From Anaerococcus ihuae (GTDB lineage: Bacteria > Bacillota > Clostridia > Tissierellales > Peptoniphilaceae): a stretch of DNA of 64,000 nt. The notes under the pieces are model-generated. The model saw only the letters and a program-made list of their open reading frames with translations. It did not search any database and was not told where the DNA came from. The stretch covers positions 440,001 through 504,000 of the forward strand of contig NZ_CAKMRU010000001.1 of NCBI RefSeq assembly GCF_928368155.1. The letters are read 5' to 3'. Position 1 is the stretch's first letter. Each line of letters opens with the position of its first letter. The position numbers were made by a program, and so were the translations under genes. This document shows positions 1 to 64,000 of this stretch, one piece after another.

Positions 1-90
1 AGTAGCGCCGCTGATCAGTCCGTGTCTATTAATTTTATTTAAAAGAATATAATTTTCCTTATTCCCATTGCCAATCAAAATTTTGTCCAT
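1..90 (-). CDS. HerA-like helicase/NTPase (DUF853 type), 5' end only
   Basis: Only the first 30 codons are inside the window; the gene runs leftwards off the edge. The minus strand reads ATG with AAGGAGG seven bases before it, then MDKILIGNG and, at residues 21-30, NRHGLISGAT. In DUF853 (YjgR) HerA-like ATPases this segment leads straight into the Walker A loop (ISGATGTGKT in the family), so the window edge cuts the P-loop. The family is a FtsK/HerA-type hexameric NTPase of uncertain substrate. Identification rests on one short conserved stretch plus a good start. Confidence 0.7.
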   Translation of the reverse strand, partial: MDKILIGNGNKENYILLNKINRHGLISGAT

Positions 91-715
91 GAGATCCTCC
101 TTTCATAACTAATTTCATTATAACATAACAAATTAATATATATAGAAAAACCTGGATCATAAAAAATTTCCTGAAAAATATTGAAAAGAATTATCATTTA
201 CACATTTAACAAATAAAAAGTTTCAAAAAACAGGAAATGAAGATGAAAGATTACCTAGTTTAAGAAGATGAGAAAGAATATATAATTACATCGAGGGCAC
301 TGGGTATTATAAATATTGATTAGATTATAATCATTGATTTGTGCTAAAATAATTTTAGCCTTATCCAGATTCTAAATTCCCAAGCCTCCGGATAGGAGTA
401 TTTTAATTTGCTCTTAATAGGTTTTAAATTGTTTTCTCATGGTCCATCCCATACAAAACCCCACTACATATGGAGAAGATATATTCTTTAAACAAAAAGA
501 TATATTGATTTAAGTTTTGCAAAAATAAAATTTGTAGTCATGGTAACTATAAAGATATTTAAAGTGGCTTATAAATAAGTAATGAGTGGAAATATTCTCA
601 TAGACAAGGCTTTTGAGAATTATTAAATTTTATCCAAACTGACCACTTAAACCACTTGGAAAGTTTGTTGGAATAGAAAAGAAGATAATTGACATTTAAA
701 GGGGAAGAATTCAAG
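91..715. other. Long intergenic region without a recognisable gene
   Basis: About 600 bases between the divergent HerA-like gene and the acetyltransferase. All frames are broken by stops. I see a small dyad (ATTCTCA near 594 against TGAGAAT near 614) and GC-richer patches around 360-470 unlike the surrounding AT-rich spacer. This could be a decayed gene, but I recognise no protein similarity. Confidence 0.4.
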
Positions 716-1225
716 GTGACAAAAATGTTAACCATAAAAAACATGAGTAAAACTTATAATGTTGAAAAACTTACAGAAAATGATATTGAAACCATATACA
801 GATTGTGCCAAGGCAATAAGTTATATTATCGTTACTGCCAGAAAGAGATAAGTAGAGAACAAATCTTAAGTGACCTTTATCTAAGACCTGAAGGAGTAAA
901 TGAAGACAATAAATATTATTTAGGATTTTTCAAAGATGAACTTTTAGTTGCTGTTTTAGATATTTTAGATGGTTATCCAGACGAAGAAATCTGTTTTATT
1001 GGATTTTTTATGGTAAATATTTTATACCAAGGCCAGGGGATAGGATCTGAAATTATTGAAAGTGTTCTAGATTATGTTAAAAAAATAGGAAAAGCAAAAG
1101 TTCGACTAGGCATTGACAAGGGAAATCCCCAATCAAAAGCTTTTTGGAAAAAGAATGGATTTAAAGTTATCAAAGAAGTAGAAAGATCAGAAGGAACAAT
1201 TTTACTTGCAGAAAAAATACTTTAG
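716..1225 (+). CDS. GNAT family N-acetyltransferase
   Basis: A single-domain acetyl-CoA-dependent N-acetyltransferase of about 169 residues. The acetyl-CoA binding motif A is visible as QGQGIGSEII, followed by a helix and the family's late beta-4/beta-5 region with NPQSKAFWKKNGF. I chose GTG at 716 because GGGGAAG lies eight bases upstream; ATG at 725 and TTG at 689 are in-frame alternatives. The acceptor substrate cannot be predicted. It stands alone after a long spacer. Family assignment is firm; function is generic. Confidence 0.85.
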   Translation: MTKMLTIKNMSKTYNVEKLTENDIETIYRLCQGNKLYYRYCQKEISREQILSDLYLRPEGVNEDNKYYLGFFKDELLVAVLDILDGYPDEEICFIGFFMVNILYQGQGIGSEIIESVLDYVKKIGKAKVRLGIDKGNPQSKAFWKKNGFKVIKEVERSEGTILLAEKIL

Positions 1226-1283
1226 TAGGTATTAATTAACTTAGATAAATATATATAATTTTTTTATAGGACTAAGTTTATAT

Positions 1284-1332
1284 CAAGTCCATAATACTGT
1301 GTAAAATTTACTAGCACAATATTATGGACTTG
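1284..1332. repeat. 18-bp inverted repeat with an IS-end-like core
   Basis: Arms 1284-1301 and 1315-1332 are complementary over 18 bases with one mismatch (CAAGTCCATAATA... / ...TATTATGGACTTG), separated by 13 bases. It lies between two same-strand genes and has no T-run, so it is a poor intrinsic terminator. Bases 1296-1309 (ACTGTGTAAAATTT) are identical over 14 bases to the outer end of the IS256-type element at 12365-13839. It may be a solo IS end or a small fold-back element. Confidence 0.5.
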
Positions 1333-1442
1333 ACTTATATTTTAATAATACAATTATAGAAATTTTACAAAACTATAATATTGGATTTACATGAAATAGG
1401 TATTTGAGTTTTACAATAAAATAAGGAAAGTAGAGGTGTTTT

Positions 1443-3239
1443 ATGAAAAATATATCTAAATCTTTAAGAAAATTTTTAATATTAACTTTATTTTTTAGCT
1501 TGATTTTGTCTCCGACAATATCTTCTGCTTCATCAGAAAATGTTTTCCCTTCTGGAATAAGTTATAAAAATCTAGATAAAGAGATCGAAGACTATGTAGA
1601 AAATCATAAGTCAACAACTTGTGGATTAAATTTAATTGTTTATGATAGTAATGGTATTGTTTATGAAAATTCATTTGGATATTTGGATAAACAAGCTAAA
1701 TTAAAGTCTGATTCTGAGTCTGTTTATGAATGGGGCTCTATATCCAAGTTATTAATATGGGTTTCTATAATGCAACTTTATGAAGAGGAAAAAATTGATT
1801 TGAAAGCTGATATAAAAGAATATTTACCAGAAGGTTTTCTTAAAAATTTATCTTTTGATAAGCCGATAAGAGTAATAGATCTTATGAACCATCAAGCAGG
1901 TTTTCAAGATACATACTTTATCCAGACTAAAAAAGCATCTGATATAATTAGTCTTGAAAAATCTCTTAGCATCAGACAACCACGACAAGTGTATGATCCT
2001 GGTGCTCATACTGCATACTCTAATTGGGGAGCAGCTCTTGCAGCCTTTATAGTTCAAAGGGTTTCCGGTATGGATTATGTGGAATATGTCAATAAAAATA
2101 TCTTTCAACCACTTGATATGAAACAAAGCACTATCAGTCCTACATATACCGATAATGATTGGGTATTGAATAAAAGAAAAAGATTAAAATGCTATGACTT
2201 AGAAGGAGAAAGCATTGATGGCAATGGTATCTATTATATTTATCTTTATCCTGCTGGTAGTGCAATGGGAACAATAGGGGATTTGGCAAAATTTGCTAAG
2301 GCTATAACTCCTAATGATAAGAGACCATCACCGTTATTTAAAAATAAAAAAACCTTAGATGAAATATATAAAGCAACTAGTTACTATAGTGGAACAGATA
2401 TAGAAAAAAATTATCATGGATTTTTTGCAAGCGAATATGGTATTCAGACAATTGGACATGGTGGCAACACATTCGGATGCTCATCTATGTTACAATTTGA
2501 TCCTCTTAGTGGGATTGGTATGGTTGTAATGACAAATCAAGCCCATGAAACCACATATAATTACGATATGTATGAGCTTATTTTTGGCAAATTTAAAGAT
2601 TCTAAGCTCTTTAATATTAATAGAGAACTTCCTAATGGATTAATATTAAATACACGAGGGATTATTAAAGGACCACTTTCATTTTTAGGAGCAATGGGTG
2701 TAAGCTCTTATGGTGAAGAAGATTTAGAAAACTGGTGGTATGAAAAAGATGGAGTAGTTGAGACTCAGTATTCAGATTTTATTATCTCCACACCAAAAGC
2801 TATTACTAACATATTATGTATGGCATTTTTTATAATTGCAGGCATATATGGGTTATTAAAAATTGTTATTAGTGGGATTTTTATAGGTATAATAAAAAAT
2901 AAGAAAAATCCTTTAAAAACAAATCCAATTCTTAAATATTCCTATATCTTATCATTTTTAATGTCAATGTCACTTATTAATTTGATAATAATATTTTTGA
3001 GACTTAGTAATGGTTATAGAACAGGTGATATTGGTAGTGTTAGCTCATATATAATTCAAAGTGCAATATTTATACCACTGCTTATTTTAACGGGAATCAT
3101 TATATTTAAGCTGATAAAAAATTCTAATAAAGACACTGGTAAGAAATTAAAACATAATATTTTTGTAACAACTCTTCTTGCAATGACACAAGTATTAGTA
3201 ATCTTAAACTTTGAAATGTATAAGTTTTGGGGATTCTAA
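1443..3239 (+). CDS. Membrane-anchored beta-lactamase-fold serine hydrolase
   Basis: 598-residue class C beta-lactamase/DD-peptidase-like protein. An N-terminal signal sequence (about 1-30) is followed by the catalytic domain: SxxK as S99-I-S-K102, YxN as Y192-S-N194 and the third motif H339-G-G. The last 150 residues hold about four membrane helices, which anchor the domain outside the cell. Members act on peptidoglycan peptides, D-amino-acid peptides or esters; which applies here is unknown. AGTAGAGGTG precedes the ATG. It is monocistronic. Relation to true resistance beta-lactamases is only at fold level. Confidence 0.85.
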   Translation: MKNISKSLRKFLILTLFFSLILSPTISSASSENVFPSGISYKNLDKEIEDYVENHKSTTCGLNLIVYDSNGIVYENSFGYLDKQAKLKSDSESVYEWGSISKLLIWVSIMQLYEEEKIDLKADIKEYLPEGFLKNLSFDKPIRVIDLMNHQAGFQDTYFIQTKKASDIISLEKSLSIRQPRQVYDPGAHTAYSNWGAALAAFIVQRVSGMDYVEYVNKNIFQPLDMKQSTISPTYTDNDWVLNKRKRLKCYDLEGESIDGNGIYYIYLYPAGSAMGTIGDLAKFAKAITPNDKRPSPLFKNKKTLDEIYKATSYYSGTDIEKNYHGFFASEYGIQTIGHGGNTFGCSSMLQFDPLSGIGMVVMTNQAHETTYNYDMYELIFGKFKDSKLFNINRELPNGLILNTRGIIKGPLSFLGAMGVSSYGEEDLENWWYEKDGVVETQYSDFIISTPKAITNILCMAFFIIAGIYGLLKIVISGIFIGIIKNKKNPLKTNPILKYSYILSFLMSMSLINLIIIFLRLSNGYRTGDIGSVSSYIIQSAIFIPLLILTGIIIFKLIKNSNKDTGKKLKHNIFVTTLLAMTQVLVILNFEMYKFWGF

Positions 3240-3447
3240 TAACAATGAAATCACTTAAAGTTTAAAAAAAAGCAGCTACTATTTAAGGGGTCAGTTTACT
3301 TATTTTATAGGGCTGTTTTTAAATTTATTTTTTTATAATAAATATCATAATAAATTTGAAATATATAGTATAGAATTAACAAGTTATTAATAAAAATTTA
3401 ATATAAATTTTAAAATATTTTGAAATTATATTGTATAGGAGGAGAGA

Positions 3448-4020
3448 ATGAAAAATAGGGTGGAAATTTCTTTTGAAAGGAAAGTTTTTATTGATTTTGT
3501 TCTTTTAGTTTTTGCAATAATTTCAATAACTTCCTTATATCTGATTCTAAGCCATGCTTTTGGGTATTATCAAGAGGGAATTATGGGTTTTATTTGTGAT
3601 TGTGTTTTTCGTTTATTTATTATTATTGTGATATCTCTTGTATTAATATTTGCGTTTTATTTTAAAGAAAGTAAGAAATCTATTATTATATGGTGGATTT
3701 GTGCTATATTTTCTGGGATTGGATTTTTTTATTTATTGAAAGCTCCAATCCAAGATTTAAAATATTTAAAGTCACCTATATCCTTAAAAATCAATTATGT
3801 AAGTTTTGAGGAAGATAATAATTATGAATACTCAATATTTTATAGAATTTCTGGATATAATGAAAAAAACGAGATTGAAATTTTTAAAATAAATTCCAAA
3901 ACTTATGATGAGGAAAAAGAAAAGTGGAATGGTTTTGTTAATGTTAAAGCCAATATAAAATATTTGCCTCATACAGGAGTGCTGATGAATTTAAAAACTT
4001 ATAAAGAAAAAGAAGAGTAG
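3448..4020 (+). CDS. Small integral membrane protein, unknown function
   Basis: 190 residues with about three membrane helices in the first 105 residues (around 13-35, 47-70 and 78-96), then a hydrophilic C-terminal domain of about 85 residues rich in K, E and N. TAGGAGGAGAG precedes the ATG. I recognise no family motif. It is followed by an intrinsic terminator, so it is probably transcribed alone. The topology, with a soluble tail, is compatible with a membrane-tethered accessory or immunity-type protein, but nothing in the sequence proves this. Confidence 0.7.
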   Translation: MKNRVEISFERKVFIDFVLLVFAIISITSLYLILSHAFGYYQEGIMGFICDCVFRLFIIIVISLVLIFAFYFKESKKSIIIWWICAIFSGIGFFYLLKAPIQDLKYLKSPISLKINYVSFEEDNNYEYSIFYRISGYNEKNEIEIFKINSKTYDEEKEKWNGFVNVKANIKYLPHTGVLMNLKTYKEKEE

Positions 4021-4047
4021 AAAATTTACTTTGATTTTAATTATAAA

Positions 4048-4080
4048 TTCTCAAAATTTTAAAAGTTTGAGAGTTTTTTT
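4048..4080 (+). terminator. Intrinsic terminator after the 3448 gene
   Basis: CTCAAA (4050-4055) pairs with TTTGAG (4066-4071), followed by a run of seven T. Weak stem, but well placed 30 bases after the stop codon. Confidence 0.6.
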
Positions 4081-4090
4081 AATTATAAAT

Positions 4091-4138
4091 ATTTAACGTT
4101 AAAAATTATTTGACGGTTTAGTAAATTTAAGTTACAAT
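4091..4138 (+). promoter_or_regulatory. Promoter and operator-like element of the ArsR gene
   Basis: A near-perfect promoter is visible: -35 TTGACG at 4110-4115, 17-base spacer, -10 TACAAT at 4133-4138. Bases 4091-4118 form a 28-base element (starting ATTTAACGTT, ending TTTGACGGTT) that overlaps the -35. The same element recurs in inverted orientation at 4632-4659 in front of the MFS gene. Placement over a -35 box suggests repressor binding and autoregulation. Confidence 0.7.
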
Positions 4139-4165
4139 AAAGAAAATAAGATATGGAGGTGTAGT

Positions 4166-4594
4166 TTGAAAGAAGTTCATATTTTAAATTCGTTGGAAGA
4201 AATTAATATTGTAAGTGATCCTTTAAGGCTAAAAATAATTATGACTTTAGGAACAAGTCCCAAAAATGCTCAAGATTTATCTGACGCACTTGGCGTAAGT
4301 AGGTCAAAAATTCACTATCATTTAAAAATTTTAGAACAAAACAAAATTATAGAAGTCGTTGATACGGAACTTATAAATGGCATTACTCAAAAATATTTTT
4401 TGCCAGTGGCTAAGGCTTTTATACCTAATAGCGAAATATTTAATAAAAATTTAGAAGAAAAAGTATTTTCTTTTAAAATTTCTGGCAAATCTTATGAATC
4501 ATTTGAAAAAGACCTAAATGATTTAATAAAAAAATATAGTGAAGATGAAGATACTCAAGAAAGTTTTCAAGTACAAATTTATAAATTATCTTAA
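4166..4594 (+). CDS. ArsR/winged-helix transcriptional regulator
   Basis: 142-residue regulator. The N-terminal half is a winged helix-turn-helix: DPLRLKIIMTLG, then NAQDLSDALGVSRSKIHYHLKIL as recognition helix (about residues 34-58), then the wing. No obvious metal-binding cysteines, so it may sense a small molecule rather than a metal. The only workable start is TTG at 4166, six bases after GGAGG. It sits immediately before an MFS exporter, and both carry the same 28-base element in mirror orientation, so I infer a local repressor of itself and the exporter. Confidence 0.85.
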   Translation: MKEVHILNSLEEINIVSDPLRLKIIMTLGTSPKNAQDLSDALGVSRSKIHYHLKILEQNKIIEVVDTELINGITQKYFLPVAKAFIPNSEIFNKNLEEKVFSFKISGKSYESFEKDLNDLIKKYSEDEDTQESFQVQIYKLS

Positions 4595-4595
4595 A

Positions 4596-4659
4596 ACCAG
4601 TAAGCTAATCCTTACTGGTAAAAAAATACGCAACCGTCAAATAAATTAAAACGTTAAAT
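4596..4659 (+). promoter_or_regulatory. Hairpin plus second (inverted) operator-like copy before the MFS gene
   Basis: ACCAGTAAG (4596-4604) and CTTACTGGT (4611-4619) form a perfect 9-bp hairpin with a 6-base loop, followed by A rather than T on the plus strand. Bases 4632-4659 are the reverse complement of the 4091-4118 element, identical at its outer AACCGTCAAATA and AACGTTAAAT blocks. The element ends nine bases before the first ATG of the exporter, so it lies where a repressor or leader regulation would act. Confidence 0.65.
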
Positions 4660-4677
4660 ATAAGGAGAATGTTAAAA

Positions 4678-5901
4678 ATGATTAAAAATAAAGATTTTTA
4701 TGTCCTGCTCATAGGACGACTAATAACAAATTTTGGAGATAGCCTTTATGCTATTGCATCAACTCTTTTGGTTTATAAAATGAGTGGATCTACAATTTAT
4801 TCAGGCCTTACTCTTTTTCTTACCTCATCAACTGCCATAGTTCAATTACTATTAAGTCCAATTTTGGATAAAATTAATATGAAAAAATTTTTGATTTTAT
4901 CTCAACTTTTTCAAGCAGTTTTAATTTTGATTATTCCATTTTTGTATAAATTTGGAAAATTAAGTGTCTATCACATAATGATAATAATGCCAATAATTTC
5001 ATTGATTAATCAACTTGTTTATCCGGGTCAAGTATCATTACTTCCAAAAATATTATCTGAAAAAGAACTTGTTACAGGAAATTCTTTGATGACTATGGCT
5101 TATCAAGGATCAAATGCAATTTTTGATACTCTTGCAGGTTTTATAATTTCAATTTGTGGTTTTATGACAGCTTTCTTTGCCGATTCCATAAGTTTTATAT
5201 TGACTGGGATTTTATTTTGTTTTTTATCAAAAAAACTTAGCCATTTTCAAAAAAGAGAAGAAAAATCAAAAGAAAATCTAATAAAAAATCACTTCAAATC
5301 TCTTAAAGATGGGCTTGATTTGTTTAGAGGTTCAAGTATTTTTGCCCTAGTTTTTGGGATAGTTTTTATAAACTTTTCTGCTACATCAATAAGTGCAGTT
5401 TTGCCTGCCTTTGCTCAAAATGAAATATTTTATAGTTTGATGCTTGCAGGAATGGGAGCAGGTCTTTTACTTGGGTCTTTATTTGCAGGATTTCCAAAAC
5501 TAAAAGAAATTTCTCTTGGTAAATTATATATCTATGGAATGATGATTGTAGCTTTAGCTTGGATCCTTTTTTCTAATTTTCAAAATAACATAAAAATAGG
5601 AGTAGCTTTGTACGGGCTTGGATGGTTTGTTGTGGGCTTTGTAAATGTTTATGCTCAAACTATGGTTCAAATAATAGTTCCAAGTGAAAAAATAGGTTCT
5701 GCTATGGGGGCTATGGTTGGAATTTCTACTTTTATGGCACCATTAGGAGCTTTATTTGGTGGATTTTTAGGAGAATATTTATCAAGTTCAAAGGCCATAT
5801 TTATTGGATCTTTCATTATATTTTTAGTTGCTATCTTTTGGGCATTAAATGAAAATATTAGAAAATTGCCGTCAGTTAATAAATTTCATAAAATCATTTG
5901 A
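4678..5901 (+). CDS. MFS exporter (MFS_3/enterobactin-exporter-like)
   Basis: About 407 residues with twelve predicted membrane helices and a basic central loop (KKLSHFQKREEKSKEN), typical of the major facilitator superfamily. The N-terminal RLITNFGDSLYAIA pattern is that of the macrolide/siderophore exporter group. ATG 4678 is preferred over ATG 4669, because AAGGAG ends only one base before the latter. Proton-driven efflux of a drug or metabolite is the family role; the substrate is not deducible. It is paired with the upstream ArsR gene and precedes a two-component/ABC block. Confidence 0.85.
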   Translation: MIKNKDFYVLLIGRLITNFGDSLYAIASTLLVYKMSGSTIYSGLTLFLTSSTAIVQLLLSPILDKINMKKFLILSQLFQAVLILIIPFLYKFGKLSVYHIMIIMPIISLINQLVYPGQVSLLPKILSEKELVTGNSLMTMAYQGSNAIFDTLAGFIISICGFMTAFFADSISFILTGILFCFLSKKLSHFQKREEKSKENLIKNHFKSLKDGLDLFRGSSIFALVFGIVFINFSATSISAVLPAFAQNEIFYSLMLAGMGAGLLLGSLFAGFPKLKEISLGKLYIYGMMIVALAWILFSNFQNNIKIGVALYGLGWFVVGFVNVYAQTMVQIIVPSEKIGSAMGAMVGISTFMAPLGALFGGFLGEYLSSSKAIFIGSFIIFLVAIFWALNENIRKLPSVNKFHKII

Positions 5902-6006
5902 ATTTATTAGCGAATTTACTAATCCAAAAATATTTCTTTTAATTTAGAATATAATGCTATACTTAAAGTAATGTTATTTTGAAAATTAAAAATGAAGGGA
6001 TTAGAA

Positions 6007-6657
6007 ATGAAAAATATTTTAATCATAGAAGATAATAAAGAAATAGCCTTACAAATTAAAAAATATTTAAGTAAAAATGGATACAATGTTGAGCTTGCTT
6101 CATCTTTTTATGAAGCAAGTTACAAGATGAATATTGATATTGATGTGGCTTTATTAGATATAAATCTTCCAGATAAAGATGGAGAAGATTTGATTGAAAA
6201 ATTAAAAAGTAAAGATATAAGGGTTATTGTTACTACTGTAAAAAATGATGAAGATTTTATAATATCATCTCTTGATAAGGGGGCTGATGACTATCTTACT
6301 AAGCCATTTTCTCTTGCGATTTTAAGGGCAAGAATTGATGCGGTTTTAAGAACTCTTCCTATTTCTCAAGATAAAATTATTAGATATAAGGAAATAAAAA
6401 TAGATTTAAATAATTCAAAAGTTTATTTTAAAGGGAATCAAGTAGAACTAACTCCTCTTGAGTATGAAATCCTGGCCTTATTTATTAAAAATCCTCACAG
6501 GGTTTATACAAGAGGTCAGCTTTTGGAAATGTTTTGGGAAGATAGGGATAAGTTTGTAAATGATAATACCCTAACATCAACTATCAAAAGAATCAGGGAA
6601 AAACTTGATAGGGAAATTATAACTACTGTTAGAGGAATTGGTTATAGGATGGATTAG
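6007..6657 (+). CDS. OmpR-family response regulator
   Basis: 216 residues from ATG 6007 (GAAGGGA eight bases upstream; the in-frame ATG at 5992 has no such site). The receiver domain has the acidic pair ED near 8-9, phosphoacceptor D51 in VALLDINLP and the conserved K in YLTKPF. The C-terminal half is a winged helix with LTPLEYEILALF and the late TTVRGIGYRMD. The stop codon abuts the kinase gene start, so the two are translationally linked. Probably activates the downstream ABC genes. Confidence 0.92.
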   Translation: MKNILIIEDNKEIALQIKKYLSKNGYNVELASSFYEASYKMNIDIDVALLDINLPDKDGEDLIEKLKSKDIRVIVTTVKNDEDFIISSLDKGADDYLTKPFSLAILRARIDAVLRTLPISQDKIIRYKEIKIDLNNSKVYFKGNQVELTPLEYEILALFIKNPHRVYTRGQLLEMFWEDRDKFVNDNTLTSTIKRIREKLDREIITTVRGIGYRMD

Positions 6658-7518
6658 ATGGTATATGTATTTTGGATAATAAGTCTATTATTTCTTTATT
6701 ATTTTTTAGAAAAAAGGAAGAAAAATAGAATAAATGAGCTTATTAATTTAATTGAAAATATGAAAAAGCAAAATTATAAAATTCCTATGAAGCAAGATGA
6801 TTTCTCAATCTTGGAGGATGAAATTTACAAACTATTTATAGAAATAGTAGAGGCCAAAGAGACAAGCACTAAAAATAGTGAAAAGCAAATAGAATACCTA
6901 GAAGATATTGCTCATCAAATAAAAACTCCTATCACATCTATGCTTTTTTCCATAGAAAATTTGGAGATGGACTTTCCAGATAACGAAGATGTAGAAATTT
7001 TGAAAAGACAAACTCTTAGATTAAACTCTCTATCAGATATTTTGCTAAAACTATCAAGCCTTGATGCTAACAAAGATCTTATGAAAAAAGAAGAAATCCG
7101 TTTGGATGAATTGGTGGATTATGCATTAGATAGTTTGAACTTAAAGAGATTTACCAATGTAGAAATAGATAAGAGTTTAAAGGGAAATAGTATTTATGGA
7201 GATTTTTATTGGTTGGCAGAAGCTCTTATAAATATTTTTAAAAATGCTGATAATAGACCGACTTGTGATAAAATCGTGGTTTCATCTTACAAAAATCCAC
7301 TCTATACAAGCTTAATCATTAAAGATAACGGCGGAGGAATAAAAAAAGAAAATATGAAAAAAATCTTTAAACGTTTTTATAAAACCCCTGACTCAAATGG
7401 TTTTGGAATAGGCCTTGCCATGGCAAAGACAATTGTCGAAAAAAATAATGGAGAAATTTCTGTTAAAAATGAAAATGATGGGGCAAGTTTTGAAATAAAA
7501 TTTTATAATGTCACCTAA
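6658..7518 (+). CDS. Sensor histidine kinase, short membrane-linked type
   Basis: 286 residues. A single N-terminal membrane segment (about 2-17) and no extracellular domain, then the H-box EDIAHQIKTPI with phosphoacceptor H86, the N-box ALINIFKNADN, and the nucleotide lid boxes DNGGGIKKEN and GFGIGLAMAK. Kinases lacking an input domain next to an ABC permease often read the transporter's activity, as in Bce-type peptide-antibiotic sensing; that is inference here. ATG 6658 follows the regulator stop directly. Confidence 0.9.
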   Translation: MVYVFWIISLLFLYYFLEKRKKNRINELINLIENMKKQNYKIPMKQDDFSILEDEIYKLFIEIVEAKETSTKNSEKQIEYLEDIAHQIKTPITSMLFSIENLEMDFPDNEDVEILKRQTLRLNSLSDILLKLSSLDANKDLMKKEEIRLDELVDYALDSLNLKRFTNVEIDKSLKGNSIYGDFYWLAEALINIFKNADNRPTCDKIVVSSYKNPLYTSLIIKDNGGGIKKENMKKIFKRFYKTPDSNGFGIGLAMAKTIVEKNNGEISVKNENDGASFEIKFYNVT

Positions 7519-7569
7519 AAATCACTTTACTATTATATGCTTATTTTAAAGAAATATAAGGAGTAAAGC

Positions 7570-8250
7570 ATGGAAATATTAAAGGTAGAAAATTTAAGAA
7601 AAGAATATGGAGAAGGAAACAATAAGGTCATTGCCTTAAATAGCATTGACCTTGAAGTAGAAAGAGGAGAATTTGTTGCTGTTGTTGGTCCAAGTGGGTC
7701 TGGAAAATCAACACTTTTACATATAATAGGCGGTGTCGATTCTCCCGATTTTGGCAAGGTTTATATTGATGGAAATGATATTTCAAAATATTCTTCAAAA
7801 GAGCTTGCTTATTTTAGGAGAAGAAAAGTTGGATTGATTTATCAATTTTATAATTTGATTTCAAATTTAACCGTAAGACATAATATAGAACTTCCTTTAA
7901 AGCTTGATAAAAGAAAAATAAATGAAATAGAATTTTTAGATATTATTAAAAAATTAGGTATAGAAAATAAGCTTGACTCATTTCCAAGTGAACTTTCAGG
8001 AGGTCAGCAACAAAGAGTTGCCATAGCAAGAAGTTTGATTTATAGACCATCAATAATTCTTGCAGATGAGCCGACAGGAAATCTAGATAGGAAAAAATCT
8101 AAGGAAATTATAGAAATTTTAAAATATTTTAACAAAACATTAAAACAAACGATAATTCTAATAACTCATGATGAAGAAATAGCCCTACAAGCAGGTCGTA
8201 TTGTAACCATAGTTGATGGAAAAATTGTGGGAGATGAAAAAAATGAATAA
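7570..8250 (+). CDS. ABC transporter ATPase (MacB/LolD/BceA type)
   Basis: 226 residues with Walker A GPSGSGKST at 40-48, Q-loop YQFYNLISNLTV, signature LSGGQQQR, Walker B IILADEPTGNLD and the switch histidine in LITHDEE. This is the ATPase type that partners FtsX-like permeases acting on peptides or lipids at the membrane. AAGGAG stands before the ATG, and its end overlaps the permease start. Together with the preceding kinase and regulator it forms one apparent resistance operon. Confidence 0.93.
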   Translation: MEILKVENLRKEYGEGNNKVIALNSIDLEVERGEFVAVVGPSGSGKSTLLHIIGGVDSPDFGKVYIDGNDISKYSSKELAYFRRRKVGLIYQFYNLISNLTVRHNIELPLKLDKRKINEIEFLDIIKKLGIENKLDSFPSELSGGQQQRVAIARSLIYRPSIILADEPTGNLDRKKSKEIIEILKYFNKTLKQTIILITHDEEIALQAGRIVTIVDGKIVGDEKNE

Positions 8251-10678
8251 GAAAAATTTTCCGATTTTCATTTCATTATTTATTGTAAGTTTATTTTTTA
8301 CAGTGATTTTTTATTATGGATATACAAACTTAAGGGCTAATTATGGATACTATATGGCTTCAAACTTTAATCATGCAGAGATTAAAGACAAATTATCAAG
8401 TGAAGATGTAGAAAAATTAAGATCAATTGAGGATTTAAAATTAGTTGGGAAAATGTCCCTTGATCTTGATAATGCAAAGTTTAATGATGATTTAATTGTT
8501 ATTAACTATCAAGATACAGATGTAAATAAGATGAGAGAGTTTTCTAGACTAAAAGACGGTAGATTTGCAAAAAACGAAAATGAGCTTGTCCTATCAGAAA
8601 GCCTTGTAAAGAAAAATAAACTTAAACTAGGATATAAAATTGAACTAGATTTTGGAAAAAGAATTTTAGACGGCAAAAAAATAGGTCCAACTAGTCCAAA
8701 TACCGACAGGGAAAAATTTGAAAAAACAAAATCTAAAAAATTTACTTTAGTGGGCGTTTATGGAGATGTTTATAATAAATATAGTAAACTAAACTTTGCC
8801 ATGGGCCTAGAAGATGAAATGAAATCTTTTAAAACATTTGTAAAATTTGATTCTTTTGAAGATGCCTACAAAAACAAAGATAAGATTCAAAAAGAAATAA
8901 ATAAAGCTTTGGGTAAGAATGTTAATTTAGAATTTTCTGAAAATCTAATAAACTATTATGGATTAGAAAATGAACCCTTACAAAACATAATGAGCCAAGC
9001 AATTATTATATTATCAGTACTAGTTTGTATAGGTGTATTTATATTTTTTATTAAAAATATTTTTTGGGTTTGGGGACTTAGAAAAATTAGAGAGCTTTCA
9101 ATATACAAATCCATAGGTTCTACAAATGGACAAATTTATTTATTGCTTTTAAAAGAAGGACTTCTAATAACTGCAATTCCAATAATTTTGGGACATATTT
9201 CGGGTTTTACTTTTATATATTATTTATATAAAAATATAAAAGTAGGAGAAGGAATAAGTGCCTTTGAACTAGTAAAATTTAATCCCTTATTAACTTTAGC
9301 AATACTTTTGCTTTCTTTCATTGTTGTTGGTCTTGCAATAAAATCTCCTGCCAAAAAGATTTCAAAAATCAACATCATTGATGGAATTAGGGGGAATATA
9401 GATTTTTCAAAATCAAAAAAGAAAAGAGCCAAAGATTTTTGGAAAGAATTAAAACTAAATAATATAGCATCAATAAAATCACAAAGATACATTTCTGCAA
9501 TAGGTATTCTTATAATTTCAGTATTTATAATTGTAATAGGAATATCAACTTATTACAGAGATTTTTCACATTTTGATGATGGATATAATTTATCTGTTGA
9601 TTATTTTAGTGAAAAAAATCAAGTCCCAAAAATATTAATAGAAATTACAAATAAAATTCCAAATGAAAAATCTTATATATCAAAAGAAAAATATGTACAA
9701 GTGAAAAATAATAATGAATTTTCACAAGAAGCAAAGAAAGCTGGTCTAGACAAAGAAGCAGAAAAAAATATCAAAAAATATAAAGAAGATGGAATAGATG
9801 GATTTATCATAGCTTTGGAAGAGAAGGATTTAAAAGAGCTTGGAGGGGAAAAGGGCGAATTTATTTTATATAATACAATCCAAGAAGATTCCTCTATTCC
9901 AATAGCTAAGGCAAAGAGAATTCCATATTTTGAAAATCCGCAGAGTTTAGATATTAACTTTGAAAATGATTATAATAAGACTATTAAAATTTCAAAGATA
10001 ATAACAGATTTGGGAAAATATAAGTCAAGAACAATGCCTTTTGATGTAAAAGTTTATACAGATTTTGACACTTATTTTAAACTTATGGAAGAAGCAGGTG
10101 ATGAGAAATACACAAATTATGCCTATACTTTAAATATGAAGGTAAAAGATTCTGACAGCAAAGACGTAAAAGAATATGTAGAATCCATGATTAGAAGTAA
10201 AATCTCACCAGAGGATCGCTTTAATATCACAACAGGTGAAGAAAGTGAAAAAAATAGATATAATGACTTGAAAAGTCTAATAAAAATTGTAATAGGTATT
10301 GCTTCAATAATCTTTGTACTAAATATAACTAACGGATACTCATCCATTAATTTAAGTTTAATGAGTAGAAAAAAAGAAATCGGAAGTTTATATTCATGTG
10401 GAATGGATTTAGACAAATTGAAAAATACTTATCAAAAAGAATTTATTGGTGAACAAGTAAAGTCATTTATTATTGCAGTTCTTGTAAGTTTAGGACTAAT
10501 GCTTATAATTTCAATAATTTCTACTGATCTTAAACTGATAACATTAATTAGATATTATGACTATAAAAGCTTTTTAGGATTTTCTTTTATAGTTTATGGA
10601 ATAAATCTACTTATTTATCACTTCTCCTTAAAGAAAATATTAGATAGACCAACTATTGATTTGATTAGGACAATTTAG
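8243..10678 (+). CDS. FtsX-like ABC transporter permease
   Basis: About 811 residues. One N-terminal helix is followed by a large extracellular domain (about 40-240), three helices, a second helix plus extracellular domain (about 425-670) and a final group of three helices: the doubled FtsX/MacB-PCD layout. I chose ATG 8243, eight bases after GGGAGA and overlapping the ATPase stop (ATGAATAA), over upstream in-frame starts. Such pairs expel antimicrobial peptides, lipoproteins or drugs. The adjacent two-component genes favour a peptide-antibiotic detoxification role. Confidence 0.88.
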   Translation: MNKKNFPIFISLFIVSLFFTVIFYYGYTNLRANYGYYMASNFNHAEIKDKLSSEDVEKLRSIEDLKLVGKMSLDLDNAKFNDDLIVINYQDTDVNKMREFSRLKDGRFAKNENELVLSESLVKKNKLKLGYKIELDFGKRILDGKKIGPTSPNTDREKFEKTKSKKFTLVGVYGDVYNKYSKLNFAMGLEDEMKSFKTFVKFDSFEDAYKNKDKIQKEINKALGKNVNLEFSENLINYYGLENEPLQNIMSQAIIILSVLVCIGVFIFFIKNIFWVWGLRKIRELSIYKSIGSTNGQIYLLLLKEGLLITAIPIILGHISGFTFIYYLYKNIKVGEGISAFELVKFNPLLTLAILLLSFIVVGLAIKSPAKKISKINIIDGIRGNIDFSKSKKKRAKDFWKELKLNNIASIKSQRYISAIGILIISVFIIVIGISTYYRDFSHFDDGYNLSVDYFSEKNQVPKILIEITNKIPNEKSYISKEKYVQVKNNNEFSQEAKKAGLDKEAEKNIKKYKEDGIDGFIIALEEKDLKELGGEKGEFILYNTIQEDSSIPIAKAKRIPYFENPQSLDINFENDYNKTIKISKIITDLGKYKSRTMPFDVKVYTDFDTYFKLMEEAGDEKYTNYAYTLNMKVKDSDSKDVKEYVESMIRSKISPEDRFNITTGEESEKNRYNDLKSLIKIVIGIASIIFVLNITNGYSSINLSLMSRKKEIGSLYSCGMDLDKLKNTYQKEFIGEQVKSFIIAVLVSLGLMLIISIISTDLKLITLIRYYDYKSFLGFSFIVYGINLLIYHFSLKKILDRPTIDLIRTI

Positions 10679-10763
10679 AAAAATATCCATTTCTAGAAAT
10701 TTTAAATTGTTAATATAATTAGCTAAGTTATATAATAAAAATATAAATAGAAATGGAGTAAAT

Positions 10764-11234
10764 ATGCTTGTTAGACGATTTGAAAAAAATGATGCAGAAG
10801 AAGTTTCCAAACTTATTATAAAAACTTTAAGAACTACAAATATAAAAGATTATTCAAAAGCCTATATTGAAAAAGGTGTAAAAATTTTAAATGCTAAAAA
10901 TATAATTGAAAAAGCACACACTAGACATTTTTATTTGGTTTGTCTTGATGAAAAAATTATCGGTTGTGGATCTATAGGATACGATGAAGAAAAGGAAGAG
11001 TCTTGTTTTTATACTATTTTTGTTTTGCCTGAATATCAAGGAAATGGAATAGGAAGACTAATTGTAAAAAATCTTGAAAAGGATGAGTACGCTAGAAAGT
11101 CAAAAAAAATTATAGTTCCATCTTCTATTACTGCGAAATCTTTTTATTTAAAATTGGGATATAAGAGAAAATATCAAAGTGATATTCCAAATGAAGACGG
11201 ATTATTTATATTAGAAAAATCTAAAAATATTTGA
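10764..11234 (+). CDS. GNAT family N-acetyltransferase
   Basis: 156 residues with the acetyl-CoA loop EYQGNGIGRLIV (motif A) and the late SSITAKSFYLKLGYKRK segment. AATGGAG precedes the ATG. A decayed paralogue with many identical stretches lies 5 kb downstream at 15800-16241, so this gene has been duplicated locally. Acceptor unknown. The closing FILEKSK pattern is shared with the dead copy, which confirms the reading frame here. Confidence 0.87.
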   Translation: MLVRRFEKNDAEEVSKLIIKTLRTTNIKDYSKAYIEKGVKILNAKNIIEKAHTRHFYLVCLDEKIIGCGSIGYDEEKEESCFYTIFVLPEYQGNGIGRLIVKNLEKDEYARKSKKIIVPSSITAKSFYLKLGYKRKYQSDIPNEDGLFILEKSKNI

Positions 11235-11289
11235 ATTGTTTTAAAAAGGGTAGTAATAGAATGAAAGAGAAAATTATTAGCAGGTAAAG

Positions 11290-12364
11290 ATGGTAAATAA
11301 AAAAGATAAAAGCAAAGATAGTTTTATTAAGGCTCCATTGACACCAGAGGGAGTTAAAAAGATTGACCCTGTTAAAGATAATGATAAGATTAAAGATTTA
11401 GAAAAAAATAAGGTTGACAATAAGAAAAAGGCTTTTACAACTAACAAGGGCCTAAAGATGGCCGAAGAAGAGTTTTCTCTTAAGGCTGGAAGAAGAGGAC
11501 CAACTTTACTTGAAGATTTTCATTTAAGAGAAAAAATAATGCACTTTGATCACGAAAGAATTCCTGAAAGAATAGTTCACGCTCGAGGTGTTGGTGCTCA
11601 TGGTATTTTTAAATGTACAAAAGATATGAGCAAATTTATTTACTAAAAAAGGCAAAGAAACTCCTTTATTTTCAAGAATATCTACAGTAGCAGGATCTAG
11701 AGGTTCAACTGATACTCCTCGTGATGTTCGTGGTTTTGCTATAAAATTTTATACAGAAGAAGGAAACTATGGTATAGCTGTAAATAATATGCCAGTATTT
11801 ATTATTCAAGATGCAATGAAGTTTCCGGATTTTGTTCATGCAGTAAAGCCTGAGCCTGATACAGAAGTCCCTCAAGCTCAATCAGTTCATGATACTTTTT
11901 GGGATTTTGTAACTCGTAATCAAGAGTCTACTCATATGGTTATGTGGCAAATGAGTGATAGGGCAATTCCTCTAAGTCTTCGTATGATAGATGGTTTTGG
12001 AATTTATACTTTTAGGTGGATAAATGATGAGGGGAAGGCAACTTTTGTAAGATATCAATGGAATCCTCAATTAGTAGTTCACTCAAGAGTTTGGGATGAA
12101 ACTCTTAAAGTTTCTGGAAATGATCCTGATAGTCAAAGAAAAGATTTGTACGAAGCTATTGATGAAGGAAATTATCCAGTTTGGGATTTTTGCGTTCAAC
12201 TTTTACCAGAAGAAAAAGAACATGACTTTACTTTTGATATCCTAGATCCAACAAAAGTTTGGCCTGAAGAAGATATACCAAAGATTAAAATAGGAGAAAT
12301 GATTTTTAATAGAAATGTTGACAATTATTTTGCAGAAACAGAACAAGTTGCCTTTTTCATTTAT
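11290..12364 (+). pseudogene. Catalase, frameshifted and 3'-truncated
   Basis: Two fragments of a monofunctional haem catalase. The first (11290-11646) has the catalytic-histidine block [12 protein letters not shown]; the second, in another frame from about 11643, continues [32 protein letters not shown], the catalytic Asn in NNMPVF, and on to NRNVDNYFAETEQVAF. Compared with the family, about 14 bases are missing at 11640, which breaks the frame. The gene ends abruptly after EQVAF, before the haem-ligand tyrosine region. Fragments of an older transposase and then an IS follow. It cannot make active catalase. Confidence 0.92.
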
Positions 12365-12552
12365 GGGTCTGTAAATAATTTTGTGTATCAACCTAAATCC
12401 TGATAAAAGGGTAAGGGTTGATACATTTTTTATGTATCAATGTTTGTCCATCCCTATAGGAATGGAGCTTTTCTTAATTTTACTTGGGCTTAATAAACTG
12501 TCAAATTTTCATGAAAATTTGCAGCTGATTTCATACTAAATTTTTAGCTTAA

Positions 12553-13767
12553 TTAAAACCTCCCTTCAAAAAATATTGATAATTGGGATAAGATTTGATC
12601 CCAACCACGTATTCTACTTGTCCATTTGCTTGAGGCATCTACCATTGCTAGATACAAGCTTTTTTGTAGTGCGTAGTCATTTGGAAATATGGTTTTATTT
12701 TTGGTCACTTTTCTTAGTTGTCTATTGAAGTTTTCCATAGCGTTTGTTGTATATATTAGTCTTCTTATTCCTTCTGGATATTTAAAATATGTCGATAATT
12801 CTGTCCAGTTGTTTTTCCAAGAGCTTACACACATTGGGTATTTTTTACTCCATTTTTCTTCAAAGACTCCTAAATTTGTTAAGGCTAAGTCTTCTGTTGG
12901 TGCCTTGTATACTGCTTTTAGGTCTTTCATCAATTCTTTTATATCTTTGTATGACACATATTTAGTTGAGTTTCTTATTTGATGGATTATACATTTTTGT
13001 ATTTCTGCTTTTGGGTATACTGTTTCTATTGCTTGGCTAAATCCTGGTAGATTGTCTGTTGAGAAGATTAATACATCTTCTAGTCCTCTTTCTTTTAGCT
13101 GATTTAATACTAAGAGCCAATATTTACTTGATTCATTTTCTCCTACCCATAGTCCTAGTATTTCTTTAAATCCTTCTAGGTTGTAGCCTAAGGCAATGTA
13201 TACTGCTTTTTTGACTACTATGTTGTTTTCTCTTACGTGGTAGTGAATGGCGTCTAAAAAAACCATAGGATAGATTTTTTCTAGTGGTCTATTTTGCCAC
13301 TCTTCTATAGTTGGTAGTATTTTGTTGGTTATTTTACTTACCATTGTTTCTGATATGCCAAAACCATAAATATCTTTGATGTGAGATGATATGTCTCTTG
13401 TTGTCATTCCTTTGCCATACATTGATATTATTTGATTTTCTATGTTTGATATGTCTTTTTCATATTTCTTTAATGATTGTGGTTCAAATGTTCCTTCTCT
13501 ATCCCTTGGTATGTTTAAATCTATATTTCCGTAAGATGATCTAACTGTTTTCTTGCTTGTGCCATTTCTAGTGTTTAATGATAGTGGTTTTTCACCGTAT
13601 TCATAGTCTAAATGCTCATCTAATTCTGCTTTTAAAAGTTCTTCCATTGTATCACCTAAGAGATCTTTTAGTGCTTCTTGAATGTCGTGTGCACTTTGAG
13701 GCTGATATTCTTCAATTAACATTTTTGCTATTTTGCTTCTTTTTGTTTCCGGTCTTTTTCTTGGCAT
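12553..13767 (-). CDS. IS256-family (Mutator-type) transposase
   Basis: 404-residue DDE transposase. Recognisable blocks are VFLDAIHYHVRE (first catalytic Asp), the stretch around FSTDNLPGFSQAI (second Asp), the IQKCIIHQIRNSTKYV motif and the late TTNAMENFNRQLRK with the catalytic Glu, all in the order known for the family. Full length with no frameshift, so likely active. AGGAGG stands seven bases before the ATG but lies wholly inside a 12-bp hairpin arm, which should restrain translation from read-through transcripts. Confidence 0.95.
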   Translation of the reverse strand: MPRKRPETKRSKIAKMLIEEYQPQSAHDIQEALKDLLGDTMEELLKAELDEHLDYEYGEKPLSLNTRNGTSKKTVRSSYGNIDLNIPRDREGTFEPQSLKKYEKDISNIENQIISMYGKGMTTRDISSHIKDIYGFGISETMVSKITNKILPTIEEWQNRPLEKIYPMVFLDAIHYHVRENNIVVKKAVYIALGYNLEGFKEILGLWVGENESSKYWLLVLNQLKERGLEDVLIFSTDNLPGFSQAIETVYPKAEIQKCIIHQIRNSTKYVSYKDIKELMKDLKAVYKAPTEDLALTNLGVFEEKWSKKYPMCVSSWKNNWTELSTYFKYPEGIRRLIYTTNAMENFNRQLRKVTKNKTIFPNDYALQKSLYLAMVDASSKWTSRIRGWDQILSQLSIFFEGRF

Positions 13768-13774
13768 AAAAATT

Positions 13775-13810
13775 CCTCCTGATTAGTTTTTCTTTACCCT
13801 AATCAGGAGG
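13775..13810 (-). promoter_or_regulatory. Hairpin that buries the transposase ribosome binding site
   Basis: Arms 13775-13786 and 13799-13810 are a perfect 12-bp inverted repeat (CCTCCTGATTAG / CTAATCAGGAGG) with a 12-base loop. On the minus strand the second arm ends in AGGAGG, the ribosome binding site of the transposase. A transcript entering from outside the IS would carry both arms and hide the site; one started inside the loop or second arm would not. Confidence 0.75.
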
Positions 13811-13839
13811 TTTCTATACACAAAATTTTACACAGTCTC

Positions 13840-14246
13840 TCATTTATTCCTATTGCAATATGACAAGCTTTTGATACTACTCGATTGTTTTCCCTTACTT
13901 TTATGTATACTACATCTACAATTATGTAGGGATACTTAGTAGCACTTATGTCTCTATTTCTCCATAGTTTTACTTCTTCGTCAAGTTCTTTAGTTAGGGA
14001 TAATACAAAGGATTTAGAATATTTTTTACCATACATATTTTGTTTCACCTTGGATACTTTTCTTACTTGTACTCCATGTACATACATTTCTAGTATGGTT
14101 GTAAGTAGAGCTTTTTCATTTCTTTGATATCTTTCAAAAATTTCAGTTGAGAATTTACCATCTCTCGTTCTAGGTACTCTTAAGGTTAATGTTCCTATTT
14201 TTGTTGTATAGTCACGTTCATAGTAGCCATAACGAAAAGTACTTCT
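13840..14246 (-). pseudogene. Fragment of a second, older IS256-family transposase
   Basis: On the minus strand a continuous frame from a stop at 14249 down to the IS boundary reads RYGYYERDYTTKIGTL, then PRTRDGKFSTEIFERYQRN, then KYPYIIVDVVYIKVREN and ACHIAIGINE. These are N-terminal and first-Asp blocks of a different IS256-group transposase. It lacks the true N-terminus and everything after GINE, where the intact IS now sits. Its sequence differs clearly from the intact copy, so it belongs to an unrelated, earlier insertion. Confidence 0.88.
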
Positions 14247-14431
14247 TTACTGACTTTATCTTAATACGTGATAGCAAATATATTTATTAAGATATTTTGT
14301 AAGTAAGTATACAGATAAAGTAAAATTTTTTTTACAAACTTGCTTTTAAATTTGATTTTATTATAGTAAATATATAGAAAAAATCAGAAATTTTATTGTA
14401 TAAATTAATGAAAAATTAAAAGGGGTTAGAA

Positions 14432-15133
14432 ATGTATCGACTTTATCAAAAAAATGAACTTAATTTTGCAATTTTTTGGATTGTCATTTACTGTTTGATT
14501 ACTAGTTCAATTAGGGGAAAGTTTGGGGATGAAAGTTTCTTTATGCTCATCGGACTAATCTTTATTGCTTTTTCTATTACTTTTTTTATAAATAATCATA
14601 AGCTTAAAGAAAAATATGGTCTTGATAAGTATCCAGAAAATTCCAAGAGATATTTGTACTTTATTCCAGTATGGATTCTTGTAACTGGCAATTTATGGGG
14701 TGGGCTTAATCTTGTTTATTCTGGGATTTTCCAAGTATGGTCTATTATTTCAATGCTTTTAATTGGATACATAGAAGAGATAATTTTTCGTGGTTTTTTA
14801 TTTAAGGCTATTCTAGAAAAAGATGGGGCAAAAAAGTCTATCATAATTGTAGCTATAACTTTTGGCATTGGTCATATTGTTAATCTATTTGCTGGCCAAG
14901 CGAGTCTAGAAACGCTAGCTCAAGTATTTTTCGCCATTGCTTGGGGTTTTATAATGGTAGTTATTTTTTATAAAAGTAAGAGTTTAATTCCATGCATTAT
15001 TGCACATGGATTGATAGATGCTTTTTCTAAATTTGGCGTAGAAGGTTCATTTTCTCAGTGGATTTATATAGTTGCGACAATTATAATTGCATTTTTTTAC
15101 TGCAAATATTTGTTGAAACTTGAGGATAAATAA
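14432..15133 (+). CDS. CPBP family intramembrane metalloprotease
   Basis: 233 residues with about seven or eight membrane helices. The three CPBP (Abi/Rce1-like) motifs are present: EEIIFRGFLF (EExxxR), the FxxxH as FGIGHIVN and the last histidine in IIAHGLIDAF. The family cleaves or modifies membrane-embedded substrates and in Gram-positive bacteria is often tied to bacteriocin immunity or processing. AAAAGGGG precedes the ATG. No bacteriocin gene is visible nearby, so the substrate is open. Confidence 0.9.
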   Translation: MYRLYQKNELNFAIFWIVIYCLITSSIRGKFGDESFFMLIGLIFIAFSITFFINNHKLKEKYGLDKYPENSKRYLYFIPVWILVTGNLWGGLNLVYSGIFQVWSIISMLLIGYIEEIIFRGFLFKAILEKDGAKKSIIIVAITFGIGHIVNLFAGQASLETLAQVFFAIAWGFIMVVIFYKSKSLIPCIIAHGLIDAFSKFGVEGSFSQWIYIVATIIIAFFYCKYLLKLEDK

Positions 15134-15351
15134 AATTTGGTTTGGTTGAATTTACTTTTAATAATGTTTTAAATAATATAATAGGAAAAAACAAAGGGAT
15201 TAGATCAATTTAAAATTTTGTCATATAGTATTTTTAAATAACAATAAATGAATTTAATCTTAGCTTGTTCATATTACAAACAATAATGATGATATAATAA
15301 TGTAAAGAAGTAAAAAGATTTGCTTGTAGAAAAATTTAATAATATTTAGCA

Positions 15352-15822
15352 TTGAAATGCGTTAGAGGAAAAATTGATAGCAGATTAGAAATACGTAGTA
15401 GTAGATTAAAAAATATAAATTTGAGTTTATTTGGTATCCTTATGATAATAATTTCAGCATTTATGCTATTAGCTGGACTTTGTGGAGGCAGTATTTTATA
15501 TAATATATTCACAATTTTTATTGGACTGTTTGGAACATTGTTTTTTGGAGCGGCAACATTGTTTTACATTAGAAATATTTTTATAATCAAACCTGTTTTG
15601 ATTTTAGAAAACGATGGATTTTATGAAAATTCAAGCATATTGTCTATGAAAAATTCTTTAATAAGTTGGGACACAGTTAAGAAGATAAAAAATATGCCTA
15701 TGATGGGTCAAGGAATGGTATCAATATTTATGAAAGATCAGGATGCATATTTGGATAAGTTACCATTATTTAAAAGGTTAATAACTAAAAAGTTGCTTAA
15801 AAAGTTTCTAATCTTATTATAA
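15352..15822 (+). CDS. STM3941-like membrane protein, probably 3'-truncated
   Basis: Two membrane helices (about 25-45 and 50-75) followed by KPVLILENDGFYENSS and SLISWDTVKKI, which resemble the STM3941 family. Homology stops near LLKK at about 15800; the last residues are read from a decayed acetyltransferase gene, so this is a fusion at a deletion junction. The start is unclear: TTG 15352 has no ribosome binding site, and the conserved part begins only near residue 14. Likely a damaged gene; product doubtful. Confidence 0.5.
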   Translation: MKCVRGKIDSRLEIRSSRLKNINLSLFGILMIIISAFMLLAGLCGGSILYNIFTIFIGLFGTLFFGAATLFYIRNIFIIKPVLILENDGFYENSSILSMKNSLISWDTVKKIKNMPMMGQGMVSIFMKDQDAYLDKLPLFKRLITKKLLKKFLILL

Positions 15823-16241
15823 AAATTTTAAGAATAACTAATATAAAAGATTATTCAAATGCTTATATTGAAAATGGAGTAAGAATATAAAATTCTGAAA
15901 ATATAGTAGAGAAATCTCAATTTATACATTTTTAGGTGGTATTTAATTATGAGAAAATTATTGGCTGTGGATCTAACGGATATGATGAAGATAAAGAAGT
16001 ATCTTGTTTTTATACTATTTTTGTTTTACCAGAATATCAAGATAGGGTAGTTTGAAATAAGATTGTTAGAACTCTTGAATATGATGAATATACTAAGAAG
16101 TCGAAAAAAATTATAGTTCCATATTCTATAACTGCAAAATCTTTTTATTTAAAATTGAGCTATAAGAGCAAATATTCAAGTGATAATCCAAATGAAGATG
16201 GATTATTTATTTTAGAAAAATCAAGGTATAAAAAATTATAA
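15800..16241 (+). pseudogene. Decayed paralogue of the 10764 acetyltransferase
   Basis: Reading across frames gives LIIKILRITNIKDYSNAY, KIIGCGSNGYDEDKE, SCFYTIFVLPEYQD and IIVPYSITAKSFYLKL, each close to the GNAT encoded at 10764-11234. There are stop codons in the middle (for example where the motif A glycines should be) and frame changes, and the first 15 or so codons are missing. It is a local duplicate that has lost function. Its start coincides with the truncation of the upstream membrane gene. Confidence 0.9.
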
Positions 16242-16387
16242 ATTCGTATTTGATATAATAATTTTAAATGAGATTGCTTATAGTTGTTTTTATAAAGAAA
16301 AAGCTGTAAAATATGGTTATTATTTAATAAAAAAGACAGTAATTAAGTGAAAATAGTTAAATATATTAGAATTTAAGGAGGAAAAAT

Positions 16388-16699
16388 ATGAAACTAGAAG
16401 ATTTTACAGATAAAGAAAAAAAAGAAATTAATGATGGACTTTCTACTGCAGAAATTAGTGATAAGGAGGCCGGAGATAAAATTTTAGCTCTTCTTCCAGA
16501 TGGGTGGATCAAAAAAATTCCGTTTTTTGTTAGAAAGCATTCAACTACAAAAACAATTGAAAGAATTGCTAATGATTATCCTGAACTTTTTGCCATTGCA
16601 AAAAAAGAAGGAGAACTACCAGAAAAAGAGCGTGAAGAATTAAGAAAAATTATAACAGATATTTTCCGTGAAAAAATGGAAAAACATAATATAAAATAA
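16388..16699 (+). CDS. Small conserved-looking helical protein, unknown function
   Basis: 103 residues, charged and predicted mostly helical, ending in a K/E-rich stretch (GELPEKEREELRKIITDIFREKMEKHN). TAAGGAGG lies before the ATG. No cysteines, no membrane segment and no motif I can name. It ends 43 bases before the SIMPL-domain gene start and could share its transcript. Real coding is supported by the strong start and clean frame; function unknown. Confidence 0.7.
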   Translation: MKLEDFTDKEKKEINDGLSTAEISDKEAGDKILALLPDGWIKKIPFFVRKHSTTKTIERIANDYPELFAIAKKEGELPEKEREELRKIITDIFREKMEKHNIK

Positions 16700-16741
16700 A
16701 TTTCTACAATAAAAACCAAATTGATTAATGGAGATAAAATT

Positions 16742-17395
16742 ATGGAAAGAAAAATCAGAGTTACTGGAAAGGGTAAGATAAGCATTAAACCTGACCTAAT
16801 AAGATTAAATATTAAAGCTTCTGATGTTTTAAAAAAATATGAAGATTGTATAAATAAGTCTTCAAAAAGTATTAAGGAACTAAGAAAAATTATAGAAAAC
16901 TCTGAACTTAATCCAAATGATTTAAAAACTACTGAATTTTCTGTCGATACAGAATACAAATCTTACTATGAAAATGATATTTATAAGCGTGAATTTCAAG
17001 GATACAAATATGTTCATAACTTATATATAAATTTTCCAAATGATAATGATTTGTTGGGAAAAGTTTTGTATGAGCTTTCAAAAAGTAAAACTGATTATGA
17101 ACTTTCAATTAATTATACTGTAAAAGATATAGAATCAGCAAAAAATAAATTACTTGCAAAAGCAGTCGAAGATTCAAAAACAAAAGCAAGTATACTTGCA
17201 AAAGCTAGTGAGGTTTTGCTTGGAGAAATAATTTCCATTGATTATTCTTGGGATGAAATAGAAGTTTTTTCAAAACCTATTGATGATTTTGTTATTAATG
17301 GAGCTCAAAGTTTTGACAGTAAAATTGATATTGATATAGAAGCAGATGATATAGATTTGTCTGATACAGTGACTATAGTTTGGGAAATAAAATAA
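16742..17395 (+). CDS. SIMPL-domain (DUF541) protein
   Basis: 217 residues with the SIMPL start (RKIRVTGKGKISIKPDLIRLNIKAS) and the internal repeat-like DYELSINYTVKDIESAKNKLLAKAVEDSKTKA segment seen in the YggE/BP26 family. I chose ATG 16742 eight bases after GGAG; TTG 16721 is weaker. Unlike many members there is no signal peptide, so it appears cytoplasmic. The family's role is poorly known, with links to oxidative stress and envelope functions. A good terminator follows. Confidence 0.85.
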   Translation: MERKIRVTGKGKISIKPDLIRLNIKASDVLKKYEDCINKSSKSIKELRKIIENSELNPNDLKTTEFSVDTEYKSYYENDIYKREFQGYKYVHNLYINFPNDNDLLGKVLYELSKSKTDYELSINYTVKDIESAKNKLLAKAVEDSKTKASILAKASEVLLGEIISIDYSWDEIEVFSKPIDDFVINGAQSFDSKIDIDIEADDIDLSDTVTIVWEIK

Positions 17396-17421
17396 ATTTA
17401 AAATTACAAATATTATTTAAG

Positions 17422-17450
17422 GCGAAAGAGAAATCTTTCGCTATTTTTTT
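17422..17450 (+). terminator. Intrinsic terminator after the SIMPL gene
   Basis: GCGAAAGA (17422-17429) pairs perfectly with TCTTTCGC (17434-17441), then TATTTTTTT. The T-run runs directly into the -35 box of the next promoter. Confidence 0.85.
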
Positions 17451-17507
17451 GACAAAAATATTTTTTGGAAGTAAAATAATTCTAAATAGAACAGTTCTAA
17501 ATAGAAC
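17449..17507 (+). promoter_or_regulatory. Promoter with tandem operator of the MarR operon
   Basis: Consensus -35 TTGACA (17449-17454), 17-base spacer, -10 TAAAAT (17472-17477). Immediately after come two identical 13-base units TTCTAAATAGAAC at 17480-17492 and 17495-17507, each itself nearly palindromic. They cover the expected transcription start and end four bases before AGGAGG. This is a strong candidate MarR-dimer operator for autorepression. Confidence 0.8.
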
Positions 17508-17520
17508 TAAAGGAGGGCTT

Positions 17521-17967
17521 ATGCATTTTTGGGATCAACATAAAAATATTACCTTATATTATGAAGCATTAACAAAATCAATTTGTGATAAATACGATTT
17601 GAAACAGTTGGAATATGATATTTTGATGTTTTTACATTTTTATCCTCAATTTAATACAGCCGCTGATATTGTAAAAGTAAGAAAATCTACAAAATCTCAC
17701 GTATCTACATCCTTAAAAGTTCTTGAACAAAAAGGCCTTATCGAAAAAAAACAAAACGCTAAAGATAAAAAGTGTATTGAAATTTATCTTCTAAAAAAAT
17801 CTGACGAAATTATAGAAGACGGAATCGACATACAAAAAAAATTTATGTGGGATTTATTTCAAGGAATTTCTGAAGATGAGATGAAAATTTTTAAAGATGT
17901 ATTTGATCAAATTTGTAAAAATGCTGATAATTTTTTGAAAGAAAGTGATAATGAAAAAAATGTATAA
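17521..17967 (+). CDS. MarR family transcriptional regulator
   Basis: 148 residues with the MarR winged helix: LEYDILMFLHFYPQFNTAADIVKVRKSTKSHVSTSLKVLEQKGLIEKKQN, where the recognition helix is about 52-65, followed by the wing and a C-terminal dimerisation helix. ATG 17521 is eight bases after AGGAGG, better than the longer in-frame GTG/ATG extensions upstream that would run back through the operator. Its end overlaps the next gene, so it heads a three-gene operon with two membrane proteins. Confidence 0.9.
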   Translation: MHFWDQHKNITLYYEALTKSICDKYDLKQLEYDILMFLHFYPQFNTAADIVKVRKSTKSHVSTSLKVLEQKGLIEKKQNAKDKKCIEIYLLKKSDEIIEDGIDIQKKFMWDLFQGISEDEMKIFKDVFDQICKNADNFLKESDNEKNV

Positions 17968-18391
17968 AGTTAAAAAACGAAATCTCTTGCTTATTGCTGG
18001 GCTTGTATGGATAATTGCAGGTTTTAATGTAACAAGGCTTGGAATAATTTCTTATAAAATTATTGATAGAAAATGGTATCTGTACTTATTTTCTCTTATT
18101 ATTTTTTTAATTTTTGGAAGTATGTTTTATAAAATGACTAAAAAGCATACAAAAAGAATTTTAGGATACGAGGATTACAAGCCTTTTTGGAATTTTTTTG
18201 ATAAAAAAGCTTATTTAATAATGGTTTTTATGATGGGTGGAGGTATAGGATTTAGGGCTATGAAAATTTTTCCTGATATTTTTATTGGGTTTTTTTATAC
18301 TGGTTTGGGATTAGCTTTGACTTTTTCTGGTTTGATTTTTATAAATAATTTTTTTAAATATAATAAATTATTTAAAAAGGAGAGTTTGTAA
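17951..18391 (+). CDS. Four-helix membrane protein in the MarR operon
   Basis: About 146 residues and four membrane helices (NLLLIAGLVWIIAGFNV, WYLYLFSLIIFLIFG, the glycine-rich MVFMMGGGIGFRA and FIGFFYTGLGLALTFSG). The start overlaps the end of the MarR gene, with ATG 17951 or 17960 both possible, which implies coupled translation. I recognise no family. Its regulator and the paired downstream membrane protein suggest a small membrane system induced by a ligand or stress. Confidence 0.75.
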   Translation: MKKMYKVKKRNLLLIAGLVWIIAGFNVTRLGIISYKIIDRKWYLYLFSLIIFLIFGSMFYKMTKKHTKRILGYEDYKPFWNFFDKKAYLIMVFMMGGGIGFRAMKIFPDIFIGFFYTGLGLALTFSGLIFINNFFKYNKLFKKESL

Positions 18392-19071
18392 TGAAAAGTG
18401 ACGCTTACAGTCCAAAAATTTTTGATTTATTTGAAGTTATTTTTGATATTGGATATTTAACCTTTGATTTGATAGCAGGAATTTTATTTTTTATTTTTTC
18501 AAAAGCTAATCCCTTGTTTATTTTGTATGGAATTTTAACCTTGACCTTGTGTTTTGGAGATGCTTTTCATTTAATTCCTAGAGTGAAAAGGGCTCTTTAT
18601 GGAAGTAATAAAAAAATAAATAGACAACTAGGCCTTGGCCTTCAAGTTTCATCAATAACAATGACTATTTTTTATATTTTACTCCTTTATATTTGGAAAT
18701 TAACTTTTCCTGAATTAAAGGCTTCTTTTATAATTGAAATTATTGTTTGGATTACATGCATTATAAGAATATTTATTTGCTTTTTACCACAAAACAATTG
18801 GCTTACAAATGATGGAAATATGAAATTATCTATAATTAGAAATTCAGTTTTTGCGATTACAGGAATTGGTATTATTATTTTATATATTATTTCTGGAGAT
18901 ACTAACAATTATAATATGACAAGAATGGTCTGGGCGATAATTATTTCATTTGTTTGTTATTTGCCGGTAACTATATTTAGTAAAAAATATCCAAAGATTG
19001 GCATGCTAATGATACCTAAAACTTGTGCATATATTTGGATAATAGTTATGGGGCTTCAAATATTGTTTTAA
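18391..19071 (+). CDS. Seven-helix membrane protein in the MarR operon
   Basis: 226 residues with about seven membrane helices, short polar loops and no large soluble part. AAAGGAG precedes the ATG, which overlaps the last base of the previous stop codon. No motif that I can assign to a transporter family. It is the last gene of the MarR operon. Confidence 0.75.
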   Translation: MKSDAYSPKIFDLFEVIFDIGYLTFDLIAGILFFIFSKANPLFILYGILTLTLCFGDAFHLIPRVKRALYGSNKKINRQLGLGLQVSSITMTIFYILLLYIWKLTFPELKASFIIEIIVWITCIIRIFICFLPQNNWLTNDGNMKLSIIRNSVFAITGIGIIILYIISGDTNNYNMTRMVWAIIISFVCYLPVTIFSKKYPKIGMLMIPKTCAYIWIIVMGLQILF

Positions 19072-19183
19072 ATAATTAGGTATAATTTGTTGAAATGAGA
19101 GATTTATAAAAAAATTTGATAAAAAAAACACAATAACTTATAATTAAATTAGATAATGATTTAATTAGAAAAGGAGATTTATT

Positions 19184-20278
19184 ATGAAATTATTAAGAGC
19201 CATGCGTGAACCATTAAAGTATGTGCAAGGAAAAGATGCTTTATTAAAATTCCATGAAGAAATGGAATATATGGGAAAAAGATGGCTATTTATATGTTCT
19301 AACAGTGGATACAAGGCTTGCCATGAAAAAATAGAAAAATCTTTTGAAGGATATGATGATTATAGGCGCTATGAAGTTTTTGGTGGAATTTCCAGCAAGG
19401 GCGAAATTGAAAAGATGAAAAAAATTGTTGAAGATGACAAGATTGATACAGTAGTTGCAGTAGGCGGTGGATCTGCAGTTGATACTGCAAAAGCTACAGC
19501 TTTTTATGCAAAAAAACATATAGTTATAGTTCCAACAGTAGTTGCAACCGATGCTCCTTGTACAGGGCTTTCTGTAATTTATAATGATGATGGAAGTTTT
19601 GATTCATATTTATTTTATCCAACAAATCCTGATGCAGTTTTGGTTGACAGCCAAGTTATTGCAAACGCTCCAGTTAAATTTTTAATTGCAGGAATGGGAG
19701 ATGCTTTAGGAACATATTTTGAAGGTAGAGCGTCAATCAGAACAGAATCTCCAAGTTTGGAGGGAACTGGAATTACAAGAACAGGGCTTGCAATTGCAAA
19801 ATTATGCTACGAAACTTTAAGAGCATATGGTTCTCAAGCTATAAAAGCGTGTGAAAATAATGTTGTAACACCAGCTTTAGATGCAATTATCGAAGCAAAT
19901 ACTTATATGTCTGGAGTAGGTGCAGACAATGTAAACTGTGCAGCTGCCCATTCATTTTATAATGGCTTAACTTCATTAGGTGGTCATGAGGCATATCATG
20001 GATCATGTGTTGCTTTTGGTACTTTGGTTCAATTAGTTTTGGAAGGAGTTTCAAAAGAAGAATTCGAAGACGTTCAAGGATTTTGCTTAGAGGTTGGACT
20101 TCCAGTAACTTTGGAAGAGCTTGGGGTAAGCAAAGACGAAGAAATTAAAACAATAGCAAAAAATGCTTGTGTAGAAGGAGAAACAATTCATAATCTTGCA
20201 GGAGATGTGACTCCAGATGAATTGTATGCTGCTATAATTGCAACTGATGCAATGGGAAAAGCAGTTTTAAGAAAATAA
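19184..20278 (+). CDS. gldA: Glycerol dehydrogenase
   Basis: 364-residue iron-containing-type alcohol dehydrogenase family member, NAD+-dependent, oxidising glycerol to dihydroxyacetone. Visible are the nucleotide loop VVAVGGGSAVDTAKATA, the VPTVVATDAPCTGLSVIY stretch, and the metal ligands Asp in AGMGDALGT and His in AAHSFYNGL and AYHGSCVAFG. Length equals the family norm. AAAAGGAG precedes the ATG, and a strong terminator follows, so it is transcribed alone. Supports glycerol use or redox balancing. Confidence 0.93.
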   Translation: MKLLRAMREPLKYVQGKDALLKFHEEMEYMGKRWLFICSNSGYKACHEKIEKSFEGYDDYRRYEVFGGISSKGEIEKMKKIVEDDKIDTVVAVGGGSAVDTAKATAFYAKKHIVIVPTVVATDAPCTGLSVIYNDDGSFDSYLFYPTNPDAVLVDSQVIANAPVKFLIAGMGDALGTYFEGRASIRTESPSLEGTGITRTGLAIAKLCYETLRAYGSQAIKACENNVVTPALDAIIEANTYMSGVGADNVNCAAAHSFYNGLTSLGGHEAYHGSCVAFGTLVQLVLEGVSKEEFEDVQGFCLEVGLPVTLEELGVSKDEEIKTIAKNACVEGETIHNLAGDVTPDELYAAIIATDAMGKAVLRK

Positions 20279-20291
20279 AATAATATAAGTT

Positions 20292-20330
20292 AAAAAAGTT
20301 TTGATATTTTTTAATGTCAAAACTTTTTTT
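20292..20330 (+). terminator. Intrinsic terminator of gldA
   Basis: AAAAAAGTTTTGA (20292-20304) pairs with TCAAAACTTTTTT (from 20317), followed by further T residues. Confidence 0.85.
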
Positions 20331-20392
20331 ATCTAAAAATTGAAAACTAAAAAATATAGGATTATTATTAGAAATAATTATAAGGAGTCAAT

Positions 20393-21016
20393 ATGAAAGA
20401 TTTTATAAATATTTTTGAAATTAATGATGAATTTATAAAAGAATATGCATCTGCTCGGTTAAATCGTAAAATTTTTAATGCATATAATAGGATTTTGTGT
20501 GTTTTATTGATAATATTTGGTCTAATCTTAATTATCTTTCCTATAAAATACTCTATTGGTCCAGATCTTATGTTTATTGGAATTTCTGATATTATAGTTA
20601 GTCTTATCTTATTTATAGGCTATGTAATTAATTTTAAAAAATATACAAGTACAATGAAGGCAAGAATAGAAATTTTAGGAAAAAATATTAAAGAAGTTAA
20701 AAATGAAATTCATGACAATCTTTGTATAACCACTAATAACATCAAAGATAGGAGTTATGAAATATTATTATCTTTTCTTGATGATCATTTTGAAAGTAAA
20801 AATTATTATTTTCTTATTTTTAGTGGTGATATTCTAGTTACTTTTAAAAAGAATGGATTTATAAAAGGTGATTATATTGAATTTGAAAATTTTCTTGCTA
20901 AATATCCAAAAAAGAAAAACACAAGAGCTCTTATTCTAGGAGTTTGTTTGACTCTGTTAATTTTAATTAATCTTAAATATTTAATTAATTTGTATAAATA
21001 TTATTTAATTTTTTAA
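20393..21016 (+). CDS. Membrane protein of unknown function
   Basis: 207 residues. Two helices in the first third (about 29-50 and 57-80), a cytoplasmic or external domain of about 90 residues that includes FLDDHFESKNYYFLIFSGD, and a C-terminal helix ending in IF. TAAGGAG precedes the ATG by seven bases. The overall plan (two helices, soluble domain with a hydrophobic sheet, last helix) recalls YcxB-like proteins, but I cannot assign a family with confidence. Confidence 0.7.
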   Translation: MKDFINIFEINDEFIKEYASARLNRKIFNAYNRILCVLLIIFGLILIIFPIKYSIGPDLMFIGISDIIVSLILFIGYVINFKKYTSTMKARIEILGKNIKEVKNEIHDNLCITTNNIKDRSYEILLSFLDDHFESKNYYFLIFSGDILVTFKKNGFIKGDYIEFENFLAKYPKKKNTRALILGVCLTLLILINLKYLINLYKYYLIF

Positions 21017-21091
21017 TTTGCTTATTTTTGAAAAAGTTTAGCACATTTTCTTATGGGTATAGTATTTGTAAGAATTACAAGGGAGGATTTT

Positions 21092-21580
21092 ATGGATCAA
21101 TATAAATTGGTTGAAGATAAATTGAATGAATTGGGAATTAATTTTAAGATAGTTGACCATCCACCTGCTTATACTACAGAGCTAGCTGACAAATTTATCG
21201 AAGGCCATGAGGGAGTTCGTACTAAGTCTATGTTTTTAACCGATAGGAAAAAAAGAAATTTTTATCTAGTTATTCTTGATGAAAGTAAAAGATTAGATAT
21301 GGATTTTTTTAAGGACTTAGTTGGTGAGAAAAAAGTAAAAATGGCTTCAGAAAATTCTTTGATGGAAAAAATGAAACTTCCAGCAGGGGTTGTTTCTCCA
21401 TTTGGTTTATTAAATAATGAAGATCACGATATTAAATTTTTTATGGATAAGGAAATTGCTGATGAAGAAATAATGACCTTTCATCCAAATACAAATGAAA
21501 AAACACTATTTATTAAAACAAAAGATTTATTTAAATATCTTGAAAATATAGGATATTTGGTAAATGTTGTAGAATTATAA
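21092..21580 (+). CDS. YbaK/ProX-type aminoacyl-tRNA deacylase
   Basis: 162 residues of the YbaK/EbsC fold, which hydrolyses mischarged tRNAPro in trans (ProXp-ala/PrdX group). Seen are FKIVDHPPAYTTEL at the N-terminus, EGVRTKSMFLTDRKKRNFYLVIL (with the conserved Lys), and GVVSPFGLLNN before the C-terminal HPNTNEKTLFIKTKDLFKYL. ATG 21092 is six bases after GGGAGG; an upstream in-frame ATG at 21053 lacks a site. Followed by a terminator. Confidence 0.9.
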   Translation: MDQYKLVEDKLNELGINFKIVDHPPAYTTELADKFIEGHEGVRTKSMFLTDRKKRNFYLVILDESKRLDMDFFKDLVGEKKVKMASENSLMEKMKLPAGVVSPFGLLNNEDHDIKFFMDKEIADEEIMTFHPNTNEKTLFIKTKDLFKYLENIGYLVNVVEL

Positions 21581-21587
21581 ATATTAA

Positions 21588-21613
21588 AGGCATCTAGGAT
21601 TAGATGCTTTTTT
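21588..21613 (+). terminator. Intrinsic terminator after the deacylase gene
   Basis: GCATCTA (21590-21596) and TAGATGC (21601-21607) with a GGAT loop, followed by TTTTTTA. Confidence 0.85.
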
Positions 21614-21657
21614 ACTGGTATATATTAAGATAGATAGACAAAGATAAAGGATATATT

Positions 21658-22710
21658 ATGGAAAAGAAAAAAAGCAGATTTAAGATATTAAAATATATTT
21701 TACTAATATTTTTTATAGGATTTATTATAAGTTTGTGTACAAATAAATTTTTAAAAACAGATTTTAATAATTTGTCAAAGTTAGATAGAGAGATTATTGA
21801 AGAGTATTATAAATTTTATAAAAATGATGAAAAATTATGGAAAGGTTATAATTTAAAAGATAAGGACATATTGATAATAAATGAAAATATTGTAGGGGAT
21901 TTTTATTTACTTACAAAGGATAAAAACATAAGATCTATTTTTGCAAAAAAAATAAATACAAAAGAAAATGATATAGATATTTATAGGATTTGTAAGTTCT
22001 ATCCTAAAAGATTAGAGTATTTAATTGGAAATTTTAATACTATAGATAAAAACTATAGTATTTTAGGAAAGAAGGATATTTTTTATTTAAAATACAATCA
22101 AGATTCAATAAGTAAAAAATTTTCATCTCTACATTTTTTACCTTTTCTAAGCCATGAGGCTTTTCATTATTATATGCAAAAAGATTGGGATAATATAACT
22201 TTTAGGGGATATTCTTATAATGATAAAGAATTAGATTTGTTAAATAAAGAGTATGAAGTTTTAGGAGAAATTAAAAATGCTCTTGATAAAAATGCTGATA
22301 AAAACACATTGGAGAATTTGGGTAAAGAATATTTAAAGGTTATGGATGAAAGATTTGAAAATACAGATTCTGAGAAAATTCAAGCTGAAATTTTTGAAGA
22401 AACTATGGAAGGAACTGCAAATTATGTATCTATAAAAGCAGCAAAAGTTGTTGGGTATGATTATGGGATTTTGTATTTTGATAATACGAAAAACGTAAAA
22501 TTTGATGAAATAGTTCCAACAATAAAAAAAGGACAAATCAATCAAAGTATAATCGGAGAAAAGATAGTTTATGAATCAGGAGCACTTTTGTGTGAGTACT
22601 TGGATAAGATTGAAGTCAAAGATTGGCAAGATAAATTAAATAATAAGGGTAAAAAAGATATAAGCTTATATAGCATTATAGAAGAAAATTTAAATGAGGA
22701 GTTATCATGA
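21658..22710 (+). CDS. Putative membrane-anchored zinc metallopeptidase
   Basis: 350 residues: a basic N-terminus, one membrane helix (about 12-28), then an extracellular domain. It contains H166-E-A-F-H170, an HExxH zinc motif in FLSHEAFHYYMQKDW, and about 80 residues later EETMEGTANYVSIKAAKV, where E247, E248 or E251 could be the third ligand as in gluzincins. I do not recognise the family. The ATG follows AAAGGATATATT. The end overlaps the thioesterase gene. Protease function is inferred from the motif only. Confidence 0.7.
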   Translation: MEKKKSRFKILKYILLIFFIGFIISLCTNKFLKTDFNNLSKLDREIIEEYYKFYKNDEKLWKGYNLKDKDILIINENIVGDFYLLTKDKNIRSIFAKKINTKENDIDIYRICKFYPKRLEYLIGNFNTIDKNYSILGKKDIFYLKYNQDSISKKFSSLHFLPFLSHEAFHYYMQKDWDNITFRGYSYNDKELDLLNKEYEVLGEIKNALDKNADKNTLENLGKEYLKVMDERFENTDSEKIQAEIFEETMEGTANYVSIKAAKVVGYDYGILYFDNTKNVKFDEIVPTIKKGQINQSIIGEKIVYESGALLCEYLDKIEVKDWQDKLNNKGKKDISLYSIIEENLNEELS

Positions 22711-23188
22711 AAGATCAAAAAAAATTTCTATACAAGAAACATATGGAGATAGATTTCAACATTGCTGGGGCTGTGGGCCAAAAAATGATATGGGACTTCA
22801 TTTAAAATCATATCCAAGCGAAGATAAAAAAACTGTTAGAACAAAAATTATTCCAGATGAAATCTATACAGGAGGAGTGACTCAAAATCTTTTTGGTGGC
22901 ATGATTGCTATGATTTTTGATTGTCATGGAAAAGCATCAGCAGCATACTTTGCTCATATCGATAAAGGGCTGGAATTTGATGATAATACGATAATTGGAA
23001 GATTTATAACAGCAAGACTTGAAGTTGATTTTAAAAAGTCAACTCCTATGAATGAAGAAATCGAGATGATAGCAAAACTTGAAGAACTTGGCGAAAGAAA
23101 AGCAATTATTAATATGGAATTATTAGCTAAAAATGAAATAAGAGCAAAAGCAAAAATGGTTGCAGTTGCAGTGAAAGATAATATGTAA
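22694..23188 (+). CDS. PaaI-like acyl-CoA thioesterase (possible frameshifted start)
   Basis: Hot-dog fold thioesterase with the N-terminal HCWGCGPKNDMGLHLKSYP signature, GGMIAMIFDCHGKASAAYFA helix and EVDFKKSTP strand. It is nearly identical to the gene at 26011. ATG 22694 has no ribosome binding site. A good one (GAGGAG, 22697-22702) precedes ATG 22707, which is out of frame by one base in a run of eight A (22717-22724); nine A would give MKDQKKISIQETYGD, matching the paralogue. So the gene may be slippage-dependent, lightly broken or affected by a sequence error. Confidence 0.8.
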   Translation: MRSYHERSKKISIQETYGDRFQHCWGCGPKNDMGLHLKSYPSEDKKTVRTKIIPDEIYTGGVTQNLFGGMIAMIFDCHGKASAAYFAHIDKGLEFDDNTIIGRFITARLEVDFKKSTPMNEEIEMIAKLEELGERKAIINMELLAKNEIRAKAKMVAVAVKDNM

Positions 23189-23193
23189 GAAAA

Positions 23194-23235
23194 CACCTAT
23201 ATATTTTTATTTGTAAAATATATAGGTGATTTTTT
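23194..23235 (+). terminator. Intrinsic terminator after the first thioesterase
   Basis: CACCTATATATTTT (23194-23207) pairs perfectly with AAAATATATAGGTG (23215-23228), followed by ATTTTTTT. Confidence 0.85.
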
Positions 23236-23438
23236 TCGGAAAATAATGTTAGCTAGTTGATAATTAAAATTCACAAAGTATTAATTTTCCATCAAGGAGG
23301 AAATTTTGCAAGAAGGTATTATAAAAAAATAAAAGATTTGGATATTTGTATGATTAGAAAAATGTCAGAATTAAAAAGCTGCTCAGGGCATAAACATTCT
23401 AATGTAGCAAATCCAACTCAAAAAAATTTTTTCATATT

Positions 23439-23889
23439 ATTACTCAAGTACAAATGTTTTTGGCAATGGGATTACAAATGTTAATCAAATCACCAATAAC
23501 TGCAATTTGGGCCATTAATAAAATACTAAAAAAAAGTTGGTAATAGTCAGCTGCTACTATCTTAGCCGTAGTATTTTTACTTATTGTTGTGGGAATAATA
23601 CTGTCAATTGTAATTCCAAAATTTAAATTAATTAAAAATTTAATTGATAAATTAAATAGGGTTACAAGAGAAAATTTAATTGGGATTAGAGTTATTAGAG
23701 CCTTTAATGCTGAAAAATATCAAGAAGATAAATTTGAAGATGTAAATACAGATTTGACAAATTTACAAACTTTTAACCAAAAAATGTATGCTTTAATGAT
23801 GGCAATTATATTTTTTGTAATGAATTTTTTGGCATTATCCATTTATTTTATTGGATCAAGATTAATTGATGGGGCAATGATTGCAGAAA
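23439..23889 (+). pseudogene. Fragment of an ABC exporter membrane domain
   Basis: One frame reads ITQVQMFLAMGLQMLIKSPI, AIWAINKIL, then in-frame TAA-TAG at 23541-23546, then VGIILSIVIPKFKLIKNLID, LNRVTRENLIGIRVIRAFNA and YFIGSRLIDGAM. This is the middle of an MsbA/LmrA-type half-exporter transmembrane domain. The first helices and the whole ATPase domain are absent, and similarity ends around GAMIAEK. The segment 23257-23438 may hold a further decayed part but I cannot align it safely. Confidence 0.85.
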
Positions 23890-23962
23890 AAAATAAAAAT
23901 AGAAAAAAGCCCAAACAAGAGGGCTTATTTCCTATGGTCAAATTTAGTAATAAATTTATTTA

Positions 23963-24275
23963 ACTTTTTTAAAAAAACACTTGATTTTACCTAGCAGGTT
24001 TCGAGCAGATAAACAAGCATTGATTTTGGTTTTTATCCAGATTTATCGTACGTAGTGAGTGGAGAAATCTCTTGGAATCTCTCTATGCGTTCGTTTCACT
24101 CACACTAAAACACCTTTGCTTTTCAAACTTCTTCGTGCTTTCGCACTTAGTTTTAGGGATAAATTTGCAAAATCAATGCACATTTATCTAGTCGAGATGG
24201 TACGTAGATTAATTTTTATTTTAAAATAAAATGTTATCTACATTCATACTTTGTCTACACTTTGTCACCCTGGAA
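23963..24275 (-). repeat. Fold-back repeat element, long and degraded copy (copy A)
   Basis: No gene. Read on the minus strand it shares blocks with copy C at 48290-48451: GTAGACAAAGTATGAATGTA, TACGTACCATCTCGACTA and GTGAGTGAAACGAACGCA followed by GAGAGAT...GAGATTTCTCC. Between the second and third blocks it carries about 80 extra bases with their own hairpin (AAGTGCGAAAGCACTT-like). A terminator-like hairpin CACC...GGTGTTTTTT follows at 24265-24290. It belongs to the same dispersed family but lacks a clear flanking duplication. Confidence 0.7.
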
Positions 24276-24407
24276 ATTAGGTGTTTTTTATTTTACATTT
24301 TTGATTACAATTGTTAAATTTGTGTAAAATTTTTTGTATTTTTGATTGTAAATAAATTTATCGGGGTAAAATTTTAATGAAAGTAAATGATTTAGAATGG
24401 AGGAAGT

Positions 24408-25373
24408 GTGAGAAAGAAATTTAGGGATAAGTTTACAGATCCTAATCTTATAAAAAAAATTAATGATCTTGAAAATTCTCCACAAATGCAGGAGAAATTA
24501 AATTCTATTAAAAAACAGATGAAAAGTAAAACTTTTGATCCTATATACACAATATCTTCTCTAGGAATTTTTGGAATAATTCTTGCTATTTTTATTTTTT
24601 TGTTTTTTGGAAGGTATATTTTAATAATTTTAATTTTGGGTTGGGAATTTATTTCAAAATTTTTAAAAAAAAGAAAGATTGATGTTGGGAAATTATATGC
24701 TAATAATTTTTTGCTTCCAATTTTAGAAAATATTTTACCAAATACAAAGATTAATTATTTTGAAGGTATAAAATATGAGATTATTAAAAATATTTTTTCT
24801 GATTTTGAAAAATATTATTCAAATTGTCATATAATTTTTGGGGATGATTATAAGACAGAATTTTCAAATCTACATATTTTTCATTATGTTGAAAACAGCG
24901 AAGGGAATAGTAGAAAAGTTTATGATTATATGGGGCAAATATTAGTTTCTAACCTAAAAACTAATATAGACGGTCATATAAGAATTGTTCCTGTTGTTGA
25001 TAAAAATTTATTTGGATATAAAAAATATGGAATTTATAATAAAAAGCATAAAGATGAAGAAGAAATTGAAACAGAATATATTGATTTTAATGAAACATAT
25101 TCAATTTTTTCTACAGATGAATTTTATACAAGATTAGTTTTAAATCCTCATATTATGGAGATTTTGAATAAATGGAAGGATAAGATGAGAGTTTCTATTT
25201 ATATGAATGAGAAATATATTTCTATATCTTTTGAATCTAACGAAAATTTATTTTATCTTCCTAGTACAAAAACAGAAATTGATGGACTTTCACTTGCTGG
25301 TGAATATGAAAAAGTAAGTGAAAAACTTGCGGATTTTTATGGATTAATTGATATAATAAGTGAAAAATTATAA
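24408..25373 (+). CDS. DUF3137 membrane protein
   Basis: 321 residues with two adjacent membrane helices (about 46-80) followed by a long soluble domain containing NTKINYFEGIKYEIIKNIFSDF and the late VSIYMNEKYISISFES region, as in DUF3137 proteins. The start is GTG 24408 just after TGGAGGAAGT. It lies ten bases upstream of a lemA gene; DUF3137 and LemA proteins are often adjacent, suggesting a joint membrane function that is still unknown. Confidence 0.8.
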   Translation: MRKKFRDKFTDPNLIKKINDLENSPQMQEKLNSIKKQMKSKTFDPIYTISSLGIFGIILAIFIFLFFGRYILIILILGWEFISKFLKKRKIDVGKLYANNFLLPILENILPNTKINYFEGIKYEIIKNIFSDFEKYYSNCHIIFGDDYKTEFSNLHIFHYVENSEGNSRKVYDYMGQILVSNLKTNIDGHIRIVPVVDKNLFGYKKYGIYNKKHKDEEEIETEYIDFNETYSIFSTDEFYTRLVLNPHIMEILNKWKDKMRVSIYMNEKYISISFESNENLFYLPSTKTEIDGLSLAGEYEKVSEKLADFYGLIDIISEKL

Positions 25374-25382
25374 GGAGAAAGT

Positions 25383-25943
25383 ATGAAAAAAATAACATTA
25401 TTACTGATTTTGCCATTTTTATTTATCTTAGTTTTAAGCTTTTTAATAAAAACATCTAATAAGTTTAATAGGTATGGGATAATTATTGAAGAATCAAAGA
25501 GAAATTTGGATGTGGCTTTGGCAAAAAGATATGATACAATTTGTGAAATGATTAAAGTTTGTAAATCATATGCTAGGCATGAAAAAAGCATATTTTCAGA
25601 AGTAACTATGGCAAGATCTGGATCTAATATTAAAGATCTTAACAAAACTATTAATAATCAAGATAAGACAATCGAAAAAATATTTGCCTTGGCAGAGGCC
25701 TACCCTGAATTAAAATCTTCAGAAGAGTTCTTGAATTTACAAGATCAAATAGACGATGAAAATGAGCAATTGGCTGCTGCAAAAAGAATTGTAAATAATA
25801 ATATTTCCAAATTAAATCAAGATATAGTAACTTTTCCAAAATCAATAGTTGCAAGTATGAAAGGCTTGAGAAAAGCTGACTTTTTGAATGAAGAGAATAT
25901 AGAAAGAAAAAAATCATTGGAAGATTTTGATTACGAAGTTTAG
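25383..25943 (+). CDS. lemA: LemA family protein
   Basis: 186 residues with one N-terminal membrane helix (about 4-22) and a helical bundle characteristic of LemA: RYDTICEMIKVCKSYARHEKSIFSEVTMARS, then AEAYPELKSSEEFLNLQDQIDDENEQLAAAKRIVN. AAGGAGAAAGT precedes the ATG. It forms a two-gene unit with the DUF3137 gene. The molecular role of LemA is not established. Confidence 0.92.
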   Translation: MKKITLLLILPFLFILVLSFLIKTSNKFNRYGIIIEESKRNLDVALAKRYDTICEMIKVCKSYARHEKSIFSEVTMARSGSNIKDLNKTINNQDKTIEKIFALAEAYPELKSSEEFLNLQDQIDDENEQLAAAKRIVNNNISKLNQDIVTFPKSIVASMKGLRKADFLNEENIERKKSLEDFDYEV

Positions 25944-26010
25944 ATATTTAAATATATATTTAGGGTATAAATTTACAAGAGAAATATTATTTGTAAATTA
26001 GGAGAAATAT

Positions 26011-26487
26011 ATGGAAAAAGATATTTGTATTCAAGATACCTATGGGGAAAGATTTCAGTATTGTTGGGGTTGTGGTCCCAAAAATGATATGGGACTTCAT
26101 TTAAAATCATATCCAAGTAAAGACGAGAAAAGTGTAATTGCGAAAATTATTCCAGATAAAATGTATACAGGAGGAGTTCCTCAAAATTTGTTTGGTGGCA
26201 TGATTGCAATGATTTTTGATTGTCATGGAACAGCATCAGCAGCATACTTTGCTCATATCGATAAAGGACTGGAATTTGATGAGAATACGATAATAGGAAG
26301 ATTTATAACAGCAAGACTTGAAGTTGATTTTAAAAAGCCAACTCCAATGAATGAAGAAATTATAGTATCATCAAAATTAATTGAGCTAGGTGAAAGAAAA
26401 GCAATAATTGAAATGGAAATGACAGCAAAAGGAGAGGTTCGTGCAAAAGCAAAAATGATTGCTGTTAAAGTAAAGGATAATATGTAA
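26011..26487 (+). CDS. PaaI-like acyl-CoA thioesterase (paralogue 2)
   Basis: 158 residues with the same layout as the 22694 gene: YCWGCGPKNDMGLHLKSYP, GGMIAMIFDCHGTASAAYFAH and EVDFKKPTPMNEE. Here the start is clean (TAGGAGAAAT then ATG). The central DNA (about 26190-26340) is almost identical to the paralogue while both ends differ more, which suggests gene conversion or a recent partial duplication. Hot-dog thioesterases of this type cleave acyl-CoA; the substrate is unknown. Confidence 0.88.
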   Translation: MEKDICIQDTYGERFQYCWGCGPKNDMGLHLKSYPSKDEKSVIAKIIPDKMYTGGVPQNLFGGMIAMIFDCHGTASAAYFAHIDKGLEFDENTIIGRFITARLEVDFKKPTPMNEEIIVSSKLIELGERKAIIEMEMTAKGEVRAKAKMIAVKVKDNM

Positions 26488-26556
26488 ATTTAATTATTTT
26501 TAAATAAATCACCAATATTAAAAAATATTTTTAAAAACTAAAGATTAAAATTGTGG

Positions 26557-26624
26557 TATAATTTTACCATGGTTTGAAACGCACCCACTCACAAAGGCTA
26601 TTTGTGGTGGGTGTTTTATTTTTA
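26557..26624 (+). promoter_or_regulatory. Terminator-type leader before the MATE gene; candidate guanidine-IV (mepA) riboswitch
   Basis: TATAAT at 26557-26562 is a -10 box; transcription would start near 26569. The short leader reads ACCATGGTTTGAAACG and then a 13-bp hairpin with one bulge (CACCCACTCACAAA against TTTGTGGTGGGTG, 26582-26613, loop GGCTA), followed by TTTTATTTTT. This is an intrinsic terminator inside a leader only about 70 bases long, directly before a MATE exporter, which is the setting of the mepA-motif guanidine-IV riboswitch. The class call is tentative; the terminator is clear. Confidence 0.55.
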
Positions 26625-26637
26625 GATTGGAGATTTT

Positions 26638-27951
26638 ATGGAAGAAAAAAATCTTTTTAGAGATTTTAGCAAATATGTGTTTTTAAATATTTTGGGACAA
26701 ATTGCTTTTTCTTGCTATACACTTATGGATACATATTTTGTATCTGTTAAACTTGGAGCAGATGGACTTGCTGCTTTAAATATTGCTTTTCCCATTTTTT
26801 GTTTATTAAATGGACTTGGTTTAATGTATGGAATAGGTGGGGGAATAAAATATGCAATTTGTAAAAGCAGAAATTCAGAAAAAAGAGCAAATAGAATTTT
26901 CACATCTGCTTTTTTATTAGCATTAGTTACAGGAATAATATTTTTTATAATTGGTCTTTTATTTTCAGAAAAATTAGTTGTATTTTTGGGATCCGATAAA
27001 AGTATTTTTGATATTACAAATACTTACCTTAAAGTAATGCTATTGTTTGCACCAGCTTTTTTATTAAATAATATTATGCAGGCATTTGTGAGAAATGATA
27101 AAAATCCTAGACTTTCTATGATAGCTATGATTAGTGGAAGTATTTCAAATGTAATATTAGATTACATTTTTATTTTTCCCATTGATATGGGAATATTTGG
27201 AGCTATATTTGCAACTGGACTTGCACCAATTATAAGCTTGCTTACAATTTTGCCTTATATTTTGAAAAGAAAAAACGGATTTCATCTAACAAAAATAAAA
27301 TTAGATTTAGAAAGTATTTTAGAAATTATATCAAAAGGATTTACAGCTTTTATAACAGAAGCTACATCAGGGACTGTTATGCTTGTATTTAATTTATTAA
27401 TTTTAGGAATTTCTGGAAATTTAGGAGTTGCAGCCTTTGGAATAGTTTCAGTGATCTCGCTTGTTGTGATTGCAATATATACTGGTTTATCTCAAGGTAT
27501 TCAACCAATAATCAGCCACTATTATGGAAAAAAAGATAAAGAGACACTTGAAAAAATTTTAAAATATGGCTTGTTAACACAAATATTTTTATCCTTAATA
27601 ATTTACTTAACCATATATTTTGGACGAGATTTGTTTACATCTTTTTATAATGAAGAAGGGAATATAATCTTACAAAGATATGCAAGCAAGGGCCTGGTTT
27701 TATATTTTTTAGCATGTCCTTTCATAGGAATAAATATTGTGACATCAACATTTTTCGCATCAACAGAAAAGGTAAAACTTTCTCAGATTATTTCCTTATC
27801 AAGAGGTTTTATAATTTTAGTACCTCTAGCATTTTTAATGGCAAAAAATTTCAAATTAAATGGAGTTTGGCTTTCATATCCATTCTCAGAAATTTTGGTA
27901 AGCTTAATTAGTATATTTTTGATATGGAAAAATTTAATTAAGAGCAAATAA
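26638..27951 (+). CDS. MATE family efflux transporter
   Basis: 437 residues with twelve membrane helices in two related halves. The N-terminal YTLMDTYFVSVKLGADGLAALNIAFP and the mirrored ITEATSGTVMLVFNLLILGISGNLGVAAFGI segment are typical of the MATE family (MepA/DinF branch). These proteins export cations, drugs or guanidinium using Na+ or H+. TTGGAG precedes the ATG. The preceding leader hairpin implies regulated transcription elongation. Confidence 0.9.
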   Translation: MEEKNLFRDFSKYVFLNILGQIAFSCYTLMDTYFVSVKLGADGLAALNIAFPIFCLLNGLGLMYGIGGGIKYAICKSRNSEKRANRIFTSAFLLALVTGIIFFIIGLLFSEKLVVFLGSDKSIFDITNTYLKVMLLFAPAFLLNNIMQAFVRNDKNPRLSMIAMISGSISNVILDYIFIFPIDMGIFGAIFATGLAPIISLLTILPYILKRKNGFHLTKIKLDLESILEIISKGFTAFITEATSGTVMLVFNLLILGISGNLGVAAFGIVSVISLVVIAIYTGLSQGIQPIISHYYGKKDKETLEKILKYGLLTQIFLSLIIYLTIYFGRDLFTSFYNEEGNIILQRYASKGLVLYFLACPFIGINIVTSTFFASTEKVKLSQIISLSRGFIILVPLAFLMAKNFKLNGVWLSYPFSEILVSLISIFLIWKNLIKSK

Positions 27952-28050
27952 AATTTTAAAAAAATTTCTAAAATATATAAAAATCTATTTAAGTTTATTT
28001 TTCATAGTGATATAATCATGATATAGATAATTATTATCAAGGAGTAAGCT

Positions 28051-28746
28051 ATGATTTATATTGAAAATTTAAAAAAATCTTATGGTATTGGTAAAGAAAA
28101 AATAAACGCTCTAAATGGGATTGATTTAAAGCTAGAAAGTGGAAAAATATTGTGTTTGCTTGGACCATCTGGTTCAGGAAAATCTACACTATTAAATATT
28201 TTAGGTGGTATTGAAACAATTGATCAAGGACTTGTTAAGGTTTTTGAAAATGATTTGAATAAAATGAATAAAAAAGATTTGGAAAATTATAGGAGAGAGA
28301 ATCTAGGTTTTGTTTTCCAATTTTATAATCTTATAAGCGACTTAAATGTAAAAGAAAATATAGAAGTTGGGGCTTATTTATCTGATAATCCTATTGATAT
28401 AGATGAATTAATAAAAAATTTATCTCTTGACGATCAAATATATAAATTTCCAAATGAAATTTCTGGAGGTCAAGCCCAAAGAACTTCTATAGCAAGAGCA
28501 ATAATTAAAAGACCAAAACTTTTGATATGTGATGAGCCTACAGGAGCTTTAGACTATGAAAGTGCCAAGGATGTATTAATTTTAATTGAAAAGCTAAATA
28601 AAATTTATAATTCAACTGTAATTATAGCTACACACAATGTTCAGATTTCAAAAATGTGTGATTACATTATGAATATTCACAATGGTTTAGTTAGAAGTTT
28701 TGAAGAAAATAAGGAAAAAATTCCTGCAAGGAGCGTGACTTGGTGA
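28051..28746 (+). CDS. ABC transporter ATPase (MacB/LolD type)
   Basis: 231 residues with Walker A GPSGSGKST, Q-loop FQFYNLISDLNV, signature ISGGQAQR, Walker B LLICDEPTGALD and the switch His in IATHNVQ. Just upstream, 28026-28038 is a perfect 13-base palindrome (GATAATTATTATC) between the -10-like TATAAT near 28011 and AAGGAG, a plausible repressor site. It overlaps the permease gene start. Same class as the 7570 ATPase but clearly diverged. Confidence 0.92.
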   Translation: MIYIENLKKSYGIGKEKINALNGIDLKLESGKILCLLGPSGSGKSTLLNILGGIETIDQGLVKVFENDLNKMNKKDLENYRRENLGFVFQFYNLISDLNVKENIEVGAYLSDNPIDIDELIKNLSLDDQIYKFPNEISGGQAQRTSIARAIIKRPKLLICDEPTGALDYESAKDVLILIEKLNKIYNSTVIIATHNVQISKMCDYIMNIHNGLVRSFEENKEKIPARSVTW

Positions 28747-30986
28747 TGAAAAATCCAATTAATAAGAGAATTTTTAGACAAGTTAGATTTTATCCATTTA
28801 GATTTTTTCCTATTTTTATTCTAATAGCTCTAGTAGTTACATTTTCAGCTTCATTTTATACTGCTCAAGATTCGGTAAAATTTGTATACTATAAAGAATT
28901 AAAGGATGGAAGGGTAGAAGATGGCCAATTTACTGCAATTAATAAATTAGATAAAAATACAGTGGACAATATTAAAAAGGACCATATAAAATTATATGAA
29001 AATTTTTCTATAGAATTGAATGAAAGTAAGGATAAGAAACTTAGAGGATTCATAAATAGAAATAAAATTAATATAGGTCAACTACACCAAGGCAGATTTC
29101 CAAAGACAAAAAATGAAATAGCTTTGTCAAATAATTATGCTAGAATCAATAATAAAAAATTAAATGATAAAATAAAATTAGAAGGAAAAACTTTCAAAAT
29201 AGTTGGGCTTGTTTCCCTTCCAGATTATTCATCACTCCTAAGAAATAGACAAGATTTAGTTATGGATACTGGATATTTTGGTGTATGTCTTTTTAATAAA
29301 GAAGGTTTTGATAGTTTTAGTGAAAAAACAAAAAAATATACTTATGCATATCATAATTTAGATAAAATTAATAAGAAAGATCAAAGAAATAAAATTAGAA
29401 AAATAGTTAATAAAATCAATAAAAAAAATTTCGTTATTGATTATGTGATAAGAGCAGATAATCACAATATTTCCTATATCATGGATGATATGGATGGAGA
29501 TGTTCCGACAATGACTAGTTTTATGATAGTTTTATTTTTTGCTCTAGCATTTGTAAGTGCTGTAGAAATGAAAAGTTTGATAGAAAAGGAAGCTTCACTA
29601 ATTGGAACACTACTTTCCTTGGGATATAAAAAAAGAGAAGTTTTTATAAATTATATGGTTATGCCTTTATTTATAACAGTAATTGGAGCTTTAGTGGGAA
29701 ATTTATTATCATATTTATTTGTTTATAAAAAATATGTAAACTTATATTATAATTCATTTGATTTGCCAAAATTTGAACTTAAACTCAGCCCAAGATCCTT
29801 TATTATTACAAGCCTTATACCAATACTAATCTATATATTAGTAAATTCGATTATAATTTCTAAAAGTTTGAATTATAAGCCCTTAGATTTTCTAAGGAAA
29901 AATTTAAAAAAAGAAAAGAAAAAAAATAAATTTAAACTAGAAAAATTTGATTTTATTAATAAATTTAGGATCAGGGTTTTATCAGCCAATAAACTTAATT
30001 TGATTGCCTTATTTTTCGGGATTTTCTTAGCAAATTTACTACTAGTAATCAGTTTATCAATTAGACCTGTTTTTACAAAATATACAGAGAACATGAAAGA
30101 ATCAATGAAATATGATTACACCTATTTTGTTAAGGGAGAAGATAAAAATATTAAAGAAGAGAAAGCTAGTATAATAGAAGCAGAATTAGTAGGTTTAAAT
30201 GATAAAAAAATTCAAGTTTATGGAATTGATAGAACATCAAAATATAAAATAAATTCTTATGATACTTTAAAAGATAATGAGGTAATTGTTTCACAGGGCT
30301 TTATTGATAAATATGGCTTAAAAGAAGGTGATGAATTTAAAATAAGAGAGCCTTATAAAAATAGAGAAAAAAAATTTAAAATTAAAGGGATAAACAAATC
30401 AATCAATCTTTTTAAAATTTTCATGAAAAGAAAATCTTTAAATAAAGTGATTGGTATGGATAAAGAATTTTTTAATACTTATATGGCGGATGAAAAATTA
30501 AAACTATCAAAAGAAATTGAAGTAAGTAAAATTGATAAAAAAGAAATTACAAAGTTTACGGAACATTTTTTGAATAATTTTGGTGTGTTTTTTGATACTA
30601 TGATTGTTATAGGAATATTTTTCTTTTTTATAATTACGGTACTTATTTCTAATGTTATAATAGAAAAGTCGAGAACAAATATTTCCTACATTAAAACATT
30701 TGGGTTCAAAAATAAAGAAATAACAAATATATATATAGATCCAATCTTTATTTTTGTAATAATTTTTCAAGTATTAATGATTCCACTAATAAATAAAATA
30801 GTACAATTTTTTATGTTCTTATCTATGTCAAAATTAGATGCCTATATTAAAGCTCAAATACCTATAAAAATTTATATCGTCGTGATAATAATTAGCATAT
30901 TGTTATTTACATTAGTTCAAATTATTCAAAAAATTAAACTATCAAAAATAAATATGGTAGAGGAATTAAAAGTTATTAATGGATAA
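28743..30986 (+). CDS. FtsX-like ABC transporter permease
   Basis: About 747 residues with an N-terminal helix, a large extracellular domain, three helices, then a second helix, extracellular domain and final three helices: the doubled FtsX layout. The start is ambiguous: TTG 28740, GTG 28743 and ATG 28746 are consecutive codons, and AAGGAG at 28728-28733 best suits GTG 28743. Overlap with the ATPase stop shows coupling. Substrate unknown; no two-component genes are adjacent, unlike the first pair. Confidence 0.86.
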   Translation: MMKNPINKRIFRQVRFYPFRFFPIFILIALVVTFSASFYTAQDSVKFVYYKELKDGRVEDGQFTAINKLDKNTVDNIKKDHIKLYENFSIELNESKDKKLRGFINRNKINIGQLHQGRFPKTKNEIALSNNYARINNKKLNDKIKLEGKTFKIVGLVSLPDYSSLLRNRQDLVMDTGYFGVCLFNKEGFDSFSEKTKKYTYAYHNLDKINKKDQRNKIRKIVNKINKKNFVIDYVIRADNHNISYIMDDMDGDVPTMTSFMIVLFFALAFVSAVEMKSLIEKEASLIGTLLSLGYKKREVFINYMVMPLFITVIGALVGNLLSYLFVYKKYVNLYYNSFDLPKFELKLSPRSFIITSLIPILIYILVNSIIISKSLNYKPLDFLRKNLKKEKKKNKFKLEKFDFINKFRIRVLSANKLNLIALFFGIFLANLLLVISLSIRPVFTKYTENMKESMKYDYTYFVKGEDKNIKEEKASIIEAELVGLNDKKIQVYGIDRTSKYKINSYDTLKDNEVIVSQGFIDKYGLKEGDEFKIREPYKNREKKFKIKGINKSINLFKIFMKRKSLNKVIGMDKEFFNTYMADEKLKLSKEIEVSKIDKKEITKFTEHFLNNFGVFFDTMIVIGIFFFFIITVLISNVIIEKSRTNISYIKTFGFKNKEITNIYIDPIFIFVIIFQVLMIPLINKIVQFFMFLSMSKLDAYIKAQIPIKIYIVVIIISILLFTLVQIIQKIKLSKINMVEELKVING

Positions 30987-31033
30987 GGTATATATTATTT
31001 GAAAAAAATTTTAGATAAGATTTAAAATCAGAA

Positions 31034-31069
31034 AAATCACCTGGATTTAATATTCAGAGTGATTTTTTT
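31034..31069 (+). terminator. Intrinsic terminator of the second ABC pair
   Basis: AAATCAC (31034-31040) pairs with GTGATTT (31059-31065), with extra GGA/TTC pairing inside, followed by a T-run. Confidence 0.75.
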
Positions 31070-31117
31070 AAAGTCGCACTTTAATAAGATAATAAAATAA
31101 ATCAATTGAGTTTGAAA

Positions 31118-31146
31118 TTGACAAATAATATTTAATATTGTAGAAT
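31118..31146 (+). promoter_or_regulatory. Promoter of the nhaC-like gene
   Basis: -35 TTGACA at 31118-31123, 17-base spacer, -10 TAGAAT at 31141-31146. Confidence 0.8.
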
Positions 31147-31206
31147 AAACTTATATTAAAAATTAACATTTAATTTTAATTAGATAACAAGAAAAAGGAG
31201 AATAAT

Positions 31207-32760
31207 ATGGAAAAGAAAAAATCGGTTCGATTACCTAGCTTTTTTGAAGCAATTTTACCAATTATTACCATGGTTTCATTGATGATTTATGTTTTTGTTT
31301 TTGCAAAAGAAAAAGTTGATGGGAAAATGGAAGCAATTTATGACGGAGCTCATATGCCGCTTATTTGTGGAATTGTTGTAGCGTGTATTGTAGGAAAACT
31401 TTGTGGTCATTCTTTTAAAGATATGCTAGCAGGAATGATTGATAGGATTAATACAACTTTGGACGCAATTTTAATTTTACTTACTGTAGGTTTATTGATT
31501 TCTTCATTTATGATGAGTGGAACAATTCCAGCTTTAATTTATTATGGATTAGAATTATTAAATCCAAAATTATTTTTGCCGATTGGTTGTATAATTACTG
31601 GTATTGTTGGGCTTGCTTGTGGTTCATCTTGGACTGCAACTGCAACGATTGGTATTGCATTTATGACAATTGGACAAGGACTAGGAATTAATCCTGCGAT
31701 AACTGCTGGAATGGTAATTTCTGGAGCCTATATTGGAGATAAATTTTCTCCCTTGTCTGATACAACAAATCCTGCAGCTGGAGTTTCAAAAACAGGTTTA
31801 TTTGATCACGTAACAGCAATGATTTCTACAACTGGTCCTGTATTTTTAATTTCATTGATTTTATACACAATTTTGGGACTTAGGGCAAATGTTGTAAATT
31901 ATGACCCTACAATTGCTGAAGGAATAAAAACTTCCCTTGCAAGTAATTTTAATTTAAATCCTTTGGTTTTACTTCCAATACTTATTATTGTTTTAGTCTG
32001 TGTATTAAGAATTGAAGGTCTTGCTGGAGTAATGATTTCTGTTCTTGTTGGAATTATTTTTTCACAAATATTTCAAGAAACAAAATCCTTGGCTGAAATT
32101 TTTGAGATTTTACACTACGGACCGGAGATAGAAACTGGAAATACTTTTGTTGATGCAGCCCTTGCAAAGGGGGGGATGGGCAATCAAATGTGGACTGTGA
32201 ATTTAATTTTACTTGCAGTATCTTTTGGTGGAGCTTTGGAAAAATCTGGAGTTGTTGAAAAATTATTTGCTCACTTAAAAGAAAAAATAAATTCGGTGGG
32301 TGGACTTGTTTTCACAACAATGGCAACTTCAATTTTCTGCGATGCTACCATGTGTGATCAATTTTTAGGAATTGGTGTTCCAGCTCCTTTATATGAAGAT
32401 AAATATGACGAGATGGGTCTTTCAAGAAATTTCCTATCAAGAACTTTGGAAGATGCAGGAACCTTGTGGGCAGTAATGTTTCCGTGGACAGCTTGTGGGG
32501 CATATCAAATGAAAACTTTAGGAGTAAATCCACTTTATTATTTCCCATTTGCTTTTGTAAACTTATTAAGCCCTATTTATGCTCTTATAACAGCATATTT
32601 AAAAAGAAATATATTTTGGGCAGATGGATCTTACACAAATGTTTTTGGAAAAACAAAGATGAAAAAGAAAGCACGTGCTCCAAAAGATGTTCAAGAATAT
32701 GCAATTAGTCAATTAAATAAATTAAGAAAAGAAGGAAAGGCTCCTGAAATTTCACTTTAA
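31207..32760 (+). CDS. nhaC: NhaC family Na+/H+ antiporter
   Basis: 517 residues with about eleven membrane helices. Family blocks include GLACGSSWTATATIGIAFMTIGQGLGINPAITAGMVISGAYIGDKFSPLSDTTNPAAG and the late AGTLWAVMFPWTACGAYQ region. NhaC proteins exchange Na+ for H+, and several members carry malate/lactate or amino acids. AAAAAGGAG precedes the ATG. It is monocistronic between its own promoter and a bidirectional terminator. Confidence 0.9.
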   Translation: MEKKKSVRLPSFFEAILPIITMVSLMIYVFVFAKEKVDGKMEAIYDGAHMPLICGIVVACIVGKLCGHSFKDMLAGMIDRINTTLDAILILLTVGLLISSFMMSGTIPALIYYGLELLNPKLFLPIGCIITGIVGLACGSSWTATATIGIAFMTIGQGLGINPAITAGMVISGAYIGDKFSPLSDTTNPAAGVSKTGLFDHVTAMISTTGPVFLISLILYTILGLRANVVNYDPTIAEGIKTSLASNFNLNPLVLLPILIIVLVCVLRIEGLAGVMISVLVGIIFSQIFQETKSLAEIFEILHYGPEIETGNTFVDAALAKGGMGNQMWTVNLILLAVSFGGALEKSGVVEKLFAHLKEKINSVGGLVFTTMATSIFCDATMCDQFLGIGVPAPLYEDKYDEMGLSRNFLSRTLEDAGTLWAVMFPWTACGAYQMKTLGVNPLYYFPFAFVNLLSPIYALITAYLKRNIFWADGSYTNVFGKTKMKKKARAPKDVQEYAISQLNKLRKEGKAPEISL

Positions 32761-32793
32761 ATCCTCCATTTAAATAAGCTTTTCTTTCAAAAA

Positions 32794-32825
32794 AATAATG
32801 CTATACAAAAAAGTATAGCATTATT
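32794..32825. terminator. Bidirectional terminator between convergent transporter genes
   Basis: AATAATGCTATAC (32794-32806) and GTATAGCATTATT (32813-32825) form a perfect 13-bp stem with A-rich and T-rich flanks on both strands. Confidence 0.9.
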
Positions 32826-32827
32826 TT

Positions 32828-34018
32828 TTATTCTTTAATTTTTTTAGCTTCCTTTGGAACTCTATCAAAAATTCCTGTAACCATAAGGGCGATTGCTCCA
32901 TCACCTGTTACGTTACAAGCTGTTCCAAATGAATCTTGAAGGGCAAATATAGAAAGCATTAAAGCTGTTCCTGTATCATTAAATCCTAAAACAGAAATAA
33001 TTAATCCTAAACTTGCAACTACTGTTCCTCCTGGAACCCCAGGGGCAGCTATTGCAAAAATTCCAAGAAGGGCAATAAATACAATCATATTTGCAGTTGT
33101 TGGCAATTGTCCTGTTAGAATTTGTGAAACTGTCATTACAAAAAATACTTCTGTTAAAACGGACCCACATAGATGTGTATTAGAACATAGTGGAATTACA
33201 AAATCTCTTATTTTTGGATCTAAAGTTTTTGATTTTCTAGCACATTTTAATGCAACTGAAAGGGTTGCTGCTGAAGACATTGTTCCTAAAGCTGTAAGGT
33301 AAGCTGGTAAATAATGACCAAAAACTTCTTTTGGATTTGTTTTTGAAAAAATTCCTCCCAAAGTGTACAAGAGTGTCATCCAAATAAAGTGTCCAACAAT
33401 AACAATTAAAATTATTTTCAAAAATACTGGTAATTCTTGTAAAACTACTCCTTCGTAGGCTAAAACTGCAAAAGTTGAAGCAATATAAAAAGGAAGCATG
33501 TTTATTACAATCACATCTACAATTTTTAAAACAATATTATTAAGTTCTAATAATAAATTTTCCCAAGTTTGAGATTTGGTAAGAATAACTGCTATACCAA
33601 AAATAATTGATGTTACAAGTGCAGTCATAACTGGCATTATTGGATCTATTGATAATTTAAAAATAGATTCAGGGATTTCTTTTGCACCTGCAACATTTGA
33701 TGCTATGTTTAGATGAGGAATTATAGCTTTTCCTGCTAAAAAGCTAAAAGTTCCAGCACCTATTGATGATAAGTAACAAATCAAAAGTGTTACTGTAAGA
33801 ATTTTTCCTGCATTTTCTTTAAGAGAAACAATTGCAGGAGTAACAAAACCAAGAATAATTAAAGGAACAATATAACCAATCATATCGCCAAGAATGGTTT
33901 TTATCGAACTAACTACCAAAATCGCAGGTTCATTTGCAATTTGCCCAATAAAAATACCGACAATAATTCCCATCACTAGTTTAAAAACTAATGAGTTGAA
34001 AAAGCTTCTCTTTTTCAT
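32828..34018 (-). CDS. Dicarboxylate/amino acid:cation symporter (DAACS family)
   Basis: 396 residues, GltP/DctA/SstT-like. Eight membrane helices with the re-entrant loops: GTMSSAATLSVALKCARKS (serine-rich HP1), PGVPGGTVVASLGL (HP2) and the transmembrane 8 block DSFGTACNVTGDGAIALMVTGIFDR. The family takes up glutamate, aspartate, serine or C4-dicarboxylates with Na+ or H+. AGAGGT stands before the ATG. Shares the terminator with the convergent NhaC gene. Confidence 0.9.
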   Translation of the reverse strand: MKKRSFFNSLVFKLVMGIIVGIFIGQIANEPAILVVSSIKTILGDMIGYIVPLIILGFVTPAIVSLKENAGKILTVTLLICYLSSIGAGTFSFLAGKAIIPHLNIASNVAGAKEIPESIFKLSIDPIMPVMTALVTSIIFGIAVILTKSQTWENLLLELNNIVLKIVDVIVINMLPFYIASTFAVLAYEGVVLQELPVFLKIILIVIVGHFIWMTLLYTLGGIFSKTNPKEVFGHYLPAYLTALGTMSSAATLSVALKCARKSKTLDPKIRDFVIPLCSNTHLCGSVLTEVFFVMTVSQILTGQLPTTANMIVFIALLGIFAIAAPGVPGGTVVASLGLIISVLGFNDTGTALMLSIFALQDSFGTACNVTGDGAIALMVTGIFDRVPKEAKKIKE

Positions 34019-34110
34019 TTTTTATACCTCTTTCATTCATTTTAATAATATTCTACATTAATTCAACAAAATTACAATACTATAATAGTCTTTTATTGTA
34101 ATAAATTATA

Positions 34111-35871
34111 TTAATCATAAAGTTTTGCTTGGCTTAAATACATTTTTTTATAAAGTCCATCATCTTTCATCAGCTTTTCATGATTCCCATTTTCTGTAAT
34201 TTTTTTATTATCACAAACAATAATCCTATCGGCATATTTTGTTGATGAAAGCCTGTGAGAAATAAAAAGTGAAGTTTGTCCTTTTGAAATATCCAGCATT
34301 TTTTCAAAAATTTCTTGTTCACTTCTCGGATCAAGAGCACTTGTTGGCTCATCCATTATAAAAAATTTTCCTTCATGTACCATTGACCTTGATAGGGCTA
34401 GTTTTTGTCCAATTCCACCAGAAGGTTCGACAGAATTTTTTGAAAAAAGGAAAGTTAAGAATGTATCTTCTTTATTTACAAGCCCATCTATCCAAGATTT
34501 CAAATTTAAAAGATAAAAAGATTCATCCATTTTTTCTCTTTGATAATTTGTAATTTCACCCAACAAATTTGCTGAAATATTTTCAGAAATTCTAAAAGGA
34601 AATAATCTAAAATCTTGAAAAGTTGGGGAGAGGATTTTATAATATGTTTTTGTATCTATATCATTTATATTAATCCCATTCAAATAAATATTTCCGCTTG
34701 TAGGCTTATAAAATTTGCACAAAAGTTTTACAATTGTAGATTTTCCAGCACCATTTTTCCCCACAAGAGCTACAGTTTCTCCATTTTTTATTTCAAAAGA
34801 GCAATTTTCCAAAATATTTTCCTTAGATTTTGGATATTTAAAGCATACATTATCAAATTTAATAGTAATTTTTTCTGTATTTATTTTTTTGATTTTTCCA
34901 TCATCAAAATTTTCTTCTTCTTGATTTAAAAAATCAAATAAGCTTTGAAGTTGAGCATTAAAGGCAATTACTTGGGCATAATTTTTTTGTATTTCCTTGC
35001 TTGCATTTATTAAACTTATTAATGAGTTAAAATATAAAGTAAAATCAGCAAGGCTTATGGCTTTTTCTATAAGCTTTACTACAAGAAAAAACAAAGATCC
35101 AAGTATAGAAAAATTAGAAAATACATTCATAAGCCCAACATAAATTCCATTTTTTGTATAATATGCGCTGGAATTTTTGACCAATTTTTGATGAAAAATT
35201 TCAGATTTTTTTAAAATAAAATCTTCTCCATTATAAATTTTTATATCTTTAAAATACCTGTGATCTTGAGAAAAATTTACAAAAAATCTGTAAGCTCTTA
35301 GAACAGGTATATCATTTTTTTGATAATCTAATTCATTTTTCTTTATTAATTCTACAATTTTTTTATTTAAAAGTATTAATATAAGTACTACAAGTACAAC
35401 AAAAACCGTTAATTTCATTAGAATTATTAAAGAAAAGATTCCAGTTATAGCAAGGTTTAAAGATAGTGTAAAGGTGTCAACTACCTTATAAATTTCAAAA
35501 ATTGCATGATGAGATTTTTCCATTTCATCTTGAATTTTTTTACTATCAGATTTTTCTATTGGTAGCTTAATTGCTTTTTCACTTAACTTAAAAGTGTAAA
35601 TTTCAATAAATGACTCAAAAGCTTCAGTAATTAAATTTGCATTTAACCTGTTGATTAATCCCCTAATCAAATCAAAAATCAAAACTAAAAAAGCGATTAT
35701 AAAAATTATTTTTAATCTTTTTTGTCCGTATATTTCATCAATTATTAATTTTGGTGCAATAATAGAAAAAAGAGGAAGTATTCCCATAAGAAGAGAAAAA
35801 ATTACAAATTTTTTGATGAAATTTTCGTGTATTTCATTTATTTTTTTTAATAATTTTAAAATATTTTTCAT
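34111..35871 (-). CDS. ABC exporter half-transporter (permease-ATPase fusion), second subunit
   Basis: 586 residues with an N-terminal six-helix exporter domain and a C-terminal ATPase: Walker A VGKNGAGKST, the Q-loop, a variant signature PSGGIGQKLALSRS and Walker B FFIMDEPTSALDP with SHRLSSTKYADRI. The variant signature suggests an asymmetric heterodimer with the neighbouring subunit. AAGGAGAAAGT precedes the ATG, whose four bases overlap the stop of the upstream gene (ATGA). Confidence 0.92.
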   Translation of the reverse strand: MKNILKLLKKINEIHENFIKKFVIFSLLMGILPLFSIIAPKLIIDEIYGQKRLKIIFIIAFLVLIFDLIRGLINRLNANLITEAFESFIEIYTFKLSEKAIKLPIEKSDSKKIQDEMEKSHHAIFEIYKVVDTFTLSLNLAITGIFSLIILMKLTVFVVLVVLILILLNKKIVELIKKNELDYQKNDIPVLRAYRFFVNFSQDHRYFKDIKIYNGEDFILKKSEIFHQKLVKNSSAYYTKNGIYVGLMNVFSNFSILGSLFFLVVKLIEKAISLADFTLYFNSLISLINASKEIQKNYAQVIAFNAQLQSLFDFLNQEEENFDDGKIKKINTEKITIKFDNVCFKYPKSKENILENCSFEIKNGETVALVGKNGAGKSTIVKLLCKFYKPTSGNIYLNGININDIDTKTYYKILSPTFQDFRLFPFRISENISANLLGEITNYQREKMDESFYLLNLKSWIDGLVNKEDTFLTFLFSKNSVEPSGGIGQKLALSRSMVHEGKFFIMDEPTSALDPRSEQEIFEKMLDISKGQTSLFISHRLSSTKYADRIIVCDNKKITENGNHEKLMKDDGLYKKMYLSQAKLYD

Positions 35872-37628
35872 ACTTTCTCCTTATAATTTTTTGCTTGAAG
35901 ATTGTATAAATCTTTGTAATCAGAATCGTTTTTCATAAGTTCTTCATGACTTCCTGTAGATTTTATTTCTCCATCTTTTAGATAAACTATCCTGTTGCAA
36001 AATTTTGTTGATGCTAGACGATGAGATATAAAAATTGAAGATTTATCTTGAATCAAATCATTGTACAAGGTATATAATTCTCTTTCTGCAAGAGCGTCAA
36101 GTTGGGCGGTCGGTTCGTCCAAAATTAAAAGTTTTGAAGAATTTTTTTCAATACTTCTTGCCAAATACAATTTTTGCTTTTGTCCACCAGAAAGATCAAC
36201 TCCATCATCATCTAAAATTCTAAGCAAAGTTAGCTTATCTTTTTTGTCATAAGATTCTATTATTTTATTCAAATGAGTAAGCTCATAAGTTTTTTCTATA
36301 TTTTTATTAGAATCATTTAACAAAATATTTTCTTTAATAGAAAATGGAAGAATTTGAGAATCTTGGAACACAGCTGAAACCAAGCTATTATAATCATAAT
36401 CTAGTTTTTTGAAATTTTTACCATTAACAAAAATTTCCCCTTCATAAGACTTATAAAAACCTGCAAGAATAAGAGCTAGAGTAGATTTTCCAGCTCCATT
36501 TTCTCCGACTAAGGCTATTGATTCATTATTATTTATTGTTAGATTTATATTTTTTAGAACGTATTTGTCTGAATTTGGATATTTAAATGATAAATTTACT
36601 AAATCGATTTTTAAATTTTTTGGTAAATCTTTATTTTCAAAAGATTTTTGATAAGGATTTATAATTTTAAAAAACGGTTTAAATCTTGTAAGATTATCAA
36701 AAAAATCATTAAAAATCCACATAAACAAATTGTTAAAATTTACAAAAGCTAGAATAGCTGTAAAATAAACATAAAAATCGCCAATGTCAAGCTTTCCGCT
36801 CATAAGATTTGTAATAAGCCAATACATAATAAGACCATCCCTAATAAAATTAATAAGTCTTACAAGACTATAAATTTTAAAAGTTTTTTTATCTGTTCTT
36901 ACTAGGTAGGATATTCTATCTTGGTTGGTTTTTTTGTAAAAACTTTTAAAGACATTTATAAAATCAAAAATAAGTATATCTTGTTTTGATAAGGGAGACC
37001 TTAGCTCATTGTTTAATTTTGTAAATTTATTGTAGTTTTCGTCTTGGTCATTCCAAAATTTAGAAAATTCTATAGGAATTTTATTTGCAATATAAGTTGA
37101 AATTATTGTCAAAATAATTATCAAAAATAAAATAATTCCGCCAATTTTTAAAAAAATCCACAAAAATCCTGCAATAGAAGTTAGGGATGCTAAAAATTCT
37201 GGCAAAGTCATCATTACAGCACCTGCTCCTAAAAATGGACTATCGACTGCCTTATTTGCGCTATTTATTTTTTCAGATTCAGATTTTTTCATTTTTGCTT
37301 CATAGGGAAGGTAGAGGGCGTATTTTGTTACCATACTCATATATTTATATCTAATATTATTCATTTTCATACGGTAACTACCCATGATAAAAGATTCAAA
37401 AAAACTTATAATCGTTGATAGGACTAATAATAAAATAAAAAAGCCTAACATAAAATCAAGTCCATTTTGATAATTTTTCAATATGTAGGCAGGCGAAATA
37501 ATCCATATAAATGGTTTTAAGCCTATAAATATGGAGTTAAGTATGATTAATAAATACATGCTTGGCTCATACTTAGCCATTGATTTAAAAATATATTTTA
37601 ATTCTTTCATAAAAAGCCTAAACGGCAT
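35868..37628 (-). CDS. ABC exporter half-transporter (permease-ATPase fusion), first subunit
   Basis: 586 residues, six membrane helices then ATPase with Walker A VGENGAGKST, canonical signature LSGGQKQKLYLARS, Walker B LLILDEPTAQLD and SHRLASTKFCNRI. With the following gene it forms a heterodimeric multidrug/peptide exporter. AAGGAGG directly abuts ATG 37628, unusually close; ATG 37610 is an alternative. A leader ORF and alternative hairpins precede it, so translation is probably regulated. Confidence 0.9.
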   Translation of the reverse strand: MPFRLFMKELKYIFKSMAKYEPSMYLLIILNSIFIGLKPFIWIISPAYILKNYQNGLDFMLGFFILLLVLSTIISFFESFIMGSYRMKMNNIRYKYMSMVTKYALYLPYEAKMKKSESEKINSANKAVDSPFLGAGAVMMTLPEFLASLTSIAGFLWIFLKIGGIILFLIIILTIISTYIANKIPIEFSKFWNDQDENYNKFTKLNNELRSPLSKQDILIFDFINVFKSFYKKTNQDRISYLVRTDKKTFKIYSLVRLINFIRDGLIMYWLITNLMSGKLDIGDFYVYFTAILAFVNFNNLFMWIFNDFFDNLTRFKPFFKIINPYQKSFENKDLPKNLKIDLVNLSFKYPNSDKYVLKNINLTINNNESIALVGENGAGKSTLALILAGFYKSYEGEIFVNGKNFKKLDYDYNSLVSAVFQDSQILPFSIKENILLNDSNKNIEKTYELTHLNKIIESYDKKDKLTLLRILDDDGVDLSGGQKQKLYLARSIEKNSSKLLILDEPTAQLDALAERELYTLYNDLIQDKSSIFISHRLASTKFCNRIVYLKDGEIKSTGSHEELMKNDSDYKDLYNLQAKNYKEKV

Positions 37629-37725
37629 CCTCCTTGTTATAGTAAGTCAAGGAGCTTTTCCTCACTTACAAGTTACAAATTTCCTCTTTATTCTTAATAT
37701 TATTGTTCATTTTTCTTCTCCTTTC
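37629..37725 (-). promoter_or_regulatory. Candidate translational attenuator of the ABC exporter operon
   Basis: On the minus strand, GTAAGT at 37669-37664 plus AGGA at 37662-37659 can pair with TCCT (37653-37650) and ACTTAC (37647-37642), giving an 11-bp stem with one bulge. Alternatively CTCCTTG (37654-37648) pairs perfectly with CAAGGAG (37636-37630), which contains the exporter's ribosome binding site. The two stems share 37654-37648 and exclude each other. A short leader ORF ends inside the first stem. This is the layout of leader-peptide translational attenuators. Confidence 0.6.
37666..37710 (-). CDS. Putative 14-residue leader peptide
   Basis: A strong ribosome binding site (AAAGGAGAAG, GGAG at 37721-37718) stands seven bases before ATG 37710, which opens a frame MNNNIKNKEEICNL ending in TAA at 37668-37666. 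The stop overlaps the first arm of the regulatory stem. In frame after the stop are 15 further sense codons (VRKSSLTYYNKEDAV), so a damaged 30-residue gene is an alternative explanation. Confidence 0.5.
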   Translation of the reverse strand: MNNNIKNKEEICNL

Positions 37726-37772
37726 TTTAAACTAATTTAATATTAACAATTTAATTTAATAAAGTCAAAAAA

Positions 37773-38006
37773 AGATGGAAAAAACCATCTCAGAGCGTAG
37801 ACAAACCCTCAAGCACGAATATCTGACTTCAAAAATTGTTGATTTCTAAATTCCAAAATTCTAAAAACGCAAACTCGCTAACGCTCAAACAGTGCGTTTT
37901 TTTGACGAATTTTAAAATTTGAAATCAAATCAATTTTTTCCGTATGATATTCTTAGCATGAGGATTTGTATACTTTATCAATAGTCTGAGATGGTAAAAA
38001 CCATCT
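37773..38006. repeat. Fold-back element inside a terminator, copy B, with 18-bp flanking duplication
   Basis: The element proper is 37791-37988 (198 bp), with ends CAGAGCGTAGACAAA and, inverted, CAGACTATTGATAAA. It is an extended imperfect palindrome (TGATTTC...GAAATCA with AAAACGCA/TGCGTTTT near the tip; outer CCTCAAGC/GCATGAGG). On each side lies one copy of a terminator hairpin, AGATGG...CCATCT, at 37773-37790 and 37989-38006 (one base different). Read from the minus-strand gene at 38006, only the far copy has the T-run. Confidence 0.85.
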
Positions 38007-39553
38007 TAATTTTCTAATATTTCTATTGCACATTTTAAACCATCAAGAGCTGATGATATTATTCCACCTGCATAGCCTGCACCTTCACCAATCGGTCTTA
38101 AATTATTAAATTTTAAAGTGGAATAATTTTTATTTCTTTCAATTCTAATTGGACAAGAAGTTCTTGTTTCAACTCCTGTTAAAATTGCATCTTCATCGGA
38201 GAAAGCTTTCATTTTTTTTGAAAAATCAATAAGAGCAAGTTTTATAGCCTTATTTATTTTTTCTGGATAAATTTTATTTAAATCAGCAAACTTATAAGAT
38301 GGTTTGTAAGTTGGTTGAATTTTTCCTAAATCTTTTGAAACTTGACCATTAATATAATCACAAACTTTTTGAACAGGAGCTGTAAAATTTCCTCCACCAA
38401 GCTTGTAAGCTTTCTCTTCAATTTCTCTTTGAAATTTAATACCAGCAAGATTATCATCTCCCAAAATTTCTGGTCCAATAGCACAAACAACAGCGGAATT
38501 TGAATTATAATTTCCTCTGTCATGATAGCTCATTCCATTTACACAAAGACGATTTTCTTCACTTGATGCAGGAACTACATAGCCGCCTGGGCACATGCAA
38601 AAAGTATAGACAGAAATATTTTTCTTTTTATCAAAATATTTAAGGGCGTAGGAAGCCTGTGGAAGTCTATCATCAATAATTTTATATTGGCTAAAATTAA
38701 TATCTTTTTGCAAGTGTTCAATCCTAAAACCAACTGCAAAATTCTTTTGACTTATATCAACATACTTATCTAGCATTATAAAAGTATCGCGAGAAGAATT
38801 TCCCAAAGCGAGTATATATTCATCAGCCTGATATTCACTTTTATTTGTAATAAGAGCTTTTATCTTGTCATTTTCAATTTTTAAATCAGTAAAAATTTCA
38901 TTAAAATGGAAAGTTCCGCCCATCTCAATAATTTTTTTCCTAATATTTATAATAACCTTTCTTAAAAGGTCAGTACCAACATGTGGCATTTGGGTGTATA
39001 AAATATCTTCTGGGGCACCATTTTCAACTAAAATCCTAAAAACTTCTCTAGACCTTTTATCCTTTGACCTAGAAGTTAATTTTCCATCAGAAAAGGTTCC
39101 AGCTCCACCTTCGCCAAATTGAATATTTGATTCTGGATTTAATTTTAAATTTTTAATAAAATTATCGATAGTTTTTACCCTATCTTCAATTTTTTCTCCT
39201 CTTTCAATGATGGTTACATTGACATTGTTCTTACAAAGGGCATAGGCACAAAAAAGTCCGGCTGGGCCAGAACCAACTATTACAGCAGATTTTATATTAT
39301 TTTTATTTGATAAATTTAAATCTTCTTCAACAAATTCCCCAATATCATTTTTTGATTTTTTCCTAGTTTTTTTATTAATTTCACAATCAAGCAAAACATG
39401 ATAAACATAAAAAATACCACGCCTAGCATCGATTGATTTTTTATAAATTTTAAAAGAATCAATTTTTCTATTAATTTTTTCTTCAATAGCTTTTTTTAAA
39501 TTTTCATCATTATCCAAATCATATGGAATTTTAATATTTCTAATTATATACAT
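38006..39553 (-). CDS. FAD-dependent dehydrogenase (COG2509 type)
   Basis: 515 residues. After an N-terminal alpha/beta domain (about 1-85) comes the FAD-binding GSGPAGLFCAYAL motif near 94, IERGEKIEDR, IQFGEGGAGTFSDGKLTSRSKD, CMCPGGYVVPASSEENRLCVNGMSYHDRG, and the C-terminal RPIGEGAGYAGGIISSALDGLKCA, all hallmarks of this NAD(P)/FAD-dependent oxidoreductase family. AAAGGATG precedes the ATG. Physiological substrate unknown. Its stop codon touches the duplicated terminator of copy B. Confidence 0.9.
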   Translation of the reverse strand: MYIIRNIKIPYDLDNDENLKKAIEEKINRKIDSFKIYKKSIDARRGIFYVYHVLLDCEINKKTRKKSKNDIGEFVEEDLNLSNKNNIKSAVIVGSGPAGLFCAYALCKNNVNVTIIERGEKIEDRVKTIDNFIKNLKLNPESNIQFGEGGAGTFSDGKLTSRSKDKRSREVFRILVENGAPEDILYTQMPHVGTDLLRKVIINIRKKIIEMGGTFHFNEIFTDLKIENDKIKALITNKSEYQADEYILALGNSSRDTFIMLDKYVDISQKNFAVGFRIEHLQKDINFSQYKIIDDRLPQASYALKYFDKKKNISVYTFCMCPGGYVVPASSEENRLCVNGMSYHDRGNYNSNSAVVCAIGPEILGDDNLAGIKFQREIEEKAYKLGGGNFTAPVQKVCDYINGQVSKDLGKIQPTYKPSYKFADLNKIYPEKINKAIKLALIDFSKKMKAFSDEDAILTGVETRTSCPIRIERNKNYSTLKFNNLRPIGEGAGYAGGIISSALDGLKCAIEILEN

Positions 39554-39649
39554 AAAACATCCTTTCCTAACTATTTTAGCAGATTTTAGCTACTAAATAA
39601 ATTTAAAATGATATATAATATAGGTAGAAAATAATTATGAGAAAGAAAA

Positions 39650-40432
39650 ATGGCAAATATAAAACAAGCTGATGAAATTAATAAATTAAAAGAGAAACTT
39701 AGTAAGATAATTTTGGAGTACGACAATCTCAGATTGGTAGAGTGTGTCAATATTGAAAATTATTATATGGTAAATTTTGGATATATTGAATGTAAAATAT
39801 ATAAGTACTACATTGAATATTTAAAATTAAAAGAGAAATTAAAACTTATTCAATATTACATAAATCTTAAAATAAAATTTAATTTAGAGGAAATAGAAAA
39901 TAGCATAGAAGAGGATTTTGCTGAATATAACAAAGAATTTGAAAAGAAGATTGATGATTTAAACAAAGCAATTGATTTTGTACAAGCTGATAAGTTAAGT
40001 GATGAAGACCAAAGTGAAATTAAAAAATTTTACTATAAAATAATAAAAAAATTACATCCAGATATAAATCCCAATGCAAGTGAAAAGGAAAAGGAACTTT
40101 TAGATTTTGCTATAAAGGCATATAAAAATGGAGATGTCGAAAAAATTAGATCTATATACTATTTAATAATTGAAAATAAGTATGATGATAATTATTTAAT
40201 TGAAAATTTTGATGATACAAAAAATAAATTATTAAATATGATAAAAAATTTTGAAGATAAGATTTTTATAATTAAATCATCATATCCTTATACAATGAAA
40301 AAATACCTATATAATGAAAATTTGAAACAGGAAAAAATAATTGATTTGAATATAACATTAAAAAGATATAAAGATGTTGTAGACCAAATGAAAGATGAAA
40401 TTTCCAATAGATTGGATGAAATGAATGAATAA
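39650..40432 (+). CDS. J-domain-like protein with coiled coils
   Basis: 260 residues. The N-terminal 110 residues are charged and helical, probably coiled-coil. A short J-like segment follows, with H136-P-D138 inside FYYKIIKKLHPDINPNASEKEKELLDFAIKAYKNGD, as in DnaJ-type helices II-III. The C-terminal 80 residues are again helical. The HPD motif normally stimulates an Hsp70. It heads a three-gene unit and overlaps the HIRAN gene by eight bases. Function in this setting is unknown. Confidence 0.75.
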   Translation: MANIKQADEINKLKEKLSKIILEYDNLRLVECVNIENYYMVNFGYIECKIYKYYIEYLKLKEKLKLIQYYINLKIKFNLEEIENSIEEDFAEYNKEFEKKIDDLNKAIDFVQADKLSDEDQSEIKKFYYKIIKKLHPDINPNASEKEKELLDFAIKAYKNGDVEKIRSIYYLIIENKYDDNYLIENFDDTKNKLLNMIKNFEDKIFIIKSSYPYTMKKYLYNENLKQEKIIDLNITLKRYKDVVDQMKDEISNRLDEMNE

Positions 40433-40808
40433 TCTTAAAAAAGTAAATGACAAAGAAATAGTAAAAATTCTACATAAAAATGTGGATATAGATCTTCCAT
40501 TTTCACAAGATATTTTTTTGTTAAAAACAACTCTTGCAAAAACAACTGAAATTAAGAATATAGATGAAAAAATAAAAAATATTAAAATAGGTTCTAAGTT
40601 AAAAGTTTTCAAAAATAATAGTAAAAGATATCCAGATTCTATATCCATTTATTGGGACAAGTATGTTATTGGATATATTCCCAATCAGGATTCACAGATT
40701 CTTTCCAGACTCTTGCTTGGAGGGAAATTACTGTATGCAAAAGTAATAGGATTTGAAAAAATATCTTTATGGAATAGAATTGTAGTTGAAATTTATTTGA
40801 AGGATTAA
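40425..40808 (+). CDS. HIRAN-domain protein
   Basis: 127 residues, essentially one HIRAN domain: TLAKTTEIKNIDEKIKNIKIGSKLKVFKNNSKRYPDSISIYWDKYVIGYIPNQDSQILSRLLLGGKLLYAKVIG, with the typical Gxx-L...N-x-x-DxxSI...GYIP...L..G pattern. In eukaryotic HLTF this domain binds free 3' DNA ends. It starts inside the J-domain gene (ATGAATGAATAA) and is followed one base after its stop by the next gene, so the three are co-translated. Confidence 0.75.
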   Translation: MNNLKKVNDKEIVKILHKNVDIDLPFSQDIFLLKTTLAKTTEIKNIDEKIKNIKIGSKLKVFKNNSKRYPDSISIYWDKYVIGYIPNQDSQILSRLLLGGKLLYAKVIGFEKISLWNRIVVEIYLKD

Positions 40809-40809
40809 A

Positions 40810-41424
40810 ATGAATTGCATAGTCGATAAAAATTATAAAAATACAAAATATTATTTTTCAGATTTACAAATACCAGAATTAAAGAATACTAAATTTTTGT
40901 TTATATATACTTTTGAAGATTTTAATGAAAAATTTGCCAATAAATTTGCAAAAGAAATAGGAAAAACTAATATAGAAAGAATTTATATTGATGGAAGTCT
41001 TTCAGATAAATGGAAAAATATAATATTAAAATTTAATGAAAATTTAAAAAACAAAATTTATACCAATGATTCATTTATTCAGTTGACAAATGAATTAAAC
41101 ATGATCTGTTATTATAATCAAGATTTAGAAATTCTTGTATATGCCCACGAATTTTCTTTATTAGATATGATAATAAATTTAAACGATCTTATTTTTAAAG
41201 GAGCAAGAGGTATATGTCCACAAGATTGGAAACTAATAAAAAAAGGCTATGAGTTTAAATATCATAATAAAGATGCTATCGTTGTTATGACATGGAATAG
41301 GGTAATTGCTGGTTTTTTAGGTGAAGAAAAAGAATATTCTAATTATTATGATGCAAGTAGTGACCCAATATTTGATGGGAAATCACTTTATGATCTTCAA
41401 TATGATACTTATTTGTTTTTATAA
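40810..41424 (+). CDS. Unknown protein, third gene of the J/HIRAN unit
   Basis: 204 residues, soluble, no signal peptide. Segments include LFIYTFEDFNEKFANKFAKEIG, RIYIDGSLSDKWKNII and a C-terminal block GARGICPQDWKLIKKGYEFKYHNKDAIVVMTWNRVIAGFLGEE. I recognise no family. A single base separates it from the HIRAN gene stop. Neighbouring logic suggests it acts with the J-domain and HIRAN proteins. Confidence 0.7.
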   Translation: MNCIVDKNYKNTKYYFSDLQIPELKNTKFLFIYTFEDFNEKFANKFAKEIGKTNIERIYIDGSLSDKWKNIILKFNENLKNKIYTNDSFIQLTNELNMICYYNQDLEILVYAHEFSLLDMIINLNDLIFKGARGICPQDWKLIKKGYEFKYHNKDAIVVMTWNRVIAGFLGEEKEYSNYYDASSDPIFDGKSLYDLQYDTYLFL

Positions 41425-41512
41425 TTAATAGTTAAATACAAATTTAAATTATGTAAAAATAAATTTTTGAATTTATTTTAATAAGTAAATATGAAAAAAT
41501 ATAAAAAAATAT

Positions 41513-41541
41513 TTGACAATATTAAAAACGGGTTTTATAAT
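41513..41541 (+). promoter_or_regulatory. Consensus promoter of the T-box brnQ transcript
   Basis: TTGACA at 41513-41518, 17-base spacer, TATAAT at 41536-41541; transcription would start near 41549, just before the T-box. Confidence 0.85.
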
Positions 41542-41564
41542 ATCCATAACAATAATTTATTTAT

Positions 41565-41817
41565 AAAAATTCATGAAAAAAAGAGTAGGCTTGTGGAAAA
41601 GCACAGAGAGTTGGAGTTTGGTGAGATCCATCATTTGATATAAGTTCGAAAATCATTTTTCTTTTGCATGTCTGAATTATAGTAAGATATGTCGCCATGG
41701 TTGGCGTTATCAAAACCCGGCATTGTTTGATGCTTGAAGTGCTTATTTTTGTATAAGAATAAAGGTGGTAACGCGGAATTTTCGTCCTTTGTCTAATTTT
41801 TAGACAAGGGACTTTTT
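41565..41817 (+). promoter_or_regulatory. T-box leader (tRNA-sensing) before brnQ
   Basis: The conserved T-box AAAGGTGGTAACGCGG is at about 41761-41776, preceded by a Stem I region with CAGAGAG, GGTGAGATCC and GAAAATCA. A terminator CCTTTGTCTA/TAGACAAGGG followed by CTTTTTT lies at about 41788-41817. The codon ATC in the presumed specifier loop (near 41653) would match tRNA-Ile, which fits control of a branched-chain amino-acid carrier. T-box identity is secure; the specifier reading is tentative. Confidence 0.88.
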
Positions 41818-41856
41818 TAATGAATAAATATTGTAATAAATTTTTTGGAGGATAAA

Positions 41857-43200
41857 ATGAAAAAATTATCAAAAAGTCAATTTTTACAAGTTAGTGTAAT
41901 GCTATTTGGTCTGTTTTTTGGAGCTGGAAATTTAATTTTCCCTCCACTTTTAGGAAACCAAGCAGGATCTTTAACATTTATTTCTTTATTAGCATTTTGT
42001 GTTACTGCAATTATATTTCCAGTTTTAGGAGCAATAGTTGTTGGAAAAACCGAAGGATTAACAAATTTATCAAACAGAGTTTCTCCTTTATTTTCTGTAG
42101 TTTTTACTACAGCTATATATTTATCAATAGGACCTGGACTTGGAATACCAAGAGCTGGATCTGTTCCTTTTGAAATGGCAATAGCTCCATATATACCTCA
42201 AGAATTTAATATGAATCTTGCAAGATTTTTATATACTTTGGTATTTTTCTCTGTAGCCTTGTTTATATGTTTAAAACCAAATAAATTAGTAAAAAGAGTT
42301 GGAAAATATTTAACTCCAGCACTTTTAATGATGATAGTTTTTATGTTTTTGAAAGTTATAACAATGGATAAAAATATAGGAGCTCCTGTTGGAGAATATA
42401 AAAATACACCTTTAGTTAAGGGATTTTTAGAAGGATATAATACCATGGATGCAGTTGCTGCATTAAATTTTGGTTTTGTTATAGCCCAATCTATAAAAAG
42501 ATTTGGAATAAAAGATAAAAATCAAGTTACAAATTATACAATAAAAGCGGGGCTTGTGGCAGGTAGTGTTTTATTTTTAGTATATGCAATGCTTGCAAGT
42601 ATAGGAATGATAGGATCAGCAAAACTTGTTGGAGCAGAAAATGGAGCTGTAATATTAACCTATGCAGTTAAAAATGTATTTGGAAATTTCGGATTAGTTT
42701 TGCTTGCAGCAATATTTACACTTGCATGTCTTACAACTTGCATTTGATTAATAACAAGTGGTGGAGAATATTTTGAATCATTGTTTAATCATAAATTATC
42801 ATACAGAAAATGGGTTTTAGTTTGGACTTTATTTTCATTTTTGATGGCAAACTTTGGACTAAATAAACTATTAGCATTTTCAGTTCCACTTTTAACAATA
42901 ATATATCCAGTAGCCTTAGTTTTAATATTAATGGGAATAAGTCATGATTTTGTAAATTATTCAAAAGAATCTTATCTATTTACAGCAAGCTTATCAGTTT
43001 TCATACCATTAGTAGAAGTATTAAATAATTCATTTGGAACAAAATTATGGTTTGTTACAAATTTAGTAGAATCTTTGCCTTTATATAAAGAAGGACTTTC
43101 ATGGTTATTGCCAAGTATATTTGTTTTAGTTATAACAACAGGAGTTTTTAAATTATTAGAAACATTTAAAGAAAATGAAAAAGTTAAAGAAAGATATTAA
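41857..43200 (+). pseudogene. brnQ: Branched-chain amino acid carrier BrnQ interrupted by one TGA
   Basis: 447 codons from ATG 41857 (GGAGG six bases upstream) with a single in-frame TGA at 42745-42747 (codon 297). Before it stands ACLTTCI, after it LITSGGEYFES; the intact paralogue at 59958 has AIGLIIACSQIF there, so the TGA replaces a glycine (GGA to TGA). Apart from this the frame is complete with twelve helices (LFFGAGNLIFPP, GYNTMDAVAALNFGFV). Family: Na+/Leu-Ile-Val symporter. Either a fresh nonsense mutation, read-through or a sequencing error. Confidence 0.85.
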
Positions 43201-43203
43201 AAT

Positions 43204-43230
43204 ATAGTCGGGGAAACTCGACTATTTTTC
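43204..43230 (+). terminator. Terminator after brnQ
   Basis: ATAGTCG (43204-43210) pairs with CGACTAT (43219-43225), followed by TTTTC. Confidence 0.8.
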
Positions 43231-43341
43231 ATATAAATATAAAAGAAAATTTACTCGAAATTTATTTTATGATATAATTTTACTAAATTATCAAAACTTT
43301 AATACAACTTAGTGTTACTGTATTAAAATAAAGGAGAGAAT

Positions 43342-44754
43342 ATGTTAGAAAAAATTAGTAATTTTATTGGACCAATCAACAGCGTTCTTTATTATCCAAT
43401 TTTAATAATTTTGCTTCTTGCAATTGGAATTTATTTTACGTTTAGAACTAAATTCTTGCAATTTAGATTATTAAAAGAGGCTATAAACGTTGTAATGGAA
43501 AAACCAGAAGAAGAAGGTTCTGTTTCATCTTTTCAAGCTTTGATGGTTTCTACGGCATCTAGGGTTGGTTCTGGAAATATTGTAGGAATTTCAACGGCGA
43601 TTTGTCTTGGAGGATACGGAGCTGTTTTCTGGATGTGGATTGTTGCTTTAATTGGGGGAGCTAGTGCTTTTATAGAATCTACTCTTGCCCAAATTTATAA
43701 AAAAAGAGATGAAAATAATAAATCTTATGGTGGACCTGCTTATTATATTGAGCAAGGTTTAAAATCTAGAAAACTTGGAGTTGTTTTTGCTGTAAGTTTG
43801 ATTTTAACTTATGCAATTGGTTTTAATATGCTTGCATCTTTTAACCTTCAAACATCTTTTATGACTTATGAATTTTATGATCCAAACAAAACACCTTTTA
43901 TTATAGGATTAATTCTTGCTATTATTACAGGAATTTGTATTTTTGGAGGTGGAGATAGGATAATTAAATTCACATCAACTCTTGTTCCTTTTATGGGTAT
44001 TATTTATATTCTAGTTGCTATCGTTATGATTGTTGTAAATATTTCATATTTACCAAGTGTTTTTTCAAATATTTTTGAAGATGCTTTCAATTTTAAGGCG
44101 ATTTTTGCTGGTCTTGCATCATCTTCCATGATGTATGGAATAAAAAGAGGTCTTTATTCAAACGAAGCAGGTATTGGTTCTGCACCAAATGCAGCTGCAA
44201 GTGCTAATATTTCTCACCCAGTAAAACAAGGTCTTGTTCAAATGCTTTCTGTATTTATTGATACACTTTTGATTTGCTCGGCTACAGCTTTCATGTGTCT
44301 TTCTTCAGGAATTGAACCAAACGAAGCTTTAAGTGGGGCACCATATGTTCAAGAAAGTCTATCTACTTTATTGGGTGGGTTCGGAAATTATTTTATTTCT
44401 TTTTCTCTTGCCTTGTTTACTTTTACAACTTTAATTGGAAATTTATTTTATGTAGATAGTAATCTTTCTTATATAAACAAAAAAACTCCATCAAAAACTT
44501 TTATGATAATTTTTAGAATATTTGCAATTGTTGTAATAATGTTGGGTGCTATGAGTGAAGTTAAACTTGCTTGGGATGTTTCAGATTTATTAATGGGTCT
44601 TATGGCATTAATAAACTTGCCTTCAATATTAATATTGTCTAAAAAAGCAATAAATTGCCTAAAGGATTATGAAAAACAAAAATCTCAAGGAAAAAATCCA
44701 ATATTTAAATCGAAAAATATTGGGATTAATGATAAACTCGATTATTGGAATTAA
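43342..44754 (+). CDS. AGCS family Na+:alanine/glycine symporter (first)
   Basis: 470 residues with about eleven membrane helices. Family signatures: STASRVGSGNIVGISTAICLGGYGAVFWMWIVALIGGASAFIESTLAQIYK, GGPAYYIEQGL and RGLYSNEAGIGSAPNAAASANISHPVKQG. Takes up alanine, glycine or related amino acids with Na+. AAAGGAGAGAAT precedes the ATG. A second, clearly different AGCS gene lies at 46853. Confidence 0.93.
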   Translation: MLEKISNFIGPINSVLYYPILIILLLAIGIYFTFRTKFLQFRLLKEAINVVMEKPEEEGSVSSFQALMVSTASRVGSGNIVGISTAICLGGYGAVFWMWIVALIGGASAFIESTLAQIYKKRDENNKSYGGPAYYIEQGLKSRKLGVVFAVSLILTYAIGFNMLASFNLQTSFMTYEFYDPNKTPFIIGLILAIITGICIFGGGDRIIKFTSTLVPFMGIIYILVAIVMIVVNISYLPSVFSNIFEDAFNFKAIFAGLASSSMMYGIKRGLYSNEAGIGSAPNAAASANISHPVKQGLVQMLSVFIDTLLICSATAFMCLSSGIEPNEALSGAPYVQESLSTLLGGFGNYFISFSLALFTFTTLIGNLFYVDSNLSYINKKTPSKTFMIIFRIFAIVVIMLGAMSEVKLAWDVSDLLMGLMALINLPSILILSKKAINCLKDYEKQKSQGKNPIFKSKNIGINDKLDYWN

Positions 44755-44807
44755 TTTCAAAAAAATAAATAATTTTTAAACATTAGCTTATGAAAGATTG
44801 TTGCAAT

Positions 44808-45081
44808 TTGACAAAACAACTTATTAATGGTAGTATTTGTATTGCAATTGAAAAGCTTGATAGAGGAGCGGAAAACATTAGTAAAATATTTTTTGTGGGA
44901 ATTGGAAATATTTGAAAGGGTGATCCACCGAGGGATTTTAAGTTTGCCCAAAGCTTAAGGTTACCGGGACGATTGGAGAATATCTGTCGGACTGCCAATT
45001 TTTTGGTGAGCTGTCGTGGTTTATAATTATTATATATTTATATTTTATATTTAAGTCATGACATATGTCATGACTTTTTTT
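44808..45081 (+). promoter_or_regulatory. Promoter, lysine riboswitch and terminator
   Basis: Promoter TTGACA (44808-44813), 17 bases, TAGTAT (44831-44836). The aptamer (about 44846-45025) shows lysine-riboswitch blocks in order: GATAGAGGAGCGG, TTAGTA, GAAAGGGTGATCCACCGAGG, TTACCGGGACGATTGG, CTGTCGGACTGCC and GCTGTCGTGG. A perfect terminator, AAGTCATGAC/GTCATGACTT (45053-45076) plus T-run, ends the leader. Lysine binding should switch the downstream transporter off. Confidence 0.9.
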
Positions 45082-45108
45082 GCAAATTAAATCGAGAGGA
45101 GTTTTAAA

Positions 45109-46701
45109 ATGAACGAGAAAAGAAAATTACCACAGCTTTTGGTAATTTCTTTAGTACCGATTATGGTTTCAATATTTATTGTATTAAGTGGTATTGAAAC
45201 ATATGCTAGTATTTGGGCTTTGCTTCCGCCAGTTGTTGCCATAGTAATGGCACTTATAACAAAGGAAGTTTATTCTTCACTTTTTTTGGGGATAATAATT
45301 GGAGCGATTTTAGGATCTAAAAAATCTTTGGCTATATTTTTAGACAATGTAGTAGTAAAAGGATTGACAGAATCAATTTCTCAAACTTCAGGAATTTTTA
45401 TTTTCTTAATTGTTTTGGGAATATTGGTTGTTTTAATAAATCAATCAGGAGGATCCAAGGCTTTTGGAGATTGGGCTGATAAAAAAATAAAATCAAGAAA
45501 GGGCTCACAACTTGCAACATATTGCTTGTGTTTGATGCTTTTTATCGATGATTATTTTAATTGCTTAACTTCTGGTTCTGTTATGAAACCAATCACAGAT
45601 TCTCACAAAATTTCTAGGGCAAAGCTTGCCTATCTTATTGATTCGACGGCAGCACCAATTTGTATGATTGCACCAATTTCATCATGGGCTGCGGCAGTTT
45701 CTGGTTATGCACAAGGAACTGGTCTTTCAGGAATAGAATTATTTATAAGAGCAATTCCTTATAATTTTTATTCGCTTTTAACTTTGTGTTTTGTTATATC
45801 TTTAATTTTGTTTGGGAATGATTATGGTCCAATGAAAGAATTTGAAGATAAGGCAATAAATGATGGTGATTTAGGACATAAGGTAGAAGCAAAAGTAAGT
45901 GCAGAAGATGGACATCCAGATGGAAAAGTTTTAGACTTAGTATTTCCGATTTTGAGTTTAATTATTATTTCTGTTTTATCTTTAGTTCATATAGGTGGAT
46001 TTTTTGATAAATCTAGTGAATTTTATATGGATTTTGTAAATGCATTTGCAAATACTGATTCAACAATTGCCCTACCAATGGGAGCTATTATTGCTTTAAT
46101 AATAACTATTATTTATTTTCTACTAAGGAAAGTAATAAGTTTTGAAAAATCAATGGATGCAATTCCAGAAGGATTTCAATCAATGGTTCCTGCAATTTTA
46201 ATTTTAACCATGGCAACAAGTCTTAAAAATATTTCAAATGATTTACTAGGATCAACAAAATTTGTTGGAAATTTAATGGCGAATGCTGCAAGTGGTCTAA
46301 GTACATTTTTGCCAGCAGTAATTTTTGTTGTAGCAATTTTGTTGGCTTTTGCAACTGGTACAAGTTGGGGAACTTTTGGAATTTTAATTCCAATTGTAGC
46401 ATCAATGTTTGATCCAACAGACCCAATATTTTTTATAGGAATTTCTGCTTGCCTTTCAGGTGCAGTTTGTGGAGATCATATTTCTCCAATATCAGATACA
46501 ACTATAATGTCATCAGCTGGAGCGGGTTGCCTTCATGTTGATCATGTTAGAACCCAAATACCTTATGGAATAACAGTTGCGAGCATTGCAACAATTTCAT
46601 TTATTATAGCAGGCTTTACCCATTCAGCTTTAATTTCTTTGGCTTTTGGAGTAGTAGCAATAATTATTTTTATGATAATTCTAAAAAATAAAAATAAATA
46701 G
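45109..46701 (+). CDS. NhaC-type transporter, probable lysine transporter (LysW-like)
   Basis: 530 residues, eleven to twelve helices, NhaC fold: LCLMLFIDDYFNCLTSGSVMKPITDSHKISRAKLAYLIDSTAAPICMIAPISSWAAAV and FATGTSWGTFGILIPIVASM, then GDHISPISDTTIMSSAGAGCLHVDHVRTQ. By sequence alone it would be called an antiporter, but its lysine riboswitch points to lysine transport, as known for LysW-type NhaC homologues in Firmicutes. GAGAGGAG precedes the ATG. Function is inferred from the riboswitch. Confidence 0.85.
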   Translation: MNEKRKLPQLLVISLVPIMVSIFIVLSGIETYASIWALLPPVVAIVMALITKEVYSSLFLGIIIGAILGSKKSLAIFLDNVVVKGLTESISQTSGIFIFLIVLGILVVLINQSGGSKAFGDWADKKIKSRKGSQLATYCLCLMLFIDDYFNCLTSGSVMKPITDSHKISRAKLAYLIDSTAAPICMIAPISSWAAAVSGYAQGTGLSGIELFIRAIPYNFYSLLTLCFVISLILFGNDYGPMKEFEDKAINDGDLGHKVEAKVSAEDGHPDGKVLDLVFPILSLIIISVLSLVHIGGFFDKSSEFYMDFVNAFANTDSTIALPMGAIIALIITIIYFLLRKVISFEKSMDAIPEGFQSMVPAILILTMATSLKNISNDLLGSTKFVGNLMANAASGLSTFLPAVIFVVAILLAFATGTSWGTFGILIPIVASMFDPTDPIFFIGISACLSGAVCGDHISPISDTTIMSSAGAGCLHVDHVRTQIPYGITVASIATISFIIAGFTHSALISLAFGVVAIIIFMIILKNKNK

Positions 46702-46709
46702 AAAATTTT

Positions 46710-46757
46710 AGATCTCTTACAAAATTTTACTTTAATAATTTGTAAGAGATCTTTTCA
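46710..46757 (+). terminator. Terminator after the lysine transporter gene
   Basis: AGATCTCTTACAAA (46710-46723) pairs perfectly with TTTGTAAGAGATCT (46739-46752), followed by TTTC. Confidence 0.85.
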
Positions 46758-46852
46758 ATTAAAAAAACATTTACAAGTTGTAAAATTCAAGTATAATTAA
46801 TCATTACATTAATAAGGTATAAAAATAGACATTTTTAAGAAAGAGAGGATTT

Positions 46853-48265
46853 ATGTTTTTATTAGATAACATAATTGGTATTGCTGATTTTTTGTGGAGC
46901 AATATTATTGGCTATGTTTTGTTGGGAGTTGGCCTGTATTATACAATCAGATTAGGTTTTCCACAAATTAGATATGCTAAAGAGATAAAAGATGTTTTGA
47001 AGAAAAATTTGAAAAGTGATGATAATGTTTCAGGATTTGGCGCCTTGGCAGCTGCCGTTGGTGGTCAAGTTGGAACTGGATCTTTAGTAGGAGTAGCATC
47101 AGCTCTTGTTGCTGGTGGACCAGGTGCAATTTTTTGGATGTGGGTTACTTCAATTTTAGGAATGGTAATTACTTTTGCAGAAACAGTTTTGGGTCAAGTA
47201 TATAGGGTGAAATTATCTGATGGAACCTATAGGGGAGGTCCAGCATATTATATTAGAAATGGTTTAGGCAAAAAAGTTTTGGGAATTATTACTGCATTTT
47301 TGTACATAATAGGTGTTGGACTTTGTATAGCCTTTATGCAAACAAATTCTATCGCCAAGGGTTTTCAAGGGGTAATTGAATTTAATCCAATAATTGTTGG
47401 AGTAGTAGTTACAATTTTAGCTGGAATTATAACAATTGGTGGAGTAAAAAGACTTACTAAAGTTACAGGATTTTTGGTTCCAATTATGGCGGCATTTTAT
47501 GTTCTCATTGTTTTTATAATTATAATAACAAATATTACAAAAATTCCTGCAGTTTTTGCTTTGATTTTTAAATCAGCTTTTAGCCCACAAGCAGCAGTCG
47601 GTGGAATAATTGGTCACAGTGTAATGGATGCTTTTAGAAATGGTGTTGCAAGAGGATTATTTTCAAATGATGCTGGTAATGGTATAGCAGGAATTATGCA
47701 CTCATCAGCTGACGTTGATCACCCAGCTGAACAAGGATTTTTGGGAATGTTTGGAACATTTGTTACAACTTGTATAATTTGTACTCTTACAGCTCTTGCA
47801 ATTTTATTAACTGGTGTTTTGGGAAATGGATCTGATGGAATTAATCTTGTTCAAGATGCCTTCTCATATGAAATTGGTTTAGTGGGAAGATGGGTTGTCG
47901 CACTAGCCATGGCATTTTTCGGATTTACAACTTTAATTGCTGATTTATTTTATGGTGAAGCAAATATAATCCATATTTTTAAAGATAAATATAAAATTCC
48001 ACTTTGGATTTATAGACTTTTTGCAGCAATTATGTTTATAGTTTCTACAAAAATGTCTCTTGAAATTGTTTGGGGACTTATAGATGTATTTGTAGGAATT
48101 TTGGTATTTATTAATGTTATAACTCTGATATTTTTATACAAATCTGTAAAGACAGTTTTGGATGATTATGAAGACCAAAAACAAAAAGGGAAAAAACCTA
48201 TTTGGAATAAGGAAGATAATGTTCTTTATTCAGATGAGGGTGAATATAAAAATTTTGAAATATAA
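46853..48265 (+). CDS. AGCS family Na+:alanine/glycine symporter (second)
   Basis: 470 residues with AGCS signatures AAAVGGQVGTGSLVGVASALVAGGPGAIFWMWVTSILG, RGGPAYYIRNGLG and RGLFSNDAGNGIAGIMHSSADVDHPAEQG. It is only moderately similar to the 43342 protein, so substrate preference probably differs. AGAGAGG precedes the ATG. The gene end carries the duplicated terminator of repeat copy C. Confidence 0.92.
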   Translation: MFLLDNIIGIADFLWSNIIGYVLLGVGLYYTIRLGFPQIRYAKEIKDVLKKNLKSDDNVSGFGALAAAVGGQVGTGSLVGVASALVAGGPGAIFWMWVTSILGMVITFAETVLGQVYRVKLSDGTYRGGPAYYIRNGLGKKVLGIITAFLYIIGVGLCIAFMQTNSIAKGFQGVIEFNPIIVGVVVTILAGIITIGGVKRLTKVTGFLVPIMAAFYVLIVFIIIITNITKIPAVFALIFKSAFSPQAAVGGIIGHSVMDAFRNGVARGLFSNDAGNGIAGIMHSSADVDHPAEQGFLGMFGTFVTTCIICTLTALAILLTGVLGNGSDGINLVQDAFSYEIGLVGRWVVALAMAFFGFTTLIADLFYGEANIIHIFKDKYKIPLWIYRLFAAIMFIVSTKMSLEIVWGLIDVFVGILVFINVITLIFLYKSVKTVLDDYEDQKQKGKKPIWNKEDNVLYSDEGEYKNFEI

Positions 48266-48268
48266 TTT

Positions 48269-48472
48269 AGTCCTAGTTTATCTAGGGCTCAGAGCATAGA
48301 CAAAGTATGAATGTAGATAATAAAATAAAATTTAAGCTACGTACCATCTCGACTAAGTGAGTGAAACGAACGCACGGAGAGATCTCATGAGATTTCTCCG
48401 CTCGTTGCACTCGGTCGAAATGAGAAATGTTTCTATTTTGTCAACAGTCTGAGTCCTAGTTTATCTAGGGCT
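48269..48472. repeat. Fold-back element inside a terminator, copy C, with 21-bp flanking duplication
   Basis: The element is 48290-48451 (162 bp), with ends CAGAGCATAGACAAAG and, inverted, CAGACTGTTGACAAAA. Its centre folds as TCGAC...AGTG...GGAGA-TCTC-AT-GAGA-TTCTCC...CACT...GTCGA. A terminator hairpin (AGTCCTAG, loop, CTAGGGCT) occurs as identical 21-base copies at 48269-48289 and 48452-48472; only the second is followed by TTTTTATTT. So the whole hairpin has been duplicated around the element, as by a target-site duplication. Confidence 0.88.
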
Positions 48473-48562
48473 TTTTATTTGAGAAATTTTAAATTTATTT
48501 ATTATTTTTATTTAACTATAATAAAAGTATAATAAGCTTAGAAATAATACATGGAGGTATTT

Positions 48563-49519
48563 ATGAATAAGTTAGGTAGAAAAGTTGTTTTAATTGGAAG
48601 TGGATTTGTAGGCTCATCATATGCTTATGCTTTAGTAAATTCTGGTCTTGCTACTACTCTTTCAATTATTGATATTGAAAAAGATAAGGCTGTTGCAGAT
48701 GTAAATGATTTAATGGATGCAAGTTGTAAAACAGAATCTCCAACTTTGGTTAAAGAAGGAGTTTATGAAGATTGCAAAGATGCTGATTTGGTAGTTTTGT
48801 GCTATGGCAATAGCCAAAAAAATCTTACAAATAGACTTGATGATATAAAAATTGCAACAAGGATGGTTCTTGATACAATTCCAAAAGTTATGGAAAATGG
48901 TTATGATGGAATAATTTTGCTTGCAACAAATCCGGTTGATGTTATTTCAAAAGTAGTACAAAAAGTTTCTGGTCTTCCACATAATAAAATTGTTGGAAGT
49001 GGAACTAATCTTGATACAGCAAGATTTATTCAATATTTGGCAAAAGAAGTAACTTGCAATCCAAAAGATGTCGAGGCCTATGTAATAGGAGAACATGGAA
49101 ATTCATCTGTTGCTTTGTGGTCAAATGCAAGGATTAAGGGAATTTCTATTGATAAATTTTTAGATAATATTGAAGATGAAGATAAATTTAAAGAAGAAGT
49201 TTCTGAAAATATTAGGGACAAGGCTTTTCAAATTATAAAAGGAAAAGGTGCTACTCATTTTGGTATAGCAAATTGCTTGGTTGATTTTACAAGAGCAATT
49301 TTACTTGATGAAAAAAGAATTATTATGACTTCAGCTTATCTTGATGGAGAATATAATAATAAGGGTTTATACACAGGGGTTCCAGCAGTTATAGGGGCAA
49401 ATGGATGTGAGAAAATTCTTGAAATGGAAATATCTGACAAAGAACAAGAAATGTTTGATAAATCATGTAAGGACCTTGAAGAAAATTATAAATTAGCTGA
49501 AGAGGTATTGGATGAATAA
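48563..49519 (+). CDS. L-lactate dehydrogenase-like NAD-dependent dehydrogenase
   Basis: 318 residues from ATG 48563 (GGAGG five bases upstream; the ATG at 48551 is too close to it). Rossmann loop GSGFVGSSYAYAL, substrate loop NSQKNLTNRLDD with Gln where malate dehydrogenases have Arg, NPVDV, the Asp/Arg pair in GSGTNLDTARF and catalytic His in IGEHGNSSVALWS. The loop is altered from the usual AGAxQKPGETR, so substrate range may differ (lactate or another 2-hydroxyacid). Monocistronic. Confidence 0.85.
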   Translation: MNKLGRKVVLIGSGFVGSSYAYALVNSGLATTLSIIDIEKDKAVADVNDLMDASCKTESPTLVKEGVYEDCKDADLVVLCYGNSQKNLTNRLDDIKIATRMVLDTIPKVMENGYDGIILLATNPVDVISKVVQKVSGLPHNKIVGSGTNLDTARFIQYLAKEVTCNPKDVEAYVIGEHGNSSVALWSNARIKGISIDKFLDNIEDEDKFKEEVSENIRDKAFQIIKGKGATHFGIANCLVDFTRAILLDEKRIIMTSAYLDGEYNNKGLYTGVPAVIGANGCEKILEMEISDKEQEMFDKSCKDLEENYKLAEEVLDE

Positions 49520-49637
49520 ATTATATAAATAATTAGGGTAGGGTCACAATAATATTGTGATTCTATTTTTTTTGAAATTGAAGCTTTATTTTACTTAATT
49601 TATTTTTTCTACTATAATGGTAGATGTAAATTAATGA

Positions 49638-49728
49638 TCTATGGGAGCTATGTGCTGAGAGGAAGTTCGACTTCGACCATCAAACCGGACAGGATAATGC
49701 CTGCAAGGGATGAAGCATATTTATTCTC
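49638..49728 (+). promoter_or_regulatory. TPP riboswitch
   Basis: Bases from 49642 read GGGAGCTATGTGCTGAGAGG, then ACCATCAAACCGG, ACAGGATAATGCCTGC and AAGGGATGAAG, the conserved THI-box order (GGGAGC, CTGAGA, ACC, GGATAATGCCxGC, AGGGA). A -10 TATAAT stands near 49613. It precedes thiC, so thiamine pyrophosphate represses pyrimidine synthesis. Confidence 0.93.
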
Positions 49729-49760
49729 CTATAAGTAATTTTAGGAGGTTTTTTTAATTT

Positions 49761-51056
49761 ATGAAGTATAAGACACAAATGGAAGCTGCAAAACATGGTT
49801 TTGTAACTGAAGAGATGAAAATTGTTGCCAAAAAAGAAAATGTTAGTGAAGAGTTTCTTTTAGAAAAAATTGCAAAAGGTGAAATTGTAATTCCTAGAAA
49901 CAAAAATCACAATTCTATTTCTCCAGAAGGAATAGGAACAGGATTAAAGACAAAAATTAATGTAAATTTAGGAATTTCAAAAGATTTAAATGACCTTGAC
50001 CTTGAGATGCAAAAAGTTGATATGGCTCTTAAAATGGGTGCTGAATCTATTATGGATTTATCAAATTATGGTAAAACTCAAGAATTTAGAAAAAGATTAA
50101 TTGAAAAATCTACAGCAATGATAGGAACAGTTCCTATGTATGATGCTGTTGGTTTTTTGGATAAGGGATTAAGTTTTATAAAGGCTCATGAATTTTTGGA
50201 TGTAGTTAGAAATCACGCTGAAAACGGAGTTGATTTTGTTACAATTCACTGCGGAATTAACAGGGCTAATGCAGAAATTTTTATGAGAAATAGAAGGGTA
50301 AATGAAATTGTATCTCGTGGAGGATCACTTTTATTTGGTTGGATGAAAATGAATGATAGGGAAAATCCATTTTATGAATATTATGATGAACTTTTAGATA
50401 TTTTAAGAGAATATGATGTTACCTTATCACTTGGAGATTCTTTAAGACCAGGTGGAATTCATGATGCAACAGATCCTGCTCAAATCGCAGAACTAATTAC
50501 TCTTGGTGAGCTTACAAAAAGAGCATGGGAGAAAGATGTTCAAGTTATAATCGAAGGACCAGGACACGTTCCAATAAATGATATTGAAATGAATATGAAA
50601 CTAGAAAAAAAATTGTGTCACAACGCACCATTTTATGTTTTAGGGCCTTTGGTTTGTGATATTGCTCCAGGATATGACCATATTACAAGTGCAATAGGAG
50701 GAGCGATTGCAGCAAGTCACGGGGCAGATTTTCTTTGTTATGTAACTCCAGCAGAACATTTGAAACTTCCAGATGTGAATGATGTAAAAGAAGGAATTGT
50801 TGCAGCAAAAATTGCAGCTCATGCAGGTGATATTGCAAAATTAAAAGATGCAAGAAAATGGGATCTTGAAATGAGTAAGAGAAGACAAAAACTTGATTGG
50901 GAAGGAATGTTTGAACTTGCAATAGATCCAGAAAAATGTAGACAATATAGAGCTTCTTCAAATCCAGAAGAAGAGGAAACATGCACCATGTGTGGGGCAA
51001 TGTGTTCAGCTAGAAATATGAATTTAATTCTTGAAGGAAAAGATATAAAATTATAG
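49761..51056 (+). CDS. thiC: Phosphomethylpyrimidine synthase
   Basis: 431 residues, the short clostridial/archaeal form. Converts aminoimidazole ribotide to hydroxymethylpyrimidine phosphate by radical SAM chemistry. Visible are [31 protein letters not shown] and [14 protein letters not shown]. The C-terminal cluster motif reads CTMCGAMC, that is C-x2-C-x3-C, one residue shorter than the C-x2-C-x4-C of E. coli ThiC. TTAGGAGG precedes the ATG. No other thi genes are in the window. Confidence 0.95.
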
Positions 51057-51060
51057 AATT

Positions 51061-51094
51061 AAAAAAGTGCGAGTTGATTTTCGCACTTTTTTGT
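51061..51094 (+). terminator. Terminator of thiC
   Basis: AAAAAAGTGCGA pairs with TCGCACTTTTTT across an 8-base loop; it can serve both strands, as the HAD gene converges from the right. Confidence 0.88.
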
Positions 51095-51095
51095 T

Positions 51096-51767
51096 TTACA
51101 ATATTTTTTTAATTTCAGATAATTTTTTTACCTGGTAAGTGAAATTTTTATTTGAAATTTTTTTGTTTTCTTTATTAAAATAAATAGATTTAATTTTTGA
51201 ATTTCTTGCGCCTAATATATCAGATTTTATGCTGTCTCCAATCATTATTAAATCATCGTTTGAATATTTTGTAATATCCATTATTTTTTTAAAAAATCTT
51301 TCATCTGGTTTTTCATAACCGATTTTATCTGATACAAAAATATCTTTAAAATATTTAGAAAGATTTGATTTTTTTATCCTATTAACCTGCATATCATAAA
51401 GGCCGTTACTAGCAGCATAAATTTGATATTTATTCGATAAGTAAGATAATAAATCTTCAATTCCATCTACCATTTCGACTTCATCATATAGAAATTCTAC
51501 AAATAAATCATTAAAAATCTCTTTTTCAATATCAAGTTCAAAATATTTACTCATCATATTTGATCTATGGGTAAAAACTTCCTCAATATTAATCTCTCCC
51601 AATTTTTGCTTACTCCACAAAATGTCATTAACCTTATTAAAATATAAAAAATCTTTTTCTTTATAGGATAAATCTAGCTTTTTTAAAGTTTTTTTAAAGG
51701 CATTTTTAGAACATTTTTCAAAATCAAAAATTGTATCATCAATATCTATTAAAACTGCTTTAATCAT
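51096..51767 (-). CDS. HAD-superfamily hydrolase (YjjG/YfnB-like)
   Basis: 223 residues with HAD motif I as IDIDDTIFDF, motif II around YAASNGL, motif III Lys in KIGYEKPDERFF and motif IV GDSIKSDILGARN. The helical cap lies between motifs I and II, as in nucleotidase-like members. I chose ATG 51767 after AGGTGA; GTG 51773 directly follows the upstream stop. It is translationally coupled to the P-type ATPase gene. Probable phosphatase; substrate unknown. Confidence 0.85.
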   Translation of the reverse strand: MIKAVLIDIDDTIFDFEKCSKNAFKKTLKKLDLSYKEKDFLYFNKVNDILWSKQKLGEINIEEVFTHRSNMMSKYFELDIEKEIFNDLFVEFLYDEVEMVDGIEDLLSYLSNKYQIYAASNGLYDMQVNRIKKSNLSKYFKDIFVSDKIGYEKPDERFFKKIMDITKYSNDDLIMIGDSIKSDILGARNSKIKSIYFNKENKKISNKNFTYQVKKLSEIKKIL

Positions 51768-51773
51768 TTTCAC

Positions 51774-53657
51774 CTATTTCAAATACATACACCTCATAGC
51801 ATTTAATACAGCTATTATAGTTACGCCGACATCAGCAAAAATTGCAGCCCACATTGATGTCAGTCCAAGGGCTCCAAGAATTAAAACTATGATTTTTACT
51901 CCAATTGAAAAATATATATTTTCTTTTACAATTCTTAGACATTTTTTTGAAATTTTTATGGCCATTGGAATTTTTCCTGGATCATCATCCATTAAAACAA
52001 CATCAGCAGCCTCTATTGCTGCATCTGAGCCCATAGCTCCCATAGCGACTCCTATGTCAGCTCGAGTTAGGGCAGGGGCGTCATTTATTCCATCACCAAC
52101 AAAGGCAATTTTTTTATTTTCATCATCTTTTTTATCTAAAATTTCTTCAAGAATTTTTACCTTATCTTGAGGGAGAAGTTCGCTATAAAATTCATCCAAA
52201 GATAAATTTTTTGCAACATTTTCTCCAACTTCTTTAGAATCCCCAGTAAGCATTATTGTCTTGCTTATATTATTTTTTTTCAAATCAGATATAGCTTTTT
52301 TAGAATTTTCTTTTATTGTGTCTGAAATTACGATATGACCTTGGTAATTGCCATTAATTGCTACATGAATTATAGTTCCAGTTTTTTCACAAGCTTTCCA
52401 TTCTATATCATATTTATCCATTAATTTAGAATTTCCGACATATACCAAATCTCCATTTACTTTTGCACTTATTCCATAGCCTGAAATTTCTTTTATATCA
52501 CGAATTTCACAATCATCTTTTTCGTTTGGATAGGCTTTTCTCAAAGAATCTGCAATAGGATGGGTCGAATATCTTTCAACGTGACTTGATATATGAAGAA
52601 GTTCTTCTTTAGATAATTTTTCTGGATGAACAGCTGTTACTTCAAAAGTTCCCTTTGTTAAGGTTCCAGTTTTATCAAAAATAATTTGGTCAACATTTGA
52701 TAAAACTTCCATATAATTTGATCCCTTTACAAGAATTCCCTTTTTGCTTGCAGATCCAATTCCTGCAAAAAATGAAAGAGGAATTGAAATAACCAAAGCA
52801 CATGGACAAGATATAATTAAAAATATCAAAGCCCTATAAATCCAAGATGAAAAATTTGGACTATTTCCCATTAAAAATGAAAATATTCCTGGCAAAAATG
52901 CTAAAGCAAGGGCGAGATATACAACTACTGGTGTATAAATTCTTGCAAATTTTGTGATAAAATCCTCAGATTTTGATTTTCTTTCTGATGCATCTTCAAT
53001 TAATTCTAAAACTTTTGTAACGGTGGATTCTCCAAATTCTTTTGTAGTTTTAATTTTTAATAAACCATTTAAATTAATTGATCCTGAATATATTTCAGAT
53101 CCTTCTCTTACATCCTTTGGAACTGACTCACCTGTCAAGGCTTTGGTATCAAGTGAAGATTGTCCATCAATTACAATACCATCCAAAGGAACTTTTTCTC
53201 CAGGCTTTATTACTATTGTTGATCCAATTTCAACATCGTCTGGATCTACTTCTTCTATATTTCCATTTTCATCTTCAATATTTGCAAAATCTGGAGCTAT
53301 ATCCATAAGATCTGCAATTGATTTTCTACTTTTTCCAACTGCATATGATTGAAAAAATTCTCCAATTTGGTAAAAAAGCATAACAGCAACAGCTTCCACG
53401 AAATCACCGCTTTTTGTATATAAAGCAAGAATTATAGCCCCAATTGTTGCAATAGACATCAATAAAGATTCATCAAAAGCCTGTTTATTTTTAATTCCAT
53501 TAAAAGCCTCAAGTAAAACGTCATATCCAACCAAAAGATAGGAAATTAAATACATTATACTTGTAAAAACATTATTGAAATTTGTAAAATGTAGGATAAT
53601 TAAGATTAAGGCTGATAAAATTATCCTAGATAAATTTTTTTTTTGATTTTTAGTCAT
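51774..53657 (-). CDS. Heavy-metal P-type ATPase (Zn/Cd/Pb type)
   Basis: 627 residues. The CPC motif ISCPCALVISIP, phosphorylation site FDKTGTLTKG, STHPIADS and GDGINDAPALTRAD identify a P1B-ATPase. The last helix has ADVGVTIIAVLNAMRC, whose DxG marks the Zn2+/Cd2+/Pb2+ subgroup. The usual N-terminal metal-binding domain is missing and is encoded by the adjacent small gene. AAGGAC precedes the ATG. Exports metal from the cytoplasm. Confidence 0.93.
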   Translation of the reverse strand: MTKNQKKNLSRIILSALILIILHFTNFNNVFTSIMYLISYLLVGYDVLLEAFNGIKNKQAFDESLLMSIATIGAIILALYTKSGDFVEAVAVMLFYQIGEFFQSYAVGKSRKSIADLMDIAPDFANIEDENGNIEEVDPDDVEIGSTIVIKPGEKVPLDGIVIDGQSSLDTKALTGESVPKDVREGSEIYSGSINLNGLLKIKTTKEFGESTVTKVLELIEDASERKSKSEDFITKFARIYTPVVVYLALALAFLPGIFSFLMGNSPNFSSWIYRALIFLIISCPCALVISIPLSFFAGIGSASKKGILVKGSNYMEVLSNVDQIIFDKTGTLTKGTFEVTAVHPEKLSKEELLHISSHVERYSTHPIADSLRKAYPNEKDDCEIRDIKEISGYGISAKVNGDLVYVGNSKLMDKYDIEWKACEKTGTIIHVAINGNYQGHIVISDTIKENSKKAISDLKKNNISKTIMLTGDSKEVGENVAKNLSLDEFYSELLPQDKVKILEEILDKKDDENKKIAFVGDGINDAPALTRADIGVAMGAMGSDAAIEAADVVLMDDDPGKIPMAIKISKKCLRIVKENIYFSIGVKIIVLILGALGLTSMWAAIFADVGVTIIAVLNAMRCMYLK

Positions 53658-53666
53658 AATTTGTCC

Positions 53667-53885
53667 TTAAAAATAAATCTCACAGTCTTTTTCAATTTTT
53701 CTGCAATTTTTTAAAACATTTTCCATTACTTCTTTTTCGTCCACACCATCTTCAAATGTAACTTTCATTTTTAACATCATAAAGTTAATGGTACAGTCTT
53801 TTACTCCTTCAGTGTTTTTTGCTTCGATTTCCATTTTATTTGCACATGAAGGGCAATCCACTTCAATTTTGTATGATTTTTTCAT
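53667..53885 (-). CDS. Stand-alone heavy-metal-associated (HMA) domain protein
   Basis: 72 residues, one ferredoxin-like HMA domain with the metal site C11-P-S-C14 (EVDCPSCANKMEIEA). AAAGGAGAATTTT precedes the ATG. It lies nine bases upstream of the ATPase gene, which lacks this domain, so it probably delivers metal to the pump or acts as its detached sensor. A C-terminal NCRKIEKDCEIYF adds two more cysteines. Confidence 0.9.
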   Translation of the reverse strand: MKKSYKIEVDCPSCANKMEIEAKNTEGVKDCTINFMMLKMKVTFEDGVDEKEVMENVLKNCRKIEKDCEIYF

Positions 53886-53909
53886 AAAATTCTCCTTTAA
53901 AAATATTTA

Positions 53910-53992
53910 CAATTAAACATTTATTTAATTGTATCTAAGTTCATAATACAAGAATTTTTATCAAAAGTCAAGATTAAATAATTATTTAATTG
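53910..53992. promoter_or_regulatory. Divergent control region with two ArsR/SmtB-type operators
   Basis: Two similar inverted repeats: 53910-53931 (CAATTAAA...TTTAATTG) near the HMA start, and 53972-53992, whose core ATTAAATAATTATTTAAT is a perfect palindrome, before the ArsR gene. They share the TTATTTAATTG half. Such A/T-rich dyads are the binding sites of zinc/cadmium-sensing ArsR repressors, and their placement would let one repressor control both transcripts. Confidence 0.75.
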
Positions 53993-54032
53993 TTTTTTAA
54001 TTTTGTGGTAAAGTAGTATTAAGGAGAGAAAA

Positions 54033-54368
54033 ATGAAACTACCACACAAACACCATAAAAACGATGATAAAATTGATTTTTTGTTAGAAGAAAATAAGGC
54101 TGATGATATTTCTAAAGCTTTCAAACAATTAGGAGATCCCAAAAGACTTCAAATATTTTGGCTTTTGTGTCACAGAAAAGAATGTGTAATAAATATTGCT
54201 GCAATTATGAATATGTCATCTCCAGCAGTTAGCCATCATTTGAAGGTTTTAAAAAATGCAGGTCTTATTAATTCAAATAGAGAAGGAAAAGAAATGTTTT
54301 ATAAGGCCAATGACAATAAAGTTAGTGAATTTATGTATAATATTATTTTAAAAAGTAAGAATTTATAA
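54033..54368 (+). CDS. ArsR-family metal-responsive repressor
   Basis: 111 residues: a His/Lys/Asp-rich N-terminus (KLPHKHHKNDDKIDF) that could help bind metal, then the winged helix with LGDPKRLQIFWLLCHRKECVINIAAIMNMSSPAVSHHLKVLKNAGLI. Two cysteines sit around the alpha-3 helix. TTAAGGAGAG precedes the ATG. Divergent from the HMA/ATPase operon, so it is the likely CzrA/CadC-like repressor of metal export. Confidence 0.9.
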   Translation: MKLPHKHHKNDDKIDFLLEENKADDISKAFKQLGDPKRLQIFWLLCHRKECVINIAAIMNMSSPAVSHHLKVLKNAGLINSNREGKEMFYKANDNKVSEFMYNIILKSKNL

Positions 54369-54370
54369 AA

Positions 54371-54420
54371 AAAGCCTTGAAATTATGATTTAAATTTCAT
54401 AATTTAAGGCTTAACTTTTT
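54371..54420. terminator. Terminator between ArsR and the metallopeptidase gene
   Basis: AAGCCTT...AATTATGA pairs with TCATAATTTAAGGCTT around 54372-54412, followed by AACTTTTT; both strands are flanked by A/T runs, suiting convergent genes. Confidence 0.75.
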
Positions 54421-54430
54421 ATTTATTAAC

Positions 54431-55282
54431 TTATATTTGGATTTTGTATTCTAAATTTTTGTAAAAATCCATAGAGTGTTCAATATCATGATATTTATAA
54501 CCCATGTCAAAAGCATTTTTTCTATCTTTACTTGAACCATGGGTAAATTTATCTGGATTTATATTTGATCCTGACATTTTTTGGATTTTATCATCACCAA
54601 TTGATGAGGCTGCTCTCATAGCTTCTTCTATATCTCCTGCTTCCAAATATCCTTTTTCCTTTGAATAGTAAGCATATACTCCTGCGAAATAATCAGCTTG
54701 CAACTCTTGGGCTACCGAATATTTGTTGTATTCTCTTTCTGATAATTTCTTTTGAAGTTCTTGGGTTTGATCTAAAATTCCCAATTCATTTTGAACATGG
54801 TGACCAACTTCGTGGGCAAGCACATAAGCAAAAGCAAAATCGCCTCCAGCTCCAAAAGTATTTTTTAATTCATCATAAAAAGATACGTCAATATATACAG
54901 CCTGATCAAGAGGACAATAAAATGGTCCCATACCAGATTGTGCAACACCACAAGCTGATTTTGTAGAACCAGTATAAAGAGTCATATTTGGTTCATTGTA
55001 TGTTAAATTATATTCTGAAAATTTTTCATGCCACATATCTTCAGTATCTGCAAGAACAACTGACAAAAAATCTTCTAATTCTTTTTGTCCTTCAGAGATT
55101 TTTTCTTCGTACTGGCTGTTTTGTCCTTGATCAATATTTTGATTATTTATAACAGATGGATCTGCACCCAAAAAATAAAGAACTAAAACTAAAATTAATC
55201 CCCCAATTCCACCTCCGAAAACAATCGGTGCACCAGAACCCCTATTTACATTGGAACTTTTTCTCCTATTTTTCCATTTCAT
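54431..55282 (-). CDS. Neutral zinc metallopeptidase (YpfJ family)
   Basis: 283 residues with one N-terminal membrane helix (about 21-40, glycine-rich flank), then the YpfJ domain: CGVAQSGMGPFYCPLDQAVYID, the zinc site HEVGHHVQNELG and ELQADYFAGVYAYY with the third-ligand region. I chose ATG 55282 nine bases after TTGGAGG, rather than the TTG four codons upstream that overlaps the site. A membrane-tethered protease; substrates unknown. Confidence 0.93.
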   Translation of the reverse strand: MKWKNRRKSSNVNRGSGAPIVFGGGIGGLILVLVLYFLGADPSVINNQNIDQGQNSQYEEKISEGQKELEDFLSVVLADTEDMWHEKFSEYNLTYNEPNMTLYTGSTKSACGVAQSGMGPFYCPLDQAVYIDVSFYDELKNTFGAGGDFAFAYVLAHEVGHHVQNELGILDQTQELQKKLSEREYNKYSVAQELQADYFAGVYAYYSKEKGYLEAGDIEEAMRAASSIGDDKIQKMSGSNINPDKFTHGSSKDRKNAFDMGYKYHDIEHSMDFYKNLEYKIQI

Positions 55283-55405
55283 ATTAACCTCCAAATTTAT
55301 CTCTAATAAAATGATACCCTAATTATGGTTAGATATTTTATAAATTGTAATATTTTAAAGTATTGGTAAAATGTTTGTAATAATAAGTAAATAAAAGGAG
55401 AATAA

Positions 55406-56233
55406 ATGAAGATTATTTCATGGAATATAGATTCCCTAAATGCAGCTCTTACGAGCGATTCAAATAGGGCGAAGATGTCAAGAGAAGTTTTAGATACAAT
55501 TGTTAAAGAAGATGCTGATGTAATTTGTTTGCAAGAAACAAAACTACCAAGAAAGGGACCAAGCAAAAAACACAAGGAAATTTTAGAAAGTTATTTTCCA
55601 GAATATAATTATGCTTGTATAAGTTCTCAAGAACCTGCTAGAAAATCCTATGCAGGATGTATGACTCTTTACAAAAAAAATTATAAAGCTGAAATTTCAT
55701 ATCCAATTTTAGATGCACCAGATACGATGGATCAAGAAGCAAGGATAATTACATTAGAATTTGAAAATTTTTATCTTACTCAAGTTTATACACCAAATGC
55801 AGGAAATGGATTATCTAGACTTGCTTTAAGAGAAGTTTGGGATGAAAAATATGCAAATTATTTAGAAAATTTAGACAAAGAAAAGCCTGTAATAGCTTGT
55901 GGAGATTTTAATGTTGCTCATAAAGAAATTGACTTAAAGCATCCAGAAAATAATCATGAATCTGCAGGATTTACCGATGAAGAAAGACAAGGATTTACAA
56001 ATTTATTAAATAAAGGCTTTGTTGATACTTTTAGACATATACACGGAGATGTAGAAGGAAAATATACTTGGTGGGCTCAAAGAGTAAAGACAAGTAAAAT
56101 TAATAATTCAGGCTGGAGAATAGATTATTTTATTGTTTCAGATAGGATAAAAGAAAAAGTAAAAGAATCAGAGATGATTGATTCAGGTGATAGACAAGAT
56201 CACACACCAATTTTCTTAACAATAGACATGTAA
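55406..56233 (+). CDS. exoA: Exodeoxyribonuclease III / AP endonuclease
   Basis: 275 residues with the exonuclease III landmarks: MKIISWNIDSLNAAL, the catalytic Glu in ICLQETKLP, the Asp/Asn pair in ACGDFNVAHKEIDL, GWRIDYFIVSD and the final DHTPIFL. Repairs abasic sites in DNA. AAAAGGAG precedes the ATG. Monocistronic with a terminator behind it. Confidence 0.93.
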   Translation: MKIISWNIDSLNAALTSDSNRAKMSREVLDTIVKEDADVICLQETKLPRKGPSKKHKEILESYFPEYNYACISSQEPARKSYAGCMTLYKKNYKAEISYPILDAPDTMDQEARIITLEFENFYLTQVYTPNAGNGLSRLALREVWDEKYANYLENLDKEKPVIACGDFNVAHKEIDLKHPENNHESAGFTDEERQGFTNLLNKGFVDTFRHIHGDVEGKYTWWAQRVKTSKINNSGWRIDYFIVSDRIKEKVKESEMIDSGDRQDHTPIFLTIDM

Positions 56234-56235
56234 AA

Positions 56236-56284
56236 TTTTAAAGAATATCTTTTTAAGTTTTTTTAAAAGGATATTCTTTTTTAT
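56236..56284 (+). terminator. Terminator of exoA
   Basis: AAAGAATATC... pairs with ...GATATTCTTT, followed by TTTTATTTTG. Confidence 0.8.
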
Positions 56285-56353
56285 TTTGATTTTTAAATTG
56301 GGTATATTATTTTAAATAAGGAAAAAAATTTAATAACTATTTAAGGAGATACT

Positions 56354-57253
56354 ATGAAAAAATGTATGTTAATTGAAAATCCAAATTCTGGAGATGGCAA
56401 TAATGATGAATTTATGAAAATCTTAATAAATAAATTAGGAAAAGAATTTGATGAAGTTGTAGATAGAAAGACTGAAAAAGAAGATGACGGAGAAAATTTT
56501 GCGATTAAAGCTTGTAAAGATAAATTTGATTCAATATTTGTAGTTGGTGGAGATGGTACTTTTAATGAAGTGATTAATGGGGTTTCAAAAATGGATTATA
56601 GACCCAAAATAGGTTTATTACCAGGTGGAACTAACAATACCTATATGCAATTAATTGGTGGATCAAATGATTTGAAAGAAGCAATAGATAATTTATCATT
56701 TGAAAAAACAAAAAAAGTTGATATAGGAAAATGTAACGACACATATTTTTCTTATTATGTATGTTTTGGGAAATTAATAGAAGCAACTACATCAACAAAA
56801 TCTGAAGAAAAAGAAAAATTAGGTGGCTTTGCTTATGTTAAAAATATATTAAAAACTATTCCAAATGACGAAACAGTAAAAATAGAAATTGAATATGAAG
56901 ATAAGTTTTTTGAGTGCGATGCATCTTTACTTTATGTAATGACTGTGAATAAAATTGGAAATTTAGAATTTTCTCATGATGATGGAAGTTTAAGTGATGG
57001 TGAGTTGAATGTATTTATTATGACTGAAGAAGGACTAATATCAAAAGTAAATGCAGCTAAAGATATGTTATTTGGAAAAGTTGATGAAAATGAAAATGTA
57101 AAATCTTTCACTTGCAAAAAACTTTCTATTAAAAATTTAGAGGACAAAGAAATTGACCTTGATATGGACGGTGAAGTAAAAGAAAAACTTCCATGTGACA
57201 TTGAAATTTTAGAAAAACATATAGAAATATATCTTCCAGATAATAAAAATTAA
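56354..57253 (+). CDS. Diacylglycerol kinase-family lipid kinase
   Basis: 299 residues with the ATP-binding glycine motif FVVGGDGTFNEVINGV and LLPGGTNNTYMQL, and the late CDIEIL region of the YegS/BmrU/DgkB family. It phosphorylates diacylglycerol or a related lipid at the membrane face. TTAAGGAG precedes the ATG. Normal length. Confidence 0.9.
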   Translation: MKKCMLIENPNSGDGNNDEFMKILINKLGKEFDEVVDRKTEKEDDGENFAIKACKDKFDSIFVVGGDGTFNEVINGVSKMDYRPKIGLLPGGTNNTYMQLIGGSNDLKEAIDNLSFEKTKKVDIGKCNDTYFSYYVCFGKLIEATTSTKSEEKEKLGGFAYVKNILKTIPNDETVKIEIEYEDKFFECDASLLYVMTVNKIGNLEFSHDDGSLSDGELNVFIMTEEGLISKVNAAKDMLFGKVDENENVKSFTCKKLSIKNLEDKEIDLDMDGEVKEKLPCDIEILEKHIEIYLPDNKN

Positions 57254-57356
57254 TTATAAAACATATTTAATAATTAATGAATATCTTGGAACAATTGATT
57301 ATAACCAGCATAACTAAAATATGAATAAAACTGAATGAAAAATGTTAGGAGGTTTT

Positions 57357-57602
57357 TTGTCTATAAAAATAAAAGTAAGAGAATTGACAAAAATTTTTGG
57401 TAATAATCCCAAAAAAGGAATTAAATTATTAAAAGAAGGAAAATCAAAAAAAGAAATTTTAGATCAAACTGGACTTACAGTTGGTGTTAACAGATGTTCT
57501 TTTGATGTTGAAGATGGGGAATTATTTGTAATAATGGGTCTATCTGGTTCTGGAAAATCAACTTTAATTAGATTGATAAATAGAATGATAGAGCCTACAT
57601 AA
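57357..57602 (+). pseudogene. Glycine betaine ABC ATPase (OpuAA/ProV), 3'-truncated
   Basis: Only 81 residues remain: IKVRELTKIFGNNPKKG, the LLKEGKSKKEILDQTGLTVGVNR insertion typical of OpuAA/ProV, and Walker A MGLSGSGKST, ending in LINRMIEPT and a stop. Signature, Walker B and the CBS domains are gone. TTG 57357 after TAGGAGG is the likely start. The break is immediately followed by repeat fragment D, so the deletion ended in or was caused by that element. Confidence 0.9.
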
Positions 57603-57618
57603 TGAATTACTAAATGTA

Positions 57619-57660
57619 CTTTGTCTACGCTCTGAGTCGTGATTTTTCACGACTTTTTTT
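57619..57660 (+). repeat. Fold-back element remnant (copy D) with its terminator
   Basis: CTTTGTCTACGCTCTG at 57619-57634 is identical to one end of copy B (read on its minus strand). It is followed, exactly as in copies B and C, by a terminator hairpin of the AG...CT type (AGTCGTG, loop ATTTTT, CACGACT, 57635-57654) with a T-run. The other end and first hairpin copy are absent. Confidence 0.8.
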
Positions 57661-57689
57661 ATTTTTTAAATTTATGATATTATAAATAT

Positions 57690-58496
57690 ATGAAAAAACT
57701 TTTAAAAACTATTTTTACTTTAATTTTTCTATTTATAATTTTTCTTTCAGTAAAATCACTTTCAGCTGGTGGAGGAGCTGATGATTTGTTTGGCCTTGTT
57801 TTTAGCCAGGAAAAAACTGATAATATGGATAAATTATATAAAAATATAGAAAAACATAAAGATGATAACGAAAAAATTAATTGGATATATGAAAATTTTG
57901 ATAATCTTTCTGATAATGAAATTTATCTTGTTGGAAATGATATAGATACTAGCGAATTTGTTTATAATTTAGAAAATAAGATTTGGGATTTTGAATATTA
58001 TTCTGGTGAAAGTGAAAATTTCAAAAGAAAAACTCCATATTTTCTTCAGTGGGATAATAGATGGGCTTATAATATTTTGGGAGATTCTAATATTGGTTTT
58101 GCCGGATGTGGTCCTACTTCTATGGCCATGGTTTTAAAAAGATTAAATCCAGAATCTGATATTAGTCCAATAAATATTGCTCAAGATGCAAATTCTTATA
58201 TGGGGCCAGATGGAATTGAATGGAAATTTTTTGAAGATGAGGCCCATAAATATGGTCATAATATAAAAAGTATTTCTAATAATAAAAAGGACATTGTAGA
58301 TGCCCTAGATAGGGGAAGTCTTATTGTTTCTGTAAATAAGGGGAATTTTACTCTGTTTGGCCATATTTTGGTTATTGATTCTTATAAATTTGGAAGATTT
58401 GTTATAAATGATCCGAATTCTATAAAAAATTCAAAAAAAACTTGGTCGTACGGAACTTTAGAAGATCAAATAGCAAATATTTGGTTAGTGTATTAA
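57690..58496 (+). CDS. Secreted C39-like cysteine peptidase family protein
   Basis: 268 residues: N-terminal signal/anchor helix (about 5-25), a spacer domain, then a papain-like C39_2 domain with YFLQWDNRWA, the catalytic C140 in FAGCGPTSMAMVL, H225 in LFGHILVID and INDPNS as the third residue. Outside lantibiotic exporters such domains are cell-wall or peptide hydrolases. The start lacks a clear ribosome binding site. Ends ten bases before the ClC gene. Confidence 0.85.
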   Translation: MKKLLKTIFTLIFLFIIFLSVKSLSAGGGADDLFGLVFSQEKTDNMDKLYKNIEKHKDDNEKINWIYENFDNLSDNEIYLVGNDIDTSEFVYNLENKIWDFEYYSGESENFKRKTPYFLQWDNRWAYNILGDSNIGFAGCGPTSMAMVLKRLNPESDISPINIAQDANSYMGPDGIEWKFFEDEAHKYGHNIKSISNNKKDIVDALDRGSLIVSVNKGNFTLFGHILVIDSYKFGRFVINDPNSIKNSKKTWSYGTLEDQIANIWLVY

Positions 58497-58506
58497 AGAG
58501 GTTAGT

Positions 58507-59778
58507 ATGAAAAAAAGAATATCTTATAAATTATTGTTAATTTCAATTATAATAGGTCTTTGTGCGGGCTTTGTTGTAAGTTTATTTAGGATTTTAATTC
58601 CTAAAATAATGTCTTTAATTTTAAATTTGATTGAATTTGGACAAGAAAATCTTGTTAATTCTCTTATTTTTATCTGTGTGTTTATTTTTATTGGTTTTTT
58701 AGTTTCAATTTCTGTAGATAAGGAACCAATGATTGGAGGAAGTGGGATTCCTCAAATTTCTGGAAAACTTTTAAATAAATTGGATTATAATGCTCTTTCT
58801 TGCCTTATAAATAAAATTTTTGGAGGAATTCTTGCAATTGGGTCTGGTCTAACTTTGGGAAGAGAAGGCCCTTCAGTTCAAATTGGAGGATCTTTAGGAG
58901 AGGTTATGGCTCATATGTTCAAATTGGATGAAGAAGATACAAAAATAATGATTATTGGATCATCTGCATCTGGTATAACAAGTGCCTTTACAGCACCAAT
59001 TTCTGCTATTGCCTTCGCTCTTGAAGAATTGATGAAAAAAACTTCTAGAATTAATTTTATTTACATAACATCAACAATTATTTCATCAAGCATAGTTACA
59101 AGTCTTATTATAGGAAATAATCCAGTAATAAAAATTAATAATCATTTAAATTTACCAATGAAGTTTTGGATTCATCTAATTTTTCTTGGAATTTTGGTTG
59201 GGTTTTCTTCTCTTTTATTTAATAAGGGAATTTTATATGGTAAAATAATTTACAAAAAATTACCAATTTCACAAAGAATAAAATCAATATTGCCATTTTT
59301 TATTACAAGTTTATTCTTACTTTTAGATCCTAGACTTTTAGGAAGTGGGGAAAATTTCATAGCTCTTGCCCAAGGAGAAAATGTAGATTTGATTACTTTA
59401 TTTTATTTTTATTTTATGAAGTTGTTACTTTTACTAATAGCTTTTTGCTCTGGAATTCCTGGAGGAATATTTTTTCCCTTGCTTGCTATGGGATCTCTTT
59501 TGGGTAATTTTTATGGGTCAATTTTATTTGATTTAAACTTAATTGGACAAAATGAAATTATAATTTTTTCAATGCTTGCTATGGCAGCTCATTTTGCATC
59601 AATTGTTAGGGCTCCACTTACTGGTATGTTTTTAATAATAGAGATGACGGGAGGAAGAATTGATTTTTTCCTACCAATAATAATAGTTTGTCTTGTAGCT
59701 TACCTAGTAACAGAAAATTTTCATAATGAACCAATATATGAATCCTTACTTGATATAATGGTAAAAAAGAATTCTTAA
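58507..59778 (+). CDS. ClC family chloride channel/antiporter
   Basis: 423 residues with the three ion-filter segments: GGSGIPQISG, GREGPSVQIGGSLG (containing the gating Glu) and GIPGGIFFPLLAMGSLLGNFYG. Presence of the gating glutamate is compatible with H+/Cl- or H+/F- exchange; no fluoride-specific motif was seen. AAAGAGG precedes the ATG. Probably co-transcribed with the C39-like gene. Confidence 0.92.
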   Translation: MKKRISYKLLLISIIIGLCAGFVVSLFRILIPKIMSLILNLIEFGQENLVNSLIFICVFIFIGFLVSISVDKEPMIGGSGIPQISGKLLNKLDYNALSCLINKIFGGILAIGSGLTLGREGPSVQIGGSLGEVMAHMFKLDEEDTKIMIIGSSASGITSAFTAPISAIAFALEELMKKTSRINFIYITSTIISSSIVTSLIIGNNPVIKINNHLNLPMKFWIHLIFLGILVGFSSLLFNKGILYGKIIYKKLPISQRIKSILPFFITSLFLLLDPRLLGSGENFIALAQGENVDLITLFYFYFMKLLLLLIAFCSGIPGGIFFPLLAMGSLLGNFYGSILFDLNLIGQNEIIIFSMLAMAAHFASIVRAPLTGMFLIIEMTGGRIDFFLPIIIVCLVAYLVTENFHNEPIYESLLDIMVKKNS

Positions 59779-59788
59779 TAAAAATTGT

Positions 59789-59827
59789 GACTGATTGAAT
59801 TTTATACTAATTTAATCAGTCTTTTTT
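59789..59827 (+). terminator. Terminator after the ClC gene
   Basis: GACTGATT (59789-59796) pairs with AATCAGTC (59814-59821), followed by TTTTTT. Confidence 0.82.
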
Positions 59828-59957
59828 ATGAAATTTATTAAATTTTCCAATATATATATTTTAAAATTTTATGGACTTGTGTTATAATTTTTTTAAATAT
59901 ATTTTGTATAAAATTAGGAATAATTATATAAATATAAATTTTATTTAGGGGAATGAT

Positions 59958-61304
59958 ATGAAAAAGAAACTTAATTTCAACCAGACATTATTGGTTGGAT
60001 CCTTGTTATTTGGTCTTTATTTTGGAGCAGGAAATTTAATTTTCCCAATCGAATTAGGACAAAATTCTGGATATAACTTATACAAAGTCGTTTTGGGTTT
60101 TATAATTAGTGGGGTTGGACTTCCACTTTTGGGAGTTGTAGCAAGTGCTATTTCAAAAAACGATAGCTTGTTTGAAATGGGAAAGACTGTAGGAAATAAA
60201 TTTGCATATTTTTTTACAACAGCCTTATATTTAACAATTGGACCGTTTTTTGCTATTCCTAGAACATCAACAGTAGCCTTTGAAGTAGGTATTGCATCAA
60301 ATATTTCGGAAGAAAAAACAAGATTATTTTTATTTATTTTTTCATTGATATTTTTCCTTATAGTTTTGGCTTTTGCCTTAAAGCCAGGAAAAATTATGGA
60401 TAATATTGGAAAAATTTTGACTCCTACATTTTTGGTTCTTTTATCAATTTTGGTTTTATTTTCAATTTTTAAACCAATGGGAGATCTTGGTCAAAATGAA
60501 CCTATAAAAATTTATCAAAATAATCCATTGTTTAAGGGAATTCTTGATGGATATAATACTATGGATGCTCTTGCAAGCCTTGCTTTCGCAATAATTATAA
60601 TTTCAAGTATTAGAAATCTTGGTGTAACAGATTCAAATCAAGTTGCCAAGGAAACTTTAAAAAGCGGACTTATTTGTCTAATAGCTATGAGTACGGTTTA
60701 TGTTTCGCTTGCCTTTATGTCCTCATCATCTGCAAATATTATGGATCTTGGAAACAATGGTGGAAGAATTTTATCTCATATTTCTTTTTATTATTTAGGA
60801 AATTTTGGTAAGATTCTACTTGCTGCAATTGTAATAATAGCATGTCTTAAAACAGCAATTGGTTTAATTATTGCTTGCTCTCAAATTTTTATGGAAATGT
60901 ATCCAAATTCACTTTCATATAAAACTTACGCAATTATTTTTACATTTATATCATTTTTAATAGCAAACTTAGGCCTTCAAAAAATAATCAGCCTATCAAT
61001 ACCAGTTTTGATGTACTTATATCCTCTTGCTATTGTTTTGATATTTTTGTCATTGGCATATCCAATAATTGGAAAAAATAGAAGAATATTCACTTTAACA
61101 ATTTTATTTACAGGAATATTTTCTATATTTGATTTTTTAAAGGCTTTGCCAAAAAATATTTCAAATACAAATTCTATAAGTAAAATTGTTGGTTTTGCTA
61201 AAGATTATCTTCCAGCTTTTAAATTAGGATTTGGTTGGTTTGTTCCAGCTGTAGTAGGATTTATTTTAGCTTTAATAATAATATTTATAAAAAAGAAAAG
61301 ATAA
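59958..61304 (+). CDS. brnQ: Branched-chain amino acid carrier (intact paralogue)
   Basis: 448 residues with twelve helices and the LIVCS pattern: LFGLYFGAGNLIFPIELGQ, AIPRTSTVAFEVG, GYNTMDALASLAFAIIIISSIRNLG and TAIGLIIACSQIF. Na+-coupled Leu/Ile/Val uptake. TTTAGGGG precedes the ATG. It has no T-box, unlike the paralogue at 41857, and is intact where that one carries a TGA, so it may be the working copy. Confidence 0.93.
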   Translation: MKKKLNFNQTLLVGSLLFGLYFGAGNLIFPIELGQNSGYNLYKVVLGFIISGVGLPLLGVVASAISKNDSLFEMGKTVGNKFAYFFTTALYLTIGPFFAIPRTSTVAFEVGIASNISEEKTRLFLFIFSLIFFLIVLAFALKPGKIMDNIGKILTPTFLVLLSILVLFSIFKPMGDLGQNEPIKIYQNNPLFKGILDGYNTMDALASLAFAIIIISSIRNLGVTDSNQVAKETLKSGLICLIAMSTVYVSLAFMSSSSANIMDLGNNGGRILSHISFYYLGNFGKILLAAIVIIACLKTAIGLIIACSQIFMEMYPNSLSYKTYAIIFTFISFLIANLGLQKIISLSIPVLMYLYPLAIVLIFLSLAYPIIGKNRRIFTLTILFTGIFSIFDFLKALPKNISNTNSISKIVGFAKDYLPAFKLGFGWFVPAVVGFILALIIIFIKKKR

Positions 61305-61386
61305 AAGAAATAAATTTGTAAAAATTATAAAAAAATTTTACCTTTTTATTAAAATATGATATTATATTTATCAATGGGGGTGAAGT

Positions 61387-61728
61387 ATGGACTGTGTATT
61401 TTGTAAGATTGCTGATGGAGATATACCATCAGATATAATCTATGAAGATCAAAAAGTAATTGCATTTAATGATCTAGATCCACAAGCACCTATCCATTTT
61501 CTTGTTATACCAAAAAAACACATAGAAAGTTTGGCTAAATTAGATAAAGAAGATAAAGATATAGTTTCTCATATCTTTATGGTTATTAAAAAAATAACTG
61601 AAGATCTAAACGTAGCAGAAGACGGCTACAGAATAGTCAACAACACAGGAGAGGACGGAGGACAAACTGTTAAGCACATGCATTTTCATGTTTTAGCAAA
61701 AAGGTCCTTACAATGGCCACCAGGTTGA
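61387..61728 (+). CDS. HIT family nucleotide-binding protein
   Basis: 113 residues, Hint/PKCI branch: MDCVFCKIADGDIPSDIIYED with two cysteines, then DGYRIVNNTGEDGGQTVKHMHFHVLAKR containing the histidine triad H-x-H-x-H. Hydrolyses adenosine phosphoramidates or AMP-lysine-type substrates. Start after GGGGGTGAAGT. It precedes rpsU, a common neighbour in clostridia. Confidence 0.95.
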   Translation: MDCVFCKIADGDIPSDIIYEDQKVIAFNDLDPQAPIHFLVIPKKHIESLAKLDKEDKDIVSHIFMVIKKITEDLNVAEDGYRIVNNTGEDGGQTVKHMHFHVLAKRSLQWPPG

Positions 61729-61767
61729 TTTCAAACTTATTTGTGTGATACGAGAGGGGGGATAGAG

Positions 61768-61947
61768 ATGACAGAGATCAGAGTTGGAGAAAACGAATCA
61801 ATTGATAGTGCAATTAAAAGATTCAAAAGACAATGCGCAAGATCCGGTGTTCTTACAGAATACAGAAAAAGAGAACACTACGAAAAGCCAAGCCTAAAGA
61901 GAAAAAAGAAATCTGAGGCAGCAAAAAGAAAAAAAAGAAGAAAATAG
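61768..61947 (+). CDS. rpsU: 30S ribosomal protein S21
   Basis: 59 residues, highly basic: [42 protein letters not shown] followed by a Lys/Arg-rich tail. Normal length. ATG 61768 follows GAGAGGGGGGATAGAG; a TTG nine codons upstream is in frame but unsupported. Ends in a strong terminator. Confidence 0.97.
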
Positions 61948-61954
61948 TAATTTA

Positions 61955-61977
61955 AGGCCCGTTTGGGTCTTTTTTTA
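61955..61977 (+). terminator. Terminator of rpsU
   Basis: AGGCCC and GGGTCT form a short stem with a GTTT loop, followed by seven T. Confidence 0.85.
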
Positions 61978-62033
61978 TTGGAAAATTTAAATGGTTTGAA
62001 TGAGCTTTAAATAATTTTATTCTATGTAAACGA

Positions 62034-62240
62034 TTGACAAAATTAAAATTTGTATTATAATAAAAGTGTAAATAAAATAACACAATTCTTCAGGGCGGGG
62101 TGTGATTCCCCACCGGCGGTAAAGTCCGCGAGCTTTTTGCTGAATAGGTGAAATTCCTATACCGACAGTATAGTCTGGATGAGAGAAGATTTTTAATTTT
62201 TCTTTTAAAATAATCAAGGTCCCTGGAAGGGACTTTTTCT
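62034..62240 (+). promoter_or_regulatory. Promoter, FMN riboswitch and terminator of the rib operon
   Basis: TTGACA (62034-62039), 16 bases, TATAAT (62056-62061). The RFN element (about 62083-62190) shows CTTCAGGGCGGGGTGTGATTC, CCCACCGGCGGTAAAG, CCGCGAGC, CCGACAGTATAGTCTGGATG and AGAGAAGA in order. A terminator GGTCCC/GGGACT plus TTTTTCTTTT lies at 62218-62240. FMN should turn the operon off. Confidence 0.95.
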
Positions 62241-62267
62241 TTTGCCTAGAATTGTGGAGGAGGCAAG

Positions 62268-63347
62268 ATGAATGATAAATATTATATGAAAAAATGTTTT
62301 GAACTTGCAAAAAAAGCAAGAGGAAAAACTTTAAGAAATCCACTCGTTGGTGCAGTTCTTGTAAAAAATGAAAAAATTATATCAACAGGCTTTCACCCTG
62401 AATATGGGAAAGTCCATGCTGAAGTTGATTGTTTTAATAATTTAAAAGAAGATCCTGATGGAGCTGTTTTGTATGTAAATTTAGAGCCATGTTCTCATTA
62501 TGGAAAGCAAGGCCCTTGCACTTTAGAAATTATAAAAAGAAATATTAAAAAGGTTATAATTTCAAACATTGATACAAATCCAAAAGTGGATGGCTTAAAA
62601 GTTTTAAGAGAAAAAGGAATTGAAGTTCAAACGGGTTTACTTGAAGATGAGGGTAAAAAATTAAACGAAAAATTTTTCTTCAATATTAAATACAATAGAC
62701 CATTAATTGCTCTTAAATATGCACAAACATTGGATGGGAAAATTTCTTCAAGTACAAATGATTCAAAATGGATTTCAAATGAATTTTCTAGAGAATATGT
62801 TCACAAATTAAGAAATGATTATGATGCAATAATTGTAGGAAAAAACACCTTGATTCACGATAATCCTTCCTTAAATTCAAGGATAGAAGGGGGAGTTGAT
62901 CCGGTTAGAATTATTGTTGACACAAATTTAGAAATTGAAGAAATTTATAAGGATTACAAGATTTTTAATTTAAATAGTGATAAAAAAACTTATATAGCTA
63001 CTTGTAAAGACACTAACAATCCTGATTTAAATTTAATTAAATGTAAAATGAAAAATAATCATGTAGACCTTATGGATTTGGTAAATAAACTTTATGAAAT
63101 GAATGTAGGATCAATTTTAGTTGAAGGCGGATCAAAGCTAAATAATGGATTTTTAGAAGAAGCTTTGGTTGATAAAATTTATGAATTTATTTCACCAAAA
63201 ATCATAGGAGGATTAGATTCAAAATCAGCTTTTTATGGGAAAGGAGTTGAAAAAATAAAAGATGCCTATGAATTTGAAATAGAAGATGTAAAAAGATTTG
63301 ATAATAATATTATGATTGAGGCAAAAAATGTTCACTGGAATATCTGA
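62268..63347 (+). CDS. ribD: Bifunctional riboflavin deaminase/reductase
   Basis: 359 residues. The N-terminal deaminase domain has the zinc motif HAEVDCF and PCSHYGKQGPC; the C-terminal reductase domain starts near RPLIALKYAQTLDGKISS and includes DAIIVGKNTLIHDNPSLNSR and LVEGGSKLNNGFLEE. Catalyses two steps of riboflavin synthesis. GGAGGAGG precedes the ATG. Overlaps ribE by 20 bases. Confidence 0.97.
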   Translation: MNDKYYMKKCFELAKKARGKTLRNPLVGAVLVKNEKIISTGFHPEYGKVHAEVDCFNNLKEDPDGAVLYVNLEPCSHYGKQGPCTLEIIKRNIKKVIISNIDTNPKVDGLKVLREKGIEVQTGLLEDEGKKLNEKFFFNIKYNRPLIALKYAQTLDGKISSSTNDSKWISNEFSREYVHKLRNDYDAIIVGKNTLIHDNPSLNSRIEGGVDPVRIIVDTNLEIEEIYKDYKIFNLNSDKKTYIATCKDTNNPDLNLIKCKMKNNHVDLMDLVNKLYEMNVGSILVEGGSKLNNGFLEEALVDKIYEFISPKIIGGLDSKSAFYGKGVEKIKDAYEFEIEDVKRFDNNIMIEAKNVHWNI

Positions 63348-63951
63348 GGAAATGGGAAAAATTTTATCTTTTAAAAAAATAAATGACCATGTTCAAATTG
63401 AGGTTGAAGCAAATATTGTTTTAGAAGATACAAAACTTGGAGATTCAATTATGACTGATGGGGTTTGTCTTACAGTAACTGAGATTAATGATAAAACTTA
63501 TAAGGCAGATCTTATGAATGAAAGTTTAAAAATGACCAAATTTGATAATTCTTATGTAAATAAAAAAGTAAATCTTGAAAGAGCCTTAAGACTTTCCGAT
63601 AGGCTCGATGGTCATATAGTTCAAGGTCATGTTGATGGAGTTGGTAAAATTAAAAATATCAGAGAGAATGTATTTACAATTTCTGCAAGTCCTGAAATTT
63701 GCTCTTTGATTGTAAAAAAAGGCTCTGTAGCTCTTGATGGAATTTCTCTTACTGTTTCAGATGATAAAAACACAAGTTTTGAGGTAGCTCTTATTCCTGA
63801 AACACTTGAAAGAACTAATTTTAGATATAAAAAAATTGGTGACGAAATAAATATTGAAACTGACATTATAAATAGATTTATCCAAAAATCTATGACATAT
63901 AAAAAAGAAGAAAGGCTGGATAAAAACTTTTTATTAGAAAATGGTTTTTAA
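63328..63951 (+). CDS. ribE: Riboflavin synthase alpha chain
   Basis: 207 residues with two lumazine-binding repeats: MFTGISEEMGKI, GDSIMTDGVCLTVTEI, then LDGHIVQGHVDGVGKI and GSVALDGISLTVSDD. The second position of each repeat matches the family. ATG 63328 is seven bases after GAGG and lies inside the ribD end; ATG 63316 is less well placed. Final step of riboflavin synthesis. Confidence 0.95.
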   Translation: MFTGISEEMGKILSFKKINDHVQIEVEANIVLEDTKLGDSIMTDGVCLTVTEINDKTYKADLMNESLKMTKFDNSYVNKKVNLERALRLSDRLDGHIVQGHVDGVGKIKNIRENVFTISASPEICSLIVKKGSVALDGISLTVSDDKNTSFEVALIPETLERTNFRYKKIGDEINIETDIINRFIQKSMTYKKEERLDKNFLLENGF

Positions 63952-63956
63952 AAAAT

Positions 63957-64000
63957 ATGGAAGAAATTATAAAAGCATTACAAAATAACGAAATAATTAT
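63957..64000 (+). CDS. ribBA: Start of ribBA (5' end only)
   Basis: A frame opens at ATG 63957, five bases after the ribE stop, reading MEEIIKALQNNEII to the window edge. This resembles the first helix of RibB/RibBA (dihydroxybutanone-phosphate synthase), the expected next gene of a rib operon. Only 14 codons are visible, so the call rests mainly on gene order. Confidence 0.65.
   Translation, partial: MEEIIKALQNNEII

Follow-up and report, generated by a model that had tools for sequence, protein, structure and literature searches.

A MITE of Anaerococcus ihuae lies between two copies of a terminator-like hairpin and is most likely mobilised by an IS1182-family transposase

A doubled hairpin at a gene end

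Why should one gene be followed by two identical terminator-like hairpins, with 162 bp of gene-less DNA between them? This arrangement occurs in the window analysed here, a 64,000-nucleotide stretch of the 1.83-Mb Anaerococcus ihuae genome (G000:C1:440001-504000, G000 being the window's own genome). The upstream gene, which we take to be an AGCS gene after the name given in an earlier sequence-only reading of this DNA, ends at 48265, and the left hairpin, AGTCCTAGTTTATCTAGGGCT (21 nt, 48269..48289, plus strand), starts just past its stop codon. An identical 21-nt hairpin lies at 48452..48472 (plus strand), and the next reading frame, lactate dehydrogenase-like by eye, starts at 48551. The DNA between the hairpins, copy A (48290..48451, plus strand), runs from CAGAGC to GTCTG, and its end motifs, boundaries and relatives across the genome identify it as a non-autonomous element (MITE). 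On the window strand it reads CAGAGCATAGACAAA ... TTTGTCAACAGTCTG, with imperfect terminal repeats: the left repeat, CAGAGCATAGACAAA (48290..48304, plus strand), shares its end type with the CAGAGCGTCGACAAA end of the likely parent IS described below, and the right repeat, CAGACTGTTGACAAA (48437..48451, minus strand), is of the type of its CAGACTGTAGACAAA end. A T-run, TTTT, was read beside the right hairpin only (48473..48476, plus strand), the left hairpin being without one. The sequence-only reading had described two identical 21-base hairpins bounding the element exactly, imperfect terminal inverted repeats and a T-run kept by the distal hairpin alone, and all three were recovered at these positions.

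Three further pieces of such elements were located in the window. Copy B (37791..37988, plus strand, 198 bp) is a MITE with the same ends and another interior, which has relatives in congeners; the ends are all that copies A and B have in common. From its ends and flanks, the target duplication of copy B was read as a left hairpin, AGATGGAAAAAACCATCT (37773..37790, plus strand), and a right hairpin, AGATGGTAAAAACCATCT (37989..38006, plus strand), of which a single one is present at empty sites. A damaged, composite copy (24057..24264, minus strand) retains one recognisable end and a nested palindromic repeat. Finally, a solo element end, CAGAGCGTAGACAAA (57620..57634, minus strand), has no partner end nearby within 3 mismatches and adjoins a hairpin with a T-run, AGTCGTGATTTTTCACGACT (57635..57654, plus strand, read from the sequence); this solo end beside one hairpin is probably what the earlier reading had called copy D. 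In the same interval (57339-57654) a short ABC-transporter ATPase-like frame stops just before the solo end and hairpin, as if joined to them by a deletion. Elsewhere in the window, Rfam matches at gathering scores comprised a T-box leader (41569-41792), a lysine riboswitch (44853-45021) and an FMN riboswitch (62082-62194).

Empty sites in congeners

Queried with copy A plus flanks, 21 of the 31 genus genomes (own included) gave some match, in many cases limited to the element or to part of a gene. In G001 the site is empty: its flanks align at 90.5% identity over 337 columns, the matches to the left and right flanks share precisely the hairpin, and one hairpin, identical over 21 nt to the right copy, is present. 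By eye, the locus in G030, G007, G013 and G008 has a single hairpin of other sequence, and in G003 the right flank alone aligned. Empty sites of copy B were found in five of the eight genomes searched (G001, G030, G007, G013 and G003), with flank matches that overlap by 18-20 bp, equal to one hairpin; in G004 the flank matches were all weak, and G011 gave none.

At copy B's terminator, G008 carries a different element between two hairpins, with a copy A-type interior and the end types reversed. This locus (L302; G008:C1, about 528845-529083) is an independent insertion of another element type at the same terminator, which thus appears to have been targeted recurrently, by different elements in two species.

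Copies across the own genome

Searches of the own genome with the two end patterns (up to 3 mismatches) returned 46 and 52 matches, with some places hit by both, while the reversed patterns gave 2 and 3. The portions of the genome that were fetched contained 78 ends, which resolved into 32 facing pairs and 14 unpaired ends, some of the latter probably being chance matches. The left and right flanks of a pair resembled each other far more than mispaired flanks did, with a mean match score of 16.1 in the 32 pairs against 6.0 in 992 mispairings; 30 of the 32 pairs scored at least 10 (20 of the 992 controls) and 22 scored above every one of the controls. The remaining ten comprise eight with diverged, damaged or short repeats and two without a flank repeat: one is a composite of 561 bp, and the other, spanning 2,229 bp, probably joins the ends of two separate elements. 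On inspection by eye the repeats are hairpins, with damage in a few, and a stem anchored at the foot scored at least 7 in 22/32 left and 25/32 right flanks, compared with 16% of shuffled flanks. No match above 14 was found between the left flank of one own-genome copy and the right flank of another, and the hairpins therefore belong outside the element. The sequence-only reading had proposed that the target duplication is the entire terminator hairpin, and had suggested looking for hairpin repeats at other copies and for empty sites with a single hairpin; both are present, and the proposal holds up.

Pair length was 161-258 bp in 26 of the 32 pairs, so that the elements are short, lack a transposase and are multicopy, as in a MITE. 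Four pairs exceed 1.7 kb, of which three contain genes of other ISs and the fourth is probably a mispairing. The 1.76-1.85 kb copies were considered as carriers of the element's own transposase and rejected, as by translation the IS genes there are IS3- and IS110-like. The same IS110-like transposase gene, judged by translation, lies within two element copies (G000:C1:1094624-1096468 and G000:C3:68303-70064), which suggests that the palindrome of the element may itself be a target for another IS. Several copies of the own genome (L014, L015, L016, L018 and L022) have a further repeat, which begins with ACTAAAACA and ends near AGTTTTAGGGAT, nested at one place; the pairs of these copies are 253-258 bp long.

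A likely parent insertion sequence

Both end types of the MITE copies, CAGAGCG.. and CAGACTG.., are found on a 1,597-bp IS in the genome G028, which is present in five copies with the ends CAGACTGTAGACAAA / CAGAGCGTCGACAAA as terminal inverted repeats bounding a single gene, and all five copies are flanked by repeated hairpins, for example AGGCATCCATATTGGATGCCT. Its transposase belongs to the IS1182 family (NCBIfam NF033551, 436.2 bits against a cut-off of 270), with the Pfam domains DUF772 and DDE_Tnp_1_6 above cut-off. From these shared features, this IS is the likely parent of the MITEs. The own genome has one transposase match (434.6 bits to NF033551), 91% identical to the G028 transposase over residues 1-476, and a scan of genome contigs for the transposase returned only two loci; the closest named match, with 87% identity over the last 113 residues, comes from an Anaerococcus metagenome bin. 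At the own-genome IS1182 copy the left end and two hairpin copies are present and no right terminal repeat was found, so current mobility in this genome is uncertain.

These observations bear on the one reading that dispenses with a mobile element, in which the locus is a host structured RNA or a tandem terminator whose repeat arose by slippage or recombination. The stretch is intergenic and does fold strongly (z -8.0, with none of 200 shuffles as low), although mutual pairing of the two flanking hairpin copies contributes to this. The same ends, however, recur next to unrelated hairpins at dozens of places, the site lacks the element in sister genomes, the end types are shared with an IS that carries a transposase, and no Rfam match at gathering score was found at the copy A site. 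We give this reading a negligible probability, and as a full account the empty sites and the lack of an Rfam match at gathering score there rule it out. Where the earlier reading had left a choice between a terminator-targeting mobile element and a structured RNA, the empty sites and other copies thus favour the former, and the latter is unneeded.

Hairpin duplication among IS1182-family loci

We searched for related transposases in genomes of the order (150), family (130), class (391) and phylum (398), taking the best matches first and at most the best 30 loci from each. The 119 loci examined are mostly best matches and include fragments and multiple copies per genome (for example in G028, G045, G046 and G223); six come from named plasmid records. 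At 62 places among these best-match loci, paired ends of this type were present together with the flanks on both sides. Among the matches listed, 49 of the 62 had a direct repeat of 14-35 nt (score at least 12, median 24), a score reached by none of 2,352 mispaired controls. A stem score of at least 6 was found at 55/62 left and 53/62 right boundaries among the matches listed, compared with 11% of shuffled left flanks, and the hairpin loops measured 3-6 nt in 47 of the 49 repeats listed. Four extra loci with other or weaker ends also carry whole-hairpin repeats (L182, 20 nt; L186, 22 nt; L187, 42 nt; L242, 20 nt).

Many of the repeats cluster at 20-25 nt, as they would if an ordinary transposition with a fixed long stagger had used A-hairpin-T terminators merely as common intergenic targets. 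Against this, the repeat length is not constant among the matches listed (from 14 to 35 nt in the 49 places, and the longer repeat of L187), and in 49/49 of them it differs by no more than 2 nt from the hairpin length determined on a single flank (r = 0.9995). The repeat also begins with A in 44/49 and ends with T in 45/49 of the matches listed. Fixed-stagger transposition is therefore very improbable, and we reject it on the match between repeat and hairpin length.

Among the matches listed, 13 of the 62 places were scored as without a duplication. Four (L193, L194, L197 and L198) fall elsewhere in the tree or are of an 8-9 bp type, five (L185, L210, L216, L279 and L296) have two different hairpins, as by eye does L274, two (L245 and L267) have a right hairpin that is damaged or missing, and at L297 the pairing had taken in a second, outer end. 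Two different hairpins at the element were likewise seen in Exiguobacterium mexicanum and several others, perhaps through recombination between copies. Automatic end-finding on L179-L291 placed ends at 99 of 113 loci. Of these, 40 were labelled whole-hairpin, and among the remaining 59 the ends were in many cases unreliable.

Hairpin-duplicating IS1182 elements extended beyond the source genus in these family searches, named carriers being Lactococcus sp., Acetoanaerobium noterae, Sutcliffiella horikoshii and Peribacillus sp. G101, from another family of the order, has a MITE whose ends are related, and there the repeat was found in 11 of the 13 copies examined out of 19 pattern matches. One locus of that genome (L132; G101:C1:991000-992000) reads hairpin-element-hairpin-element in tandem, the duplicated hairpin having been hit again.

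Phylogenetic distribution of the duplication

In a midpoint-rooted tree of 77 transposases, with hairpin labels set by hand, 40 formed one group (SH-aLRT 99), of which 30 have the duplicated hairpin, nine carry the hand label of hairpin-flanked but did not score as duplicated, and one is untestable. Outside this group the duplicated hairpin was seen in one of 37 (L291), where absence of a hairpin repeat means that none was found. The distribution bears on a replacement of the stem-loop as in IS1272, with the second hairpin regained later. The transposase family and the kind of target are the same in IS1272 (PMC4923244, PMC5678879, in the portions available). In those portions, however, IS1272 reportedly makes no target duplication, while here 46 of the 49 repeats among the matches listed are perfect, and the IS1182 members in which no hairpin repeat was found sit elsewhere in the tree, with one untestable exception. 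We consider such a replacement highly unlikely for this clade; target deletion of the IS1272 type is contradicted by the finding of one hairpin before and two whole hairpins after insertion.

Refolding of the reconstructed empty site at seven loci with 7-9 bp repeats gave mixed results: clear hairpins at L195 (z -8.1) and L198 (z -3.2), weak ones at L191 (z -1.5) and L287 (z -1.0), and none at L197, L261 and L262 (z 0.5, 0.3 and 0.9). We therefore make no general claim of loop-only duplication for other IS1182 clades. L195, L198, L287 and L191 are members of IS1182 whose ends are of types like CCACTGAA and GCTGCTGAA and which make 8-9 bp repeats; where these repeats lie inside clear hairpins (L195 and L198) they may represent a second mode of hairpin use. 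Another IS1182 group (L189, L193 and L194) has CAGAC-type ends without GACAAA and 4-bp or no clear repeats, and in L189 and L194 hairpin arms seemingly stand on both sides of the element.

Proposed mechanism of insertion

Copy A is, with considerable confidence, a MITE that is most likely mobilised in trans by an IS1182-family DDE transposase, from a clade that duplicates whole terminator-like hairpins. The comparison of loci shows one hairpin before insertion and two after, a repeat length that follows the hairpin, and an IS with the same two end types. In the mechanism that we propose, the palindrome would be recognised as a structure, either as a cruciform or as a hairpin on each of two separated strands. 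Both of the element's 3' ends would be joined to the hairpin's 5' foot on each strand, and gap filling would then copy the hairpin on both sides. The agreement in length, the symmetry and the small size of the loops favour recognition of a folded palindrome.

Among the matches listed, TTTT stands beside the right hairpin copy in 35/49 and AAAA beside the left copy in 37/49, both runs being present in 28 of the 49, from which we infer that the target hairpins are transcription terminators. Either run stands on its expected side in 44/49 of the matches listed, and recognition through transcription (a paused RNA polymerase, an RNA hairpin or an R-loop) in place of a DNA cruciform would fit this. 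In contrast, the two feet are cut symmetrically and repeat length follows paired length across its whole range, up to that of L187, which better fits a DNA palindrome, and five of the 49 targets among the matches listed have neither TTTT nor AAAA at the tested positions. We regard transcription-based recognition as a minority reading with an appreciable chance, and the folded DNA palindrome as the preferred one. As an A-run with hairpin on the left and a hairpin with T-run on the right survive insertion, termination can persist both ways and the host probably suffers little from the insertion.

In a broader formulation, to which we lean by a narrow balance, the clade would act as a structure-measuring integrase that takes any extruded terminator palindrome, irrespective of sequence and size, cuts at both 5' feet and makes a duplication as long as the hairpin, using terminators as renewable safe havens. 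If so, working terminators would be left on both sides of an insertion, a duplicated hairpin could be hit again, as at L132, or one terminator be hit in two species, and replacement of the IS1272 type would amount to this reaction cut at the opposite foot. Whole-hairpin duplication accounts for a class of doubled terminators and of repeats at gene ends, provides a rule by which the exact ends of these IS1182-type elements and MITEs can be located, and suggests how a mobile element may occupy terminators and leave them intact.

Comparison with known systems

Hairpin targeting by the IS1182 family is already in print: in the available portions of two papers (PMC4923244, PMC5678879), IS1272 and TnSha1 of staphylococci target hairpins of unrelated sequence, several of them terminators, and IS1272 leaves the hairpin partly deleted or replaced, with no target duplication reported there. 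As described in those portions, both resemble the clade studied here in their IS1182-family transposase and hairpin targets, but they delete or replace the hairpin whereas this clade duplicates it whole. The portion of Wan et al. 2017 available (PMC5678879) includes a hypothetical pathway (Fig. 13, pathway b) in which joining of both ends at the 5' feet of a cruciform yields two stem-loop copies; a branch without an example there, it has an outcome that is the regular one in this clade. In the open-licence literature, a scope outside which most subscription journals and ISfinder fall, we found no printed case of whole-hairpin duplication, and what appears to be new here is such duplication as the rule for an IS1182 clade. 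ISEfa7, an IS1182-like element on an Enterococcus faecium plasmid (NZ_AP026656.1), falls in the group of 40 transposases and, like this clade, has a repeated hairpin, GCTGTCTGTGAGGACAGC, at its inner ends, but it differs in a second, outer copy of one end and was hence scored as having two different hairpins.

Bacterial MITEs such as BOX, RUP and NEMIS are short, gene-less and multicopy, with terminal repeats that match an IS, and their target duplications are short and of fixed length. The MITEs described here are alike in size, copies and ends, but their target duplication is a whole hairpin. Group IIC introns, which are retroelements, likewise use terminator hairpins but go in next to them; Rfam revealed no intron family in the window. 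In most DDE transposons the target duplication has a set length, whereas here the length would be set by the target's own fold. How a DDE transposase deals with a cruciform or hairpin thereby becomes open to direct test, for which dozens of natural insertions and several empty sites are available.
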